A DNA stretch of 64,000 bases from a virus, in IMG/VR virus record IMGVR_UViG_3300005915_001138, positions 1-64,000 of that record. One strand, given 5' to 3'. Shown here piece after piece: positions 1 to 64,000 of this stretch. Numbering within the stretch: the first letter of the stretch is position 1; each line of letters begins with the position of its first letter. A program made the translations under genes and the position numbers. The notes under the pieces were generated by a model that had not been told where the DNA came from, did not search any database, and saw only the letters and a program-made list of their open reading frames with translations.

Positions 1-1
1 T

Positions 2-1159
2 GCAGCTACCAGGGTAAGCGAAGAGTTTGCGATAGTGAACACGGGCAACGATGGCGGAGGTTCCTATGTCACACTTGACGCTGGACTCGCAGCCACTAAG
101 GTGATTGGTTCTAAGGTTAGCCTGATCTCCCGCAATATCATGCTGACCGGAGTAACAGACGCTGGCACGTATGGATTAAACGGTGTTACTGGCAGTGTGC
201 TCAGCTTAGGCGTTCGTAATTTTCATCGTGGCCTGAACGGCTGCAACACGAATACGATCACGACCTGCTCGCCGAGCGGCTGCAGCACCGGCCTGCGCGA
301 CTGCCACGCGAATACAATCACCACATGCTCGCCGAGCGGCTGCACCTATGGCCTGTACCTATGCCACGCGAATACAATCACCACATGCTCGCCGAGCGGC
401 TGCAGCACCGGCCTGTACCAGTGCGTCGCGAATACAATCACCACATGCTCGCCGAGCGGCTGCTCCAGCGGCCTGATCTATTGCGACGCCAACACGATAG
501 GGGGCGGAGCCTTCGGGGGCAATTCATATCATTTTCGCCGAGTTAGGCAAGTTCTGGCAACTGGTCTAACCTTCGGCACAGGCACAAAATGGCATGAGTG
601 TACCAGTGCATATACAGGCCATACATATAACGAAGTGGCCAACGACGGCGGTGTAGCTGGCGCACTATCCGCAAGGACGGCAGGGGGAGAGACGGCCCGT
701 GCTACCGGCTCAGGTAATTTTACGCATACCTGCGAAGATGCAGCATACCCGGCATACCGACAAATTGTCTATGCCGTCCCGACAGGCACAACCGTACTTG
801 CTGCGCTAGTCGGCACAATGAGTGATGCGAGCATGACTGCTGGGCTACAGCTACTCATGCACTACGGAGGTGCAGTGCTTGACTCGGATTCATTTGTGGG
901 CAACACCAACGAACAGAATCTTAGTGTCTCGTGGGCGAACACAACAGGCGCTACAGTCTACGTTGTTATGCGAGTATCCGCCATGTATAGCAGTGGCACA
1001 TTAGCAGAGGTGACAGAGAGCGGCGTGGCCGTCGGGCTTGAACTGGATGAGGTAGAAAGCGGCGTAACGTGGATTGATTACGATGGAGAGAAGACTGGCA
1101 CGCTTTCTGGTGGCGGTGGTGTAACTCCACTTATAAGACCAATAATAATAGGATCATAA
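2..1159 (+). CDS. Partial fibre-like protein with 20-residue beta-helix repeats
   Basis: The frame is open to the left edge of the window, so the start is missing; the GTG at 35 is only an internal candidate. Four near-identical 20-residue repeats (about residues 80-160, core NTITTCSPSGC) suggest a right-handed parallel beta-helix stalk with stacked Asn, Thr and Cys positions, as in phage tail fibres and spikes. The C-terminal part is a Thr/Gly/Ser-rich beta domain ending in a hydrophobic tail (RPIIIGS). GC content and codon use are clearly richer than in the next gene, which fits exchange of host-range modules. It lies 4 bases upstream of another repetitive structural gene. The role in host adsorption is inferred from architecture; no enzymatic motif is seen. 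Confidence 0.55.
   Translation, partial: AATRVSEEFAIVNTGNDGGGSYVTLDAGLAATKVIGSKVSLISRNIMLTGVTDAGTYGLNGVTGSVLSLGVRNFHRGLNGCNTNTITTCSPSGCSTGLRDCHANTITTCSPSGCTYGLYLCHANTITTCSPSGCSTGLYQCVANTITTCSPSGCSSGLIYCDANTIGGGAFGGNSYHFRRVRQVLATGLTFGTGTKWHECTSAYTGHTYNEVANDGGVAGALSARTAGGETARATGSGNFTHTCEDAAYPAYRQIVYAVPTGTTVLAALVGTMSDASMTAGLQLLMHYGGAVLDSDSFVGNTNEQNLSVSWANTTGATVYVVMRVSAMYSSGTLAEVTESGVAVGLELDEVESGVTWIDYDGEKTGTLSGGGGVTPLIRPIIIGS
241..480 (+). repeat. Four tandem 60-bp repeats inside a fibre-like gene
   Basis: Units start at 241, 301, 361 and 421 with an exact 60-base period. The core GAATACAATCACCACATGCT followed by CGCCGAGCGGCTGC is identical in units 2-4 and has four changes in unit 1. The changes concentrate in the codons just before and after the core. 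The repeats encode the 20-residue protein repeat. Confidence 0.95.
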
Positions 1160-1163
1160 TAAC

Positions 1164-3092
1164 ATGGCAATATATAAAAATAAAGCTTCTCAGAAAATTA
1201 CAGTATATGCAGTAGATGCTGCTGGTGATCCTAAGACCGGGGATGCTGCACAGATAACAGCAAAAATCAGCAAAGATGGTGGAGCAACTGCAACAACTAA
1301 TGATGTAAATCCAACTGAATTGAGTGTAGCTGATGCTCCAGGTTATTATATATTTGATCTTCTTCAAGCTGAGACTAATGCGGATATGATAATTATTTCA
1401 CCAGTGAGCAGTACAGTTGATGTTGGACTCTTTGGTGCGATTATATATACAGAACCTGAGGAACGTATTGCTGCATCTGTTACAGCGGCGGTTGAAACTG
1501 ATAGTGCAAGTAGAACTGCATCACAAGCTACTGGGTTCTCTACTCATGCTGCTGCGGACGTATGGACTACTGGTAGTCGTGAGTTATCTACACCAAATGA
1601 TTATAAAGCTACTGGGTTTAACACTGTAACCCCAGATGCAGCTGGGGTGGTGAGTGGTCTACTTGGAGTTAACGGGGCTAGTCTTACAGATCTTGGTGGA
1701 ATGTCTACTGCTATGAAGGCTGAAGTGCAAGCTGAGGCTGATGATGCTCTTGTAGATAACCATCTAGATCATTTGTTGAAAACTGCATACGATCCGGCGT
1801 CCAAACCAGGTGCTGCTGATGCATTGCTGAATGAAATAGTAGAAGATGATGGAGGTGTATCTCGATTCACAGAAAATGCACTTGAACAGGCTCCAGATAG
1901 TGATACAGTTACAGGTTTGACACTTCATTCCGATTATGATCCAGCTAAGACTGCTGCGCAAGCCGGTGATGCTATGGATCTCGTTACTGATGCAGTTGAT
2001 GCAGCAGCAGTTAAAGCGGATGCTGTTACCGAGATTCAAAGCGGACTTGCTACAGAAACTAAGCAAGATATTATAGATGCTAATGTAGATCTAGTACTTG
2101 GAGATAGTAATGAGTTGCAGACTAATCAGGGCGCATGGGCAACTGCTACTGGGTTTGCTACTTCTGGTGAACTATCCACACATGATGGTAAACTAGATAC
2201 TGTTGATGGAATTGTTGATACTATATTAGTTGATACAAACGAACTACAGACTAATCAAGGAAACTGGTTGACTTCTACTCTATCTGCCGCAGGAATTTGG
2301 ACATACGGTACGAGAACATTATCTTCATTTGGTACTCTTATTGCTGATATTTGGGCAGCACTTAATGCATCTATACTTTCTAAATTTGTGACAGTGAATA
2401 CTACACAAACTACTCCAGTAACTGGTAGTGTAGCAAAACTTTCTCAAGCAGCATCAGTTGGTGATGTTACACTTGCTACATCTCAACCAAATTATGCTCC
2501 AGCAAAAGCCGGTGATGCTATGGATCTCGTTACTGATGCAGTTGATGCAGCAGCAGTTAAAGCGGATGCAGTTGTAGAAATTCAGGCTGGATTGAGTACA
2601 TTTGATGGAACAGGTGCTACACTTCATAGTGATTATGATGCTGCAAAGACGGCTGCGCAAGCTGGTGCCTTAACTACTGTTGATGGAGTGGTAGATAGTA
2701 TTCTTGAAGACACCGCCAATCTTCAAGCTAATCAAGGTAACTGGGCCACGGTCACTGGGCATGCTACTGAATCCAAACAGGATATAATTGATGCGAACGT
2801 GGATCTAGTCCTTGGAGACACAAATGAGTTGCAGACTAATCAAGGGGATTGGGCAACCTCCACAGCAGCACCTACTGTGAATGCTATAGTAACTGGTGTG
2901 TTATCTGGTGTCGTAGAAGGCACCATTGATGTACAAGAAGCATTAAATAGAATTATGGCCTGTATAGTAAATTCTGTTGAAGTCACTGCGGGAGCTAGTT
3001 CAAACACATACGACTTCAAAGATTCCGCAGGTTCCGCAACTGTGGTAGAACAGGTTATTGCAACAGATGGGTCTACTAGGGAGTTATCGTAA
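1164..3092 (+). CDS. Repetitive tail fibre or appendage protein
   Basis: This is a 642-residue protein with an N-terminal beta-rich domain (about residues 1-105, starting MAIYKNKASQKITVYAVDAA) of a kind often seen at the base of phage fibres. A long low-complexity region follows, with repeated Asp/Ala/Thr-rich segments such as DAMDLVTDAVDAAAVKADAV and TKQDIIDANVDLVLGD that should form coiled-coil or trimeric stalk. No catalytic motif is visible. It begins 5 bases after the previous gene and its stop overlaps the next start (TAATG), so the three genes look co-translated. Function as a fibre or fibre-attached structural protein is inference from repeat architecture and position. Confidence 0.6.
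   Translation: MAIYKNKASQKITVYAVDAAGDPKTGDAAQITAKISKDGGATATTNDVNPTELSVADAPGYYIFDLLQAETNADMIIISPVSSTVDVGLFGAIIYTEPEERIAASVTAAVETDSASRTASQATGFSTHAAADVWTTGSRELSTPNDYKATGFNTVTPDAAGVVSGLLGVNGASLTDLGGMSTAMKAEVQAEADDALVDNHLDHLLKTAYDPASKPGAADALLNEIVEDDGGVSRFTENALEQAPDSDTVTGLTLHSDYDPAKTAAQAGDAMDLVTDAVDAAAVKADAVTEIQSGLATETKQDIIDANVDLVLGDSNELQTNQGAWATATGFATSGELSTHDGKLDTVDGIVDTILVDTNELQTNQGNWLTSTLSAAGIWTYGTRTLSSFGTLIADIWAALNASILSKFVTVNTTQTTPVTGSVAKLSQAASVGDVTLATSQPNYAPAKAGDAMDLVTDAVDAAAVKADAVVEIQAGLSTFDGTGATLHSDYDAAKTAAQAGALTTVDGVVDSILEDTANLQANQGNWATVTGHATESKQDIIDANVDLVLGDTNELQTNQGDWATSTAAPTVNAIVTGVLSGVVEGTIDVQEALNRIMACIVNSVEVTAGASSNTYDFKDSAGSATVVEQVIATDGSTRELS
1961..2023 (+). repeat. Direct repeat, copy 1 (63 bp)
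   Basis: The 63 bases here are identical to 2507-2569, including synonymous positions. They encode the repeated Asp/Ala-rich stalk segment. Full identity suggests recent duplication or gene conversion. Confidence 0.9.
2507..2569 (+). repeat. Direct repeat, copy 2 (63 bp)
   Basis: Second exact copy of the segment at 1961-2023, in the same reading frame of the fibre-like gene. Confidence 0.9.
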
Positions 3093-3808
3093 TGGCTATA
3101 GTATTTGATTCATTATCATATTTGTCGGGCGGATTAACATCCTCGACTGAAGCAGTTACTAAGGTGATTCTCCAATTAGAATACACAGGTATAGGTTCCT
3201 TAAATTATGATTATGGTCCTAATCTTATAACTAAAGATGTTGAAGTTACAGTCACCGCAACCCCGGCTACTGGTTATGTTTTTTTAAGTTGGGAAGAATA
3301 TCCAGATGCCTCTACTAATTCAATAACTATTGCAATGGTTGATGATATAACATTAACTGCTAATTTTCAGAAGATATATGAATTAACATTAACAGTTACT
3401 GGCAATGGCACTACTACTCCAGATCCAGTTGTGGGAATAAAATATGAAGATTCATATGTTAATATAATAGCGGTGGCGGATCCAGGATGGACATTTTATG
3501 GCTGGAGAATCGAAGATAAAAATTATTCTTCTAACGTCCTTCTAGTCCTACAGATGATACAAGATTATGATCTACAACTTATGTTTATAAGAGATTACTA
3601 CTCAGTGAAATGCACCCCAAGTGTCGGTGGCGTTGTAACGGGGGTAATGAATAAAGTTAAATATGGTACCTGTGCTACCTTAGAAGCTATACCAGACGAT
3701 GGATATGAATTTGTAGAATGGATTGGGGATGTGACAGGCGACGTAAACCCCAATGATATATGCATAACAGGAGATATGAGAGTCGTCGCATCATTTAATA
3801 AATTATAA
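3092..3808 (+). CDS. Virion protein with InlB B-repeat-like domains
   Basis: This 238-residue protein contains three consecutive copies of a beta-grasp-like repeat recognisable as the divergent InlB/listerial B-repeat family: approximate cores at residues 45-92, 95-165 and 170-238, each with a pattern like A-x-P-x-x-G-Y/W-x-F-x-x-W followed by D-x-x-x-x-A-x-F. Such domains are common in surface adhesins and phage appendages. The start ATG overlaps the stop of the preceding fibre-like gene. A role in binding or spacing at the tip of an appendage is inferred. It ends this first transcription block; a promoter-like motif follows at 3842. Confidence 0.6.
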   Translation: MAIVFDSLSYLSGGLTSSTEAVTKVILQLEYTGIGSLNYDYGPNLITKDVEVTVTATPATGYVFLSWEEYPDASTNSITIAMVDDITLTANFQKIYELTLTVTGNGTTTPDPVVGIKYEDSYVNIIAVADPGWTFYGWRIEDKNYSSNVLLVLQMIQDYDLQLMFIRDYYSVKCTPSVGGVVTGVMNKVKYGTCATLEAIPDDGYEFVEWIGDVTGDVNPNDICITGDMRVVASFNKL

Positions 3809-3841
3809 TTTAATTGTGTACATTTTAACAAGTTTAAAAAT

Positions 3842-3858
3842 GAGGACAAATTGTAAAG
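3842..3858 (+). promoter_or_regulatory. Putative phage late promoter motif
   Basis: The sequence GAGGACAAATTGTAAAG matches the motif found seven other times in this window, always in a short intergenic space. Here it is 52 bases before the start of the gene at 3911. Promoter function is inferred from position and conservation; the TNTAAA part could serve as a -10-like element. Confidence 0.5.
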
Positions 3859-3910
3859 CATTTTAGTCCGTACTGTTTACGGAGATTTTTAATTATATGG
3901 AGGAAATACC

Positions 3911-4576
3911 ATGGATAAAGAAAGACAAGGGTACATTAGCTTTCTAGAATCAATTCTAGAACAGAATGCGAAAGACCTAGATATCGCCGGTGCGAATTTT
4001 GATAACGATGGCACCTGTGGTAAAATCGTTGGATGGAGAGGGAACGGAGATCTCCCTGAAACGTTAGCAGATCCTGACATCAACGCTCTAGCTTCACGTA
4101 TTACCAAACCAGGTAAACATGATGGTGGACAGCAAGATACACATGGGATCAAGCACAATTTAGAAGAAGCCGAGGATGGATATGATTTGATTTCTGATCT
4201 GGATGAACTTCTGGAAGAGGAGGATTTAGAGGATTCTCCTTTAAATGTCCTTGAAGAAGAAGCAGATGCATCAGATGATTTGGATATCCCTGAAGGTCCT
4301 ATTAATGAAGACGGTGAAATCGAAGTACTAGAAGAAGTTAAATTTACAGATCAAGAAGGTGAGATAATCACTAGACTGATAGGTGAAATGAATTCTTTAG
4401 CTGAAAATTTAGATACCGATGCCGATGATGTATTGGATACTAATTTTCTAGATGAAGAATTTGACGATCTAGACGATGATGTTGATGTAAGTACAATGGG
4501 TGTTGTTCCTGATGACGATGACATTGGTGATGAAATAGAAGACATCGTTGACGATTTCGAAGAAGATTATTACTAA
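3911..4576 (+). CDS. Very acidic protein of the head gene cluster
   Basis: This 221-residue protein has a strong ribosome-binding site (ATGGAGG, 7 bases before ATG). From about residue 90 it is dominated by Asp and Glu, with runs such as LDELLEEEDLED and DDDDIGDEIEDIVDDFEEDYY-like tails, so it should be largely disordered. It is first in a five-gene set that leads to the portal gene. Acidic assembly or scaffold-core proteins are typical here in T4-like phages, but I see no homology that proves it. Function unknown; a role in head assembly is inferred from position. Confidence 0.6.
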   Translation: MDKERQGYISFLESILEQNAKDLDIAGANFDNDGTCGKIVGWRGNGDLPETLADPDINALASRITKPGKHDGGQQDTHGIKHNLEEAEDGYDLISDLDELLEEEDLEDSPLNVLEEEADASDDLDIPEGPINEDGEIEVLEEVKFTDQEGEIITRLIGEMNSLAENLDTDADDVLDTNFLDEEFDDLDDDVDVSTMGVVPDDDDIGDEIEDIVDDFEEDYY

Positions 4577-4594
4577 GCCAAAAGGAACACATAT

Positions 4595-4870
4595 ATGAAA
4601 CATTTTCGTATTCATATCAAAGAAGCAAATAGAGTAATTAAATTGGTGAATGGTGAGACAAGAAGAACACCAACAAGATTTGTTATAAAAGAATCTGAAA
4701 AAGCACAATATGATGCAATGTTTAAGAGATTAGAAATTAGAGATTTTTCTACTGAAGACGTTTCCGAGGATGATTATAATAACGCAAGAAGTAGAAGGTT
4801 AACTAAGTCAAAATATTCTCTTAGGAGACCGACTAGTGACATGAATATGAATTTGGATTTGAAAGGATAA
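4595..4870 (+). CDS. Small basic hypothetical protein
   Basis: A 91-residue Lys/Arg-rich protein (N-terminus MKHFRIHIKEANRVIKL) starting 18 bases after the acidic protein and ending 2 bases before the next gene. No known domain is seen. Its strong positive charge next to a very acidic neighbour suggests, without proof, that the two could interact. The alternating context of head genes supports that it is a real gene. Confidence 0.6.
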   Translation: MKHFRIHIKEANRVIKLVNGETRRTPTRFVIKESEKAQYDAMFKRLEIRDFSTEDVSEDDYNNARSRRLTKSKYSLRRPTSDMNMNLDLKG

Positions 4871-4872
4871 AG

Positions 4873-5325
4873 ATGCCAAGAAAAATAGTATATTATCTAA
4901 AATCAATAGGTAATAGAAATATAGTGATAACCGATGATGACGAATCGATGAGTGATGATGCGCTAGCAGAGGTTATCTCTGAACAAATGGCTTCCAATAA
5001 AATAAATTATTTTGAAACTAATACGGATATAGTACTAGGGTTTCCAGGAGAAATCAGTGCTGTCCATATACAAAAAGATACAACCAGAATAAAGAAAAAA
5101 GACAAGGAATATTCTTTTGGTGATATATCAGATGTAGTGGTAGATGACTCTGAAGACGTTGAAGCAGTAGATAGTATTGATAGAGAAATAACAGAAGCTG
5201 CTGAAATGTCAGAAGAAGATGCAAAAAAAGAGTTAGCATTAATGGATAAAGAATTAGCTGAATCTTTGGATGAAACTGAGAAGGAAGAAGATGATGTGGA
5301 TTTTAGTAGCATTGATGCTGATTAG
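4873..5325 (+). CDS. Acidic hypothetical protein upstream of portal
   Basis: This 150-residue protein has a folded-looking N-terminal half (about residues 1-75, beta-strand pattern from MPRKIVYYLKSIGN) and a Glu/Asp-rich C-terminal half with likely helices (EMSEEDAKKELALMDKEL). It has no recognisable family. Its 3' end overlaps the likely start region of the next gene in another frame, a sign of translational coupling within the portal operon. Confidence 0.6.
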   Translation: MPRKIVYYLKSIGNRNIVITDDDESMSDDALAEVISEQMASNKINYFETNTDIVLGFPGEISAVHIQKDTTRIKKKDKEYSFGDISDVVVDDSEDVEAVDSIDREITEAAEMSEEDAKKELALMDKELAESLDETEKEEDDVDFSSIDAD

Positions 5326-5710
5326 TGTACCCGTATATAATGTATACATAGCTTTAGTTGATAGAGTAGATAGATGCATATCTTTAAAGCATTATGATAC
5401 AGTTATGGATATATTAATAAATGCTAAAAGAGTATCATATACAAAAATATATAGAGATCAAGTATTAATATATTCTACAAGTGGAGTATCTATAGATAAA
5501 GAAGAGATAGAGGAATTCCAAAAAGACTATATAAAACTTGTATTTAGAATGTGTGGTCCCACCATAATGAGGGATTTAGTTAATATATTTGGAGATTTAG
5601 AATCTATATCTATTTCCCTTATAAACGAATTTGTAGATCGAGTATCTGAAGATGAGTTATCCCTTACTACTAACCTCCCTGAATCAGAAGAAAAATTCGG
5701 AGTAAAATAA
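5291..5710 (+). CDS. Hypothetical protein immediately before portal
   Basis: Reading frame of about 139 residues, overlapping the previous gene by about 35 bases. I place the start at the tandem ATG ATG at 5291 or 5294 because AAGGAAG lies just upstream; an ATG at 5315 is also possible, and the frame is open further upstream to 5270. The body (DRCISLKHYDTVMDILINAK...) looks like a globular alpha-helical protein. It ends 2 bases before the portal start, so it is probably co-translated with it. No family recognised. Confidence 0.55.
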   Translation: MMWILVALMLISVPVYNVYIALVDRVDRCISLKHYDTVMDILINAKRVSYTKIYRDQVLIYSTSGVSIDKEEIEEFQKDYIKLVFRMCGPTIMRDLVNIFGDLESISISLINEFVDRVSEDELSLTTNLPESEEKFGVK

Positions 5711-5712
5711 CA

Positions 5713-8700
5713 ATGGCAAAAAAGAAAAATAAAGTATCTGATCCTATTCAGTCCTCATTTGACAAAATAGTGTCCAAGATAATTGGTACAACAACCAAGA
5801 AGGAACTAGATAATGTCGATGATGTACTAGATAAAATATCAGATACTATAGTGGATAAACATTCATTTAAATATGCCGAAGTTATTAAAAATTCTATTAT
5901 TAAATCTATGGATGTTGGTGGAGATGAGAGCTGGGCCAAAAAGACACTTGGAGATTTAACACAAGAACTAGTAGATTCAGAAGAACTACAAGGTAGATAT
6001 TGGAGATATAATAACGCAGATGAGATAGTTGACAATATACCTTATTGTTCTAGAGCATTAAAAGTTATTACAGATGGTATCCTATCCCCCGATGATGTTT
6101 CGAAAGAGGTCATCAACATCACTGGAGGAAAAGATCTATCAGAAAAAGATAAAAGTAAAATAGGCGATATAAGAGCAATATCTGACCATCTAGGTTTAGA
6201 AGGTGAGATACATGATATAATAAGTAATACTTTATCGTACGGAGATCAGTTCGTAGAATTTGCTAGTTACAAATCTAAAGAGGTACCAGTTACTCAAGTT
6301 ATTCTTACAGAAGCAGATAGGCAAGGATTGCCAGAAGATGCTGTTATGACTCTAGAATCAGTAGACATAGAATATCTTAATGAAAATGGTGAAGCCTATA
6401 CTAAAACTATAGAGCCAGTTGTAGTAATAGATGAAGCTGTAAGAAAAAAGAAAAAAGATGAAGATAATCCTACAAGTGATAAACCAAATCTAGAATCTGC
6501 TTTAGAAGAGATTAAACTAATAGTACACGATTCTAGAGCTGTTATAAAGATACAATCCAGACGATTTAAAATGTGTTTAGGATATTTAGTTATTCCTATT
6601 AATAGTAATAGTTCGTCTGGGGCGACCATGAAAACAAATCAGAATCTAAATAAGAAAATTACTGGATATGATCCAAGAAATACTAATCTATCGGGAGTAG
6701 AAAAAGTATATGCAGAAATAATGAAAGCAGTCTCTAAGTATATAGGTCGTGTAAATGTTGCCAAGGATGCTAAAGTAGATAAGAAAGAATTAGTTACTTT
6801 GATTAACAGAGCAATGGCTGAGATAAAAAATACAGATGATCAGAAGTTAATAGTAAGATATGTTCCGCCTGAACGGATGGAGCATTTTTGTATTTATAAT
6901 AAGAGATTCTTCCCATACGGAGAAAGTATATTCTACAAATCAATGTGGCAGGCTAAGTTATTGATAGCATTAGAAGTAGCTGTTACTATTAAGAGAGTAT
7001 CTGACTCTAGTGATAAAAGGATGATTATCGTTGATGCCTCTCCCGATAGACAAGTAAGAAATATTATTGCCGACTTCCAAGAGAAGACTAAGAAGAGAAA
7101 GCATAGTGTGGATAGTTGGGGAAATATTTCTTCAATACCTTCAATGATAACATCTTATGAAGAATATTATATACCAAGACCAAGGGGTGGTGAACCTGCA
7201 ATTCAGTTTGATAGAATAGAATCACCAACTAACATCAGAGATGTTACAGATGAATTAAAGTTTTTCAGGGATATGTTAGTGTCTAGTTTAGACGTGCCTC
7301 CCGCATATATGAACCTCGAGGAGAATCTATCTTCTTGTGTATCAACGACTTACATCGAATTGACTAATGGAAAGAAAATCCTCCTTAAAGAAATGATAGA
7401 TAGATTTGAAAAAGGTGAAGAATTTGAAGTTATTTCTTATGATGAAGATTTGGGGGTTGTATTTCCGAATAAAGTCACATGGGCCGGATATACTCAATTT
7501 GATGTAGATGCTGTTAAGATAACATTAGATAATGGTGAATTTTTAATAATTACTCCTGAACATAAAATGATGAAAAGAAGTGGTGAATATGTTGAAGCTG
7601 GTTCTTTACAACCAGGTGATTCTTTAATGCCGTTTTATAAGAAAATGAAACCTTATATTAAAAGTAGAAATAAAGAAAAAGCTACTAAATATAATTATGT
7701 TTATCATCCGGGAATAGATGTTTGGGATTGGATGCATAGATCATTTAGTCATTATACAAAGATGGCTGTTAGTAATGAGCATTGTCATCATATAGATATG
7801 AATCCATTGAACAATTCTACTAAAAATTTAGTGGGTTTATCCGCTGGAGATCATCTTGCATTACATGCCCGTACAAAGTTATTTTCAAAAGAAGAACTTA
7901 CAAAATTACAAGAAAATCGTAAAAAATTATTCGAACTGTCTGTACCTGGTACTTCATATGAGGAAAGAACGTGTGAAATATGTGGTAAAACATTTACTAA
8001 TAGATCTGATACAGTTCAAACGACGTGTTCGTCTGCTTGTAGAAAAATAAGACATCAACAAACAGGTCGTTTATCATGGGATTCTCGTAAAATTGATTAT
8101 GATAAAAAGTTTCCAGAAATAACTATGTCATGTTCTCATTGTGGCAAGCAATTTACTAAGACGTTAACAAAAAAATTAAAGAAACAATTAGAAGAGCAAC
8201 CATATAAATGGTATAATTGCGATGATAATTATTGTGCTAAGATGGTTAGAAAAGCTAACATATCAATGACTAAACTTAAAGGACGTCTATGGTCTAATAT
8301 AGAATATAGATATTGTGAAGTATGTGAAAATCTTTATGTTTACACCGAGGCTTCAAGATTTGGCACTTGGGAAGAAAAACAATATAAGACTATTTGTTAT
8401 AATCCTAATTGTTTAAATAAGTATCGGGCAGTTTCTACAGCACAACAGAGAAGTGAAATATTTACTAGAAAGAGAGAAGTAAAAGAACTGATATTAAACC
8501 ATAAAGTAGTTAAAGTTGAAAAATTATCATATAAAATCGATTGTGGTGATATCAGAGTAGAGACATACCATAACTTTGCAGTTTCGGCTGGTATATTTAT
8601 TCATAATAGTAATAAAGCTGCACTTGCACATGAAAATGATGTATTTGCCAGAACTATTGTAGCGTATCAACAAATGCTTACACGAAATATAATGAGCTTG

Positions 8701-9003
8701 TTCTCTAAATTATATAAATATATAAGAAATGAAAAATTACCAGTAGGAATTTTAGTTACATTTTCACCTCCTAAGCTACTTCAAATAGAACGGGAAGGTG
8801 AGCACTTTCAACAAATACAATCTATTGTTCAAATATTAGAAGAACTTGGAGTTAATAAAGAATGGTTATGTAAGAAATATCTTAACCTTCCTTGGGAAGA
8901 AATTGATAAATTTGAGAGAGCTCAGAAGCTTCAAGATAAGATTGAAGGTAAAGATGAAGGCGAGGAAGCACCTGGTGGCATGGGTGGTGGCGGTGGATTT
9001 TAA
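5713..9003 (+). CDS. Portal vertex protein (T4 gp20 type) interrupted by an intein
   Basis: The portal forms the dodecameric ring at the head vertex through which DNA is packaged and ejected. The 1096-residue product is much longer than usual for T4-like portals (about 520-600). Removing an intein at residues 542-965 leaves about 672 residues. Extein sequence shows portal-type features: YWRYNNADEIVDNIPYCSRAL near residue 95, RYVPPERMEHFCIYN near 385, and the C-extein SNKAALAHENDVFARTI, typical of the conserved gp20 stem region. The C-terminus is Gly-rich (GGMGGGGGF). It is followed by an intergenic late-promoter-like motif. Family assignment rests on these motifs and on the gene order portal, core proteins, protease, capsid. 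Confidence 0.85.
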   Translation: MAKKKNKVSDPIQSSFDKIVSKIIGTTTKKELDNVDDVLDKISDTIVDKHSFKYAEVIKNSIIKSMDVGGDESWAKKTLGDLTQELVDSEELQGRYWRYNNADEIVDNIPYCSRALKVITDGILSPDDVSKEVINITGGKDLSEKDKSKIGDIRAISDHLGLEGEIHDIISNTLSYGDQFVEFASYKSKEVPVTQVILTEADRQGLPEDAVMTLESVDIEYLNENGEAYTKTIEPVVVIDEAVRKKKKDEDNPTSDKPNLESALEEIKLIVHDSRAVIKIQSRRFKMCLGYLVIPINSNSSSGATMKTNQNLNKKITGYDPRNTNLSGVEKVYAEIMKAVSKYIGRVNVAKDAKVDKKELVTLINRAMAEIKNTDDQKLIVRYVPPERMEHFCIYNKRFFPYGESIFYKSMWQAKLLIALEVAVTIKRVSDSSDKRMIIVDASPDRQVRNIIADFQEKTKKRKHSVDSWGNISSIPSMITSYEEYYIPRPRGGEPAIQFDRIESPTNIRDVTDELKFFRDMLVSSLDVPPAYMNLEENLSSCVSTTYIELTNGKKILLKEMIDRFEKGEEFEVISYDEDLGVVFPNKVTWAGYTQFDVDAVKITLDNGEFLIITPEHKMMKRSGEYVEAGSLQPGDSLMPFYKKMKPYIKSRNKEKATKYNYVYHPGIDVWDWMHRSFSHYTKMAVSNEHCHHIDMNPLNNSTKNLVGLSAGDHLALHARTKLFSKEELTKLQENRKKLFELSVPGTSYEERTCEICGKTFTNRSDTVQTTCSSACRKIRHQQTGRLSWDSRKIDYDKKFPEITMSCSHCGKQFTKTLTKKLKKQLEEQPYKWYNCDDNYCAKMVRKANISMTKLKGRLWSNIEYRYCEVCENLYVYTEASRFGTWEEKQYKTICYNPNCLNKYRAVSTAQQRSEIFTRKREVKELILNHKVVKVEKLSYKIDCGDIRVETYHNFAVSAGIFIHNSNKAALAHENDVFARTIVAYQQMLTRNIMSLFSKLYKYIRNEKLPVGILVTFSPPKLLQIEREGEHFQQIQSIVQILEELGVNKEWLCKKYLNLPWEEIDKFERAQKLQDKIEGKDEGEEAPGGMGGGGGF
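7336..8607 (+). mobile_element. Intein with HNH-type homing endonuclease in the portal gene
   Basis: The element encodes 424 residues beginning with Cys (CVSTTYIELTNGKKI, splicing block A) and ending with HN followed by Ser as +1 extein residue (VETYHNFAVSAGIFIHN). Block B is visible as ITPEHKMM. The centre carries an HNH-like motif (NEHCHHIDMNPLNNSTKNL) and several Cys-pair zinc fingers (CEICGKTF, CSHCGKQF, CEVCENLY). These are the features of a full-length intein with endonuclease. Autocatalytic splicing would restore the portal. The insertion sits between EENLSS and SNKAALAHEN, a conserved and functionally essential site, as is usual for inteins. Confidence 0.9.
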
Positions 9004-9031
9004 ATAAACTATTTAGACATCGCTAATTGCT

Positions 9032-9048
9032 GAGGACAAATTTTAAAG
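9032..9048 (+). promoter_or_regulatory. Putative phage late promoter motif
   Basis: GAGGACAAATTTTAAAG lies 28 bases before the start of the gene at 9077 and differs at one base from the copies at 3842 and 43257. It would drive the core, basic protein and protease genes. Confidence 0.5.
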
Positions 9049-9076
9049 ATTTGCATATCATTTACTTGGAGAAAAA

Positions 9077-9538
9077 ATGAATAAATGGGAAAGATTATTT
9101 AATCGTTTAATAGAACAGGAAGAAGTACCTCCAGAAGAGGAGGCTCCTGTCGAAGAAGCGCCTCCTAAAGAGGCTGCTCCTCCAACTCCTGCTGATCCCC
9201 AAGAAGGTGATATAGGTGCAGAGGCTCCTCCAGGGGCTGCTCCAGATGCAGCCGCTGAAGAGATGCCCCCGGAAGAAATAATTGATAGAACAGATATAGG
9301 TAAACTATATCAATTAAAGAAGTTATACACTAGGTTAGTATCCATCAGTAATGTCTTAGAATATATTACAGATCCAAAATTGGATAATATTAAATTAAAA
9401 GTAATCGAATCAATAGATCTATTTAATGTAGTGATAGATAACTATCAAAAATTTAAAGAAGATGTTGAAGATATTTTAACCAAGTACACAAAGTTCATAG
9501 TAGAAATAACAGACAAAATTGAAGGAGCCAGAGTATAA
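9077..9538 (+). CDS. Putative prohead core protein, Pro/Glu-rich
   Basis: This 153-residue protein starts with a short amphipathic helix (MNKWERLFNRLIEQEE), followed by a Pro/Ala/Glu-rich disordered stretch (about residues 16-70) and a helical C-terminal half (about 75-153). Its place between portal and prohead protease matches the small scaffold or core proteins (gp67/gp68 position) of T4-like phages. IEQE near residue 13 resembles cleavage sites of T4-type prohead proteases (I/L-x-E), which would remove the N-terminal helix; this is inference. The stop overlaps the next start (TAATG). Confidence 0.5.
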   Translation: MNKWERLFNRLIEQEEVPPEEEAPVEEAPPKEAAPPTPADPQEGDIGAEAPPGAAPDAAAEEMPPEEIIDRTDIGKLYQLKKLYTRLVSISNVLEYITDPKLDNIKLKVIESIDLFNVVIDNYQKFKEDVEDILTKYTKFIVEITDKIEGARV

Positions 9539-9786
9539 TGTATGTATCAGAAAGATTTATAGGAACCCTTTTAAAGAAGGCATCAAAGATCGGGTCTAAA
9601 AATACGTCTACAGTTGCTAAGTCATTAAAAAACCCAAATAGCGCTAAGATGATAGCTGCAAGAGCAAAAGCCGCCAAAATGACTGGCACAACTACTCTAG
9701 GACAAAGAGTAGCGAGAGGCACTAAGAAGGCTGCTGGAAAAGTTGTTAAAAAAATAAAAAATAAACTGATCCCAGCGACCGCATAA
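9538..9786 (+). CDS. Small basic internal head protein with putative capsid-targeting tag
   Basis: This 82-residue protein begins MYVSERFIGTLLKKA and is otherwise Lys/Ala/Thr-rich, resembling histone H1 tails (RAKAAKMTGTTTLGQRVARG). The same first eight residues start the next gene, and a variant (MYISEHFI) starts the gene at 26502. T4 internal proteins carry an N-terminal capsid-targeting sequence of similar form (MKTYQEFI). I infer that this is a DNA-binding protein co-packaged in the head. The start overlaps the previous stop. Confidence 0.6.
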   Translation: MYVSERFIGTLLKKASKIGSKNTSTVAKSLKNPNSAKMIAARAKAAKMTGTTTLGQRVARGTKKAAGKVVKKIKNKLIPATA

Positions 9787-9799
9787 GAGGTATAATAAT

Positions 9800-10027
9800 A
9801 TGTATGTATCTGAACGCTTTATAGCAAAAGTAGCGTCTAAGGCAGTTACTAATGTTCGCGCGGGTATGCATGGTGCGCCTACATCAAAAGCGGCTACCAT
9901 AAAAGCTAGAATAAAAAATGCACTAAAGAAAAAGAAGAAGGCTCCAACTCAAACAACCTCAGTAGTTAAAAAAGCAAGAAGAGAGCCCGAGGGCTTGCCA
10001 TTTCATGGTGCCCCCGTTGGAAAATAA
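9800..10027 (+). CDS. Small basic internal head protein, paralogous tag
   Basis: A 75-residue, strongly basic protein (ARIKNALKKKKKAPTQTT) with the same MYVSERFI start as its upstream neighbour, 13 bases away, and a ribosome-binding site (AAGAGG). Beyond the tag the two share only general Lys/Ala richness. It probably packs with DNA in the head. It lies 19 bases before the prohead protease gene, which would process it if the tag is a targeting peptide. No enzymatic motif. Confidence 0.6.
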   Translation: MYVSERFIAKVASKAVTNVRAGMHGAPTSKAATIKARIKNALKKKKKAPTQTTSVVKKARREPEGLPFHGAPVGK

Positions 10028-10046
10028 ATAAGTGGAGTAACTCAAT

Positions 10047-10742
10047 ATGTTTATAATCGCAGAATCACCAAGCGTAGTATCTGTCCCAACCAAACTAAAA
10101 TCTACCGATAAAAATGGTAGAGTTAGAATGGAGTGCATCCTTCAAACGTGTGATGAGATAAATAGAAATAAAAGAAAGTATAGTAGAGCTTTATTGGATG
10201 AAGGTCTGAACTCTATTAAGAAGAGAGTACAAGAAGGATCTTTTATTGGAGAGCTAGATCACCCAATAGATCAGAACCCAGTTAGACAAGTAACAGTATT
10301 ATATAAAGACTGTTCTCATAGAATCTTAGAGACTGGTTGGAGTTCAAATAAATTAATGGCGACTATAGAAACATTAAGAACTCCTAATGGTTACATCTTA
10401 AAAAATCTTGCCGAAGATGGCGTTCCTGTCGGATTTAGTTTCCGTGGAATGGGAGATGTAAAACAAATAAATGAAGGTAGTGATGTTGTATATGAAGTTC
10501 AACATCCTTTACATGTAGTAACTTGGGACTCCGTAAGTTATCCAAGTCATGACTCAGCTAGAATGATTAAAATAACTGAAACAGTTACAAGAACAATTCA
10601 TGAATCTGTTGGATTAATGGAATGTGTTTCCGAAAAGGGTGGGTTAGTGTGCCTTAAAAATGGCGTGTGCATGATTCCAAATCAGTATGATAAACTAGTA
10701 GAGACACGAATGAAAGATTTAAAAAATAAGTATAGTTTATAA
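10047..10742 (+). CDS. Prohead core protease (T4 gp21 type)
   Basis: This serine protease cleaves scaffold and capsid proteins during head maturation. The 231-residue protein shows the family's catalytic His in GELDHP (H72) and Ser in GVPVGFSFRG (S130), with a downstream WDSVSYPSHDSA segment typical of the phage prohead protease fold. Length fits the T4 gp21 family (about 210 residues). The start ATG at 10047 has GGAG nearby. It lies between basic head proteins and a homing endonuclease gene; the capsid gene follows 8 kb later. Confidence 0.85.
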   Translation: MFIIAESPSVVSVPTKLKSTDKNGRVRMECILQTCDEINRNKRKYSRALLDEGLNSIKKRVQEGSFIGELDHPIDQNPVRQVTVLYKDCSHRILETGWSSNKLMATIETLRTPNGYILKNLAEDGVPVGFSFRGMGDVKQINEGSDVVYEVQHPLHVVTWDSVSYPSHDSARMIKITETVTRTIHESVGLMECVSEKGGLVCLKNGVCMIPNQYDKLVETRMKDLKNKYSL

Positions 10743-10792
10743 TTAAATATGATATTGGGAATAAATCTGAGTTGTAAAACGTTAGGATTGAT

Positions 10793-11683
10793 ATGAATAG
10801 GAAATATACGTTAGAAACAGTTAGAGAAATATTTAAGAAGGAAGGTTGTGAACTTTTAGCAGAAGAATATAATAATTGTGATATTCCTATGAAGTATAGA
10901 TGTATTTGTGGGAATGAGTCTAAGATTTCTCTTTATCATTTTAGAGAAGGTAAGCGATGTATGAGCTGTGGAATAAAGAAAAGATCTAGTAAAAAGAAAC
11001 ATTCTCAAAAAGAGGTTGAATATATATTTAAAAAAGAAGGATGTAAATTACTGGACAAATATAAGAATAATAATAGTCCTGTAAAGTATAGGTGTGTTTG
11101 TGGAAATATTTCTAGTACAGTTCTTGGTCGTTTTAAGGAAGGAAGTAGATGTAAAAAATGTGGAATAAAACGAAGAGCGAATAGTCATAGATACTCTCAA
11201 GAAGAGGTGAATAGTTATTTTAAAGAAAGAGATTGTGTTTTATTAGATAAATATATTACATGTGAAATTCCTTTAAAATATAAGTGCAATTGCGGAAATA
11301 CATCAAAAATTACTTTTAGTAATTTTAAAAGGGGCCAACGATGTATTTATTGTAAAATAGATAAACTTTCCGGAGAAAACAGTTCTAATTGGAATCCAGA
11401 TAGAAGTAAAATAAGGTCGATTAAAAGAATTCATTCTTTAAGTTCATCATATAAAAGAAAATTCAGAAAGAAATATAATATAAATAATTTAAAAATTCAT
11501 ATTGATCATATTTTTCCAATAAAAGCATTTGTTGAAAATAACATTTATGATTTAGATATTATAAATGGTGAAAGTAATTTACAATTTTTAACTGAGATGG
11601 ATAATAAGAAAAAAAGTGGTAAATATAAGCAAGAAGAATTTTTAAAATATATTAATTCTTTAAAATTAGAAGGAGTTATGTAA
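10793..11683 (+). CDS. Zinc-repeat HNH homing endonuclease
   Basis: The 296-residue protein has three N-terminal repeats of about 60 residues, each with a helix (like VREIFKKEGCELL) and two Cys pairs (CICGN...CMSCG), which should bind zinc and DNA. The C-terminal third holds an HNH-like nuclease: NWNPDRSKIRSIKRIH, then IHIDHIFPIKAF and INGESNLQFLTEMDNKKKSG. The same architecture, with five repeats, is found at 40772. It is a free-standing selfish gene inserted between protease and structural genes, with a lower GC content than its neighbours. It ends 2 bases before the next gene. Confidence 0.8.
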   Translation: MNRKYTLETVREIFKKEGCELLAEEYNNCDIPMKYRCICGNESKISLYHFREGKRCMSCGIKKRSSKKKHSQKEVEYIFKKEGCKLLDKYKNNNSPVKYRCVCGNISSTVLGRFKEGSRCKKCGIKRRANSHRYSQEEVNSYFKERDCVLLDKYITCEIPLKYKCNCGNTSKITFSNFKRGQRCIYCKIDKLSGENSSNWNPDRSKIRSIKRIHSLSSSYKRKFRKKYNINNLKIHIDHIFPIKAFVENNIYDLDIINGESNLQFLTEMDNKKKSGKYKQEEFLKYINSLKLEGVM

Positions 11684-11685
11684 AC

Positions 11686-12297
11686 ATGGCACTACCAGTA
11701 TTAACACAACAAAGAAGTTTAGATCCATATGACTCAAATCGTTGGAGTTCAGTTATTAATAGATTTACCAGGGTCATTACTGGCGGCCGCGACGTAATTT
11801 TACACTCCTCAACATCATTTAGATTATCTATTTCAGATGACCCAGTAAATTCAGAGGCTCCTTATTCTACAATCGACGTCAGCGCCGGGCTTTGTATAAA
11901 AGATGATGTTTTAATTCATATAACTGAGGAATATCAAGTTGACTTTACAGATAGATTAATGTACGTAGATGAATCAGATGAAGGTGATGTTTTATTTAAT
12001 AGTGAAGGATGGTACTATGTAGTAGTTGATTATCAGTATAGTAGACGTCTTCCTAGACCAACTGCATATTTGAGAGTTATAAAAAATAAAACTATTTACT
12101 CTACTTACCCCGATAACTATTTATTTTTAGGGGCGGCGTATGTTGAATATGTAGAGAACGCATGGCAAATTTCATTAGTACAATATAGTGACCCTAGTGT
12201 TATACCTCCATTAGAAAGATCAACCTATGCATTTGGGGTTCCTAGTATAGTTGATGGTGGAATCTTAACATCAATTGGTCTTATAGATGATGAATAA
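11686..12297 (+). CDS. Virion structural protein, family not recognised
   Basis: 203 residues, beta-rich, beginning MALPVLTQQRSLDPYDSNRW. The sequence has a regular strand pattern and no catalytic motif. It is first in a run of four genes with very short spacers (11 to 12 bases or overlaps) that leads to lectin-like proteins. It is likely a tail, neck or appendage component; the assignment is from neighbourhood only. Confidence 0.55.
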   Translation: MALPVLTQQRSLDPYDSNRWSSVINRFTRVITGGRDVILHSSTSFRLSISDDPVNSEAPYSTIDVSAGLCIKDDVLIHITEEYQVDFTDRLMYVDESDEGDVLFNSEGWYYVVVDYQYSRRLPRPTAYLRVIKNKTIYSTYPDNYLFLGAAYVEYVENAWQISLVQYSDPSVIPPLERSTYAFGVPSIVDGGILTSIGLIDDE

Positions 12298-12308
12298 GGG
12301 AGGATTTA

Positions 12309-13688
12309 ATGCCAGCAAAACAGTATCCTAAAGTTAGGCCAGAGCAAACATCTATATTAGATACTTTCTCTGAAAATAGTGCGGAGAACATAGGAAAAAT
12401 TGTACAAGCATTTTCTCCAGAATACACTACTTCAAATGAATCTAATTTAAAGAAAGCGACTGGTGTCTGCGCACAGCCAGAAGAATTAACTTCTACTTTT
12501 GCGTATATATATGGCCCGTTGACAATAATTACATCAGACACAAACGAGATACTTAATCAAGAGAGAGGGTCTACTGAAGATAACGCTTTTGTAAATTCTG
12601 GACAAGCAATTAGAATTGCAGTAACTCGCGGAAATTGTGTTATAAAGAATACTTTAATAGAGATAACACAAAGAACTTATCTAACTGTTTATAGCAATCC
12701 TCATCCAATACAGGGACAAGTAACAACCCAATATAATGCTAGGAATTCATATTTACATGAATCCGGAGATCCTACTCAACCTGGAAGTTATTGTCCACAG
12801 ATCAAAAGAAGTACTCAGTATGTTATGGCTGTAGTATATTATAATCCTGATTTATATAAATCTGCATACTTATGTTTGGTTAATGAGAACACCTATGAGA
12901 AGTTTAAAGAATATATATGTGTACTTGGAATTATACAAATAGATTTAAATGATAGTTTAGTACCAAATTTAATTCAAGAGAGCGGTATAACAATTGTACA
13001 CCCAGAGGATTCCTCTATTACTAGACAAGAAATCTGGCAATGGGATGAAGTGAATGGAGAAGAACTAGGAGAAGATATAAATCTATTTCCGTGGCCTGTG
13101 GTCCCTTCTCATAGAACTCTTTTTGATGTAGAATTTGATCTTAGTATGTATATTAGATATGGAAATAATTATAAAGTTCTTCGTAGACATACCAGCGAAA
13201 GTAGTGTTTTTCTTTATACCACATATGTAAATGTAATTGGCGGAAAAGCTTACCATCTGAGAATAAAATATATTCATTATGGATCAGACAATATAAATTT
13301 CACTCTCAATACTAAAATTTATTATGGGGATCAACCATATAGCGCAATAGGGTGTGCAGCCGATGAAGGCATATTCGGAGTAACGTCTGGAGATTTGACT
13401 AACAATTTAAATATATTGGGAGAGGTTAGCCAAAATACATATGCATATGGTGTAGAACATACGGTGGATGAAATTCTTGTAATGCCTGAATCTGTTAATC
13501 ATAAAATTACATTAGAAATGATTGGGCATGGGTGGGAATGGAACCAGCCAGTTGGAGACGAATATGGACGCCCTGAAGGTTTAGTTACAGAGTTACTCGG
13601 AATAACTGATTTTACTCAGGGAGTAACATATAGAGGCTCAATAGATGGATTGGTATTTAGCGAAATTAGTCTTACAGAATTAAGTTAG
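12309..13688 (+). CDS. Virion structural protein, family not recognised
   Basis: 459 residues, beginning MPAKQYPKVRPEQTSILDTF. The N-terminal third resembles a fibre-base domain (FVNSGQAIRIAVTRGNCVI), the rest is beta-rich with many aromatic residues and a C-terminal ligand-binding-like jelly-roll pattern. It has AGGAGG before its ATG, 12 bases after the previous stop. No known motif is seen; structural role is inferred from position. Confidence 0.55.
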   Translation: MPAKQYPKVRPEQTSILDTFSENSAENIGKIVQAFSPEYTTSNESNLKKATGVCAQPEELTSTFAYIYGPLTIITSDTNEILNQERGSTEDNAFVNSGQAIRIAVTRGNCVIKNTLIEITQRTYLTVYSNPHPIQGQVTTQYNARNSYLHESGDPTQPGSYCPQIKRSTQYVMAVVYYNPDLYKSAYLCLVNENTYEKFKEYICVLGIIQIDLNDSLVPNLIQESGITIVHPEDSSITRQEIWQWDEVNGEELGEDINLFPWPVVPSHRTLFDVEFDLSMYIRYGNNYKVLRRHTSESSVFLYTTYVNVIGGKAYHLRIKYIHYGSDNINFTLNTKIYYGDQPYSAIGCAADEGIFGVTSGDLTNNLNILGEVSQNTYAYGVEHTVDEILVMPESVNHKITLEMIGHGWEWNQPVGDEYGRPEGLVTELLGITDFTQGVTYRGSIDGLVFSEISLTELS

Positions 13689-13699
13689 GAGAAAATAAA

Positions 13700-14929
13700 A
13701 TGGCAACTCTTATAAAATTAAAAAGAGGTGACACGACCTATGTGGATGATCACTTATTGGTCAGAGGCGAACCAGCATTTACATTGAATAAAACATTTGA
13801 TAGCGGCCCACAGAGTGGTGTCAGTGTATCAGATAATACTTTACGAATAGGAAATGGTTCAGATGATGGTGGAGTCGCATTTTTAAATGCTGCTGACTCA
13901 CAATTAATGTCAACATATGCATTGTATATGGTTGGCAAAGTATCTAAGAATTTATCTAATATATCTCGAGAAATAATAAATGGGGAAGATACTATATATA
14001 ATAGAGGTATTGCTGCGTACTCTGAAACCCCAGCCGCAGTCGCAACAGGTGTAATAAATCAGACATGGTATACTCCAGAAAATGTATTAACAAGTAGGAA
14101 GATATATCCAGCTGGGTTAGATTATAGTTATGTATACGTTGATGGAAAATTACATCCGATTGATAATGGTTCATATTTAACTATTCCTGAAAATGATGAA
14201 TCATATCCTGTTGTTTATTATCTAGCTGCTGTTGGATATCCGTATTTGGCTGGCGAAAATAATTATGTAATAGATACAGTTTCGACTTTATTTTCAGAAG
14301 AACAGATAAACAATTCATTTAGATATCTACCACAATTACTAGGTCCCTACTCTGCTAATCCATATTCTGGATCCGTAGTTGGAGAATTAGTTAAAGCTTA
14401 TGACTTAGGTCCGTTTGAAATAGATGGGTGGCAAACAGATTTATCTGAGATAGATTCTGATGTTAAAGTGATAACTAAAGAACATGTTATTGTAGCATAT
14501 GCTTATCATGTACCTGCAAATCATACTGGGAATAATCTTACAAATGTGCTTTCACATGATATAATTCGAGATGAGTTTGGAAATGGAAAATATGGGTTAC
14601 CAGTTCAGAATGCACTCAGCGCCTCTGAGGACTTTTTTCCTACTTATAATATTGATCCATATTATATGTCTACGGCGTGGGAGAACGATGCTATAACTCA
14701 AGCCAACGTTCATTTTTCACCAAGAGCTACAATGATAAATTTTGATAGAGACATAGGTACACAAGATTATAATATAGATATAGATGTTATTTCCTATTCA
14801 GGATCCCCACACCAATTTGCTGCAGTTGAACCTGTAGAGAGATATAGAACTGGATTTTTAGTTCAAAGTAGGGGAGATGTAGATAAAATTAGATTTAAAT
14901 GGACTGTTACAAAGAAAGGATTAGAGTAG
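13700..14929 (+). CDS. Virion structural protein, possibly fibre-related
   Basis: 409 residues, with an N-terminal segment (MATLIKLKRGDTTYVDDHLLVRGEPAFTLN...LRIGNGSDDG) that resembles the common phage domain of the form LKRG-x-x-x-x-L-x-x-G-E-x-x-x-x-x-D-x-x-x-L-x-I-G-D-G found at the start of many tail-fibre and hyaluronidase-like proteins. This domain attaches appendages to the particle. The remainder is beta-rich and unassigned. Start has GGAG 8 bases upstream. Confidence 0.6.
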   Translation: MATLIKLKRGDTTYVDDHLLVRGEPAFTLNKTFDSGPQSGVSVSDNTLRIGNGSDDGGVAFLNAADSQLMSTYALYMVGKVSKNLSNISREIINGEDTIYNRGIAAYSETPAAVATGVINQTWYTPENVLTSRKIYPAGLDYSYVYVDGKLHPIDNGSYLTIPENDESYPVVYYLAAVGYPYLAGENNYVIDTVSTLFSEEQINNSFRYLPQLLGPYSANPYSGSVVGELVKAYDLGPFEIDGWQTDLSEIDSDVKVITKEHVIVAYAYHVPANHTGNNLTNVLSHDIIRDEFGNGKYGLPVQNALSASEDFFPTYNIDPYYMSTAWENDAITQANVHFSPRATMINFDRDIGTQDYNIDIDVISYSGSPHQFAAVEPVERYRTGFLVQSRGDVDKIRFKWTVTKKGLE

Positions 14930-14930
14930 A

Positions 14931-15281
14931 ATGATCAAAGTATTTAAGAGAGGTAACCCGACTGTATTATATAAGATAGATGAAAATATTTTGACGCTAT
15001 CTTTATATAATGATTTTTCCCAGTCGTTAAAAGTAGATTTAAATGAAACAATTAATAACAAAAGTCAAACGATTACAATATCTGCATTAAATTATAAACT
15101 AATATTAGGAACGAGTGGTGATTACATTGTAGGTAAATTATCAATTAATAAAAATATGGTACTTTCCTCTGACGAAAATAAAAAGAAATCAGAAGACATT
15201 ATATTTCTTAATTTATTTAAATTACCGAAAAATATAATCATGGAAAGTTTTAATATGGAGGAAGAAGAGAATGAGCTTTAA
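14931..15281 (+). CDS. Small hypothetical structural or chaperone protein
   Basis: 116 residues, mixed alpha/beta, ending in an acidic tail (NMEEEENEL). It starts 1 base after the previous stop and overlaps the next gene by 11 bases. Position between two fibre-like genes would fit an assembly chaperone, but no sequence feature shows this. Confidence 0.5.
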   Translation: MIKVFKRGNPTVLYKIDENILTLSLYNDFSQSLKVDLNETINNKSQTITISALNYKLILGTSGDYIVGKLSINKNMVLSSDENKKKSEDIIFLNLFKLPKNIIMESFNMEEEENEL

Positions 15282-16770
15282 TATTTTAATTAAAGATCCA
15301 TATAGATTAGCAGTAGAAGGTGCTAGTGGTGGACAAAATACAGTTTTATATGATGCAGCAGGAATACCTTCTCAAATGTATGTAATCCCTAGATTTGATA
15401 TTATATCAGTCGATCCTACTGCGATGTATATACCATTTACAAGTGTCACCGCTAGTGGTAGTCCTGATGTTAATACTAGAGAAATAGTATATACTGCTCA
15501 TGGATTAACCGCTGGCGATGTAATAACAATAGTCGGGGAAAGACCATCATCAGATTGGCATGGTCAAGATGTTGTAGTTAGTTCTGTACCAGATGTTAAT
15601 ACATTTAGAATTCAGACAAATCCAGTAGCAGCAATCGCATGGGGTGATATAAATGAGACTGGAATGTGGATACAGGGATTAATGGGTCATGGAATCCATC
15701 CAGCATTTATATGTGGTCCCCACGAGACATATAGCCCTGGATATAAATCAGAAATATTTGTAGGACAGTTTAGATCGTCTATAATCAATAATACTTTTCA
15801 TTCTCTTCCACGTACACTTGTACAGGATCAAGTTGGATATGATTATGATTATATAAGACAGTCAATGATTGTAAAAGGTCCTGGTTGGCATGCTATGAAT
15901 CTGTGGGAATGGTCAGCAATTGCTTTTCAAATTTTATCAAATGAAACAACTGTTAGAGGTATAGGTACATCATCTTCATATGATTATGGAGATAATAGAT
16001 ATTTGGGTATAGATAGATCGGTTAGAAGTCCAAATGCGAGTTACCCATATGAGACTGTAACCCCAGCATATAATCTTACATCAAATGATTACTATACAGG
16101 ATCTGGTCCAAAAAGTTTCCGTCATAATAATGATTTTACCGGAATCTCTGATATCGTGTCTCCAAACGGAGAGTTTATAGGTGGGATTTTTATTCACTCT
16201 GGACAGATTCGATTTAATTCTTTTAATAGTTTTGAAGCCGAAAGAAAATATGGAATTACTAGTGCAGCCAATACATTAGAGTGGACTCAGGATGGGGTTG
16301 GTGGTGGTGGAAATGGATGGTTATCATTTAAAGAACCATCTGCTGGTGGGATCTGTGATATAATAGGAACATCTGATGGGTTGGCATCCGACTATAGTGG
16401 ATTGGCTCATTCAAGTTCATGGAACCAATATCCTCCTAGTTCAACGCTTGATTTTCATGCAGAATCATTAGCAGATTCTAATTATGATGATTTAGTTAGA
16501 CTTATGAGACTTTCCTTAATGGCTAGTGGAGGTATATGGAGAGCTGTATCGACTGCAAATCAAACAGCAAAAGAAGCAGTTATTACTGGCGGATTCCCAT
16601 CCGACGAACTAGCTACAGCAGCAGGCGATTCAACCTTTTACTTCATGCAAAGAGGTGTAGGAGATTCATCTACCGGTTCTGGAACTGCGGATAATGTTGG
16701 TGGGCCTTTTGGATTTAATGTAAGAAAATATGACAATTTGGAAGCACCACGAGTTGCATTTATACCGTAA
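15271..16770 (+). CDS. C-type-lectin-like adhesin, copy 1
   Basis: 499 residues. It shares an N-terminal layout with the next protein (ILIKDPYRLAVEGASGGQNTVLYDAAGIPSQMYVIPRF versus the equivalent FVKDGLRSSVESLTGGKITVLYD...MYILNRF) and a central block with GIHPAF, EIFVGQF and GWHAMNLWEWSAIAF. These central and C-terminal motifs resemble the formylglycine-enzyme/C-type lectin fold used by phage receptor-binding proteins. The protein is therefore probably an adhesin that faces the host surface. No reverse transcriptase or template repeat was seen nearby, so diversity-generating retroelement activity is not supported. Confidence 0.6.
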   Translation: MSFNILIKDPYRLAVEGASGGQNTVLYDAAGIPSQMYVIPRFDIISVDPTAMYIPFTSVTASGSPDVNTREIVYTAHGLTAGDVITIVGERPSSDWHGQDVVVSSVPDVNTFRIQTNPVAAIAWGDINETGMWIQGLMGHGIHPAFICGPHETYSPGYKSEIFVGQFRSSIINNTFHSLPRTLVQDQVGYDYDYIRQSMIVKGPGWHAMNLWEWSAIAFQILSNETTVRGIGTSSSYDYGDNRYLGIDRSVRSPNASYPYETVTPAYNLTSNDYYTGSGPKSFRHNNDFTGISDIVSPNGEFIGGIFIHSGQIRFNSFNSFEAERKYGITSAANTLEWTQDGVGGGGNGWLSFKEPSAGGICDIIGTSDGLASDYSGLAHSSSWNQYPPSSTLDFHAESLADSNYDDLVRLMRLSLMASGGIWRAVSTANQTAKEAVITGGFPSDELATAAGDSTFYFMQRGVGDSSTGSGTADNVGGPFGFNVRKYDNLEAPRVAFIP

Positions 16771-16800
16771 ACTGAATAGTTTATTTGAGGAGAAAAGAAC

Positions 16801-18219
16801 ATGCCTAATATTTTTGTAAAAGATGGATTAAGATCTTCAGTCGAATCATTGACTGGTGGTAAGATAACAGTTTTATATGACACCAATGGTGTGCCGTCAT
16901 ATATGTATATATTGAATAGATTTGAAGTAGAGGATAAAAATTTTAACAAAATACCTATCCTTGATTATTATGCCGATGAAATACATCCATTAGGAATAAT
17001 TAATTTCCAAATAGATAATAGAATTAAATCAGATGGTATTCGTCCAATAGAGGAGGGAGATTATGTTCATTATGTTCCTCCCGAACCATCAGTAGGTGCT
17101 ACAAATACTCTTTACTCTGTGATGCCAACTCCGAATAGGTATCAGGTAGATTCAGTAACTGATGATTATGTATACCTGATAGATTTAGCAATACAAGGGA
17201 TAGACGAGGGAACATTTACCTCTTATCCCAATCAGGAATATTTAATTAAGTCTACTAATTATTGTGGTAGTGGTTATCACCCTGCATTTAAATATAAAGC
17301 ATCAGATGGTACTTTTGATTACCATGATGAAATATTTATAGGTCAGTTTATATCTGCATCAGAAGGAAATTCTTATTTCTCTATGCCTGGATTCAATCCT
17401 ACTTCAGGAATTTCTTATTTAGATTCCGCTGCGGCAGCTTCTAATAAAGGAGTTGGATGGCATATGATGACGAATTGGGAATGGTCAGCTATGGTATTTG
17501 ATGGTCTAGCTTCTGGACATAATCCAGGTGGAAATACATGGTATGGAAGATATGATCCAAATTTCGCCGGTGATAATATAAGTCCAAATTATAATTATCA
17601 GTCAGGAGTAAGAGTTGATGGATTAGTACCTGGAACAGAATCTGGAGATGGTACAACCTACACTGGTAGTGGCCCATTAAGTTGGACACATAATGGAGAA
17701 GTTACAGGTATAGCAGATGCAATTGGAAATAAAGAAGAATGGATTAACGGGTTTGCTGTTAATAATGGGCAATTATTTATACCAAGATATAATAAAACAT
17801 CTACTATTTCTGCCGCTGCTGGAACAGACATAATATCTTCTGCGGCATATAATAAAGGCGGAGCATATACTCCACAATTAGATGTTTCTTCAAATTTATA
17901 TACTATAAATGGTAGTAAACGATGTGAATGGACAGATATGCCAACTACGGCAGCATATGATGATGATAGTAATGTCCCACAATCAGATAAATATTTATTA
18001 CAACAAGCTTTAATTGATCCTTCTTGGTGTAGAGATTTAAATGGACATAGTTATGGCCATACTAGTGTTTATAGAGGGTCGATCAGGCCTACAAGAGGAG
18101 GATATTGGAAGATACCTAGAAATGAGACTGGGTTCTTTAATTTACGTTTGGTTAGAACAGACGCCTCAATCGGGTCTTTAACAGGATTTAGATTAGCATA
18201 TACTCCTAGTATCTCATAG
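16801..18219 (+). CDS. C-type-lectin-like adhesin, copy 2
   Basis: 472 residues, paralogous to the preceding protein over most of its length. The C-terminus (YRGSIRPTRGGYWKIPRN, then GFFNLRLVRT and GFRLAYTPS) is a clear C-type-lectin/FGE-like ending, where surface residues usually determine ligand binding. It starts after TGAGGAG, 30 bases downstream of copy 1. Tandem duplication followed by divergence would give the phage two receptor specificities or a heteromeric tip; this is inference. Confidence 0.65.
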   Translation: MPNIFVKDGLRSSVESLTGGKITVLYDTNGVPSYMYILNRFEVEDKNFNKIPILDYYADEIHPLGIINFQIDNRIKSDGIRPIEEGDYVHYVPPEPSVGATNTLYSVMPTPNRYQVDSVTDDYVYLIDLAIQGIDEGTFTSYPNQEYLIKSTNYCGSGYHPAFKYKASDGTFDYHDEIFIGQFISASEGNSYFSMPGFNPTSGISYLDSAAAASNKGVGWHMMTNWEWSAMVFDGLASGHNPGGNTWYGRYDPNFAGDNISPNYNYQSGVRVDGLVPGTESGDGTTYTGSGPLSWTHNGEVTGIADAIGNKEEWINGFAVNNGQLFIPRYNKTSTISAAAGTDIISSAAYNKGGAYTPQLDVSSNLYTINGSKRCEWTDMPTTAAYDDDSNVPQSDKYLLQQALIDPSWCRDLNGHSYGHTSVYRGSIRPTRGGYWKIPRNETGFFNLRLVRTDASIGSLTGFRLAYTPSIS

Positions 18220-18230
18220 AAAGGATAGAA

Positions 18231-18512
18231 ATGAAAACAAAAATTATACATACATCTAATGGAAATATTTCTGGAGAGACTCTTTTTGAGGCTGTTTCAG
18301 AATATGTTAGAACTAATGGTAGGATACCAAAGCAACATTTAATTAATAAAATAAATATTAAAATTTCTGAACTAGATATTAAATGTAAAAAATCAAATCA
18401 AACTATTGAAAAATCTATAGTTACAGTTGAAAAGATAAGAACAGATGTAGCAACATTAAAGTATGAAAATTTAAAAGCCAAAGACCAACTTCTGCAAGAA
18501 CTATTAGTTTAG
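18231..18512 (+). CDS. Small helical hypothetical protein
   Basis: 93 residues with a ribosome-binding site (AAAGGAT) just upstream. The C-terminal two thirds (NKINIKISELDIKCKKSNQTIEK...) are predicted coiled coil by heptad pattern. It closes the adhesin block. No family recognised; could be a chaperone or connector. Confidence 0.55.
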   Translation: MKTKIIHTSNGNISGETLFEAVSEYVRTNGRIPKQHLINKINIKISELDIKCKKSNQTIEKSIVTVEKIRTDVATLKYENLKAKDQLLQELLV

Positions 18513-18542
18513 AGCTTAGTGCTAAAGTTGAGAAATTATTTT

Positions 18543-18558
18543 GAGGACAAATTAACAA
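18543..18558 (+). promoter_or_regulatory. Degenerate copy of the late promoter-like motif
   Basis: TTGAGGACAAATTAACAA keeps the GAGGACAAATT half but has AACAA instead of NTAAAG. It directly abuts the ATG at 18559. If it is a promoter, the transcript would be nearly leaderless for that gene and would mainly serve the capsid gene. It may also work only as a ribosome-binding region. Confidence 0.35.
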
Positions 18559-26501: not shown

Positions 26502-27245
26502 ATGTATATTTCAGAACATTTTATAGAACTTGAATCTTTGGAGTCTATGGTATTAGATGAAGGAGTAGCAGATTCTCTTAGACAATTAAAGAAACTTATT
26601 GTCGATGTATCTGGGTGGTTCTCTGGTATATTTAGAAAAATGGATTTATCTATTTTTAAATTGCTTAGAATCACTAAGGCACATGCTAAGAAAGTCTTGC
26701 CAGAGTTTGTTAAATCAATTAAATCTGAAAATATAACATCAGCAATTAAAGTTCTTTTAAAAGGTTTTGGAGAATTATTCAATGAGGTGAGAACAGTATA
26801 TGGTACTGGTCTAGCTTCTTGGATAATGGCTTCGCTATACGTAGCAACTCTAATTCTTTTTTTAATATCTTTATTTCTTTTTTTATTAATATCATCTCCA
26901 GTTCTTATAATGATAACAGTATTATCTGTCGTAGTATTTGAAATATTTTCTTTATTTAGAGATATGTTAAAACCATTAAAAACATTAGGAAAAACTGTAG
27001 TAAGTACTAAAAAAGTATATTCATCTATATCTAAAGCTGCACCAGACACATCTACTTCTAGAAAAGTAGCCGCTCTTTTAAAGAATGGATCTAAACCAGC
27101 TTTGGCAGCGTGTGCCAGACACGTATCTACTAGTGCTGCAAATTATCAGGCTATGGGAAGTGATTCTGGAGGCATGGCTGGATCCGTTACCGTGTCGATT
27201 TTAAAGTTTACTTCGGAGGCGTATCTGAAGTATTTTTCTAAGTAA
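26502..27245 (+). CDS. Membrane-segment protein with putative capsid-targeting tag
   Basis: 247 residues, starting MYISEHFIELESLESM, nearly the same tag as the two basic head proteins at 9538 and 9800. IELE and SLES resemble prohead protease cleavage sites. The middle has a long hydrophobic hairpin (about residues 105-150, LYVATLILFLISLFLFLLI and VLIMITVLSVVVF), and the C-terminal part is Ser/Ala/Lys-rich. An internal head protein with membrane-spanning potential might be ejected with DNA and insert in the host membrane; this is inference. It lies between two copies of the promoter-like motif. Confidence 0.5.
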   Translation: MYISEHFIELESLESMVLDEGVADSLRQLKKLIVDVSGWFSGIFRKMDLSIFKLLRITKAHAKKVLPEFVKSIKSENITSAIKVLLKGFGELFNEVRTVYGTGLASWIMASLYVATLILFLISLFLFLLISSPVLIMITVLSVVVFEIFSLFRDMLKPLKTLGKTVVSTKKVYSSISKAAPDTSTSRKVAALLKNGSKPALAACARHVSTSAANYQAMGSDSGGMAGSVTVSILKFTSEAYLKYFSK

Positions 27246-27252
27246 TTATTTT

Positions 27253-27269
27253 GAGGACAAATTATAAAG
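27253..27269 (+). promoter_or_regulatory. Putative phage late promoter motif
   Basis: TTTTGAGGACAAATTATAAAG, a consensus copy, 71 bases before the start at 27340. Confidence 0.5.
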
Positions 27270-27339
27270 GTTTTGCTTTATAATAACGTAAAACAAAAAT
27301 AAGTGCAAATATCCTGCAATTAAATAGGAGGAATTAATA

Positions 27340-28857
27340 ATGAGTAAGCAATTTGAAATTTTGGACTTTTATCTCACTGAAGGCAGTGACGGAGTCCTTC
27401 AAGGAATAGAAGACGGTATTGATATTGACGAATCAGATTCTGAAATATATGCCGAGCTTGATTTTCTTACAGAAGAAGCGATGAGAGATTCTCTTCGTGG
27501 TATAGTATTGGAGAGTTCCACTCCAGCAGAAGATAAGCTTCGGCATTTGGAAGTCATTGAGAATACTGTATTTAAAGAAGAGCACATTGCCAATTTTATG
27601 AACGAAACAATTCAACCAATTCTTGAGATGATTGGAGCCCTTGAGCCCGATTATCTTGAAGAAGCCGACGCCCCCGTCTCTTTAGATCTTGTTACTTATG
27701 AGGTAGCTTTGTCCCTTGAAGAAGCCAAATTAAGATATGAAACTGAAGGCGAAGCATCATTAACAGAAGATATTAGTGACGGATATGTTACTGAATCTAC
27801 TGGTCGTGTAAATGAGAATCTTATTTCTTATTTATCCGAAGGTGCTCAAGACTTAGATCTCGACGAAGATCTGTTAGCAGAAGACTACGAGGATGATGAC
27901 GAAGATATATATGTACTAGAAGAAGGTGACTTAGATGTTGCTGGACTTAGATCATTATTTGAAAGATGGTCTATTACTGATGAATCAGTAATGGCTTACA
28001 TTATAGATGAAGCAATTCAATATAATCTAGCATATGGTACTCATAATCTTACCCCATCTATCCAACAAGTTACTGAGTTAATAGTTGAATCAAACAAGAT
28101 CTTTGAAATTGAAGGAAGCCCATCAATTCTTGAAGAGTGGAGTCAGATTGAACTATCCGAGTATACTGCTACATCCAGCCGTTCTGGTGGTTCCGTAACA
28201 GACTCTAAAGTTAGAGGTACGGTATGGAAGCTTCAGCTGAAACTTAAAGAGTTAAGAGCCAAGTTAAGTAAGGCAGCCGGTGCTGCTAGAGAAAGAATTG
28301 GTAAAATGATAGAAGCTGTAAGAAAACAGATTATAGCTGCTAAAAATCTTGCAGTAAAAGGTGGTAAGAGAGCTGCAGCACTTGCTGGTAAAGGCGCAAC
28401 TAGAGCAGGTAATGCTGTATCTAGAACAGGCACAGCTCTTGGAAAACATAAAATCAAGGCCGTAGCTAAAGATAAAGCTGGTTATGTTGCTAGAAAAGCT
28501 GCTGGTGCCAAGAGTTATGTAACTGGTAAAATTGGTGCAGTTAAAGGAAATGAAAAAGTTGGTAAAATGAGAAAAGGATTGTCCAACGCAGCTGGTAACG
28601 TTGCCAAGGCTATGAAATCCAAAGCTGGTAAAGTTGGGTTGGCTGTTACAGGCGTGGCCGCAGCTTCTGCCGCAGGAGCTTTAGCATATAAGAAAGCTAA
28701 AGGTTCTGGTAAGAATCGTGGACAAGCTGCTGACCAAGCAATTAAAGCCCTACGCTCTCAGTCTCGCGCATGTAAAGATGCTAAGAATCCTGAGAAATGC
28801 AGACGTTCTATCCAGAACAAGATTTCATCTTGGCAGGCTAGAAAAGCCAAGGCATAA
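27340..28857 (+). CDS. Bipolar acidic/basic, histone-H1-like internal protein
   Basis: 505 residues with two opposite halves. The first 270 are acidic and helical (ESDSEIYAELDFLTEEAM; DLDEDLLAEDYEDDDEDIYVLEE). The last 220 are Ala/Lys/Gly-rich and very basic (RAAALAGKGATRAGNAVSR; VTGVAASAAGA-like), resembling H1 tails. A ribosome-binding site AGGAGG precedes ATG. The layout suggests a precursor whose acidic part masks a DNA-condensing tail until proteolysis in the prohead. That model is inference; no catalytic domain is seen. A strong terminator follows. Confidence 0.55.
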   Translation: MSKQFEILDFYLTEGSDGVLQGIEDGIDIDESDSEIYAELDFLTEEAMRDSLRGIVLESSTPAEDKLRHLEVIENTVFKEEHIANFMNETIQPILEMIGALEPDYLEEADAPVSLDLVTYEVALSLEEAKLRYETEGEASLTEDISDGYVTESTGRVNENLISYLSEGAQDLDLDEDLLAEDYEDDDEDIYVLEEGDLDVAGLRSLFERWSITDESVMAYIIDEAIQYNLAYGTHNLTPSIQQVTELIVESNKIFEIEGSPSILEEWSQIELSEYTATSSRSGGSVTDSKVRGTVWKLQLKLKELRAKLSKAAGAARERIGKMIEAVRKQIIAAKNLAVKGGKRAAALAGKGATRAGNAVSRTGTALGKHKIKAVAKDKAGYVARKAAGAKSYVTGKIGAVKGNEKVGKMRKGLSNAAGNVAKAMKSKAGKVGLAVTGVAAASAAGALAYKKAKGSGKNRGQAADQAIKALRSQSRACKDAKNPEKCRRSIQNKISSWQARKAKA

Positions 28858-28910
28858 GAATAATAAGGAACTCCTTCCTTATCATATAATAATTGTTTAA
28901 ATTATTGGAA

Positions 28911-28941
28911 GGGTCGGATTCTATTGAATCCGGCCCTTTTT
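28911..28941 (+). terminator. Strong intrinsic terminator
   Basis: GGGTCGGATTC and GAATCCGGCCC pair over 11 positions around TATT, followed by TTTTT. Confidence 0.9.
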
Positions 28942-28976
28942 AATAATATATAGAAAAAGAAATGTCCAATCTATTT

Positions 28977-28998
28977 GCGGACAAATTTTTGATAAATA
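28977..28998 (+). promoter_or_regulatory. Variant of the late promoter-like motif
   Basis: TTTGCGGACAAATTTTTGATAAATAG shares GGACAAATT and a downstream TAAA with a longer spacer. It lies between a terminator and the gene at 29018, so a promoter is expected here. Confidence 0.4.
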
Positions 28999-29017
28999 GA
29001 AAGAGAGAAATATTATA

Positions 29018-29839
29018 ATGGCATTAAATAATATATTACTGATGGCTGTCGATGTAAATATCGGGTATGTGGGATTATCAGAGATAATCTCAAAGTTGGT
29101 CAGTTATTATAGCCAAATAGAATTTATGGTGGAAACAATAGATACATTTATAGATTCATTCGAGGGAGACCCAACCACTACGGTAACAACAATAGCTGAT
29201 TTAAAAGCGAATATGTCTACATTTATTTTTGACTTTGATGAAGGGTCCGATGATGCAGATGAGTTATTAACACGTTTAAAAGAAAATGCCGATACTGTTA
29301 TTACAAATTCTAGAATGAAGCGAGCATTAGATTGTGAAACGGCAGCGGAGGTTGAACAATTAACATCTATACCTAGGATGTTTGCTTCTGTTTTAAATGA
29401 AGATCTAATGTCTGCTATAGTTTTAGCATTTATACTTAATTATGAATTAGAAGAAGTGAAGCTTGCAGTATTAATAACGATAATTAAATATAATATGATC
29501 CCATTTGGAATTCCAACAGCAATACAAGAGTATAATAGTATATATGAAAATAATCCAATGGAAGACCTTGAATTATATTCGGAACTAGATGAAGATTGGG
29601 CCACAGCAAAAACTCAAATATACCTAGACGAGAACGGAATATTTGATTATGATTTAGTGTTTCAATCAGCAACAGTACCTAGACCTATTTCAGTATCATC
29701 TGAAAATCAGATAAAGGAATTAGTTTCTATAATGGGAGTTATATTTAATAACAATCGAATGGCTATCTCAAGTAGATCGGGTATTAAAAAAGTATATATT
29801 ACTATAAACTCAGCATTTGAGAAATACTTTAGCGATTAA
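29018..29839 (+). CDS. Virion-associated protein, family not recognised
   Basis: 273 residues, mainly helical in the first half (KLVSYYSQIEFMVETIDTFI). No motif recognised. It is first in a late block with the next structural gene and the giant tail protein (spacers of 17 and 2 bases), so a tail or baseplate role is likely by position only. Confidence 0.5.
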   Translation: MALNNILLMAVDVNIGYVGLSEIISKLVSYYSQIEFMVETIDTFIDSFEGDPTTTVTTIADLKANMSTFIFDFDEGSDDADELLTRLKENADTVITNSRMKRALDCETAAEVEQLTSIPRMFASVLNEDLMSAIVLAFILNYELEEVKLAVLITIIKYNMIPFGIPTAIQEYNSIYENNPMEDLELYSELDEDWATAKTQIYLDENGIFDYDLVFQSATVPRPISVSSENQIKELVSIMGVIFNNNRMAISSRSGIKKVYITINSAFEKYFSD

Positions 29840-29856
29840 AGGAGCATACAACCGAT

Positions 29857-30699
29857 ATGGCAACTAACTTTATACCAGAATTAGATTATTTTTTTAAGAG
29901 TTACTGGGATACGTATGGCGAAATAACAACGTATAACATAGCAACATCTACACATGAATCAAATATTACGGATGATATCCCAGATGACTCTGTATTAGAA
30001 TTGTTGTTCTCTAGTTCCTTCAGTTCTTCTTCATATAATCATCTGTTTGAGTCAGTTACATTAACCTCATTTTCATTACCAATAAGAGATAGAATACATT
30101 TTAAAAGAGGAACGGTTTATTGCTATAAGACTAGTGAGACGGGCTCAGAGGACGTTTTAGATCTAGAGGACTCTTTACCCATGTTAGAGCTTTTATTTGA
30201 TTACAGGACAACACAGACGTGTGATCTGACCACTGTGACCTATAGTACCTTATCAACCAAACTTTCTAAATTAATCTATCTATATTTAGATCTTATGATT
30301 AATAATGAATATGAAAATATAAATTTATCTACTATATTTAGCGATAGTGATGATGTGTTATCTAATCTTTTTGAAACATATCTGATAAACGAGGCACATA
30401 AAAAAATTAAAGCTTGGGCGTATCTAGTAGAAGGTGATGAGATTAATTTAGTAATACGTAGATACCGAAGAACTATTACCGAGAGCGACGTGACTCTTGG
30501 ATATATAGTTGTTTCTGATTTACCATACACAGGAACAGATAGGTTTGTTTATAAGGATGGTGATTTATTGGAGAGTACAGAATATGGAATAGTAATAGGA
30601 GAAAGTAATTTTATTTTTGGATGGGACGGGTTTAGTTCTTCTTTCGAGGAGGGAGATGTATTGATAATTGATTATTATATAGAGTATCAGGGAGAGTAA
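29857..30699 (+). CDS. Probable baseplate or tail protein
   Basis: 280 residues. The C-terminal 70 residues (GYIVVSDLPYTGTDRFVYKDGDLL then EEGDVLIIDYYIEYQGE) have the beta-sandwich pattern of small phage structural domains that occur in baseplate proteins. The N-terminal part is Ser/Glu-rich. It stops 2 bases before the giant tail gene, which suggests coordinated synthesis. No exact family is assigned. Confidence 0.5.
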   Translation: MATNFIPELDYFFKSYWDTYGEITTYNIATSTHESNITDDIPDDSVLELLFSSSFSSSSYNHLFESVTLTSFSLPIRDRIHFKRGTVYCYKTSETGSEDVLDLEDSLPMLELLFDYRTTQTCDLTTVTYSTLSTKLSKLIYLYLDLMINNEYENINLSTIFSDSDDVLSNLFETYLINEAHKKIKAWAYLVEGDEINLVIRRYRRTITESDVTLGYIVVSDLPYTGTDRFVYKDGDLLESTEYGIVIGESNFIFGWDGFSSSFEEGDVLIIDYYIEYQGE

Positions 30700-30701
30700 T
30701 A

Positions 30702-33700
30702 ATGCCTCAAAATTTTGAGATTAATCTTGCGTCATTTCCACATGAACGCATAACACATTTCTTCAAACTAATGGAACTTCTTAGACAGGGAGAGGACATT
30801 TACAGTTACGTTGTTGATTCAGTAGAATTGAACGATGTAGTTATATCTGATAAATATTATTCTGTATCCTCAAGTGTAAACGAGATTATAGTATCCTGGC
30901 AACCTAAAAAATTTATTACTGTTATTCCAACTGTTAAATATTTGAAGTCAGGTACAAATATTTATAAAACATATCAAGGTCTTTTATTAGAAGCAGGAAA
31001 GAATACAATGCTTCTTAACTTTACTTCATTAGATCCTAATGATACATCGGTAGAATGGGCTTCGTCTAATTCTTCGTTTGCATCTGTTAGTAGTTCTGGA
31101 TTAGTAACCGCTTTAAAGCAAACTAATATAGTTACCATTACAGGAAAGGGTACTAATAGTGGAGAGATCGGAACTATCGATCTAACTATATCTGAAGATC
31201 TAGCTAGAATTCCTATTTATCAAATTCAAGATGACATAGGTAAACTATATGTAAAAGAAACAGATGTCTTTAAAATTAGATACTCTGTATACTCTAGTGG
31301 AAAATTTATAAGAAACGCATATTTGGATTATGTTATTCCAGAAGCTGCCGCCCTTAGAGGCCAATTTACATTTTCCGATAATTCTCTTGAGAGGATTGTC
31401 CGCGAGTTAGGTATTGAAGATAACTTAGCACAACTAACATTCAGTGAACGACAAAAGGCGCTGGAGTATTTTAAAACTATTATAGATGTTCCTGCGTTTA
31501 TGACAGAAGATCATAGAAGATTAAGGAGAATGATATTAGATTGGTACTCAGTTAATAAAACCAATGTCACCCAGGCCAGAGTAGCTACTGATCCATTCTC
31601 TTTATCTGGTCAAGAATTAAATGAATTGATTGAAAGTTTTGGATTCCCATATCCACATGAATTAGGAACTAGGGATAATAAAGCAACATTCCTTTTACAA
31701 CTAATAGACTTCTATCATAAAAAAGGAACACCTGATGTTCTTAAAAAAGTGTTGGGGTATTTTGGATTACATGATGTAGTTATCTCAGAATGGTGGATAA
31801 GAAAAAGAGAGACCCCCCAGTCTGCTGTTCATCAACTCCCATATATTAGATTAAAATTTATATTTGTGAATTTTTTACTTCTCATATTGGAAGGATCGCT
31901 TATGGATCCTGTAGAACTTGAGGATTCCTGGACAGATATGATTAGTGGTGGTAGATTAACTGAAGACAATTTGGTATTTATACTATACGATCTGGACGGA
32001 TATCCTGAGCATATTGTTCGACATTTTTTTAGAGAAGTTGACACTAATGAAACTGGATATATATCATATGATTCATTAATGGAATATTTACGAAATGAAG
32101 ATGAAGATAATATATTGATGCATGGTGCAAATTACATGGCTTTCTTTAGTTACATAACATTTATAGTCGGTGGGATCGATCCTTTAAGTGATAGAGTATC
32201 ATGGAATGACTTTTGGAATGAGATGGGTGGAATGCCATTTCCAAGAACATTTTTTGATGTATTAGATACTGATCATGATGGGGAATTAACTTTGGATGAC
32301 TGCTGGAACAATATACCAGATTTTGAAGTATTCGGACTTCTTTTTCTATCATTCCTTATAGGACAGATGCTAGGAACTGACCATGCTACATATGCTACAC
32401 TCGTAGGTGCGATGGGTGCAGATTATATTCCGGAGAGTGTATTCAATCGAATGGATCATGATGGAGATGGTACACTAACGTTTCCAGATATATTAGCAGA
32501 TATATCAGATGGACTTGAAAATGAAAGCATGATTACTGGATTTTATTCATCATTCAGTATACTTAATGACATGATTGGACTTTCCCCACCCCACACAGTA
32601 CCCGCCCCAGCAGTACCATACAATACTTATCCGAATGAAAAATCTACAAATGTTCGATCATATACATCTGATATGTTACACCCCGGAACATATAATTTAA
32701 ACTTAAACTTTACAGTATATTCTGTTAATGGAGATCAACCAAGATGTCAAGAAGTTAGATTAAGAATATTTTCTAATGCATTTGATACTACTGGATTATC
32801 GTATAAAGTATATGAAACTATTATTTATAATGTTGGATTAAATGAAGAAGTTACATTTAGTGATACGTTTACATTTGATACTCCTCATAATTGTGCTATG
32901 GTCTTAAATTTCGATGCAGTAATAGAATCATATAATGGTGACGAAGTAACAATGGAAATTAATACTCAAGAATTGTTTCTTGTTTATAGTTCTTCCCATG
33001 ATTTTTATGCTAAGTCTCAGCCTATTGTTCCTGCAAATCAGAGAAATAATACAGAGTATATGCGTGAAATGACATATGCTGATTTTATAGATGGAGACCC
33101 ATATTGGAGATTAACAGAAGATCAATTAGAATATGGATATCTTACAAATGTAATTGGATTACCATCCATTACACCAATAATAAGTATCGAAGGTGCTGTC
33201 AGCTTATTAGATGTTACCCCTGGTTTGGCCATACTATCTAGGAAGATGCAGGAGACATATGAATATTGGATAGAATATGTATTAATCCCATCTAGTAATG
33301 TAACATCAGAAGTTACTACTCCTCCCGATTCTCCAACCAACGGAGACATATATTTAATTGGAGATAGTGCAGATACTAATTTCCTAGGAAGAGATGGTCA
33401 GATCGCAACCTACTCAGATGGTTGGTTATTTACAACACCAGAAAAAAATTGGGTTGTTTTAAATGTAGACACAGATACCCATTATGTTTGGAATGAAGAA
33501 GAATGGGTAGATTTGGGAGTGAGATTACCAGCAGTTTCAAGTGTTGATGAAGATACTAGTGGTAAATTAAACACATCTAAGTCTGGTGATTTTTATAAGA
33601 ATGTTTATCTTACAAAAATAAATGGTGCATTTTCTTTCTTGGAAGTTATGTTATCAATTGGAAATTTATTTAATGATATAGTTCCAGAAGATGTTTATGG

Positions 33701-36700
33701 GTTTCTAACAGCCGACAATTTTATTAATGATTTTACACCTTTCCCCGCAGCCTCGTACGCAAATAAAAAATATATACTTCCTGAGGGAATTATACTACCA
33801 TCAGGACAATGTGGTACTGGGTATTATTTTGAATGGGATGGTACCGATACTACTATATCAAAACCAGATAGAGGTGATGTTTTTATATTAGATGGAGTAT
33901 ATTATGTATACACTGGAGAATATAAAGACTCTAAATTAATGGATCTGTTATTTACATCTGATATGGATTTGGGTATAACTGGCCCTCCGATTGCCGGTCA
34001 TAGATATTTGCTAGGAGAAGGTGTACAATGTTTTTATCCAAGTCCTGATCCTATGGATGGAGACCCGATTGCAGATGTATCTAATTTAATATTATTTGCA
34101 AACAATAATGGTACCTATAGATATGAGATCCCAATAGAAGGAGATATTATAAATTTAGACGGCGCTCATTATATTTGGACAGATGATGAATGGCAATTAA
34201 AAGAAATGGATAATTATCCCTGGAAAGAAATTCAATTTGATAATAAAAGATTTTTAATGTATAATGGTGCGTCTGCACCTTTTGATGAAGAAGATACATT
34301 AACAGGAATTAGGGATGATGTTGACGATGATCCAGAAGATAAATTTAGAAGAGTATTTGAAGAGTATGAGGAATTATCTTTTACTAAACCATTACTGTTA
34401 AGACATACTCCGAATAAATCAGATGTATCTAGATTCTCAGGAGCTATTTTAAACGACTCTACAGAATTTCCAGAGGAGGTGGGCGGCGTCCGTTCTAAAT
34501 GGGATAAAACATATGGGTCTACAATTAGTGGGAATGTAAAAAGTAGACACAATCTACTTCAAGATAGAACTAGTAATTTTACAGAGCCACTAGACTACTA
34601 TGATTCCACTAGTTTCTTTACATTATTAAAAAATCCTAGCACATTTTTAAGAGCAATGAATAAAGATTTTAAAAATGAATTAGAATACTTCAGAGGGATT
34701 AGTAATGATCAAGATCTTGTAGAATCTATTATGAAAGATTTCGAAGACTATCTAAAAGAAGTCCTCGGAATAATTGATGTACCTTTATCATATATAGTAT
34801 TGGGTCTAGATTTTTATAGTAAATTATTTCCAATTATAGATTTCTTCAAACCATTCAGAGTAAGAGTAAAGGAATTTATTACTTCTTATAAAATAGATGA
34901 TCCATTGGGAGATTATGCATTACTCATCGACGAATTCCATGAAGATTTAATTTCTCAATTTATGCTAGATAAAGGATTTTGGTCTTATGATGATCTACTA
35001 GATTTGTTGGGTCATGCAAAAGATGAATGGGATGAAACATGGTTAGACGTAATTAAAGATAGTTTGTATTCAAATCCATATAGGGAAGTACTTACTAGGG
35101 ATCCTATTATATTCCGCCCAAGTAGATACCAATCTTTAGCAGTATATAATGATCCTAATCATGGACATTATAATAATGAAATATATAAATTTAGTCTCCA
35201 GAATAATGTTGGGGTTGATCCTACTGTAAGATGGACTTCAAAAAGCAACTTAAGATTTGATATAGATCTAATTACTAATTTTAATTATGGCGCAGGCCCA
35301 ATTAGAGTTTTTGTAATGTCTAGATATAAACATGTTAGTGGAGATGAATCAATAGATTCTGAGAAGTCACTTGGATCCTCAGTTCTTTATTGGGATCTAA
35401 AACAACATTATCCATCGAGTAAGAATTTTACTTTAGAAATCCCCTGTGATTTAAGTAAGGTAGAAAATCTAAGTCTTCCACAAGAAGATTTAAATATAGA
35501 AGTTATAATTCAAGTTGCATATGAATTAGCTATGCATGATGATACATATCCTGGATTGAAATATAGATCATATAGACTTTATGATTTGGATTCTATTAAT
35601 CATAGAGATGATAATGTTTATTATGATACTGATGATGTAGAGATGACTAATGTTGAACAGATTCTTGGCGGAAATGTTTACTTTGGAGGTAGAACTTCTC
35701 CATTAAACTTTAGTGATTTGGGTGAATCTGGAAACGATAGGGTTACTTATGGAGAGGTGCAGGAATATTTTCCAGAGCTCGGCAATGATCTCAATGCATT
35801 TTTTGAAATCCTTGATCCAAATGGAGATGGATATGTAAGTAAGGCAGAGTTTGAAATATTAGCGAATGCTAGATATATAGATAAATCTAGAGAAGAACTT
35901 ATACCAATTAATAAAACCGTTGAAGTTAGAACAGACAACACGGATATGGTATATTTAGAACATCTTCCTACTGAGATAGATGGTGTCCCAACAACCATAA
36001 ATGATTTACATGGCGCTGGATTTGATGTGGTCATGTACCCATCAGTTCTCCATCTCCTTGATTATAATATTTCAATATTAGATGAAATGTTTGTTGAAAC
36101 TAGCCATTGGAATTTAGATGAAGGATTGTCTAAGGATTCATTAGTACCTCTATCAGATAGTTTAATATCTGATAATAAAACATTTACTATCAGATTTACA
36201 GATATGTATGACGAAGAAGATGGTGTCGTTGAACAGATAGCACAAGGTCTACTTTGGAGATATTATATTAATGATGATCAAGAAAGAGTTCTTATAGATG
36301 AATCAGAATTAGCAAATATTATTAATATGGATATAGAGGTTATATTACCATTTATTCCAGAAGTTAGACATAATATTATGAAGGTCGTAACAGAGACTAT
36401 TGCGATTGGAGAAACTAATTTAGAATTATGTAATGATTATTTCCTACCTTCCCGAGAGCAAGCAGCATTCATGGCTTGGAATTCTTGGAATGGGTTGATG
36501 GCTAGTCATGTAAATTGGATAAACTTCAATGATCTAATTGAAGATTTCATTTTAACAAATTTAAATGCAATACATAGATTGGATGCTTTAGAAATAACTA
36601 GAAAGATATTCAGACACCTTGATAGAAAATACAGTTCGAACGGAAGAATTACATCCTCTGCAATGTTCGATAGGTTTCCAAAAGGATTAATAGCATTTGA

Positions 36701-38957
36701 CCTAAATAATTATTTGGTTTTACACCACGACGAAATGGAAACCAATGGGTATCTAACATACTCTGAAGCATTAGTTACTATTCCAGGAACATCAGAACGA
36801 GCTCAAATATCCCAAGAATTATTTAATGATATGGATATAGATGGGGATGGTAAACTAGGAATTACTGATCTTGTTGGAAGCTATGGTCTACCCATATATG
36901 CATATATTTTATTGATTCCTTCGTTTGCTCAATTAGATGCAAACCATGACGGGTATTTATCATACGAAGAAACAGGTGCTTATCATGGATATACTCCTGA
37001 AAGCGATTGGTTATTATATTGTGATTCAAATGGATTAATGAGTTTAGAAAGATTGCAAGAGATTGTAGTGAATCCGAATGCTTATATATTAGAATCATTA
37101 ACACAGGCAGATGATGTTATTTTTGAAGTAGGAAGAGGTCCAATTTATGGTCATACTCATTACTCTACATACCAATCTATTCCTGCTGGGGAATATGATT
37201 TATCATATGAGTTTAGAATGTATGAAGGCGATGATGATAAAGTATCTATGAGAACTATATGTACAGTAACTATTGATAACCCTGAAACTGGTGACATTTT
37301 ATTTAGAAAAGAATATAGAGAACCAGAAGAAATATCCAGAATATTGGTAGAGGAAACTATAGATATAGAAGCAGACATAAATCAATTGCGATTTACTGCT
37401 CAAGCATCGTATGGGAAAGACTCAGCAGATGCACCTATAATTAAATCAATACACCCTAGTTTAACATGCTCTTCTTGTGTTGGAGAAATACCAGAAAGTA
37501 GATTATCATTAACCTTTGAAGAACCCATAAGAGAAGATATATATGGTTCATATTATTCAATGGCGTGGTTTACTTATAATAAAAAATTAGTAACCACATG
37601 CAGCAATGAGGATAGCGGATTATTATATCCTGGAATGACATATAAAATAGAAATAGATTGTTACACTATCCCAAATGATGATGCAGATGAAACGTTTAGT
37701 GTTCGTACATCTATGACTAAAAATGGATCAAGCCCACTATGTTATCTAGAACCTAAATTAGAATTAGAAGTTAATAAATTTTATACATTAACATATGAAC
37801 AAGTTATTGTTAACCAAGGTGAAGACATATGCGAATACTCTAAATTCTATATAGAAGCAATGTACGATTCTACTACCCACGGAAATCCTGTTGCGCCAAT
37901 TCCAGATTTTTATGTAAGTAGTGTAAAAATTACTCCTATTCTTATATCAGAAGAGGGAGATATATCATCAGTAGAAGATAGATTAACGACTGACAGGATA
38001 ATAACATCTGAAGTAATTTTAGCCAAGGAAATTTCAGAGAGATCAACCACAATAATGGATGCTCTCGCAAATGAATTTTCTATTTACCCGACAAGAGATC
38101 TATTAATTTCTAGTGGTATTATAGATAGTACTGAAATTGTAGAATGTGGACCACCTGTAAAAGAAATTATAACTGCTTTACCAGACTCACCTTCAGATGG
38201 TGATAGATATATAATGAATTTACTTAGTATTCCTTCTGCCACTGAGCTTGGAAATAACATTGATAATTATGTTGTTACATATAACGAAACAACTGGAAGA
38301 TGGTCTAAAGAAGAATACCCTAGTTATTTAGATGTTTTATTTAATGAGAAAAATGCAACATATTATATGTTTAATAATAATAGATGGGTAAAGACAGATG
38401 GACGGATTCCAGACGATGAGGAAATGGATTTAGTTGATTTAGTAATAGTAGATCAATGCCCAGGTCACGAGACTTTACTTGATATGTCGGAGTGCTATGA
38501 TAGGGTTGAGATAGAAGAAATTGAAGTTCCATCTACAGCACCGACAACAGCAGAATATGCAAAAAGTAATTTTGCACATTATATTATACATCATTTTAAT
38601 GGTGTTGATTTAGATGATAATCAGAAACTTTCAGTTGAAGAATTAAGGAGCATCATTGGTGAGGCAACTGGAGCAGCAGAACAATACATGAATGTATATG
38701 ATATAAATGACGATCTAGTATTGACAATTTCAGAACTAGAAGAAAGTGCTATTGTACCACCACATAATTATATAGTGGCGGCAATAATGTATAGTAAATT
38801 TGGACAAATAGATTCAAGTGGAGATGGTAAAATAACGTTTGATGAAGTAAGAGAAGAGTTTCCCGATCTTAGTTGGATAGACTTTTCGGAATTTTGTACA
38901 AATCCCGATATAGGTGTTACAATATCGGATCTATCATCTTATTTAAATATAACATAG
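30702..38957 (+). CDS. Giant multidomain tail or baseplate protein with EF-hands
   Basis: 2751 residues, the largest gene in the window. Near the N-terminus is an Ig-like BIG2 domain (about residues 100-165, VEWASSNSSFASVSSSGLVT). Residues 310-370 (FLLQLIDFYHKKGTPDVLKKV) resemble the tail-protein domain of baseplate wedge proteins. At least seven Ca2+-binding loops are visible, for example DTDHDGELTLDD (about 521), DHDGDGTLTFPD (583), DPNGDGYVSKAE (1704), DIDGDGKLGITD (2044), DANHDGYLSYEE (2078) and DSSGDGKITFDE (2703). Two DUF2793-like segments (SPTNGDIYLIG, about 872; SPSDGDRYIMN, about 2495) are also present. It probably forms a large calcium-stabilised part of the baseplate or a central fibre. 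Confidence 0.7.
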   Translation: MPQNFEINLASFPHERITHFFKLMELLRQGEDIYSYVVDSVELNDVVISDKYYSVSSSVNEIIVSWQPKKFITVIPTVKYLKSGTNIYKTYQGLLLEAGKNTMLLNFTSLDPNDTSVEWASSNSSFASVSSSGLVTALKQTNIVTITGKGTNSGEIGTIDLTISEDLARIPIYQIQDDIGKLYVKETDVFKIRYSVYSSGKFIRNAYLDYVIPEAAALRGQFTFSDNSLERIVRELGIEDNLAQLTFSERQKALEYFKTIIDVPAFMTEDHRRLRRMILDWYSVNKTNVTQARVATDPFSLSGQELNELIESFGFPYPHELGTRDNKATFLLQLIDFYHKKGTPDVLKKVLGYFGLHDVVISEWWIRKRETPQSAVHQLPYIRLKFIFVNFLLLILEGSLMDPVELEDSWTDMISGGRLTEDNLVFILYDLDGYPEHIVRHFFREVDTNETGYISYDSLMEYLRNEDEDNILMHGANYMAFFSYITFIVGGIDPLSDRVSWNDFWNEMGGMPFPRTFFDVLDTDHDGELTLDDCWNNIPDFEVFGLLFLSFLIGQMLGTDHATYATLVGAMGADYIPESVFNRMDHDGDGTLTFPDILADISDGLENESMITGFYSSFSILNDMIGLSPPHTVPAPAVPYNTYPNEKSTNVRSYTSDMLHPGTYNLNLNFTVYSVNGDQPRCQEVRLRIFSNAFDTTGLSYKVYETIIYNVGLNEEVTFSDTFTFDTPHNCAMVLNFDAVIESYNGDEVTMEINTQELFLVYSSSHDFYAKSQPIVPANQRNNTEYMREMTYADFIDGDPYWRLTEDQLEYGYLTNVIGLPSITPIISIEGAVSLLDVTPGLAILSRKMQETYEYWIEYVLIPSSNVTSEVTTPPDSPTNGDIYLIGDSADTNFLGRDGQIATYSDGWLFTTPEKNWVVLNVDTDTHYVWNEEEWVDLGVRLPAVSSVDEDTSGKLNTSKSGDFYKNVYLTKINGAFSFLEVMLSIGNLFNDIVPEDVYGFLTADNFINDFTPFPAASYANKKYILPEGIILPSGQCGTGYYFEWDGTDTTISKPDRGDVFILDGVYYVYTGEYKDSKLMDLLFTSDMDLGITGPPIAGHRYLLGEGVQCFYPSPDPMDGDPIADVSNLILFANNNGTYRYEIPIEGDIINLDGAHYIWTDDEWQLKEMDNYPWKEIQFDNKRFLMYNGASAPFDEEDTLTGIRDDVDDDPEDKFRRVFEEYEELSFTKPLLLRHTPNKSDVSRFSGAILNDSTEFPEEVGGVRSKWDKTYGSTISGNVKSRHNLLQDRTSNFTEPLDYYDSTSFFTLLKNPSTFLRAMNKDFKNELEYFRGISNDQDLVESIMKDFEDYLKEVLGIIDVPLSYIVLGLDFYSKLFPIIDFFKPFRVRVKEFITSYKIDDPLGDYALLIDEFHEDLISQFMLDKGFWSYDDLLDLLGHAKDEWDETWLDVIKDSLYSNPYREVLTRDPIIFRPSRYQSLAVYNDPNHGHYNNEIYKFSLQNNVGVDPTVRWTSKSNLRFDIDLITNFNYGAGPIRVFVMSRYKHVSGDESIDSEKSLGSSVLYWDLKQHYPSSKNFTLEIPCDLSKVENLSLPQEDLNIEVIIQVAYELAMHDDTYPGLKYRSYRLYDLDSINHRDDNVYYDTDDVEMTNVEQILGGNVYFGGRTSPLNFSDLGESGNDRVTYGEVQEYFPELGNDLNAFFEILDPNGDGYVSKAEFEILANARYIDKSREELIPINKTVEVRTDNTDMVYLEHLPTEIDGVPTTINDLHGAGFDVVMYPSVLHLLDYNISILDEMFVETSHWNLDEGLSKDSLVPLSDSLISDNKTFTIRFTDMYDEEDGVVEQIAQGLLWRYYINDDQERVLIDESELANIINMDIEVILPFIPEVRHNIMKVVTETIAIGETNLELCNDYFLPSREQAAFMAWNSWNGLMASHVNWINFNDLIEDFILTNLNAIHRLDALEITRKIFRHLDRKYSSNGRITSSAMFDRFPKGLIAFDLNNYLVLHHDEMETNGYLTYSEALVTIPGTSERAQISQELFNDMDIDGDGKLGITDLVGSYGLPIYAYILLIPSFAQLDANHDGYLSYEETGAYHGYTPESDWLLYCDSNGLMSLERLQEIVVNPNAYILESLTQADDVIFEVGRGPIYGHTHYSTYQSIPAGEYDLSYEFRMYEGDDDKVSMRTICTVTIDNPETGDILFRKEYREPEEISRILVEETIDIEADINQLRFTAQASYGKDSADAPIIKSIHPSLTCSSCVGEIPESRLSLTFEEPIREDIYGSYYSMAWFTYNKKLVTTCSNEDSGLLYPGMTYKIEIDCYTIPNDDADETFSVRTSMTKNGSSPLCYLEPKLELEVNKFYTLTYEQVIVNQGEDICEYSKFYIEAMYDSTTHGNPVAPIPDFYVSSVKITPILISEEGDISSVEDRLTTDRIITSEVILAKEISERSTTIMDALANEFSIYPTRDLLISSGIIDSTEIVECGPPVKEIITALPDSPSDGDRYIMNLLSIPSATELGNNIDNYVVTYNETTGRWSKEEYPSYLDVLFNEKNATYYMFNNNRWVKTDGRIPDDEEMDLVDLVIVDQCPGHETLLDMSECYDRVEIEEIEVPSTAPTTAEYAKSNFAHYIIHHFNGVDLDDNQKLSVEELRSIIGEATGAAEQYMNVYDINDDLVLTISELEESAIVPPHNYIVAAIMYSKFGQIDSSGDGKITFDEVREEFPDLSWIDFSEFCTNPDIGVTISDLSSYLNIT

Positions 38958-38966
38958 GAGAAAAAA

Positions 38967-39800
38967 ATGGAAAAAAATAAAGTGGAAAGAATTTCCGTAG
39001 ATCTTATAGATCAACATAGTGTATCTGATAAATTTATTTCAGGTTCGGGAACGCCCTTTCCTAAGAATAGAGTTCAGATTCATGAGAAAAAGAATGATGG
39101 AGTTTTGTATAGACCTAATACGGATAATATAATTCTTCCACGTTCTCTAGATCATGATCCCGAGTATGGTAAAATTGAAGACACTACTAATTTAATTGTT
39201 TATACTGGTCGCTCTTGGTTGATGCGAAGAGCGTTTAATAAAGCATTAAAGACAGGAGATGTTGATTACACTAGGTGGATCAATTGGTTTGGACTTGGAA
39301 CTGGGGGTGCGGCATCTACTGATCCGCTGCAACCATATGAACCAGTACTATCAGATTATGGACTTGGTGGAGACAGACTAAGTCATGCTAGTGTGGGCGC
39401 TGGAAGCAGCAGGGTAACTGATACATCTAATAGAGAGTATCATGCGTTTGATACATCGTATCCGATATTTATATCTGATATAAATGTTGATGCAACTGAT
39501 ATGGAAACTGGAGCAACGAACTTACATACTGATCCAGTTACAGCAGAGAGTAGACCTGATGCAAGTTTCTTAATTGCTCTTGTAAGAGTAACTATAGAAT
39601 CTAATGAATATAATGGTGGACTCACTGACGATGATTATCTTGATATAAACGAAGCAGGATTATTTACAAGCATATCATCAACAGTTGGTGAAGCATCCAG
39701 AATCACTCCAGATCCTGAAATGTTTGCAAGAGTATGCTTCTCTACGATTAGAAAGAGTAGTTCTCGTGAAATTGTTTTTTCGTGGTATATTTATTTTTAG
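38967..39800 (+). CDS. Virion structural protein, family not recognised
   Basis: 277 residues, beta-rich, with a conserved-looking core (NLIVYTGRSWLMRRAFNKAL; WINWFGLGTGGA; DASFLIALVRVTIESNEY) resembling proteins that sit next to large baseplate genes in other big phages. It starts after AGGAG, 9 bases from the giant gene. Function not known; tail or baseplate component by position. Confidence 0.6.
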   Translation: MEKNKVERISVDLIDQHSVSDKFISGSGTPFPKNRVQIHEKKNDGVLYRPNTDNIILPRSLDHDPEYGKIEDTTNLIVYTGRSWLMRRAFNKALKTGDVDYTRWINWFGLGTGGAASTDPLQPYEPVLSDYGLGGDRLSHASVGAGSSRVTDTSNREYHAFDTSYPIFISDINVDATDMETGATNLHTDPVTAESRPDASFLIALVRVTIESNEYNGGLTDDDYLDINEAGLFTSISSTVGEASRITPDPEMFARVCFSTIRKSSSREIVFSWYIYF

Positions 39801-39832
39801 TAGTAATCATACTATTATCAGATTGAAAATAT

Positions 39833-40417
39833 ATGAATAATTTTTATACATATGTCTTATTGGATCCGAGGGTACCTGGGAGATTTGCATCCCAGGTACT
39901 CAACGTTTCATTTTTATTTAAACCATATTATTTTGGAAAAGGAAAAGGGAATAGGATTAATCATCATGAACAAGATGTTAATAAAGGGTATAAGCCACGA
40001 GATGGAATTAAGACTTATAATAAAAATAGAAAGATCGTGAATGAAGTAGGACATATAATATCTCAAAAAATATTATATGGTGTCTCAGAATCAGATGCAT
40101 TGAATATGGAAGAACAATGTATAAAAGAATTTGGATTAGAAAATCTAACTAATATATTGAGTAGGGGTTCATTAAACTCTGCCCCGAAGACTAAGGTGCG
40201 AAAGCTATCAGAGGAACATAAAGATAGAATAAAAGCGGCTGCCCCAAGAGGAGATAATCATCCGAATACAAAACTAAAAGAATCAGATATACCAGAGATA
40301 TTTAGATTAAGAGAAGAAGAAAAATTAACACATCAGAAGATAGCGAATATCTTTAGTGTTGATAGAACAATGGTAGGTAAAATACTACAAGGTAAATATT
40401 GGAAAAGTGCCGTGTAG
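39833..40417 (+). CDS. GIY-YIG homing endonuclease
   Basis: 194 residues. The N-terminal domain has the GIY-YIG core in a variant form (FYTYVLLDPR ... PYYFGKGKGNRINHHEQD) and the catalytic Glu region (NMEEQCIKEFG). The C-terminal part is a helix-turn-helix (EEEKLTHQKIANIFSVDRTMVGKIL) of the type that determines the DNA site. It is a free-standing mobile gene between structural genes and a second homing endonuclease. Confidence 0.85.
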   Translation: MNNFYTYVLLDPRVPGRFASQVLNVSFLFKPYYFGKGKGNRINHHEQDVNKGYKPRDGIKTYNKNRKIVNEVGHIISQKILYGVSESDALNMEEQCIKEFGLENLTNILSRGSLNSAPKTKVRKLSEEHKDRIKAAAPRGDNHPNTKLKESDIPEIFRLREEEKLTHQKIANIFSVDRTMVGKILQGKYWKSAV

Positions 40418-40432
40418 GGAAAGAAAATTATA

Positions 40433-40753
40433 ATGGAAGAATATATAGACCCTTCGAAATATAGACATTTTACAATCGATGGTGTGGATTATGAAGAGGA
40501 TTTACAACTTAAGAAATTTTTAGATACTGGAAAAGACTTTATAGAAAATTTTAAAAAATATATTGCAGTATATATTATGCTTAATGGTGAAGATTTTTTT
40601 AACACCTATCCAGATTTAGATATAGATAATAAGATTTCTCAGATTAAGGACCACTGTGAAAATGGATTGAGTGGGATAATTGAAACTAGCATTCCTATAT
40701 CCGAAGATAAATCGATAGATGTTTGTATTGATGTAAAAGTTACATGTAAATAA
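40433..40753 (+). CDS. Small hypothetical protein
   Basis: 106 residues, mildly acidic, mixed helical and strand pattern (MEEYIDPSKYRHFTIDGVDYEED). It sits between two homing endonuclease genes. No family recognised. It could belong to the tail block and have been separated from it by insertions. Confidence 0.5.
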   Translation: MEEYIDPSKYRHFTIDGVDYEEDLQLKKFLDTGKDFIENFKKYIAVYIMLNGEDFFNTYPDLDIDNKISQIKDHCENGLSGIIETSIPISEDKSIDVCIDVKVTCK

Positions 40754-40771
40754 AGGGAATGCTGAGAATAA

Positions 40772-42034
40772 ATGTCTAAGAAATTAACCTATGAATTTGT
40801 AAAGGAATATTTCGAGCAACAGGGGTGTGAGCTGTTGGAGGAAGAGTATGTTAGGGCGCACGCCAAAATGAAATATCAATGTTCATGTGGTAATATCTCA
40901 GAGATAAAATATAATGATTTTCAACAAGGAAAACGTTGCGCAAAGTGTGGTGGTAGAGAAAAACTCACCCATAAATATGTAAAGCAATATTTTGAAGATA
41001 ATGGTTGTGGGTTATTAGAAACAGAATATATTAATAATCATACTAATATGGAATATATATGTTCTTGTGGTAACTCTGCAGAAATAACTTTTAACAGATT
41101 TCAATATGGGCACAGGTGTATGAAGTGTGGATCTAAAAGAGCGGGCGAAAAACAAAAACATACATTCGAATATACAAATCAATATTTTGAAGATAATGGT
41201 TGTGAATTATTAGAAAAAGATTATGTTGATAATCATACTAAAATGAAATATAAATGCAGTTGTGGGAATATTTCAGAAATAACATTTGGCAGTTTTAAAC
41301 ATGGACATAGATGTGGAGAATGCGGTGGTAATGAAAAACTCACCTATGAATATGTTGAAAGTTATTTTAAAGACCATGTCTGCATTTTATTAGAAGATGA
41401 ATATGTAAATGCAAACACTAAAATGAAATATATATGTTCGTGTGGTAATACTTCAGAAATAACATTTAGCCACTTTCAACAAGGTCAAAGATGTAATAAT
41501 TGTGGTAATGAAAAGAGATCTGAAAAACTAAAACACTCGTTTGAATATGTGAAACAATACTTTTCAGATCGTGATTGTATTTTATTAGAAGATGAATATA
41601 CTAATATAGTTACTAAAATGAAATATAAATGCAGTTGTGGGAATATTTCAGAAGTAACATTTGGTAGTTTTAATCAAGGACATAGATGTATGAAGTGTGG
41701 ATATGAAAAAGTAGCAGAAAAAATATCGGGGGCTAACCATTATAACTGGAACCCTGATAGAAATGCTGTTAGAAATATAAGAGATATTCATCAATTAAGC
41801 GCAACATATAAAAATAACTACAGAAAAAAATATAATATAACATTGAAAAACATACATATAGATCATATAATACCAGTAAAAGCATTCGTGGAAAATGGGA
41901 TATTTGATTTAGATATAATCAATGATGAAAGAAATTTACGGCCTCTTCCCGGTAGAGAAAATATGAGTAAAAATGGGTATTATGATGAAGATGACTTCAT
42001 GGAATACATAGAACAGTTTATAGTATTTGATTAG
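40772..42034 (+). CDS. Zinc-repeat HNH homing endonuclease, five repeats
   Basis: 420 residues with five tandem repeats of about 60 residues (pattern YVKQYFEDNGCELLE...KMKYKCSCGNISEITF...HRCMKCG) followed by an HNH-like C-terminal domain (NWNPDRNAVRNIRDIHQL; IHIDHIIPVKAFVENG; INDERNLRPLP). The order and motifs match the protein at 10793, which has three repeats. Repeat number change would alter the length of the DNA site recognised. A truncated third relative follows at once. Confidence 0.8.
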   Translation: MSKKLTYEFVKEYFEQQGCELLEEEYVRAHAKMKYQCSCGNISEIKYNDFQQGKRCAKCGGREKLTHKYVKQYFEDNGCGLLETEYINNHTNMEYICSCGNSAEITFNRFQYGHRCMKCGSKRAGEKQKHTFEYTNQYFEDNGCELLEKDYVDNHTKMKYKCSCGNISEITFGSFKHGHRCGECGGNEKLTYEYVESYFKDHVCILLEDEYVNANTKMKYICSCGNTSEITFSHFQQGQRCNNCGNEKRSEKLKHSFEYVKQYFSDRDCILLEDEYTNIVTKMKYKCSCGNISEVTFGSFNQGHRCMKCGYEKVAEKISGANHYNWNPDRNAVRNIRDIHQLSATYKNNYRKKYNITLKNIHIDHIIPVKAFVENGIFDLDIINDERNLRPLPGRENMSKNGYYDEDDFMEYIEQFIVFD

Positions 42035-42066
42035 AGATATAATGTGGTATATTAGGAATTAAAAAT

Positions 42067-42123
42067 ATGAGTAAGAAACACACATACAAATATGTTAGGA
42101 AGTATTTTGAAGATAATGAATGA
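42067..42123 (+). pseudogene. Truncated remnant of a zinc-repeat homing endonuclease
   Basis: The 18 codons MSKKHTYKYVRKYFEDNE followed by a stop match the first residues of the preceding gene (MSKKLTYEFVKEYFEQQG) and its internal repeats. Nothing of the rest remains before the terminator. Probably a decayed or deleted duplicate. Confidence 0.6.
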
Positions 42124-42189
42124 AAAAGAATTCCAATTTTATATCGAGTCTAATAATATAAATTCTTAACAAAAAATTAAAGTGAAACG

Positions 42190-42216
42190 GGCGGGAAGGT
42201 GTTTAGCCTTCCCGCC
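42190..42216. terminator. Bidirectional terminator between converging blocks
   Basis: GGCGGGAAGG and CCTTCCCGCC pair perfectly (10 pairs) around TGTTTAG. It separates the plus-strand endonuclease cluster from the minus-strand gene ending at 42221; the plus side is followed by TTATTTAT. Confidence 0.85.
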
Positions 42217-42220
42217 TTAT

Positions 42221-42940
42221 TTATATCCAATCCCCATTCCCATACCACAATTGAGTTCCTTTGTCTGTACAGCTCTCTATTATTTCTCCTCGCGTCTCCT
42301 CACAGAAGATAACGCTGGATATACTTATGTGGCCTACCAACTCTGGGAACTCGTTCGGGTTTACAAGCGATACTTCGCAATCGGCTAATTCGTCTACAGA
42401 CTTCTCAAAAGGAAATCTCAACATAGGAACTAGTCCGGATGCCAACACTGGACGTACTAATTTAATTAAACATTCAGTTTCAGTATCGATCTCTGTGTAT
42501 TCATCTTCTACATAGTATTTACATATATCACAGATTTCTAATAATTTTAATTCCGATTTTTTAACTAACTCTAATACTTTAGTCGGATCTATAGGATATC
42601 CTAGTTCGTCTAATTTTTCCATCAATAGCAATAACCAGAATTCTTTTTCAGCAGATAACTTATTTAAGAACTCTAGAGACTCATCCCCAGGATTATAAAC
42701 ATTTAATTCAATTCCTTCTTTTGTTTTAAATCCAAAACCAGGAACATAATCTATATCATATCTACTAGAGAAACTGGTCATAAATTCTGGATCCAACATA
42801 AAGTTATGGTTGGTAAAAGACATTCTAGGAGAAGTAATTATCTTTTTTTCTTTTGCTTCTAGTGCTACCCCAACTATATGACGTTTTGCACTCTCCATGG
42901 AATATGAATGTAGATGGAGGTTTTGATGGGGTATTTTCAT
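42221..42940 (-). CDS. PHP-domain-like protein
   Basis: 239 residues. The start (NLHLHSYSMESAKRHIVGVALEAKEKK) resembles the first motif of PHP hydrolases (H-x-H-x-x-x-S), and SFTNHNFML the second (T-D-H-N). The expected later His and Asp motifs are not clear, so activity is uncertain. PHP domains act as phosphoesterases or as the proofreading domain of some polymerases. It is the last gene of a short minus-strand pair transcribed away from the sheath gene. Confidence 0.45.
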   Translation of the reverse strand: MKIPHQNLHLHSYSMESAKRHIVGVALEAKEKKIITSPRMSFTNHNFMLDPEFMTSFSSRYDIDYVPGFGFKTKEGIELNVYNPGDESLEFLNKLSAEKEFWLLLLMEKLDELGYPIDPTKVLELVKKSELKLLEICDICKYYVEDEYTEIDTETECLIKLVRPVLASGLVPMLRFPFEKSVDELADCEVSLVNPNEFPELVGHISISSVIFCEETRGEIIESCTDKGTQLWYGNGDWI

Positions 42941-42954
42941 ATCATCTCCATGTG

Positions 42955-43221
42955 TTATGGTGCCACTGGGACCGCCTCTTTCTTTTCCTTCGGAACAACA
43001 CTCTCAATTTTTCTTGTACGATTTGCCATCTCGGTCAAGCAGTTTGCAACAAATATCCCTTCAGTACGAAGCCATCTAACTGTAGCTATATCGTCTATTA
43101 GTTTACTTAGATCAAAATTTTGACCATCATTGACTTCAAGATCGCCTAATAAAAGTATTAATTCCTCTTTAGTACCTTCAATAATTGCTCCACCACTGGC
43201 CGTTTTACTTAAGACTTTCAA
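42955..43221 (-). CDS. Small hypothetical protein, TTG start
   Basis: I place the start at TTG 43221 because AAAGGAG lies 8 bases upstream; earlier in-frame starts would run into the sheath promoter region and gene. The 88-residue product is charged (EGTKEELILLLGDLE; ATVRWLRTEGIFVANCL) with a Lys/Glu/Pro tail. No family recognised. It is 14 bases upstream of the PHP-like gene and divergent from the sheath gene. Confidence 0.55.
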   Translation of the reverse strand: MKVLSKTASGGAIIEGTKEELILLLGDLEVNDGQNFDLSKLIDDIATVRWLRTEGIFVANCLTEMANRTRKIESVVPKEKKEAVPVAP

Positions 43222-43256
43222 CCGATTTTCTCCTTTTTTTGATGGCCCATTTTTTT

Positions 43257-43273
43257 GAGGACAAATTGTAAAG
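43257..43273 (+). promoter_or_regulatory. Putative late promoter of the tail sheath gene
   Basis: TTTTTTTGAGGACAAATTGTAAAG, a full consensus copy, 62 bases before the sheath ATG and in the divergent intergenic space. Strong expression of the sheath would be expected from it. Confidence 0.55.
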
Positions 43274-43335
43274 ATGACCTCTTTATTTTCGTGATTTAAT
43301 AATAAGTAACTAATAAATTTTAGGAGGAAACTATT

Positions 43336-45054
43336 ATGGCACAACATATTTCTCCAGGTGTATATACTAAGATTATAGACCTGTCTGAATTCGTGCAAAA
43401 TGTACCATCAACCATTGGTTTCATTTGCATCATTTCCGAGCATGGTCCGGATAATCAACTGATCTTCACTAATGCTAGAGACTTTTATCTAGACTTCGGT
43501 AGACCAGATATCACCTATGCGAAAAAGGCATTCGGTCAAGGACCGTATGTAGCAGATTCGTTCTTGAAACAATCTGATTCCCTATATGTAGTTAGATGTC
43601 TTCCGACAGACGCTGCATATTCAAACTTGATATTAATGGCTGAAAGAGCTGGTGAGTACGGCGCTGATGGTACAGCATCCGCAGTCGCCACATCTGAAGC
43701 AGGAGTTAATACATTAAACGAACTATCAACACTACTTACTAATACTTATGAGACAGGCTCAGAAGATACATGCTGTGTGTTTTATGGAGTTGGTCGTGGT
43801 GATTGGTATGATAGGTTTAGAGTTGAAATAACAAAACCAGCAAATACAACTGTCCAAACTGATAAACCAGACATTTATGTAATGGATGTATATGAAAAAC
43901 AAAACGATGTAAATCCAGATACAGGCGCTGATCAATTTGAGATAATTGAAACCTATATGGTATCTTTCTTAAGCACAAGACTTGACGACGACGGTGAGTC
44001 CATGTGGATCGAAGATATTGTTAATAGATATAGTAGACATTTAAATTGTATTGCAGATGAAGTAGCCTGCTTAGCAGCAGTAGAAGGATCTTGTGAGTTT
44101 GATATACCATTCCTAGATGGCGCACTTAATCTAGAGAACGGATCAACTGGATCTCTATTTGATGCAAACGGAGCAGTAACTACAACTGTTGGTGATTCAA
44201 TATTATCATTAGCATACACTGGTGACATTACAAACCCATTAACGGGTCAAGCATTAGAATCTGTTATTGATACAGAAGACCACTATTTTAATATAGTGTT
44301 TGACGGTGGATACAGCACAAATGTCAAGAGAAACATTGTAGAATTAACCCGCGATCTAAGACAGGATTGTATTGCTATAATTGATAATGGCGACAACGTT
44401 AACTATCAAGCAGCATACGATTCTAGATCAGAATCTGGAGGTGATACCTACGGTATTAATACTAGATACGCTGCGATATATGAACCATATTCAAAAATAT
44501 TTGATAAGTTTACTGGACGTTATCTTTGGATGACTCCTGTATACCACATGGCAAATATAATTCCTTACACGGATAACATTGCAGAACTTTGGTATGCTCC
44601 AGCTGGATTTAACAGAGCGACAATTGCTCAGATTCAAGAACTAAGATTCAGCCCGAACCTGTCTCAGAGAGATCAATTCTACCTGAAACAGATTAACCCA
44701 ATTGTTAAATTTAATGTAGGATTCACAGTTTATGGACAACTTACTTCACAGGTAAGACCAACTGCACTACAGGATCTTAATATTATGAGATTGATTCTTT
44801 ATATTAAGCGTGCTCTAGAACAGTTCTGCAGATTCTATATATTTGAATTAAACGATACCGCAACCTGGGGTGCAATTAGCAATAACATCTCTGCTTTCTT
44901 GAAGACAGTTCAAGACAGAAGAGGATTATATTCATTTGGTGTTACTGTTGGTGCATCTGAGTATGACATTAAAGCGAAGAGAATCCAAGCGAATATTACT
45001 CTCAATCCGACAAGGGTTGTTGAACAAATTCACCTGAACTTCTTCGTTGTATAA
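43336..45054 (+). CDS. Tail sheath protein (T4 gp18 type)
   Basis: 572 residues forming the contractile sheath subunit. The N-terminus (HISPGVYTKIIDLSEFVQNVPSTIGFICI) and the C-terminal region (LYIKRALEQFCRFYIFELND; GLYSFGVTVGASEYDIKA; ANITLNPTRVVEQIHLNFFV) carry the conserved sheath core motifs that interlock subunits. AGGAGG precedes the ATG. It is an isolated plus-strand gene flanked by its own promoter-like motif and a strong terminator. The tail tube gene usually follows, but here it is not adjacent and was not found in the window. Confidence 0.85.
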   Translation: MAQHISPGVYTKIIDLSEFVQNVPSTIGFICIISEHGPDNQLIFTNARDFYLDFGRPDITYAKKAFGQGPYVADSFLKQSDSLYVVRCLPTDAAYSNLILMAERAGEYGADGTASAVATSEAGVNTLNELSTLLTNTYETGSEDTCCVFYGVGRGDWYDRFRVEITKPANTTVQTDKPDIYVMDVYEKQNDVNPDTGADQFEIIETYMVSFLSTRLDDDGESMWIEDIVNRYSRHLNCIADEVACLAAVEGSCEFDIPFLDGALNLENGSTGSLFDANGAVTTTVGDSILSLAYTGDITNPLTGQALESVIDTEDHYFNIVFDGGYSTNVKRNIVELTRDLRQDCIAIIDNGDNVNYQAAYDSRSESGGDTYGINTRYAAIYEPYSKIFDKFTGRYLWMTPVYHMANIIPYTDNIAELWYAPAGFNRATIAQIQELRFSPNLSQRDQFYLKQINPIVKFNVGFTVYGQLTSQVRPTALQDLNIMRLILYIKRALEQFCRFYIFELNDTATWGAISNNISAFLKTVQDRRGLYSFGVTVGASEYDIKAKRIQANITLNPTRVVEQIHLNFFVV

Positions 45055-45081
45055 TCTTCCACACTCTCCCCTATCCGAACG

Positions 45082-45117
45082 AGAGGAGCGCATCTAACTT
45101 CCTGGATGCGCTCCTCT
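45082..45117. terminator. Strong bidirectional terminator
   Basis: AGAGGAGCGCATC and GATGCGCTCCTCT pair over 13 bases around TAACTTCCTG, followed by TTT. It ends the sheath transcript and the converging minus-strand operon. Confidence 0.9.
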
Positions 45118-45122
45118 TTACG

Positions 45123-46148
45123 TTATAGTTCGCCTGATAGGAGGCTAGAAACTCTATGAAACATACTTCCTTTGACGTATGTCCAGAAGTGAGCCTTCAG
45201 CTCATCTGGATAAGTTGTTTCATAAATACCCGCCAATGAAATCCTACCTCCACCCATTCCTTGTTTTCCTCCACCACTCGCCTTTGTGTTGGTGGCCTTC
45301 TGGCAGAATGTATTAACATCTAACGATGAATTTTTACTTCTAACACTAAAGACAAGACTGGTTCCTATTATTCCAAATATGAATACCGTGTCGATTCCTT
45401 GTTTCCGAAGAAGCCTATCCGCAATCATAGGAATCACATCCCGCCTGGCATCACTAATAATCCCCGTCCCACCAATAAAAAACGTATCATCTTCTATAAA
45501 ATTATCTGGCTCAAATACTTTTCGTTCAAGATCAAAGTAATAAGTAGGGAGTGGATAATTGAGAAAAGTATCTAACTTTTTCTTATCTACATTTTGAACT
45601 AGTTCTTGATATGCTGCCTGATCTCTATTGGTTACAGTAGGCTCGATTAGAAAATTAGTATCTGTAACTATACCACAAACTAGGGCAGTTCTTATTGATT
45701 GATCTTCATCCAATTCTATTAAATTGAGAGCTTTCATATGTTCCCACATGAAAGTACAAGTCGATCCTATTTCTTCTATTTGAGAATTGGCCGCGTTACT
45801 ATCTCCAGACCTATGGTGATCTATTGTTAAAATTGACTCATCTGGAAATGAATTCTTTGTTGTAGTATCTAAAATTATTACAAAATCGAATTCATCTTTT
45901 TTATATTCTTCTACCTTGATGAGAGGAATTGATAATATATTAACCATCGTTTGATTTTGTAAATGACTAACCTCACCTTCTAAAAATATAGTTGGATGAA
46001 TCCCAAATTTATTTGATAATATAAACTTCATACATATGGCTGCACCTAATGAATCAGGATCGGGATTTCTATGCATGAAAATTGCAGCCGACTTACCTAC
46101 AGAATTTTCAAAAATCCCTTCTAAAACATTTTTGCTATCTTCCTCTAT
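45123..46148 (-). CDS. DHH/DHHA1 phosphoesterase (NrnA-like), non-AUG start likely
   Basis: NrnA-type enzymes degrade oligoribonucleotides, pAp and some cyclic dinucleotide products. Visible motifs are HRNPDPDSLGAA (motif I), ILDTT (II), TIDHHRSGD (DHH, III), a later IVTDTNFL, and GGGKQGMGGG in the DHHA1 domain. The first ATG (46076) would remove the strand AAIF that precedes motif I. The frame continues upstream to a stop at 46158-46160 with no ATG, GTG or TTG, but AGGAG lies before an ATA at 46148. I therefore favour an unusual start; the ATG gives 317 residues. It is the last gene of the NAD operon-like series. Confidence 0.75.
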   Translation of the reverse strand: MEEDSKNVLEGIFENSVGKSAAIFMHRNPDPDSLGAAICMKFILSNKFGIHPTIFLEGEVSHLQNQTMVNILSIPLIKVEEYKKDEFDFVIILDTTTKNSFPDESILTIDHHRSGDSNAANSQIEEIGSTCTFMWEHMKALNLIELDEDQSIRTALVCGIVTDTNFLIEPTVTNRDQAAYQELVQNVDKKKLDTFLNYPLPTYYFDLERKVFEPDNFIEDDTFFIGGTGIISDARRDVIPMIADRLLRKQGIDTVFIFGIIGTSLVFSVRSKNSSLDVNTFCQKATNTKASGGGKQGMGGGRISLAGIYETTYPDELKAHFWTYVKGSMFHRVSSLLSGEL

Positions 46149-46157
46149 GACATTCTC

Positions 46158-46532
46158 CTATAATGGTTCCGCTCCAGCTAATTCTTTAAATCGTTTGTAA
46201 TTGACAGTACCCTTTATCAACGTAGTTGCGTCTTCCTCATCTTCTAATCTCTTCGCAACAACTGCTGCAATCTTCATCATCTTAGTCATTATCATTAAAT
46301 CCCCGCCACGGAACACTGCAGTCGGCTCACACAAAGAAACCTTCGCTTGTTCTCTCATACTTCTAACCCCATTTTTTACCACAAATATTGGTTTGGTTAT
46401 ATTTATTTCTCGAATTTCATTTGCTTCTGGTAAGTAAACTTTAAATAATATTCCGTATCTCGTTTTGAATCCGAAATAAGAAAGACTGGTTTCAGTTTTA
46501 ATCGGTGGAAAAATCTCCGTCTTGGTTCCCAT
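46158..46532 (-). CDS. Hypothetical protein
   Basis: 124 residues from the ATG at 46532, chosen for GAGAGGA 8 bases upstream; an in-frame ATG at 46583 is less likely because it lies deep in the previous gene. It has a strand-rich N-terminal part (SLSYFGFKTRYGILFKVYLP) and a helical middle (DLMIMTKMMKIAAVVAKRL). The frame overlaps the upstream gene by 35 bases. No family recognised. Confidence 0.55.
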   Translation of the reverse strand: MGTKTEIFPPIKTETSLSYFGFKTRYGILFKVYLPEANEIREINITKPIFVVKNGVRSMREQAKVSLCEPTAVFRGGDLMIMTKMMKIAAVVAKRLEDEEDATTLIKGTVNYKRFKELAGAEPL

Positions 46533-46806
46533 TGGCGTTGTCCTCTCGTTGTTGGGATAGTAATTCAAATATCCGTTCTTCAATTATAGGGGTGATCTCA
46601 GCTTCCATATCATCCATTAGTTGATCCAATAATAAAGCTGCTTCAGAAATATCTATTTCTTCATTATGTTCACTATGTCTTTTATAAATATCAATTATAT
46701 CTTTTGGTTCAAAAATTATTATATGTGCCGGTCTTATTATTTTTAATGTTACTTCTTCCTCTACATCTAATGCAAGTTTTATTAATTCGTCCCGCTCTTT
46801 GTTCAT
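46498..46806 (-). CDS. Hypothetical acidic protein
   Basis: 102 residues, helical and acidic (MNKERDELIKLALDVEEEV; ISEAALLLDQLMDDMEAEI), with a polar tail (EDNANGNQDGDFSTD). Its ATG overlaps the stop of the upstream zinc protein (ATGA), a sign of coupling. No family recognised. Confidence 0.55.
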   Translation of the reverse strand: MNKERDELIKLALDVEEEVTLKIIRPAHIIIFEPKDIIDIYKRHSEHNEEIDISEAALLLDQLMDDMEAEITPIIEERIFELLSQQREDNANGNQDGDFSTD

Positions 46807-46967
46807 TGAAAATCCTCTGGTTCAGTTTCATTCATCACCGCTTTAACCGTTTTTAATTTGGGGCCACTTGTTATTAGTTCTGATCCACACATATGACAAT
46901 TAAATGGTTCCCCGGAATCCTCTATTTCTTTAGAGGTATATGGTTCATTACAATTAGGACAATTCAT
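46803..46967 (-). CDS. Small zinc-ribbon protein (54 residues)
   Basis: Two Cys pairs (MNCPNCNE and FNCHMCGSE) about 20 residues apart form a likely zinc ribbon, followed by a charged tail. Both ends overlap neighbours in ATGA form (with the NadE stop upstream and the 102-residue gene downstream), which strongly supports a real gene despite its size. Function unknown. Confidence 0.7.
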   Translation of the reverse strand: MNCPNCNEPYTSKEIEDSGEPFNCHMCGSELITSGPKLKTVKAVMNETEPEDFQ

Positions 46968-48895
46968 AACTTCCCTTCTAGTGACTCAAGATCTTCCTCT
47001 AGTACTTGGAGTACTGGGAATCTGAATCCAGTTTTTGGATCGAGATCGAAGTCCATTACTCTTGGACCCACTGGATGCTGGTCTCTCTTCCATTGATTTT
47101 TAACTAACATCTGAATAAATCGTTTACAATATTTAGTCAGCTTTCCAAATATATAAAAATCAACTTCGTACATCACCTTCAGAATTTCTAAACATTCTAT
47201 TATTGGTCTTCTTTCTTTTATATATAATACTAGTAAATTATCCAATACTTGATATGGCATTAGATCATCTTCATCTGTTTGATCTGGTTCCAGTTCTGCA
47301 CTTGGTTTCATATTCAATATTTCTCGAATGGCTTTTGAAATAGGATTCCCCATTGGTTTGTATACAATGGTTCTGTCAACTAGAATGGAATTAACCATAG
47401 TCTTCGGAACATTTGTTAGGAGTGAATACCCGCCTTGATTGTCTCCACCGGTCGTACAATATCCCACAGCAGTTTCACTCATATTCGCAGTTACTATTAC
47501 TAATCCACCTATTGCATTTGCCCAGTTGAGCATGAATGCCCCACGAACTCTTGCCTGTGTATTTTGCATAGTGATTCGATCCAACGGAGGATTATCAAGA
47601 TTAGAACTTTTCTTTAACATATCATGCGCGAATGTGTTTGATATATCAGATGCTTCGTCAATATTAACTACTTCAATCGGAATACATAGTGCCCCAGCTA
47701 AAGCAATTGCTGCTTGTTTTGTTCTGTCACTACTATTTCTACTATGATCTAAATACACTGTCTTTATTATTTCGGATGGGAGTTTACCCATGCTATGAAC
47801 TGCAGTATGGGCAGCCAATAGACATAATGCGCTATCTCTACCTCCAGATAGACCAATTAGGATATGATTAAAACAACCAGCCTTAATAAAATAATCTCTT
47901 AACGCAAGAGATAATGCCTTAAATATTTGGCGTTCATCTATTGCAGAAGAGTAATGTGCTTCTTTGTATCTATCGCATTCTAGCATTTCTTTTATCAGTT
48001 GATAATTTGTTAAAATAGGTTTGGTATATTCGCTATGGATCCGCGACATATGTTTCGATTTTATAGATTTCCATGTATTGTTTTCTCTTCTTTGTCTTCT
48101 TATCTTATCAAAATCTACTACGGCAGTGTTAATAGTAAACGCAGCATCACTAAGTATTTTCCCAGCAGACAATATACCATCCGGAGATGCGATGATTCCA
48201 CCACCATCGAATACAGTCCTGCCTTCGTCTAATCCTAATTGATTTGCATATGCATATACGCATATATTTTTTTGTGCAGTTGTCTGAATCAATTTCATTC
48301 TAGATACATTCTTTTGTGGTGAGAATGGAGAAGCACTACCATTGACAACGAGTACGGCTCCATTTTCTCCACTAACTGCTTGAGAAACAGTCTGGGAATT
48401 CGCCCAAACATCTTCACATATTTCCCCAAATATTTTAACCCCACCAATTTCTATAATATTATGACCTAAGTATCCATATAAATCATGATGTATGCTATCT
48501 TCTCCATCATACGGAGACCAATTTCTTGTTTCATAAAATATATTATAACTTGGTAGGTGGGCTTTTAGAAATCCCCCACAATACTTTCTACCACAAATAC
48601 AAACCATTCCATTATATATTTTTCCATCTGCGAATATCGGAAGACCAACAAACACAGTAACTTTAGAACAATGCTCTTTTATTTTTCGCATAGCTTCTTC
48701 GCACTTCAATTCAATATCATCCCAAAGAACTCGGTCCCCCAGACTATATCCGGTTACTCCCAACTCTGGAGTTACTAGAATCTGTACACCTTGTCTCTCG
48801 GCAAGTTTAATTGCACTAATTATTCTATTCACATTCCCTTCGAAATCACCCACTAATGTTGAGATACATGTTGTGCCAATTTTACATAATTGCAT
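46964..48895 (-). CDS. nadE: Glutamine-dependent NAD+ synthetase
   Basis: It amidates nicotinate adenine dinucleotide to NAD+, using ammonia from glutamine. The 643-residue protein (start ATG 48895, GGAGG 8 bases upstream) has the two-domain form. The glutaminase (nitrilase) domain shows Glu (VTPELGVTGYSLGD), Lys (LKAHLPSYNIF) and Cys (FGEICEDVW). The synthetase domain has the P-loop LIGLSGGRDSALCLLAA and TANMSETAVGYCTTGGDNQGG-type residues. All key residues are present. It follows the NAPRT gene by 1 base, so the two are coupled, and it supplies the last step of the pathway encoded here. Confidence 0.9.
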   Translation of the reverse strand: MQLCKIGTTCISTLVGDFEGNVNRIISAIKLAERQGVQILVTPELGVTGYSLGDRVLWDDIELKCEEAMRKIKEHCSKVTVFVGLPIFADGKIYNGMVCICGRKYCGGFLKAHLPSYNIFYETRNWSPYDGEDSIHHDLYGYLGHNIIEIGGVKIFGEICEDVWANSQTVSQAVSGENGAVLVVNGSASPFSPQKNVSRMKLIQTTAQKNICVYAYANQLGLDEGRTVFDGGGIIASPDGILSAGKILSDAAFTINTAVVDFDKIRRQRRENNTWKSIKSKHMSRIHSEYTKPILTNYQLIKEMLECDRYKEAHYSSAIDERQIFKALSLALRDYFIKAGCFNHILIGLSGGRDSALCLLAAHTAVHSMGKLPSEIIKTVYLDHSRNSSDRTKQAAIALAGALCIPIEVVNIDEASDISNTFAHDMLKKSSNLDNPPLDRITMQNTQARVRGAFMLNWANAIGGLVIVTANMSETAVGYCTTGGDNQGGYSLLTNVPKTMVNSILVDRTIVYKPMGNPISKAIREILNMKPSAELEPDQTDEDDLMPYQVLDNLLVLYIKERRPIIECLEILKVMYEVDFYIFGKLTKYCKRFIQMLVKNQWKRDQHPVGPRVMDFDLDPKTGFRFPVLQVLEEDLESLEGKL

Positions 48896-48896
48896 A

Positions 48897-50435
48897 TTAT
48901 CCCTCCATATCTTGTGCCTCTTGCAAGAGCCGTTTCTTTGTTTCACCTAATCCAGTTGAAAGAGCTACCTTATAATATTCAGGATTTAGAAGTCTCTTGA
49001 ATTCATCATCCAATCTATCTAGATGAAGTATTACATCGGTTCTTATTTGTGCAATAGTTCTAGTATCTACGTTGACAGTCGATCCATTTACAAAAACATC
49101 ATCTAATAGATTCACCCTTTTATGGGCTCCTCTTATTTTTACTTCCTTCCAGAGATTGGTTGCGTCAGTTACAACAACAGTTCCAACTCCGGCGACATTC
49201 TTCGCTTCCCCTTGTTCGTATATCACATCCCCAATTGGTGAATCAGTTTCATCCAAAAATCGAACGACATCGTGACGCCCAGGGTTTGTTATTTTGTCTA
49301 TATTTGATGAAACTTTTATTTTAGGAGCCCAAGTTTCTCCCTCCTTCACTGCTACCAATTTGTAGACTCCGCCAAGAGCTGGTTGATCATATGCTGTAGT
49401 GAGTTTTGTTCCAACTCCCCAAGCATTAATTTTGGCACCTTGTCTCTTAAGATCTGCAATCAAATGTTCGTCAAGGTCATTCGATGCGACAATGAGAGGA
49501 TCTTTGAACCCTGCATCTACAAACATCTGGTGTGCTTGTTTACTTAGCTTTGCAAGGTCACCGGAGTCTAATCGTATTGCTGGTCTAATCATCGGATTGT
49601 GTTTTGCCAGTTCTTTAAATACTGTTATTGCATTTGGTACACCTGATCTAATAGTGTCGTATGTATCTACTAACAGCGCACAACTTTCTGGAAAGGTATC
49701 AGCATATGCTCGGAACGATTCAATCTCAGTATCGAAGATCATTACCCATGAGTGAGCCATTGTTCCTTTGACTGGAATTCCGAAGTATTTATGTGCAAGA
49801 GTATTTGATGTTGATGAACAACCACCAATGTATTGTGCGCGCGATGAAGATAGAGCACCATCGGGGCCTTGTGCTCTTCTCAATCCCATGTCAAGTACCA
49901 TTTCATGGTTAGCTGCTCTTACCATTCTGGCAGCTTTTGTCGCTATTAAAGTTTGAAAATTAAGAAAATTAAGGAGGGCACTCTCAATTAATTGACACTG
50001 AATTAATGGACCTGAAACTTGGACTAGGGGCTCGCCAGGGAAAACAAGTGTTCCCTCTTTAGCAGCCCTGACCGTGAGTTTCAGCTCCATATTTTTCAAG
50101 TAATTTAGATATTCGCCTGTAAACATTTTAGTACGTTCTAAAGTATATATGTCATCCTCAGTGAATCTGAAGTGCGTGAGATACTTGAGAACAGATTGGA
50201 TTCCACAGAAGACACCAACTCCATTGTGCTCAGGAAGACCTCTGAAGAAATATTCAAAGCATGATTCATCTTCTGCTTTGCCAGTCTTAAAAAACCCTGC
50301 ACCCATTGTTAATTCGTAGAAGTCTGTAAGTAATGCCAGTCCGCGTCTATCAACCCATGGATTGGAACTTTCTCCACTCGTCGCGTCAACAACCTTGGAA
50401 GACATACCATCCTCCATACCAGGTGGTGCTTTCAT
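48897..50435 (-). CDS. pncB: Nicotinate phosphoribosyltransferase
   Basis: It converts nicotinate and PRPP to nicotinate mononucleotide. The 512-residue protein (start ATG 50435, with GAAAGGAT upstream) shows nicotinate-type motifs: LLTDFYELTMGAGFF near the N-terminus, MGLRRAQGPDGALSSSRA, HSWVMIF, IRLDSGDLAKLSKQA and VGTKLTTAYDQPALGG. The start TDFYELTM favours nicotinate over nicotinamide (NAMPT) as substrate. It is separated from the upstream genes by a terminator and begins the NAPRT-NadE-DHH transcription block. Confidence 0.88.
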   Translation of the reverse strand: MKAPPGMEDGMSSKVVDATSGESSNPWVDRRGLALLTDFYELTMGAGFFKTGKAEDESCFEYFFRGLPEHNGVGVFCGIQSVLKYLTHFRFTEDDIYTLERTKMFTGEYLNYLKNMELKLTVRAAKEGTLVFPGEPLVQVSGPLIQCQLIESALLNFLNFQTLIATKAARMVRAANHEMVLDMGLRRAQGPDGALSSSRAQYIGGCSSTSNTLAHKYFGIPVKGTMAHSWVMIFDTEIESFRAYADTFPESCALLVDTYDTIRSGVPNAITVFKELAKHNPMIRPAIRLDSGDLAKLSKQAHQMFVDAGFKDPLIVASNDLDEHLIADLKRQGAKINAWGVGTKLTTAYDQPALGGVYKLVAVKEGETWAPKIKVSSNIDKITNPGRHDVVRFLDETDSPIGDVIYEQGEAKNVAGVGTVVVTDATNLWKEVKIRGAHKRVNLLDDVFVNGSTVNVDTRTIAQIRTDVILHLDRLDDEFKRLLNPEYYKVALSTGLGETKKRLLQEAQDMEG

Positions 50436-50455
50436 ATCCTTTCCTTTCAAAAAAT

Positions 50456-50489
50456 GAGAGGCCCAATCAATATCTGTTTAGGGCCTCTC
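50456..50489 (-). terminator. Terminator between the ATPase block and the NAPRT gene
   Basis: On the minus strand GAGAGGCCC and GGGCCTCTC pair over 9 bases and are followed by ATTTTTTG, a classic intrinsic terminator. Confidence 0.85.
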
Positions 50490-50516
50490 TCCTCTTGTCT
50501 TACGCATGTATGAATA

Positions 50517-50987
50517 TCAATCCTGTGAGGACTCAATATTTTTAACGAGCAATTCCTGCAACTCTGCATTCTCTTGCTCGAGATTGGTAGTCTTCTCCTC
50601 CAGCTCCATCAACCGTTCTTTCGATAATTCTAGTAAACTTCTTAACTTATCGACATTAGGTATTTGTAAATAATGAAATGATCTATATACTATCCAAATT
50701 ATTACTGTCGATATGGATACGACAGCGAACCAGGAGATAATAAAATCTGCAATAAAGTTAGAGTACGTAACTCTTAGTCCTGATATTCCTACTAGAAATA
50801 ATGCCACCCAATGTGACATACAATATGAACAGTTGAACAATTCATCTATTTTACTATCCCGTCCAAATCTCTTCTCAACGAAATCTCTTATCGGAGAGAA
50901 TATGACAGACTTAGTAATAGTCAGAGAAATTGAACCGACTGCTAGGCACACCCAAATAGCAGCTACTAAGTTTTCAATAACCATCAT
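50517..50987 (-). CDS. DUF1360-like membrane protein with C-terminal coiled coil
   Basis: About 156 residues. The start is at one of two ATGs (50987 or 50984) overlapping the upstream stop. Hydrophobic segments (ENLVAAIWVCLAVGSISLTI; WVALFLVGISGL; ISWFAVVSISTVIIWIVY) and the motif FNCSYCMSHWVALFL match DUF1360, small membrane proteins first seen in sporulating bacteria and also found in phages. A coiled coil (KLRSLLELSKERLMELEEK) follows. Function unknown. A terminator follows. Confidence 0.6.
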   Translation of the reverse strand: MMVIENLVAAIWVCLAVGSISLTITKSVIFSPIRDFVEKRFGRDSKIDELFNCSYCMSHWVALFLVGISGLRVTYSNFIADFIISWFAVVSISTVIIWIVYRSFHYLQIPNVDKLRSLLELSKERLMELEEKTTNLEQENAELQELLVKNIESSQD

Positions 50988-51228
50988 CACTGTCACAACA
51001 ATTGCTACCACAGCAGCTGGACCTCTTCGCCTCCCACTCCCTGGCCAGCTCCTCTTTCAAATCCGAAGAACCTGACAAAGCTTCATCTATAGCACCAAGC
51101 ACATCGCCGCCAGGTATTCCAGCCTTTGTTGTTTTGAATTGTCCAGTATGAGTAGATGTCTTAAGTGGAGCAGAACTTACCCCAGACGATTGTTTGGTAC
51201 GTTTCTTGGTAGCTTGCGCCCGAGCCAT
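50974..51228 (-). CDS. Small hypothetical protein with C-terminal Cys pairs
   Basis: 84 residues, basic at the N-terminus (MARAQATKKRTKQSSG) and ending in CCGSNCCDSDDGY. It lies 3 bases after the AAA+ ATPase. The flexible polar body and position invite comparison with Pup-like tags that work with ARC/Mpa ATPases, but the C-terminus lacks GGQ or GGE, so that is not supported. Confidence 0.55.
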   Translation of the reverse strand: MARAQATKKRTKQSSGVSSAPLKTSTHTGQFKTTKAGIPGGDVLGAIDEALSGSSDLKEELAREWEAKRSSCCGSNCCDSDDGY

Positions 51229-51231
51229 AAC

Positions 51232-52701
51232 TTATATCACTCTCTCTACGCTGGCCACACCACTCACTTTTCCACCCATTAATTCTTTAACTTCGGTCTT
51301 AAGACCCAATCCTTTATTTTCAACAATCGCATCTTCAATGGCTTCTTTAATATCCCCCTCAGTGATCCCCGAAGGTTTCCCTGATTCGATGTCGCGTCTG
51401 ATCGCGATACCAGTTGCCTTCTCGACAAGGGTGGCGATCATAGCTCCATTCAAGACATGCTTCATGCGAAGGAATCTTGATCCGCCATCTTTCATCACAA
51501 TTTTCTTCAACTTCAATTCGTCATCGAAAAGCATTTCGCATGCCAGTTCTACCAATGTTTCACTTTTAGTTTTCTTGGCAAGTGGTTTGTTCCGAAGATG
51601 GATTCCGAAGATACTGCTTGCTTCGGTTAATCTTGGTCTTGGAATCTCAATCTTTCTATCGACACGACCATCTCTTGTGACGGCTGGGTCGAGCATGTCG
51701 GGTCTATTAGTTGCCATTATTACTATTGCATGGGATTCATCGAGACCGTCCATCTCAGACAAGAACATGGGAACGATTGTTCTATCCATGTCCGAACTGA
51801 TACCTGATCCTCTTCTATTCATAATGGACTCGGCCTCATCTATGAACAGAACGGCAGGATATCCGTGTTCTTTGTGGTGCTCTCTGGCGCGTTGGAAGAG
51901 TCCGCGAATGACTGCTTCTGATTCACCTACCCACTTACTGAGGATCTCAGGACCCTTAACATATATCAATGCCGTATTCGTTGTCTCCGCTCCATGCGTG
52001 GCAGCAATGGATGATACAGCTGCTTTTGCAAGAAGTGTTTTGCCGCAACCAGGAGGACCCCATAATAGGATTCCTTTTGCAGGCGACTTGGAGTAGTGTG
52101 CGAAAATTTCCCTGTATTGATATGGCAACTCGAGAGCTTCTCTCATAGAGAGTTTCGCATCTTCGAGCCCACCGATATCATCCCAGGTGACTGCCGTCTC
52201 GCCTGAGAACTTGAACTGCTCATCGTCTTTTCCAAGGTTTCGCACTATGATATTTCTTGTCAGATCTAATTGAACTCTGTCGCCTTTTTCATGTTTGAAT
52301 AATTTATTATATGTTACTACTTTCACTGTACCACCAACATCAACTTCTACTGTGTTGTTATCAATCACTCTTTTAATTAATGCAATTTCTCCGATTGTCG
52401 CGCAGCCGGAAGGGCCGATGATTTGCTTCGACATGGATTCTACTTGTACTACGTCACCAATTACGATAGTGTCTTTCATATGGGCTGGAATCAATACGTC
52501 TATTATTGATTCACCTGTTGCTAATGAACAGACCCCACTCTCCAAATCGACACTCTGAACTGTACTCACTGAAAGAGGAGGAGTCGTTATCTCCACAAGC
52601 CTCGCCTCAAGAGCTATTATTGTTTCTTTGGCTTCTTCGAGCACACTTTCTAGTTGCTCGTTTTTGGCCATCACGGAATTCATTTGACTAGCCGTAGGCA
52701 T
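51232..52701 (-). CDS. ARC/Mpa-like AAA+ ATPase
   Basis: 489 residues with the layout of proteasomal ATPases of the ARC/Mpa/PAN group. A coiled coil (about 8-40) is followed by two consecutive OB-like domains (about 48-98 and 100-157) and an AAA+ domain with Walker A GPPGCGKT (215-222), Walker B VLFIDEAES (about 284) and ATNRPDMLDPAVTRDGRVDRKIE. Double OB domains are characteristic of ARC/Mpa. The C-terminus (ASVERVI) lacks a clear HbYX motif. Such rings unfold proteins for a protease or remodel complexes. No proteasome subunit is in the window. It sits directly after the NMN adenylyltransferase gene. Confidence 0.8.
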   Translation of the reverse strand: MPTASQMNSVMAKNEQLESVLEEAKETIIALEARLVEITTPPLSVSTVQSVDLESGVCSLATGESIIDVLIPAHMKDTIVIGDVVQVESMSKQIIGPSGCATIGEIALIKRVIDNNTVEVDVGGTVKVVTYNKLFKHEKGDRVQLDLTRNIIVRNLGKDDEQFKFSGETAVTWDDIGGLEDAKLSMREALELPYQYREIFAHYSKSPAKGILLWGPPGCGKTLLAKAAVSSIAATHGAETTNTALIYVKGPEILSKWVGESEAVIRGLFQRAREHHKEHGYPAVLFIDEAESIMNRRGSGISSDMDRTIVPMFLSEMDGLDESHAIVIMATNRPDMLDPAVTRDGRVDRKIEIPRPRLTEASSIFGIHLRNKPLAKKTKSETLVELACEMLFDDELKLKKIVMKDGGSRFLRMKHVLNGAMIATLVEKATGIAIRRDIESGKPSGITEGDIKEAIEDAIVENKGLGLKTEVKELMGGKVSGVASVERVI

Positions 52702-52734
52702 ATATAATGTCCTTCCCTACTTTGGGTTTTGCGT

Positions 52735-53280
52735 TTACATAGACAAAAGGATTTTTAGGTTTTGTTCGAAATCAGTTAATACATGAGGAATAATTCTCGG
52801 ATCAAGGAGTCCTCCTAATTGATCATGTTCCTCACGCAACAGATGTTTTCTTATATCTTCTCCGGCTACATCATAAGAGCCAGGCCCAGTTCTATTTACT
52901 ATCTTAAATCTCATATCATTATTAACAAAGAAACTAATATCAAATTCACTTCCACTATAAAATATTGGATGAACATCTTGCCCATAAAAAGCTAATTTAA
53001 TTGTATCTTTTAGTTCGGCAAGCCACTCAGCCAAGTCATCAAGAAAGTTTCTTCCACCATGATCCCCCAATCCTATTAGACGGGCAGTTTCCCCATACAC
53101 CATTCTAATGTACGATGTCCTCTGCCTGTAAGAAAATATGTTTCTATGAGTAATAATTTCATTTGAACTTCCTAGTATTATAAGATAATCTCGGCCATAG
53201 TCTAATCTCATTTTTTCTATAACATGTTGGTGTCCTAAATGAATAGGGCACATTCTTCCTAGGAACACTCCGACATCCAT
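52735..53280 (-). CDS. Nicotinamide/nicotinate mononucleotide adenylyltransferase
   Basis: It joins NMN or NaMN with ATP to give NAD+ or NaAD. The 181-residue protein has FLGRMCPIHLGHQHVIEKM (HxGH nucleotidyltransferase motif, residues 7-25), a SYRQRTSYIRM segment and DVAGEDIRKHLL, the counterpart of the ISSTxxR motif. The size fits NadM/NadR-type enzymes. With NAPRT and NadE in the same strand this completes a nicotinate-to-NAD+ route. AAAGGAT precedes the ATG, and a tRNA-Ser gene is directly upstream. Confidence 0.8.
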   Translation of the reverse strand: MDVGVFLGRMCPIHLGHQHVIEKMRLDYGRDYLIILGSSNEIITHRNIFSYRQRTSYIRMVYGETARLIGLGDHGGRNFLDDLAEWLAELKDTIKLAFYGQDVHPIFYSGSEFDISFFVNNDMRFKIVNRTGPGSYDVAGEDIRKHLLREEHDQLGGLLDPRIIPHVLTDFEQNLKILLSM

Positions 53281-53302
53281 GACAATATCCTTTCTATAAA
53301 TA

Positions 53303-53386
53303 TGGCGGAGGAGGAGGGACTCGAACCCCCAAGCCCGAAGGCGGCGGTTTTCAAGACCGCTGCGTTACCAATTACGCTACTCCTCC
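53303..53386 (-). tRNA. tRNA-Ser (TGA)
   Basis: 84 bases with CCA encoded. Acceptor GGAGGAG/CTCCTCC, D-arm GCGT/ACGC, anticodon stem GCGGT/ACCGC with loop CTTGAAA (anticodon TGA), long class II variable arm (CGCCTTCGGGCTT-type) and T-loop TTCGAGT. The long variable arm and the anticodon both indicate serine. Confidence 0.93.
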
Positions 53387-53397
53387 TAGAAATCGAA

Positions 53398-53568
53398 TTA
53401 CATTTTCATCTTTTGTTCCAACTCTTCTGGTGTCAAAATATTTTCCAGGATGGCTACATAGATTGCTTTATATATTTCGAAGTAAGTGTCTCTTATTTTC
53501 TTGATGAATCTTATGAGGATATCCCCAATAAGGGTTTCGATAACAGAGAAAGGCCAGGTCGCTAACAT
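53398..53568 (-). CDS. Small amphipathic hypothetical protein (56 residues)
   Basis: ATG at 53568 has a near-perfect ribosome-binding site (GGGAGGATAT). The product is a single long amphipathic helix type (TLIGDILIRFIKKIRDTYFEIYKAIY), likely membrane-associated, with a charged C-terminus (TPEELEQKMKM). Not recognised. Confidence 0.6.
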   Translation of the reverse strand: MLATWPFSVIETLIGDILIRFIKKIRDTYFEIYKAIYVAILENILTPEELEQKMKM

Positions 53569-53578
53569 ATATCCTCCC

Positions 53579-53764
53579 TTACTGAGGTTTCTCCTGCTGT
53601 TCCATCTGTATTTCTAATTTCTTTAATTCGTGTCTCTGATTGTCACGATTCACATTTATAAATGCACAGGAGCCAATAAGCACAGAGATAACTATTGCAT
53701 ATGCTATATATTCTCCCATTGCTGCGAAGGCCGTGTACGCAGAATACTTATTATCATCCGACAT
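53579..53764 (-). CDS. Small single-pass membrane protein
   Basis: 61 residues: a polar N-terminus (MSDDNKYSAYTAFAAM), one transmembrane helix (about residues 18-38, IAYAIVISVLIGSCAFI) and a charged helical tail (RHELKKLEIQMEQQEKPQ). The architecture resembles a small inner-membrane or spanin/holin-regulator type, but no function can be assigned. Confidence 0.6.
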   Translation of the reverse strand: MSDDNKYSAYTAFAAMGEYIAYAIVISVLIGSCAFINVNRDNQRHELKKLEIQMEQQEKPQ

Positions 53765-53773
53765 TATTCCTCC

Positions 53774-53941
53774 TTAAACATTTCCGTTGGTGATATGAAT
53801 GTCTTCATCGACATCTCTCTTTTGGATTAATATCATAACTTCTTTTAATTCATCCATTTGCATTTCTAGTAATCCTATATTGCTTGTCATTCTTGCAATA
53901 ATTAATTCAGCTTTTTCTTTTAAAGAATTTAAATCACTCAT
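53774..53941 (-). CDS. Small helical protein (55 residues)
   Basis: The product starts MSDLNSLKEKAELIIARM and is a continuous helix with heptad pattern, ending in a polar tail. Its ATG overlaps the stop of the upstream gene (ATGA). It is one of three tiny coupled genes. Confidence 0.6.
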   Translation of the reverse strand: MSDLNSLKEKAELIIARMTSNIGLLEMQMDELKEVMILIQKRDVDEDIHITNGNV

Positions 53942-54114
53942 TCGTATCCATACTCCTCTAATGCTTTTCTTGCTATGTCTGCTTGATCTTCCTCATAGCA
54001 GCCACATTCATATACTGGGGCGCATTGACAATTACAACCCTCTGTATGTCCGAAGGTAGTTATTCTTTCTAATGCATCTAATAACTTAGCTATTCTTTCT
54101 TCACAATCATCCAT
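53938..54114 (-). CDS. Small Cys-rich protein (58 residues)
   Basis: It starts MDDCEERIAKLLDALER and has a Cys cluster (GCNCQCAPVYECGCYEE) that could bind zinc or another metal, followed by a short helix. The start lies 1 base after the stop of the upstream zinc protein. Not recognised. Confidence 0.6.
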   Translation of the reverse strand: MDDCEERIAKLLDALERITTFGHTEGCNCQCAPVYECGCYEEDQADIARKALEEYGYE

Positions 54115-54115
54115 A

Positions 54116-54280
54116 TTATGCTAACCCTATTTTTTTTGATCGTTCATATAAACAATTACCACACCACCAATCCACTCTAGTATCTCCAAATACTTCATAC
54201 ATATATGGGTCAGTAGTATGAGTACAATATTCTTCTTTGCCACAGAAGTTACATATTTCTAATGCAGTATCCTCGTCCAT
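54116..54280 (-). CDS. Small zinc-finger-like protein (54 residues)
   Basis: Cys pairs in ICNFCGKEEYC and WWCGNCLYE suggest one zinc-binding site. It belongs to a run of tightly linked small genes. Function not known; several such zinc proteins in large phages act on transcription or defence, but nothing here shows it. Confidence 0.6.
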   Translation of the reverse strand: MDEDTALEICNFCGKEEYCTHTTDPYMYEVFGDTRVDWWCGNCLYERSKKIGLA

Positions 54281-54291
54281 TTAAATCCCTT

Positions 54292-54576
54292 CTAATCTTT
54301 CTCTTCTTCTTGGAACAATTTATCTTGGTACTTAAAAAGATTATGGACTATTTCCCAACCTCCCCCCACAATGAGTAGAAGATAGAATAGTGGTGGGACT
54401 ATTATTGCTATTACTTTAAGTGCTAATATATTTTCTTGCATAGCCTTTGCAGTTATTTTTGGATCTGTCTTTGATTCCTCTATCCAAGTCCGTGATATAT
54501 ATGTTATTAGAAATGTAGTTGCAATTCCTACTCCTAGCCAGAGGACTATGCCTCCGATCAAAGCTAAGATAATCAT
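54292..54576 (-). CDS. Membrane protein, paralogue 1
   Basis: 94 residues with an N-terminal transmembrane segment (LIGGIVLWLGVGIATTFLITYIS) and a second one (LKVIAIIVPPLFYLLLIVGGGW). The pattern of two helices with PPxFYxLLxVG matches the next protein upstream (PPGFYILLVVGL), so the two are paralogues. The start overlaps the stop of that gene. Confidence 0.65.
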   Translation of the reverse strand: MIILALIGGIVLWLGVGIATTFLITYISRTWIEESKTDPKITAKAMQENILALKVIAIIVPPLFYLLLIVGGGWEIVHNLFKYQDKLFQEEEKD

Positions 54577-54911
54577 CGTGAATCGCCTTCAATTTTCACA
54601 GGAGCATCCGTTTTCTTTCGAACTGATTCACGCTGTTTGATTATTATGTTCTTAAAACTGATACCACTTATTATTGGTTCAACTACTTTTACAATCAGGC
54701 CAACTACAAGCAGTATATAAAATCCTGGTGGAACTGTTAATGCTAACCACCATAAAAATTCATAGTCTCCTTCATCTGGATTAGACATAACATATGAATG
54801 TTTCGGAATGTCTTTATTTCGTACGAGAAATGCTAGTAAATATGTGGAAGCTATTCCAATCACGATCCAACAAAACAATATACCGACTAACGCAAGAAAT
54901 GTAACCATCAA
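54573..54911 (-). CDS. Membrane protein, paralogue 2
   Basis: 112 residues with two transmembrane segments (FLALVGILFCWIVIGIASTYLLAFL; LALTVPPGFYILLVVGLIVKVV), matching the following gene in spacing and in the PPxFYxLL motif, plus a basic C-terminal tail. Function unknown. Confidence 0.65.
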   Translation of the reverse strand: MMVTFLALVGILFCWIVIGIASTYLLAFLVRNKDIPKHSYVMSNPDEGDYEFLWWLALTVPPGFYILLVVGLIVKVVEPIISGISFKNIIIKQRESVRKKTDAPVKIEGDSR

Positions 54912-54942
54912 TATTTCTCCTTCACATGTTTGTGACCACCCA

Positions 54943-55251
54943 CTACACCCTTAATAATCCAATTGGATCTACTAGTTTCTTAATCAATGCAACAGAATGT
55001 TCTATTGTATATATTACACCAGTAGCAAAAACTACGATTAATGAAACTGCTCCGAACAGTGGCCAAGCTATTAAGAACCCGCCCATCATGAATGAAAAGA
55101 ATCCTGAACCAGAGAACTCATCCCCCATGTCTCCACAATAATCATTATGTATATCCCATATTTTAAATACTACTATAATCTTACCAACTAATATTGCAGA
55201 TACAAATCCTATTATGAAATATAAAACCATCCCACCTATGTATGCGAACAT
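54943..55251 (-). CDS. Membrane protein, paralogue 3
   Basis: 102 residues, with an N-terminal transmembrane segment (YIGGMVLYFIIGFVSAILVG) and a second one (LIAWPLFGAVSLIVVFATGVIY). Same two-helix topology as the two downstream membrane proteins, suggesting a locally duplicated family. The ATG overlaps the upstream stop by one base. Confidence 0.6.
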   Translation of the reverse strand: MFAYIGGMVLYFIIGFVSAILVGKIIVVFKIWDIHNDYCGDMGDEFSGSGFFSFMMGGFLIAWPLFGAVSLIVVFATGVIYTIEHSVALIKKLVDPIGLLRV

Positions 55252-55511
55252 TAGTGTTTACTATCTGTTGGGAAGTTTGCATCAGGATGTTGTACAACTG
55301 TTTCAGTTGTCATCAATCCATTTGACTCTAATTCTGCCACTATGGCTTTCTCCGTTTCACCATACATCAATAGTATTTGCCCGCCGCCTTGTCCAATCTC
55401 ATTTAATTCAACTAATATGGGCTCACCCTTTTTCAATCGTTCCACATTTCCTTCGGATACGCCGAGCCCAATCAAAGGCCCAGTCGCTGTTTGTGTGGTA
55501 AACTTAACCAC
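55251..55511 (-). CDS. Small soluble hypothetical protein
   Basis: 86 residues with a strand-rich core (GPLIGLGVSEGNVERLKKGEPILVELNEIGQGGGQILLMYG). The pattern of LSxxNVxRLxxGxPIxVxL resembles small proteins found in actinobacterial and phage genomes, but I cannot name a family. Translationally coupled to the downstream membrane gene. Confidence 0.55.
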   Translation of the reverse strand: MVKFTTQTATGPLIGLGVSEGNVERLKKGEPILVELNEIGQGGGQILLMYGETEKAIVAELESNGLMTTETVVQHPDANFPTDSKH

Positions 55512-55542
55512 GGATACCTCCTTTTGTTTGTTGAGGGAATAA

Positions 55543-55701
55543 TTAACTTCTCATTGTAAGTTCTTCCAGTGCCACTAAAACCAATTCAGGAACTTTATAC
55601 TCATCCTGAGTTGTTAATATAAAAACATGTTTGGGTTTAAACTTAATATATTCTACTCGATTTTCATTCACAAATTTACCCGGCCCAACTTCAATAAACA
55701 T
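55543..55701 (-). CDS. Small hypothetical protein (52 residues)
   Basis: It starts MFIEVGPGKFVNENRVEYIK and has AAAGGAT 8 bases before its ATG. Strand-strand-helix pattern; no family recognised. The stretch from 55702 to 55882 upstream holds no convincing gene. It contains a near-palindrome GTGTACCCGTACAC (55737-55750) and a 15-codon micro-ORF behind TAGGAG, which I do not call. Confidence 0.55.
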   Translation of the reverse strand: MFIEVGPGKFVNENRVEYIKFKPKHVFILTTQDEYKVPELVLVALEELTMRS

Positions 55702-55882
55702 ATATTAATCCTTTATAGTTAACTTTCCTTTACGTGTACGGGTACACCTACATTTGTTTATATAATGTTTTATCTTTTCCTATATCAATAACCACGTTTT
55801 CTCCTAAAATAAAAAAGGTTATGGTTCATATCAATCATATCAAATAGCCTCTTTCCAATTTAGAAAGATAACTATTTAAGAA

Positions 55883-56227
55883 CTATATCCAAAGTAGGTG
55901 GGCAATTACAAATACAAATATAACAAATATTGATTTCCCAAGTAAGAGGATTCCCTTGGAACCTAAGCTCCGTCCCAGTGTATCCTCATCAGATTCATTA
56001 AATATCCTTACTACATCCTTAAATTCAGATGGTTCCATTATAGTTGCATCACATGATTTAAATATCGAATAGAAACAAACTATTCCTAGAGCTTGTATGA
56101 AAATGATCGGACCAGTATACGGAGTGTCAAACAAATGAGGGAGTGTAAGATTCCAAGTGGACTGCAGGAAAAATGCATTGATGAAAACCATCGCAAAATC
56201 GAGTAGTATCGTCAGCATACTATACAT
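55883..56227 (-). CDS. Membrane protein
   Basis: 114 residues from ATG 56227, which has GAGGAGG 7 bases upstream. The frame stays open to 56311, but that extension would read through a terminator-like hairpin, so I reject it. Three hydrophobic segments are visible (MLTILLDFAMVFINAFF; IIFIQALGIVCFYSIF; SIFVIFVFVIAHLLWI) with an acidic loop between the second and third. Function unknown. Confidence 0.65.
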   Translation of the reverse strand: MYSMLTILLDFAMVFINAFFLQSTWNLTLPHLFDTPYTGPIIFIQALGIVCFYSIFKSCDATIMEPSEFKDVVRIFNESDEDTLGRSLGSKGILLLGKSIFVIFVFVIAHLLWI

Positions 56228-56269
56228 ACCGGTTCCTCCTCGTTGAGCATATCGTTTGTTGAGTAAAGA

Positions 56270-56302
56270 AGCCCGGAGCCGAATTCCCGTCGACTCCGGG
56301 CT
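56270..56302 (-). terminator. Terminator-like hairpin downstream of the permuted tRNA-like gene
   Basis: On the minus strand AGCCCGGAG and CTCCGGGCT pair over 9 bases with a 15-base loop, followed by TCTTTACTC. It should end the transcript carrying the permuted tRNA-like element. Confidence 0.7.
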
Positions 56303-56397
56303 GATTGCCATCTTTTATTATAAGATTTCATGTCTTACATGTTGATGGGCCCGTGTTGATCTCTCTCATTCTTCCTCTGCAAAACCTTCAGTCTTAG

Positions 56398-56477
56398 CGA
56401 GCATGTCCTACCGTCTAGACGACCAGGCCGATGATATTTATGGGGGCCTGGACGAGAATCGAACTCGCGTCTGCTCG
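56398..56477 (-). tRNA. Circularly permuted tRNA-like gene
   Basis: On the minus strand the 3' half comes first (56477-56441): anticodon-stem strand CGAGCA, T-arm GCGAGTTCGATTCTCGT, acceptor CCAGGCC, base C and CCA. After an 11-base spacer (56440-56430) the 5' half follows (56429-56398): acceptor GGCCTGG, TC, D-arm GTCTAGACGGTAGGAC, A and TGCTCG. GGCCTGG pairs perfectly with CCAGGCC (7 of 7), and TGCTCG with CGAGCA (6 of 6). The D-arm resembles tRNA-Glu. A short frame directly after TGCTCG encodes AKTEGFAEEE then stop, so a two-piece permuted tmRNA is an alternative reading, though a standard tmRNA is also present. Anticodon cannot be assigned. Confidence 0.65.
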
Positions 56478-56667
56478 TTGATTGATTTCACCAGGATATA
56501 AAGAGAGGGTTCTATGTTGAACCTGCGAGCTGAATCTGTGGGTCTCAATAATCTGACTCTGACCATGGGTTTTTAGAAGAGATTCGTAACCTCTCCAATT
56601 TCCCAATCGTTGAATCTGAATCATAAGACTTACACTAGACCCAGCCTCCACAGGGGAGGCTCAATGC
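56478..56667 (-). other. Structured non-coding stretch upstream of the permuted tRNA-like gene
   Basis: No convincing gene. On the minus strand it has hairpins GAGCCTCC/GGAGGCT (about 56664-56643), GGAGAG/CTCTTC (56596-56576) and GGTTC/GAACC (about 56528-56513). It may be leader RNA, or part of the permuted RNA. The remaining gap from 56303 to 56397 also has no gene. Confidence 0.45.
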
Positions 56668-57465
56668 CTATTCGGAGGATTCTGACAGAGCTTCGTCTCC
56701 ATCCAGAATGTACGCAAGAAGTTTCTCGGAGTATGTCTGCTGATTCACTGTTGCAGTGTTCGCAGCCATTCGTGCGGCACGGGTTGCCGAGATGATGTCA
56801 TCACAACGCGCCAGAATCCCTGATTTGGTGAGGGGCGTAACCGCACTCGACTGGTGGGACTTCAGTATCTTCGCTACACGAACGTCCTTCACCTGGGGTT
56901 GGACTTGTGCGGCATGCTTTTCCGTAGCCGGTGAAAGTTCGAGTGAGACTGTTTCCTTTTCCGTTCTTGTGGTCAGCTCCTCTGGGGAAGAGTATACCCC
57001 TTCTTCCGCTACAGTTGTCAACTCAGTCCAAACCTTACCCGGAGCAAGTGTTGGAACTTGATGAAGCAGTTCGCGAATGGTACTCATCCTCTTCTCTAGA
57101 TACAGAAGCTCCGCCGCTGGCACGTCTTTCGCCACCGTGACCCCATTGACGATCAAGTCAGCTGTGGCTATGGTGTTGGTGCGTTCTTTGGATGTACCGA
57201 GATTGAATGCCTGTGCAGCATGTGCGAACACATACCGAAGCTTTCCGTAGACGGTCTCTTCCATCCGCTTCACTTCGGTTTTGTTCTCTTGGAGCGCTCG
57301 CTCATCATCGTAGAACTCGACCGAGGTGGTGAGTCCGTCGAAGTGGCCTCGCCGCTCCTGGAACGTCTTTTGTGCTTCTCTGAGAAATCCGATAAGTAGT
57401 TTGGATTTATCGTTATCGGCTGCAAGAAGCGCATGCAGCTGATTTCTATTTTCATTGCTTGGCAT
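56668..57465 (-). CDS. Hypothetical protein, GC-rich
   Basis: 265 residues. The N-terminal two thirds are helical (QLHALLAADNDKSKLLIGFL; EVKRMEETVYGKLRYVFAHAA), with LLYLEKRMSTIRELLHQVPTLAPG as a conserved-looking core; the C-terminal part is low-complexity. GC content and codon use are much higher than in surrounding phage genes, which suggests recent transfer. It lies inside the tRNA cluster. No family recognised. Confidence 0.6.
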   Translation of the reverse strand: MPSNENRNQLHALLAADNDKSKLLIGFLREAQKTFQERRGHFDGLTTSVEFYDDERALQENKTEVKRMEETVYGKLRYVFAHAAQAFNLGTSKERTNTIATADLIVNGVTVAKDVPAAELLYLEKRMSTIRELLHQVPTLAPGKVWTELTTVAEEGVYSSPEELTTRTEKETVSLELSPATEKHAAQVQPQVKDVRVAKILKSHQSSAVTPLTKSGILARCDDIISATRAARMAANTATVNQQTYSEKLLAYILDGDEALSESSE

Positions 57466-57566
57466 ATTAATCTGCCCTTTCTTTGCGTTAAGTCTGAAAC
57501 TAAAAAATCGAGATGTGTTCCCGATCCAACCTAGGCAGCGGAATGCTACCTAGGATTTTTGAAAAT

Positions 57567-57643
57567 TGGTGGGCCCTCTCGGACTTGAACCGAGGACCAA
57601 CGGCTTATGAGGCCGGTGCTCTGACCAACTGAGCTAAGAGCCC
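57567..57643 (-). tRNA. tRNA with CAT anticodon, probably tRNA-Ile2
   Basis: 77 bases with CCA encoded. Acceptor GGGCTCT/AGGGCCC, D-arm AGCTCAGTTGGTCAGAGC, anticodon stem CGGCC.../GGCCG-type around CTCATAA, T-loop TTCAAGT. The TTGGTC variable region and TTCAAGTCC T-arm are closer to Ile2 (CAT, lysidine-modified) than to elongator Met, so it would read AUA codons, which are common in this AT-rich genome. The Ile/Met choice is by resemblance only. Confidence 0.85.
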
Positions 57644-57659
57644 TAGAAGCAATGGGTAA

Positions 57660-57729
57660 AGTTAGCTGCCGATTCGAACGGCCTCTGCAGATTGCGTCCG
57701 CCGGGGTACCGTGCTCCCCCAGGACTAAC
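57660..57729 (-). tRNA. Degenerate tRNA-like element
   Basis: GTTAGTC/AGCTAAC acceptor (six pairs with one wobble), D-stem GGGG/CCCC around GAGCACGGTA, T-arm GCCG-TTCGAAT-CGGC. The anticodon arm is irregular (GCGG-ACGCAAT-CTGC, suggesting GCA, with C at position 33) and CCA is not encoded. It may be a decaying tRNA-Cys gene. Confidence 0.4.
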
Positions 57730-58113
57730 AGTTTCTCCACACACCTTGCGAGTATGTGGGCCCACTCCCATTCGCTTTCGTTGTTGGTACTGCGCGGCGT
57801 CGATATGCCCACGGCTCCCAACAACAGGATACGACAATTCTTTCCGATTTAAACTTGATATGAGTGCTACAACACTCTACATGGGCATGCCCATTTCCCA
57901 TTCGTTCTCCTTTGGAGGGAGCAATTCATTGGTGGACACTACGGAAAGAGTCACCCATGGGTGTGCTTTAAACGGGGTGATCGGTCCCACATTGTAGAAG
58001 CACATACATGAACATCAGAGGCGCGGATACATTTTAAAGTGCCATGTTTGTTTCCAGCCCCGAAGGGTATAGGAGTATCCGAGGTACACGCAACCCAGTT
58101 ACCATCTGAATAT
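57730..58113 (-). other. Structured non-coding stretch in the tRNA cluster
   Basis: No gene seen. It has three short palindromes, GTGGGCCCAC (57756-57765), ATGGGCATGCCCAT (57881-57894) and CACCCATGGGTG (57952-57963); the first two are both followed by a CCCATTCG motif. GTTGTTGG (57780-57787) pairs with CCAACAAC (57818-57825). The structure suggests processed spacer RNA or an unrecognised RNA gene. Confidence 0.45.
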
Positions 58114-58190
58114 TGGTAGCAGGAGTGAGATTCGAACTCACGACCTCTTGATTATGAGTCAAGCGGGCTGACCAACTGCCCTACCCTGCG
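58114..58190 (-). tRNA. tRNA-Met (CAT)
   Basis: 77 bases with CCA encoded. Acceptor CGCAGGG/TCCTGCT, D-stem GGGC/GCCC, anticodon stem CTTGA/TCAAG with loop CTCATAA, T-arm GTGAG-TTCGAAT-CTCAC. The first acceptor pair is C-U, a mismatch. A 1-72 mismatch is typical of initiator tRNAs, but the three G-C pairs of the initiator anticodon stem are absent. Confidence 0.85.
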
Positions 58191-58362
58191 TCATAGAAAC
58201 TGAAACCCGAGATTGGGGGAAGCCCACAACCTCGAGCTGGAGAACAAGATCTCCCTGAAACGGATGCAAATGTACAATAGGAGTTTTAAGTCACCGCGTT
58301 GACGGCCAATCCCGGATGTTCTCATCTCCTTCGCCGGGCACGCTTATTGTACATGAAATATT
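58191..58362 (-). other. Spacer with a long perfect inverted repeat
   Basis: ATGTACAATA (58270-58279) and TATTGTACAT (58345-58354) are perfect complements enclosing 65 bases with further pairing (CCCGG/CCGGG). GGAGA/TCTCC (about 58241-58256) forms another hairpin. It may be an RNA gene or a processing signal between tRNA-Pro and tRNA-Met. Confidence 0.45.
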
Positions 58363-58440
58363 TGGTCGGGTAGGTGAGATTCGAACTCACGACCCCTTGC
58401 TCCCAAAGCAAGTGCGCTAACCGGACTGCGCTACTACCCG
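58363..58440 (-). tRNA. tRNA-Pro (TGG)
   Basis: 78 bases with CCA encoded. Acceptor CGGGTAG/CTACCCG, D-stem GCGC/GCGC, anticodon stem CTTGC/GCAAG around TTTGGGA (anticodon TGG), T-arm GTGAG-TTCGAAT-CTCAC. Confidence 0.93.
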
Positions 58441-58522
58441 ATGGTGGAGGTGGCGGGACAGGTGGATCCAATGCTTTCGCAAAGGCCTGGACTATACCTT
58501 CATCTCGAAGCCCTATCCTAAT

Positions 58523-58539
58523 GAGGACAAACTATAAAC
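58523..58539 (+). promoter_or_regulatory. Late promoter-like motif of the intron endonuclease
   Basis: GAGGACAAACTATAAAC, one base from consensus in its first half, lies 19 bases before the endonuclease ATG and inside the intron. A separate late promoter is usual for phage intron endonucleases. Confidence 0.5.
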
Positions 58540-58558
58540 TTCAAGAGGAGTGCGTATT

Positions 58559-58993
58559 ATGAAAGATTCACAACTGAATGATTCCTATGCTGCTGGGTTG
58601 TTTGATGGCGAAGGAAGTGTAACGGTGACCAAACAGAAACGATCAGATCTATGGAGAAGACCCATTGTTTCTATTGCAAGCACAACGTATGAACTACTAG
58701 AGTTCATGAAAGCCAATTATGGTGGGTGCATATCCCATAAGAAAACCTACAAAGATCACCACAAACCGTCGTTTGTTTGGGCAATACAAGGTAGGAAGGC
58801 CATACAATTCCTAGAACAACTTCGACCTTATCTCCGAGAACCGGATAAGATCCGACGTACCGATCTTCTGATAGATCGGTATATTGAAGTAACCCCACGG
58901 AATGGGAAGTACAACAACGCCGCCACTATAGCAAAGGAACAATTTCAGGAAGAATTTTTCCATCCTAGTACACCATGTCTCAGTGAGAGTTAG
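58559..58993 (+). CDS. LAGLIDADG homing endonuclease, antisense within the intron
   Basis: 144 residues from ATG 58559, chosen because AGAGGAG lies 9 bases upstream (an in-frame GTG at 58550 has no spacing). One LAGLIDADG motif is present as YAAGLFDGEGSVTV (about residues 9-22), so it should act as a homodimer. The catalytic acidic residue is in the DGEG part. The gene is on the strand opposite to the tmRNA and intron, so its mRNA is antisense to both. It would promote spread of the intron into tmRNA genes. Confidence 0.85.
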   Translation: MKDSQLNDSYAAGLFDGEGSVTVTKQKRSDLWRRPIVSIASTTYELLEFMKANYGGCISHKKTYKDHHKPSFVWAIQGRKAIQFLEQLRPYLREPDKIRRTDLLIDRYIEVTPRNGKYNNAATIAKEQFQEEFFHPSTPCLSES

Positions 58994-59566
58994 GTGTCTA
59001 TAAGTCTCTACAGGGCTTTTGGAATTTCTTCCTCAACCCCACGGTATTGGCTTATCGTATTGCACGACTTAGCTTTCACCGTATGAGCACTCTTTAATCG
59101 AGGGAATTACTTCCCAAGTCGACCAGATTGATCGAACCCGCGTCCGTCAGTGTATCCGCACAAGCGTCTACGTACATAGCCTTTCATTTAGTTTCAGCTC
59201 AGAACCCGTCAGGCACGGTTCCTTTCGCCTATACCACTAGTAAGTACTCTTCTCGGTTACAAGTGATTACATCTTACCGAGTCCAGTCCCTCTGTCGTTG
59301 TCTCATCCCATAGAGGGCGTCTAGAACGAGACAGCTAGTTCATCCGATTAGGCAGCAAGTGCGAACGCGGGGGCCGGAGCCACAACATCTGCGATCTTGG
59401 AAGCCACACGGCTAGCGAAGTCTACTACGTTTTTCGCAATTAAGCGTTTTCCGATTTTTTACGAGGCCATCGGAGTCCTCGGTACGCAACTCATCCTTCC
59501 ATTCACCCACGTCGAAACCAGGTCACCCCCACAAAGATGAAACCTGTTAGTCACTATTTAATATAT

Positions 59567-59860
59567 TTAGTTGATGGGAGATTCTTCTCGAAGTCCATCT
59601 TCTCGTAATGGTTGGCATTCATGTACAACAACTCTACGTCTGTTGCAATACCTACTTACCAAACATCCATTTGTGGATTTTACCAACAGATCAGCCGCAT
59701 CTCTACAACTGAATTTAGCAGCCTTCAATCTATTTAGTGTAATAATCAATTCATTATTTCTTGTACTCTTAATCCAGAAATCTCCAATTCTTACTTTCCA
59801 CCAATCTTTATATTTGTCCTCAGCTTTAGGTGCCCATAATAGGCTGATCAAATTTTTCAT
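59567..59860 (-). CDS. Hypothetical protein next to tmRNA
   Basis: 97 residues: a helical or strand-rich N-terminal half (WWKVRIGDFWIKSTRNNELI) and a Cys/Arg-rich second half (KAAKFSCRDAADLLVKSTNG). No family recognised. It ends 36 bases before the tmRNA 5' end. The sequence GAGGACAAATATAAAG occurs within its codons (59826-59811), one base short of the promoter-like motif. Confidence 0.5.
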   Translation of the reverse strand: MKNLISLLWAPKAEDKYKDWWKVRIGDFWIKSTRNNELIITLNRLKAAKFSCRDAADLLVKSTNGCLVSRYCNRRRVVVHECQPLREDGLREESPIN

Positions 59861-59880
59861 TTATATTCACCTATTGTGAT

Positions 59881-64000: not shown

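What the first reader, a model, noticed from the sequence alone, without database searches (positions are those of the whole stretch)
56398..56477. Circularly permuted tRNA-like gene in a phage
Seen: the 3' half of a tRNA (T-arm GCGAGTTCGATTCTCGT, acceptor CCAGGCC, C, CCA) precedes its 5' half (GGCCTGG, D-arm GTCTAGACGGTAGGAC, TGCTCG) by an 11-base spacer. Both the 7-base acceptor pairing and the 6-base anticodon-stem pairing hold between the halves. Chance pairing of both with correct spacing is very unlikely. Known: permuted tRNAs exist in a red alga and some archaea, and permuted two-piece tmRNAs in some bacteria. The frame after TGCTCG encodes AKTEGFAEEE and a stop, which would suit a tmRNA tag, but the window also has a standard tmRNA. 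Either reading would be remarkable for a phage.
Basis: partly seen in the sequence, partly recalled or inferred. Interest (0 to 1): 0.88.

Follow-up and report, generated by a model that had tools for sequence, protein, structure and literature searches.

The report
Phage tRNA-mimic RNA paired with DUF7873
This phage carries a gene of unknown function (DUF7873) followed by an RNA that looks like a transfer RNA with its two halves in swapped order; the same gene-plus-RNA pair recurs in hundreds of bacteria and phages, which points to an undescribed RNA-protein machine related in design to bacterial Y RNAs.

Summary
On the minus strand at 56398-56477 a full tRNA cloverleaf is encoded in circularly permuted order: T arm, 3' acceptor strand, C-CCA, 11-nt spacer, 5' acceptor strand, D arm. 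It is not isolated. It lies about 190 nt downstream of a DUF7873 gene (PF25283) and just before an intrinsic terminator. A strict scan finds the same permuted element within 900 nt downstream of DUF7873 in 234 of 254 loci from actinobacteria, other bacteria and many phages; controls gave 0/254 antisense, 1/255 upstream and 0/1270 shuffled. Rotating the halves back makes ARAGORN call a tRNA in 318/332 elements (58/332 with halves swapped between elements). 155/332 encode CCA exactly at the tRNA position. Each element caps a long basal stem, often two arms in tandem. That is the architecture of YrlA, the Ro60-bound bacterial Y RNA, but the neighbouring protein is DUF7873 and most of the complete phages checked lack Ro60. 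The tmRNA reading is not supported. Most likely this is a Y-RNA-like, tRNA-mimicking RNA partner of DUF7873: a new variant of a known kind. Binding, expression and processing are untested.

The parts
56668..57465 (-). DUF7873 protein gene (265 aa), putative protein partner of the RNA
   Evidence: Pfam PF25283, E 1.1e-52, 179.7 bits against cut-off 27; AF2 model pLDDT 94.1, pTM 0.81, no significant fold match
56540..56642 (-). RNA arm 1: long imperfect hairpin with a simple hairpin head (GGAGAGGTTACGAATCTCTTC); counterpart of arm 1 of the actinobacterial RNA (inferred)
   Evidence: fold of 56262-56667 minus: -142.2 kcal/mol against -114.2 +/- 6.2 in shuffles, z -4.5, 0/100 shuffles as good
56478..56508 (-). 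5' strand of the basal stem of arm 2
   Evidence: duplex with the 3' flank -31.8 kcal/mol against -18.4 +/- 4.6 for swapped partners, rank 1 of 144
56398..56477 (-). Permuted tRNA-like head of arm 2 (anticodon-stem 3' strand, T arm, acceptor, C-CCA, lid, acceptor, D arm, anticodon-stem 5' strand)
   Evidence: sequence; covariance model built without the window scores 50.3 bits, E 1.1e-11, best hit of the window; weak full-length match to Rfam YrlA, 24.5 bits
56452..56468 (-). T arm, 5/5 stem, loop TTCGATT
56445..56451 (-). acceptor 3' strand CCAGGCC
56430..56444 (-). acceptor lid: discriminator C, CCA, then 11 nt
   Evidence: CCA at this exact position in 155/332 elements, at most a few at other offsets
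56423..56429 (-). acceptor 5' strand GGCCTGG
56405..56420 (-). D arm GTCTAGACGGTAGGAC
56361..56397 (-).
56270..56302 (-). Intrinsic terminator directly after the RNA (13-bp stem, T-rich tail)
   Evidence: a terminator-like hairpin follows the RNA in actinobacteria too

Best explanation
The element is the tRNA-mimicking head of a structured noncoding RNA that forms a two-part module with the upstream DUF7873 gene. The RNA is made as the 3' part of the DUF7873 transcript and ends at the terminator. Its ends pair into a long basal stem, and the distal end of that stem is a tRNA cloverleaf lacking an anticodon loop, which is why the tRNA halves appear in swapped order in the gene. By analogy with YrlA, where the basal stem binds Ro60 and the head recruits a nuclease, DUF7873 most likely binds the stem while the head docks host or phage enzymes that recognise tRNA. 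Shown: the architecture, its covariation, its near-constant adjacency to DUF7873, and CCA at the tRNA position in about half of the elements. Inferred: co-transcription, binding by DUF7873, and the docking role of the head. Open: whether the acceptor lid is cut (RNase P and 3' processing) to leave a free CCA end.
For: Strict permuted element downstream of DUF7873 in 234/254 loci against 0/254 antisense, 1/255 upstream, 0/1270 shuffled; 370 hits/251 kb against 21/2.9 Mb elsewhere. Consensus structure of 70 actinobacterial loci: two long arms capped by permuted tRNA heads, with compensatory changes in both basal stems. Basal stems stronger than with swapped partners in all groups, Z of means -4.5 to -12; window rank 1/144. 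Anticodon stem 5/5 in 204/332 against 41 expected. Rotated elements called tRNA by ARAGORN 318/332 against 58/332 swapped and 0/332 in native order. Ro60-adjacent Y RNAs in the same host genomes have the same T arm-acceptor-lid-acceptor-D arm order. No other conserved neighbour gene in 240 loci. TROVE absent from the 152-kb record, the 275.5-kb sister contig and 6 of 7 isolate phage records that carry the module.
Against: No expression, binding or processing data. Adjacency and co-conservation do not prove that DUF7873 binds the RNA. Free-energy folding of the window element alone does not give the cloverleaf and is unremarkable (z -0.99). DUF7873 matches no known RNA-binding fold, so a Ro60-like role rests on analogy. 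The CCA at the tRNA position is more than YrlA usually has and may mean a different mode of action.
Confidence: 0.6

Rival explanations
1. Two-piece, tRNA-like effector. RNase P cuts 5' of the acceptor, 3' processing leaves a CCA end, and the head becomes a two-piece tRNA-like RNA that is charged with an amino acid or used by tRNA enzymes, as in two-piece tmRNA.
For: CCA exactly after the discriminator in 155/332 elements; discriminator conserved by element type (A in 64/76 first elements, T in 50/65 second elements of genomes). U(-1) in 185/332, and C(-3) in 140/143 genome elements. G1-C72 dominant.
Against: Half of the elements lack CCA, and some lids are long hairpins closing the acceptor (92 lids of 16 nt or more, mean MFE -7.4 against -3.0 shuffled). 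CCA in elements follows CCA in flanking tRNA genes only weakly (17/26 against 16/35). No conserved anticodon seen.
Confidence: 0.25
2. Cis-acting element. The permuted tRNA-like arms are a 3' UTR structure controlling stability or processing of the DUF7873 mRNA (for example cleavage by RNase P), with no separate RNA product.
For: In almost all loci sense and shortly downstream of the DUF7873 stop, followed by a terminator.
Against: Two elaborate arms with complete tRNA features are more than an mRNA end needs; the same shape is a trans-acting RNA in YrlA.
Confidence: 0.1
3. A circularly permuted tRNA gene as in red algae and archaea, spliced and circularised to a decoding tRNA.
For: 3' half before 5' half; rotated halves read as tRNA.
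Against: The known route uses bulge-helix-bulge motifs and tRNA splicing endonuclease (PMC3978253), an enzyme not known from bacteria (own knowledge); here the flanks form long basal stems.
Confidence: 0.03
4. Permuted tmRNA with tag AKTEGFAEEE.
For: T arm-acceptor-CCA order; 13-bit beta_tmRNA fragment.
Against: Canonical D arm, no match to a tmRNA model beyond the T arm and acceptor, proposed tag lies in the basal stem, and a tmRNA already lies in the window.
Confidence: 0.01
5. Chance: 3' half of one tRNA next to the 5' half of another in a tRNA cluster.
For: Tandem ordinary tRNAs reach 33-47 bits with the model R1.
Against: 7/7 acceptor complementarity, conserved adjacency to DUF7873 also in bacterial chromosomes, massive covariation.
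Confidence: 0.01

Closest known systems
YrlA / bacterial Y RNAs (Rfam RF02553)
   Same: Long stem from the paired 5' and 3' ends plus a tRNA-like domain in the order T arm, acceptor, D arm; found in bacteria and phages (PMC8394870, PMC12282133).
   Different: Neighbour is DUF7873, not Ro60/Rsr; an anticodon-stem-like helix and, in half of the elements, CCA at the tRNA position; often two arms in tandem; scores 24-38 bits against a gathering score of 69 (Ro60-adjacent actinobacterial Y RNAs score 38-54 here).
Circularly permuted tRNA genes of unicellular algae and archaea (PMC3978253)
   Same: 3' half precedes the 5' half; junction at the anticodon loop in some of them.
   Different: No sign of bulge-helix-bulge splicing; the flanks are long stems; no conserved anticodon seen; bacteria and phages.
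Permuted two-piece tmRNA (Rfam RF01849-RF01851, RF04321)
   Same: T arm-acceptor-CCA-spacer-acceptor order.
   Different: Has a real D arm and anticodon-type stem, no tag region supported.

Membership tests
YrlA bacterial Y RNA | tRNA-like domain in T arm-acceptor-D arm order | tested here: met
YrlA bacterial Y RNA | long basal stem formed by the RNA ends | tested here: met
   window -31.8 against -18.4 kcal/mol, rank 1/144
YrlA bacterial Y RNA | Rfam RF02553 gathering score (69 bits) | tested here: not met
   24.5 bits for the window, 28-38 for relatives; note that Ro60-adjacent actinobacterial Y RNAs also miss it (38-54 bits)
YrlA bacterial Y RNA | encoded next to Ro60/Rsr (TROVE) | tested here: not met
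   encoded next to DUF7873; no TROVE in the window's record or its 275.5-kb sister contig; both may be fragments
YrlA bacterial Y RNA | bound by Ro60/Rsr | not testable with these tools
   needs biochemistry
Circularly permuted tRNA gene | 3' half before 5' half, halves form one cloverleaf | tested here: met
Circularly permuted tRNA gene | bulge-helix-bulge at the junction and maturation to a decoding tRNA | tested here: inconclusive
   flanks form long basal stems with internal loops; no explicit BHB test; no RNA data
Permuted tmRNA | match to a tmRNA covariance model | tested here: not met
   only a 13-bit beta_tmRNA fragment, gathering 84
Permuted tmRNA | tRNA-like domain without a D stem | tested here: not met
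   4-bp D stem present
Permuted tmRNA | conserved tag reading frame | not tested
   no codon-level test made; the segment coincides with the basal stem
DUF7873 protein family (PF25283) | score above Pfam cut-off | tested here: met
   179.7 bits against 27

The most novel reading that the evidence does not exclude
DUF7873 and its RNA are a Ro60-independent machine in which tRNA-like heads are cut open by RNase P, receive free CCA ends and act as real, possibly aminoacylated, two-piece permuted tRNAs: the first permuted tRNAs known to be used in bacteria and phages.
Probability: 0.22. Interest if true: 0.95.

Novelty: new variant of a known kind. Interest (0 to 1): 0.8.

Why it matters
A protein family of unknown function, found in about half of the Streptomyces species sampled (41 of 81) and in phages of very different hosts, turns out to have a near-constant RNA neighbour that mimics tRNA. 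This gives a concrete handle on DUF7873, suggests that Y-RNA-like tRNA mimicry extends beyond Ro60, and offers a large set (332 unique elements) for asking why a tRNA shape is kept while its anticodon is discarded.

Tried and rejected
Permuted tmRNA with the tag AKTEGFAEEE: rejected (tag lies in the basal stem). Ro60 in the window's phage: searched, not found. Reading the repeated period-6 stretches (AAGCTGAAACTGAAG..., KLKLKF) as coding exons split by permuted tRNAs: considered, dropped because in 70 actinobacterial loci they form the covarying basal stem; the similar CAAACTNAAACT stretches of Vibrio and Rhizobium phages are not explained by this. Three extra R1 hits in the sister contig (33-47 bits): artefacts of adjacent ordinary tRNAs, so R1 alone is not specific. 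Alignment A1 was too diverse for a collection scan; split into A2 and A3. DUF7873: no PHROGs, NCBIfam or PADLOC match, no PDB sequence match; Foldseek E 0.017 at best and VIA Z 6.6 at rmsd 13 A to TolC, both at noise level, do not exclude a known fold. A literature search for DUF7873 found nothing; key Y RNA papers (PMC4201824, PMC6281776) are not held.

Full report
WHAT IS THERE. The minus strand of 56398-56477 encodes every part of a tRNA except an anticodon loop, in the order 3' half, 5' half. The acceptor pairs 7/7, T stem 5/5, D stem 4/4 and anticodon stem 6/6. A C-CCA follows the acceptor 3' strand exactly where a tRNA has it. A scanner requiring a full T stem with a TTCRA loop, a full acceptor, a 3-60 nt spacer and at least 3 D-stem pairs finds only this element in the window.

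SURROUNDINGS. The element lies about 190 nt downstream, on the same strand, of a 265-aa gene that matches Pfam DUF7873 at E 1.1e-52, and before an intrinsic terminator at 56302-56270. Folding the whole stretch from the DUF7873 stop through the terminator (56667-56262) gives z -4.5: a first long hairpin arm with a plain head, a second arm that carries the permuted head, then the terminator. The basal stem of the second arm is stronger than the swapped pairings with relatives (rank 1 of 144). A 275.5-kb contig carries the same 15.3-kb region at 100% identity.

RELATIVES. DUF7873 occurs in phages of Rhizobium, Klebsiella, Vibrio, Gordonia and others, in many IMG/VR contigs (106 and 207 confirmed stretches in two scans, possibly overlapping), and in at least 439 stretches of bacterial genomes; the 80 kept are mostly Actinomycetota with single MAGs assigned to Deinococcales, Ktedonobacterales/Chloroflexi and Polyangiaceae. 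It is patchy: 3/149 genomes sampled across the phylum of a Streptomyces (the centre genome included), 41/81 in that genus. Using the strict scan in the 900 nt downstream of the stop, 16/17 named loci, 77/80 genome loci and 141/157 viral loci carry the permuted element; antisense 0/254, upstream 1/255, shuffled 0/1270. Most bacterial loci have two elements about 145 nt apart. Fourteen of the 20 loci without a strict hit have a hit of 30 bits or more with the model R1 downstream of the gene, though R1 cross-reacts with tandem tRNAs. These loci are not a random sample: the searches kept the 80 best per scan, and some are near-duplicates.

STRUCTURE. In 70 actinobacterial loci RNAalifold gives two long arms, each capped by a permuted tRNA head, followed by a terminator-like hairpin, with many compensatory pair types in the basal stems as well. 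On 82 elements from viral contigs and phages the T, acceptor and D stems show 384 cells changed on both sides against 117 in shuffles, covariation score 0.797 against 0.192. Caution: the scanner required those stems to pair, so this count is conditioned; basal stems and anticodon stem were not required and still stand out (anticodon stem 5/5 in 204/332 against 41; basal stems). Rotating the native halves gives a tRNA call in 318/332, swapped halves 58/332, native order 0/332. A covariance model built without the window finds the window element at 50.3 bits, E 1.1e-11; the next hit in the window has 20.4 bits.

TRNA-LIKE DETAILS. CCA follows the discriminator in 155/332 unique elements, at other offsets in at most a few; the discriminator is A in 64/76 first elements and T in 50/65 second elements of bacterial loci. 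Just 5' of the acceptor there is a Y-R-U preference (C at -3 in 140/143 bacterial elements), not followed in the window (ATC). These favour, but do not prove, processing by tRNA enzymes. Against this, many lids are closed hairpins, and CCA in the element tracks CCA in flanking tRNA genes only weakly. The D arms look like those of different tRNAs in different loci (window Glu-like, Vibrio phages Ser-like, bacterial second elements Gly-like with U73); this is recognition by eye, not tested.

COMPARISON WITH Y RNAs. YrlA has a basal stem that tethers Rsr/Ro60 and a tRNA-like domain that binds PNPase (PMC8394870), and phage Y RNAs near Ro60 homologues are known or suspected (PMC12282133, PMC7765460). 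In host genomes that have Ro60, the Ro60-adjacent Y RNAs have the same permuted order, with mostly short lids lacking CCA. The present RNA thus works, in anatomy, like a Y RNA. It is not filed as one: its neighbour is DUF7873, the Rfam YrlA threshold is not reached, and TROVE is absent from the window's record and its sister contig, from 6 of 7 isolate phage records, and from 13 of 24 host genomes. Ro60 and DUF7873 loci do lie 6-8 kb apart in Rhizobium phage RHph_Y65 and Nonomuraea aridisoli, so a functional link is possible.

DUF7873. The AF2 model is confident (pLDDT 94.1), with no significant match in PDB or BFVD. No other gene is conserved around it in 240 loci.

JUDGEMENT. The best reading is a Y-RNA-like tRNA-mimic RNA with a new protein partner. 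I found no description of it in the open literature searched, which is incomplete. Nothing here shows expression or binding.

Noticed in passing
window 58442-59530 (-): The tmRNA gene is split in its T loop: 5' part 59530-59131, 3' end TCCCGCCACCTCCACCA at 58458-58442, with a 672-nt insert that carries a LAGLIDADG ORF on the opposite strand (58550-58993). Probably a group I intron; Rfam did not call one.
   Followed up: partly
window 48897-50450 (-) and 52735-53280 (-): A nicotinate phosphoribosyltransferase (589 bits, NCBIfam) and a weak nicotinamide-nucleotide adenylyltransferase-like protein close together: a possible phage NAD+ salvage pair.
   Followed up: partly
window 60374-63996 (-): Neighbouring kinase-like, PP2C-like and vWA-like proteins (weak Pfam matches), resembling a phosphorylation signalling triad.
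   Followed up: no
L010 3266-3600, L008 3239-3560: Repeated CAAACTNAAACT stretches between DUF7873 and the permuted element in Vibrio and Rhizobium phages, without an obvious complementary strand; not explained.
   Followed up: no
L012 3530-3720, L014 3140-3250: Gordonia phages carry, before the permuted elements, a further tRNA-like piece in normal order and a hairpin with the conserved loop ATGCAGC.
   Followed up: no
L167 4980-5058 (-): A strong permuted element (78.8 bits with R1) on the strand opposite to the DUF7873 gene, about 1.2 kb away.
   Followed up: no
L278 8179-8334, L279 2766-2905: Tandem ordinary phage tRNAs can mimic the permuted order and reach 47 bits with the model; a pitfall for anyone searching for this RNA.
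   Followed up: yes
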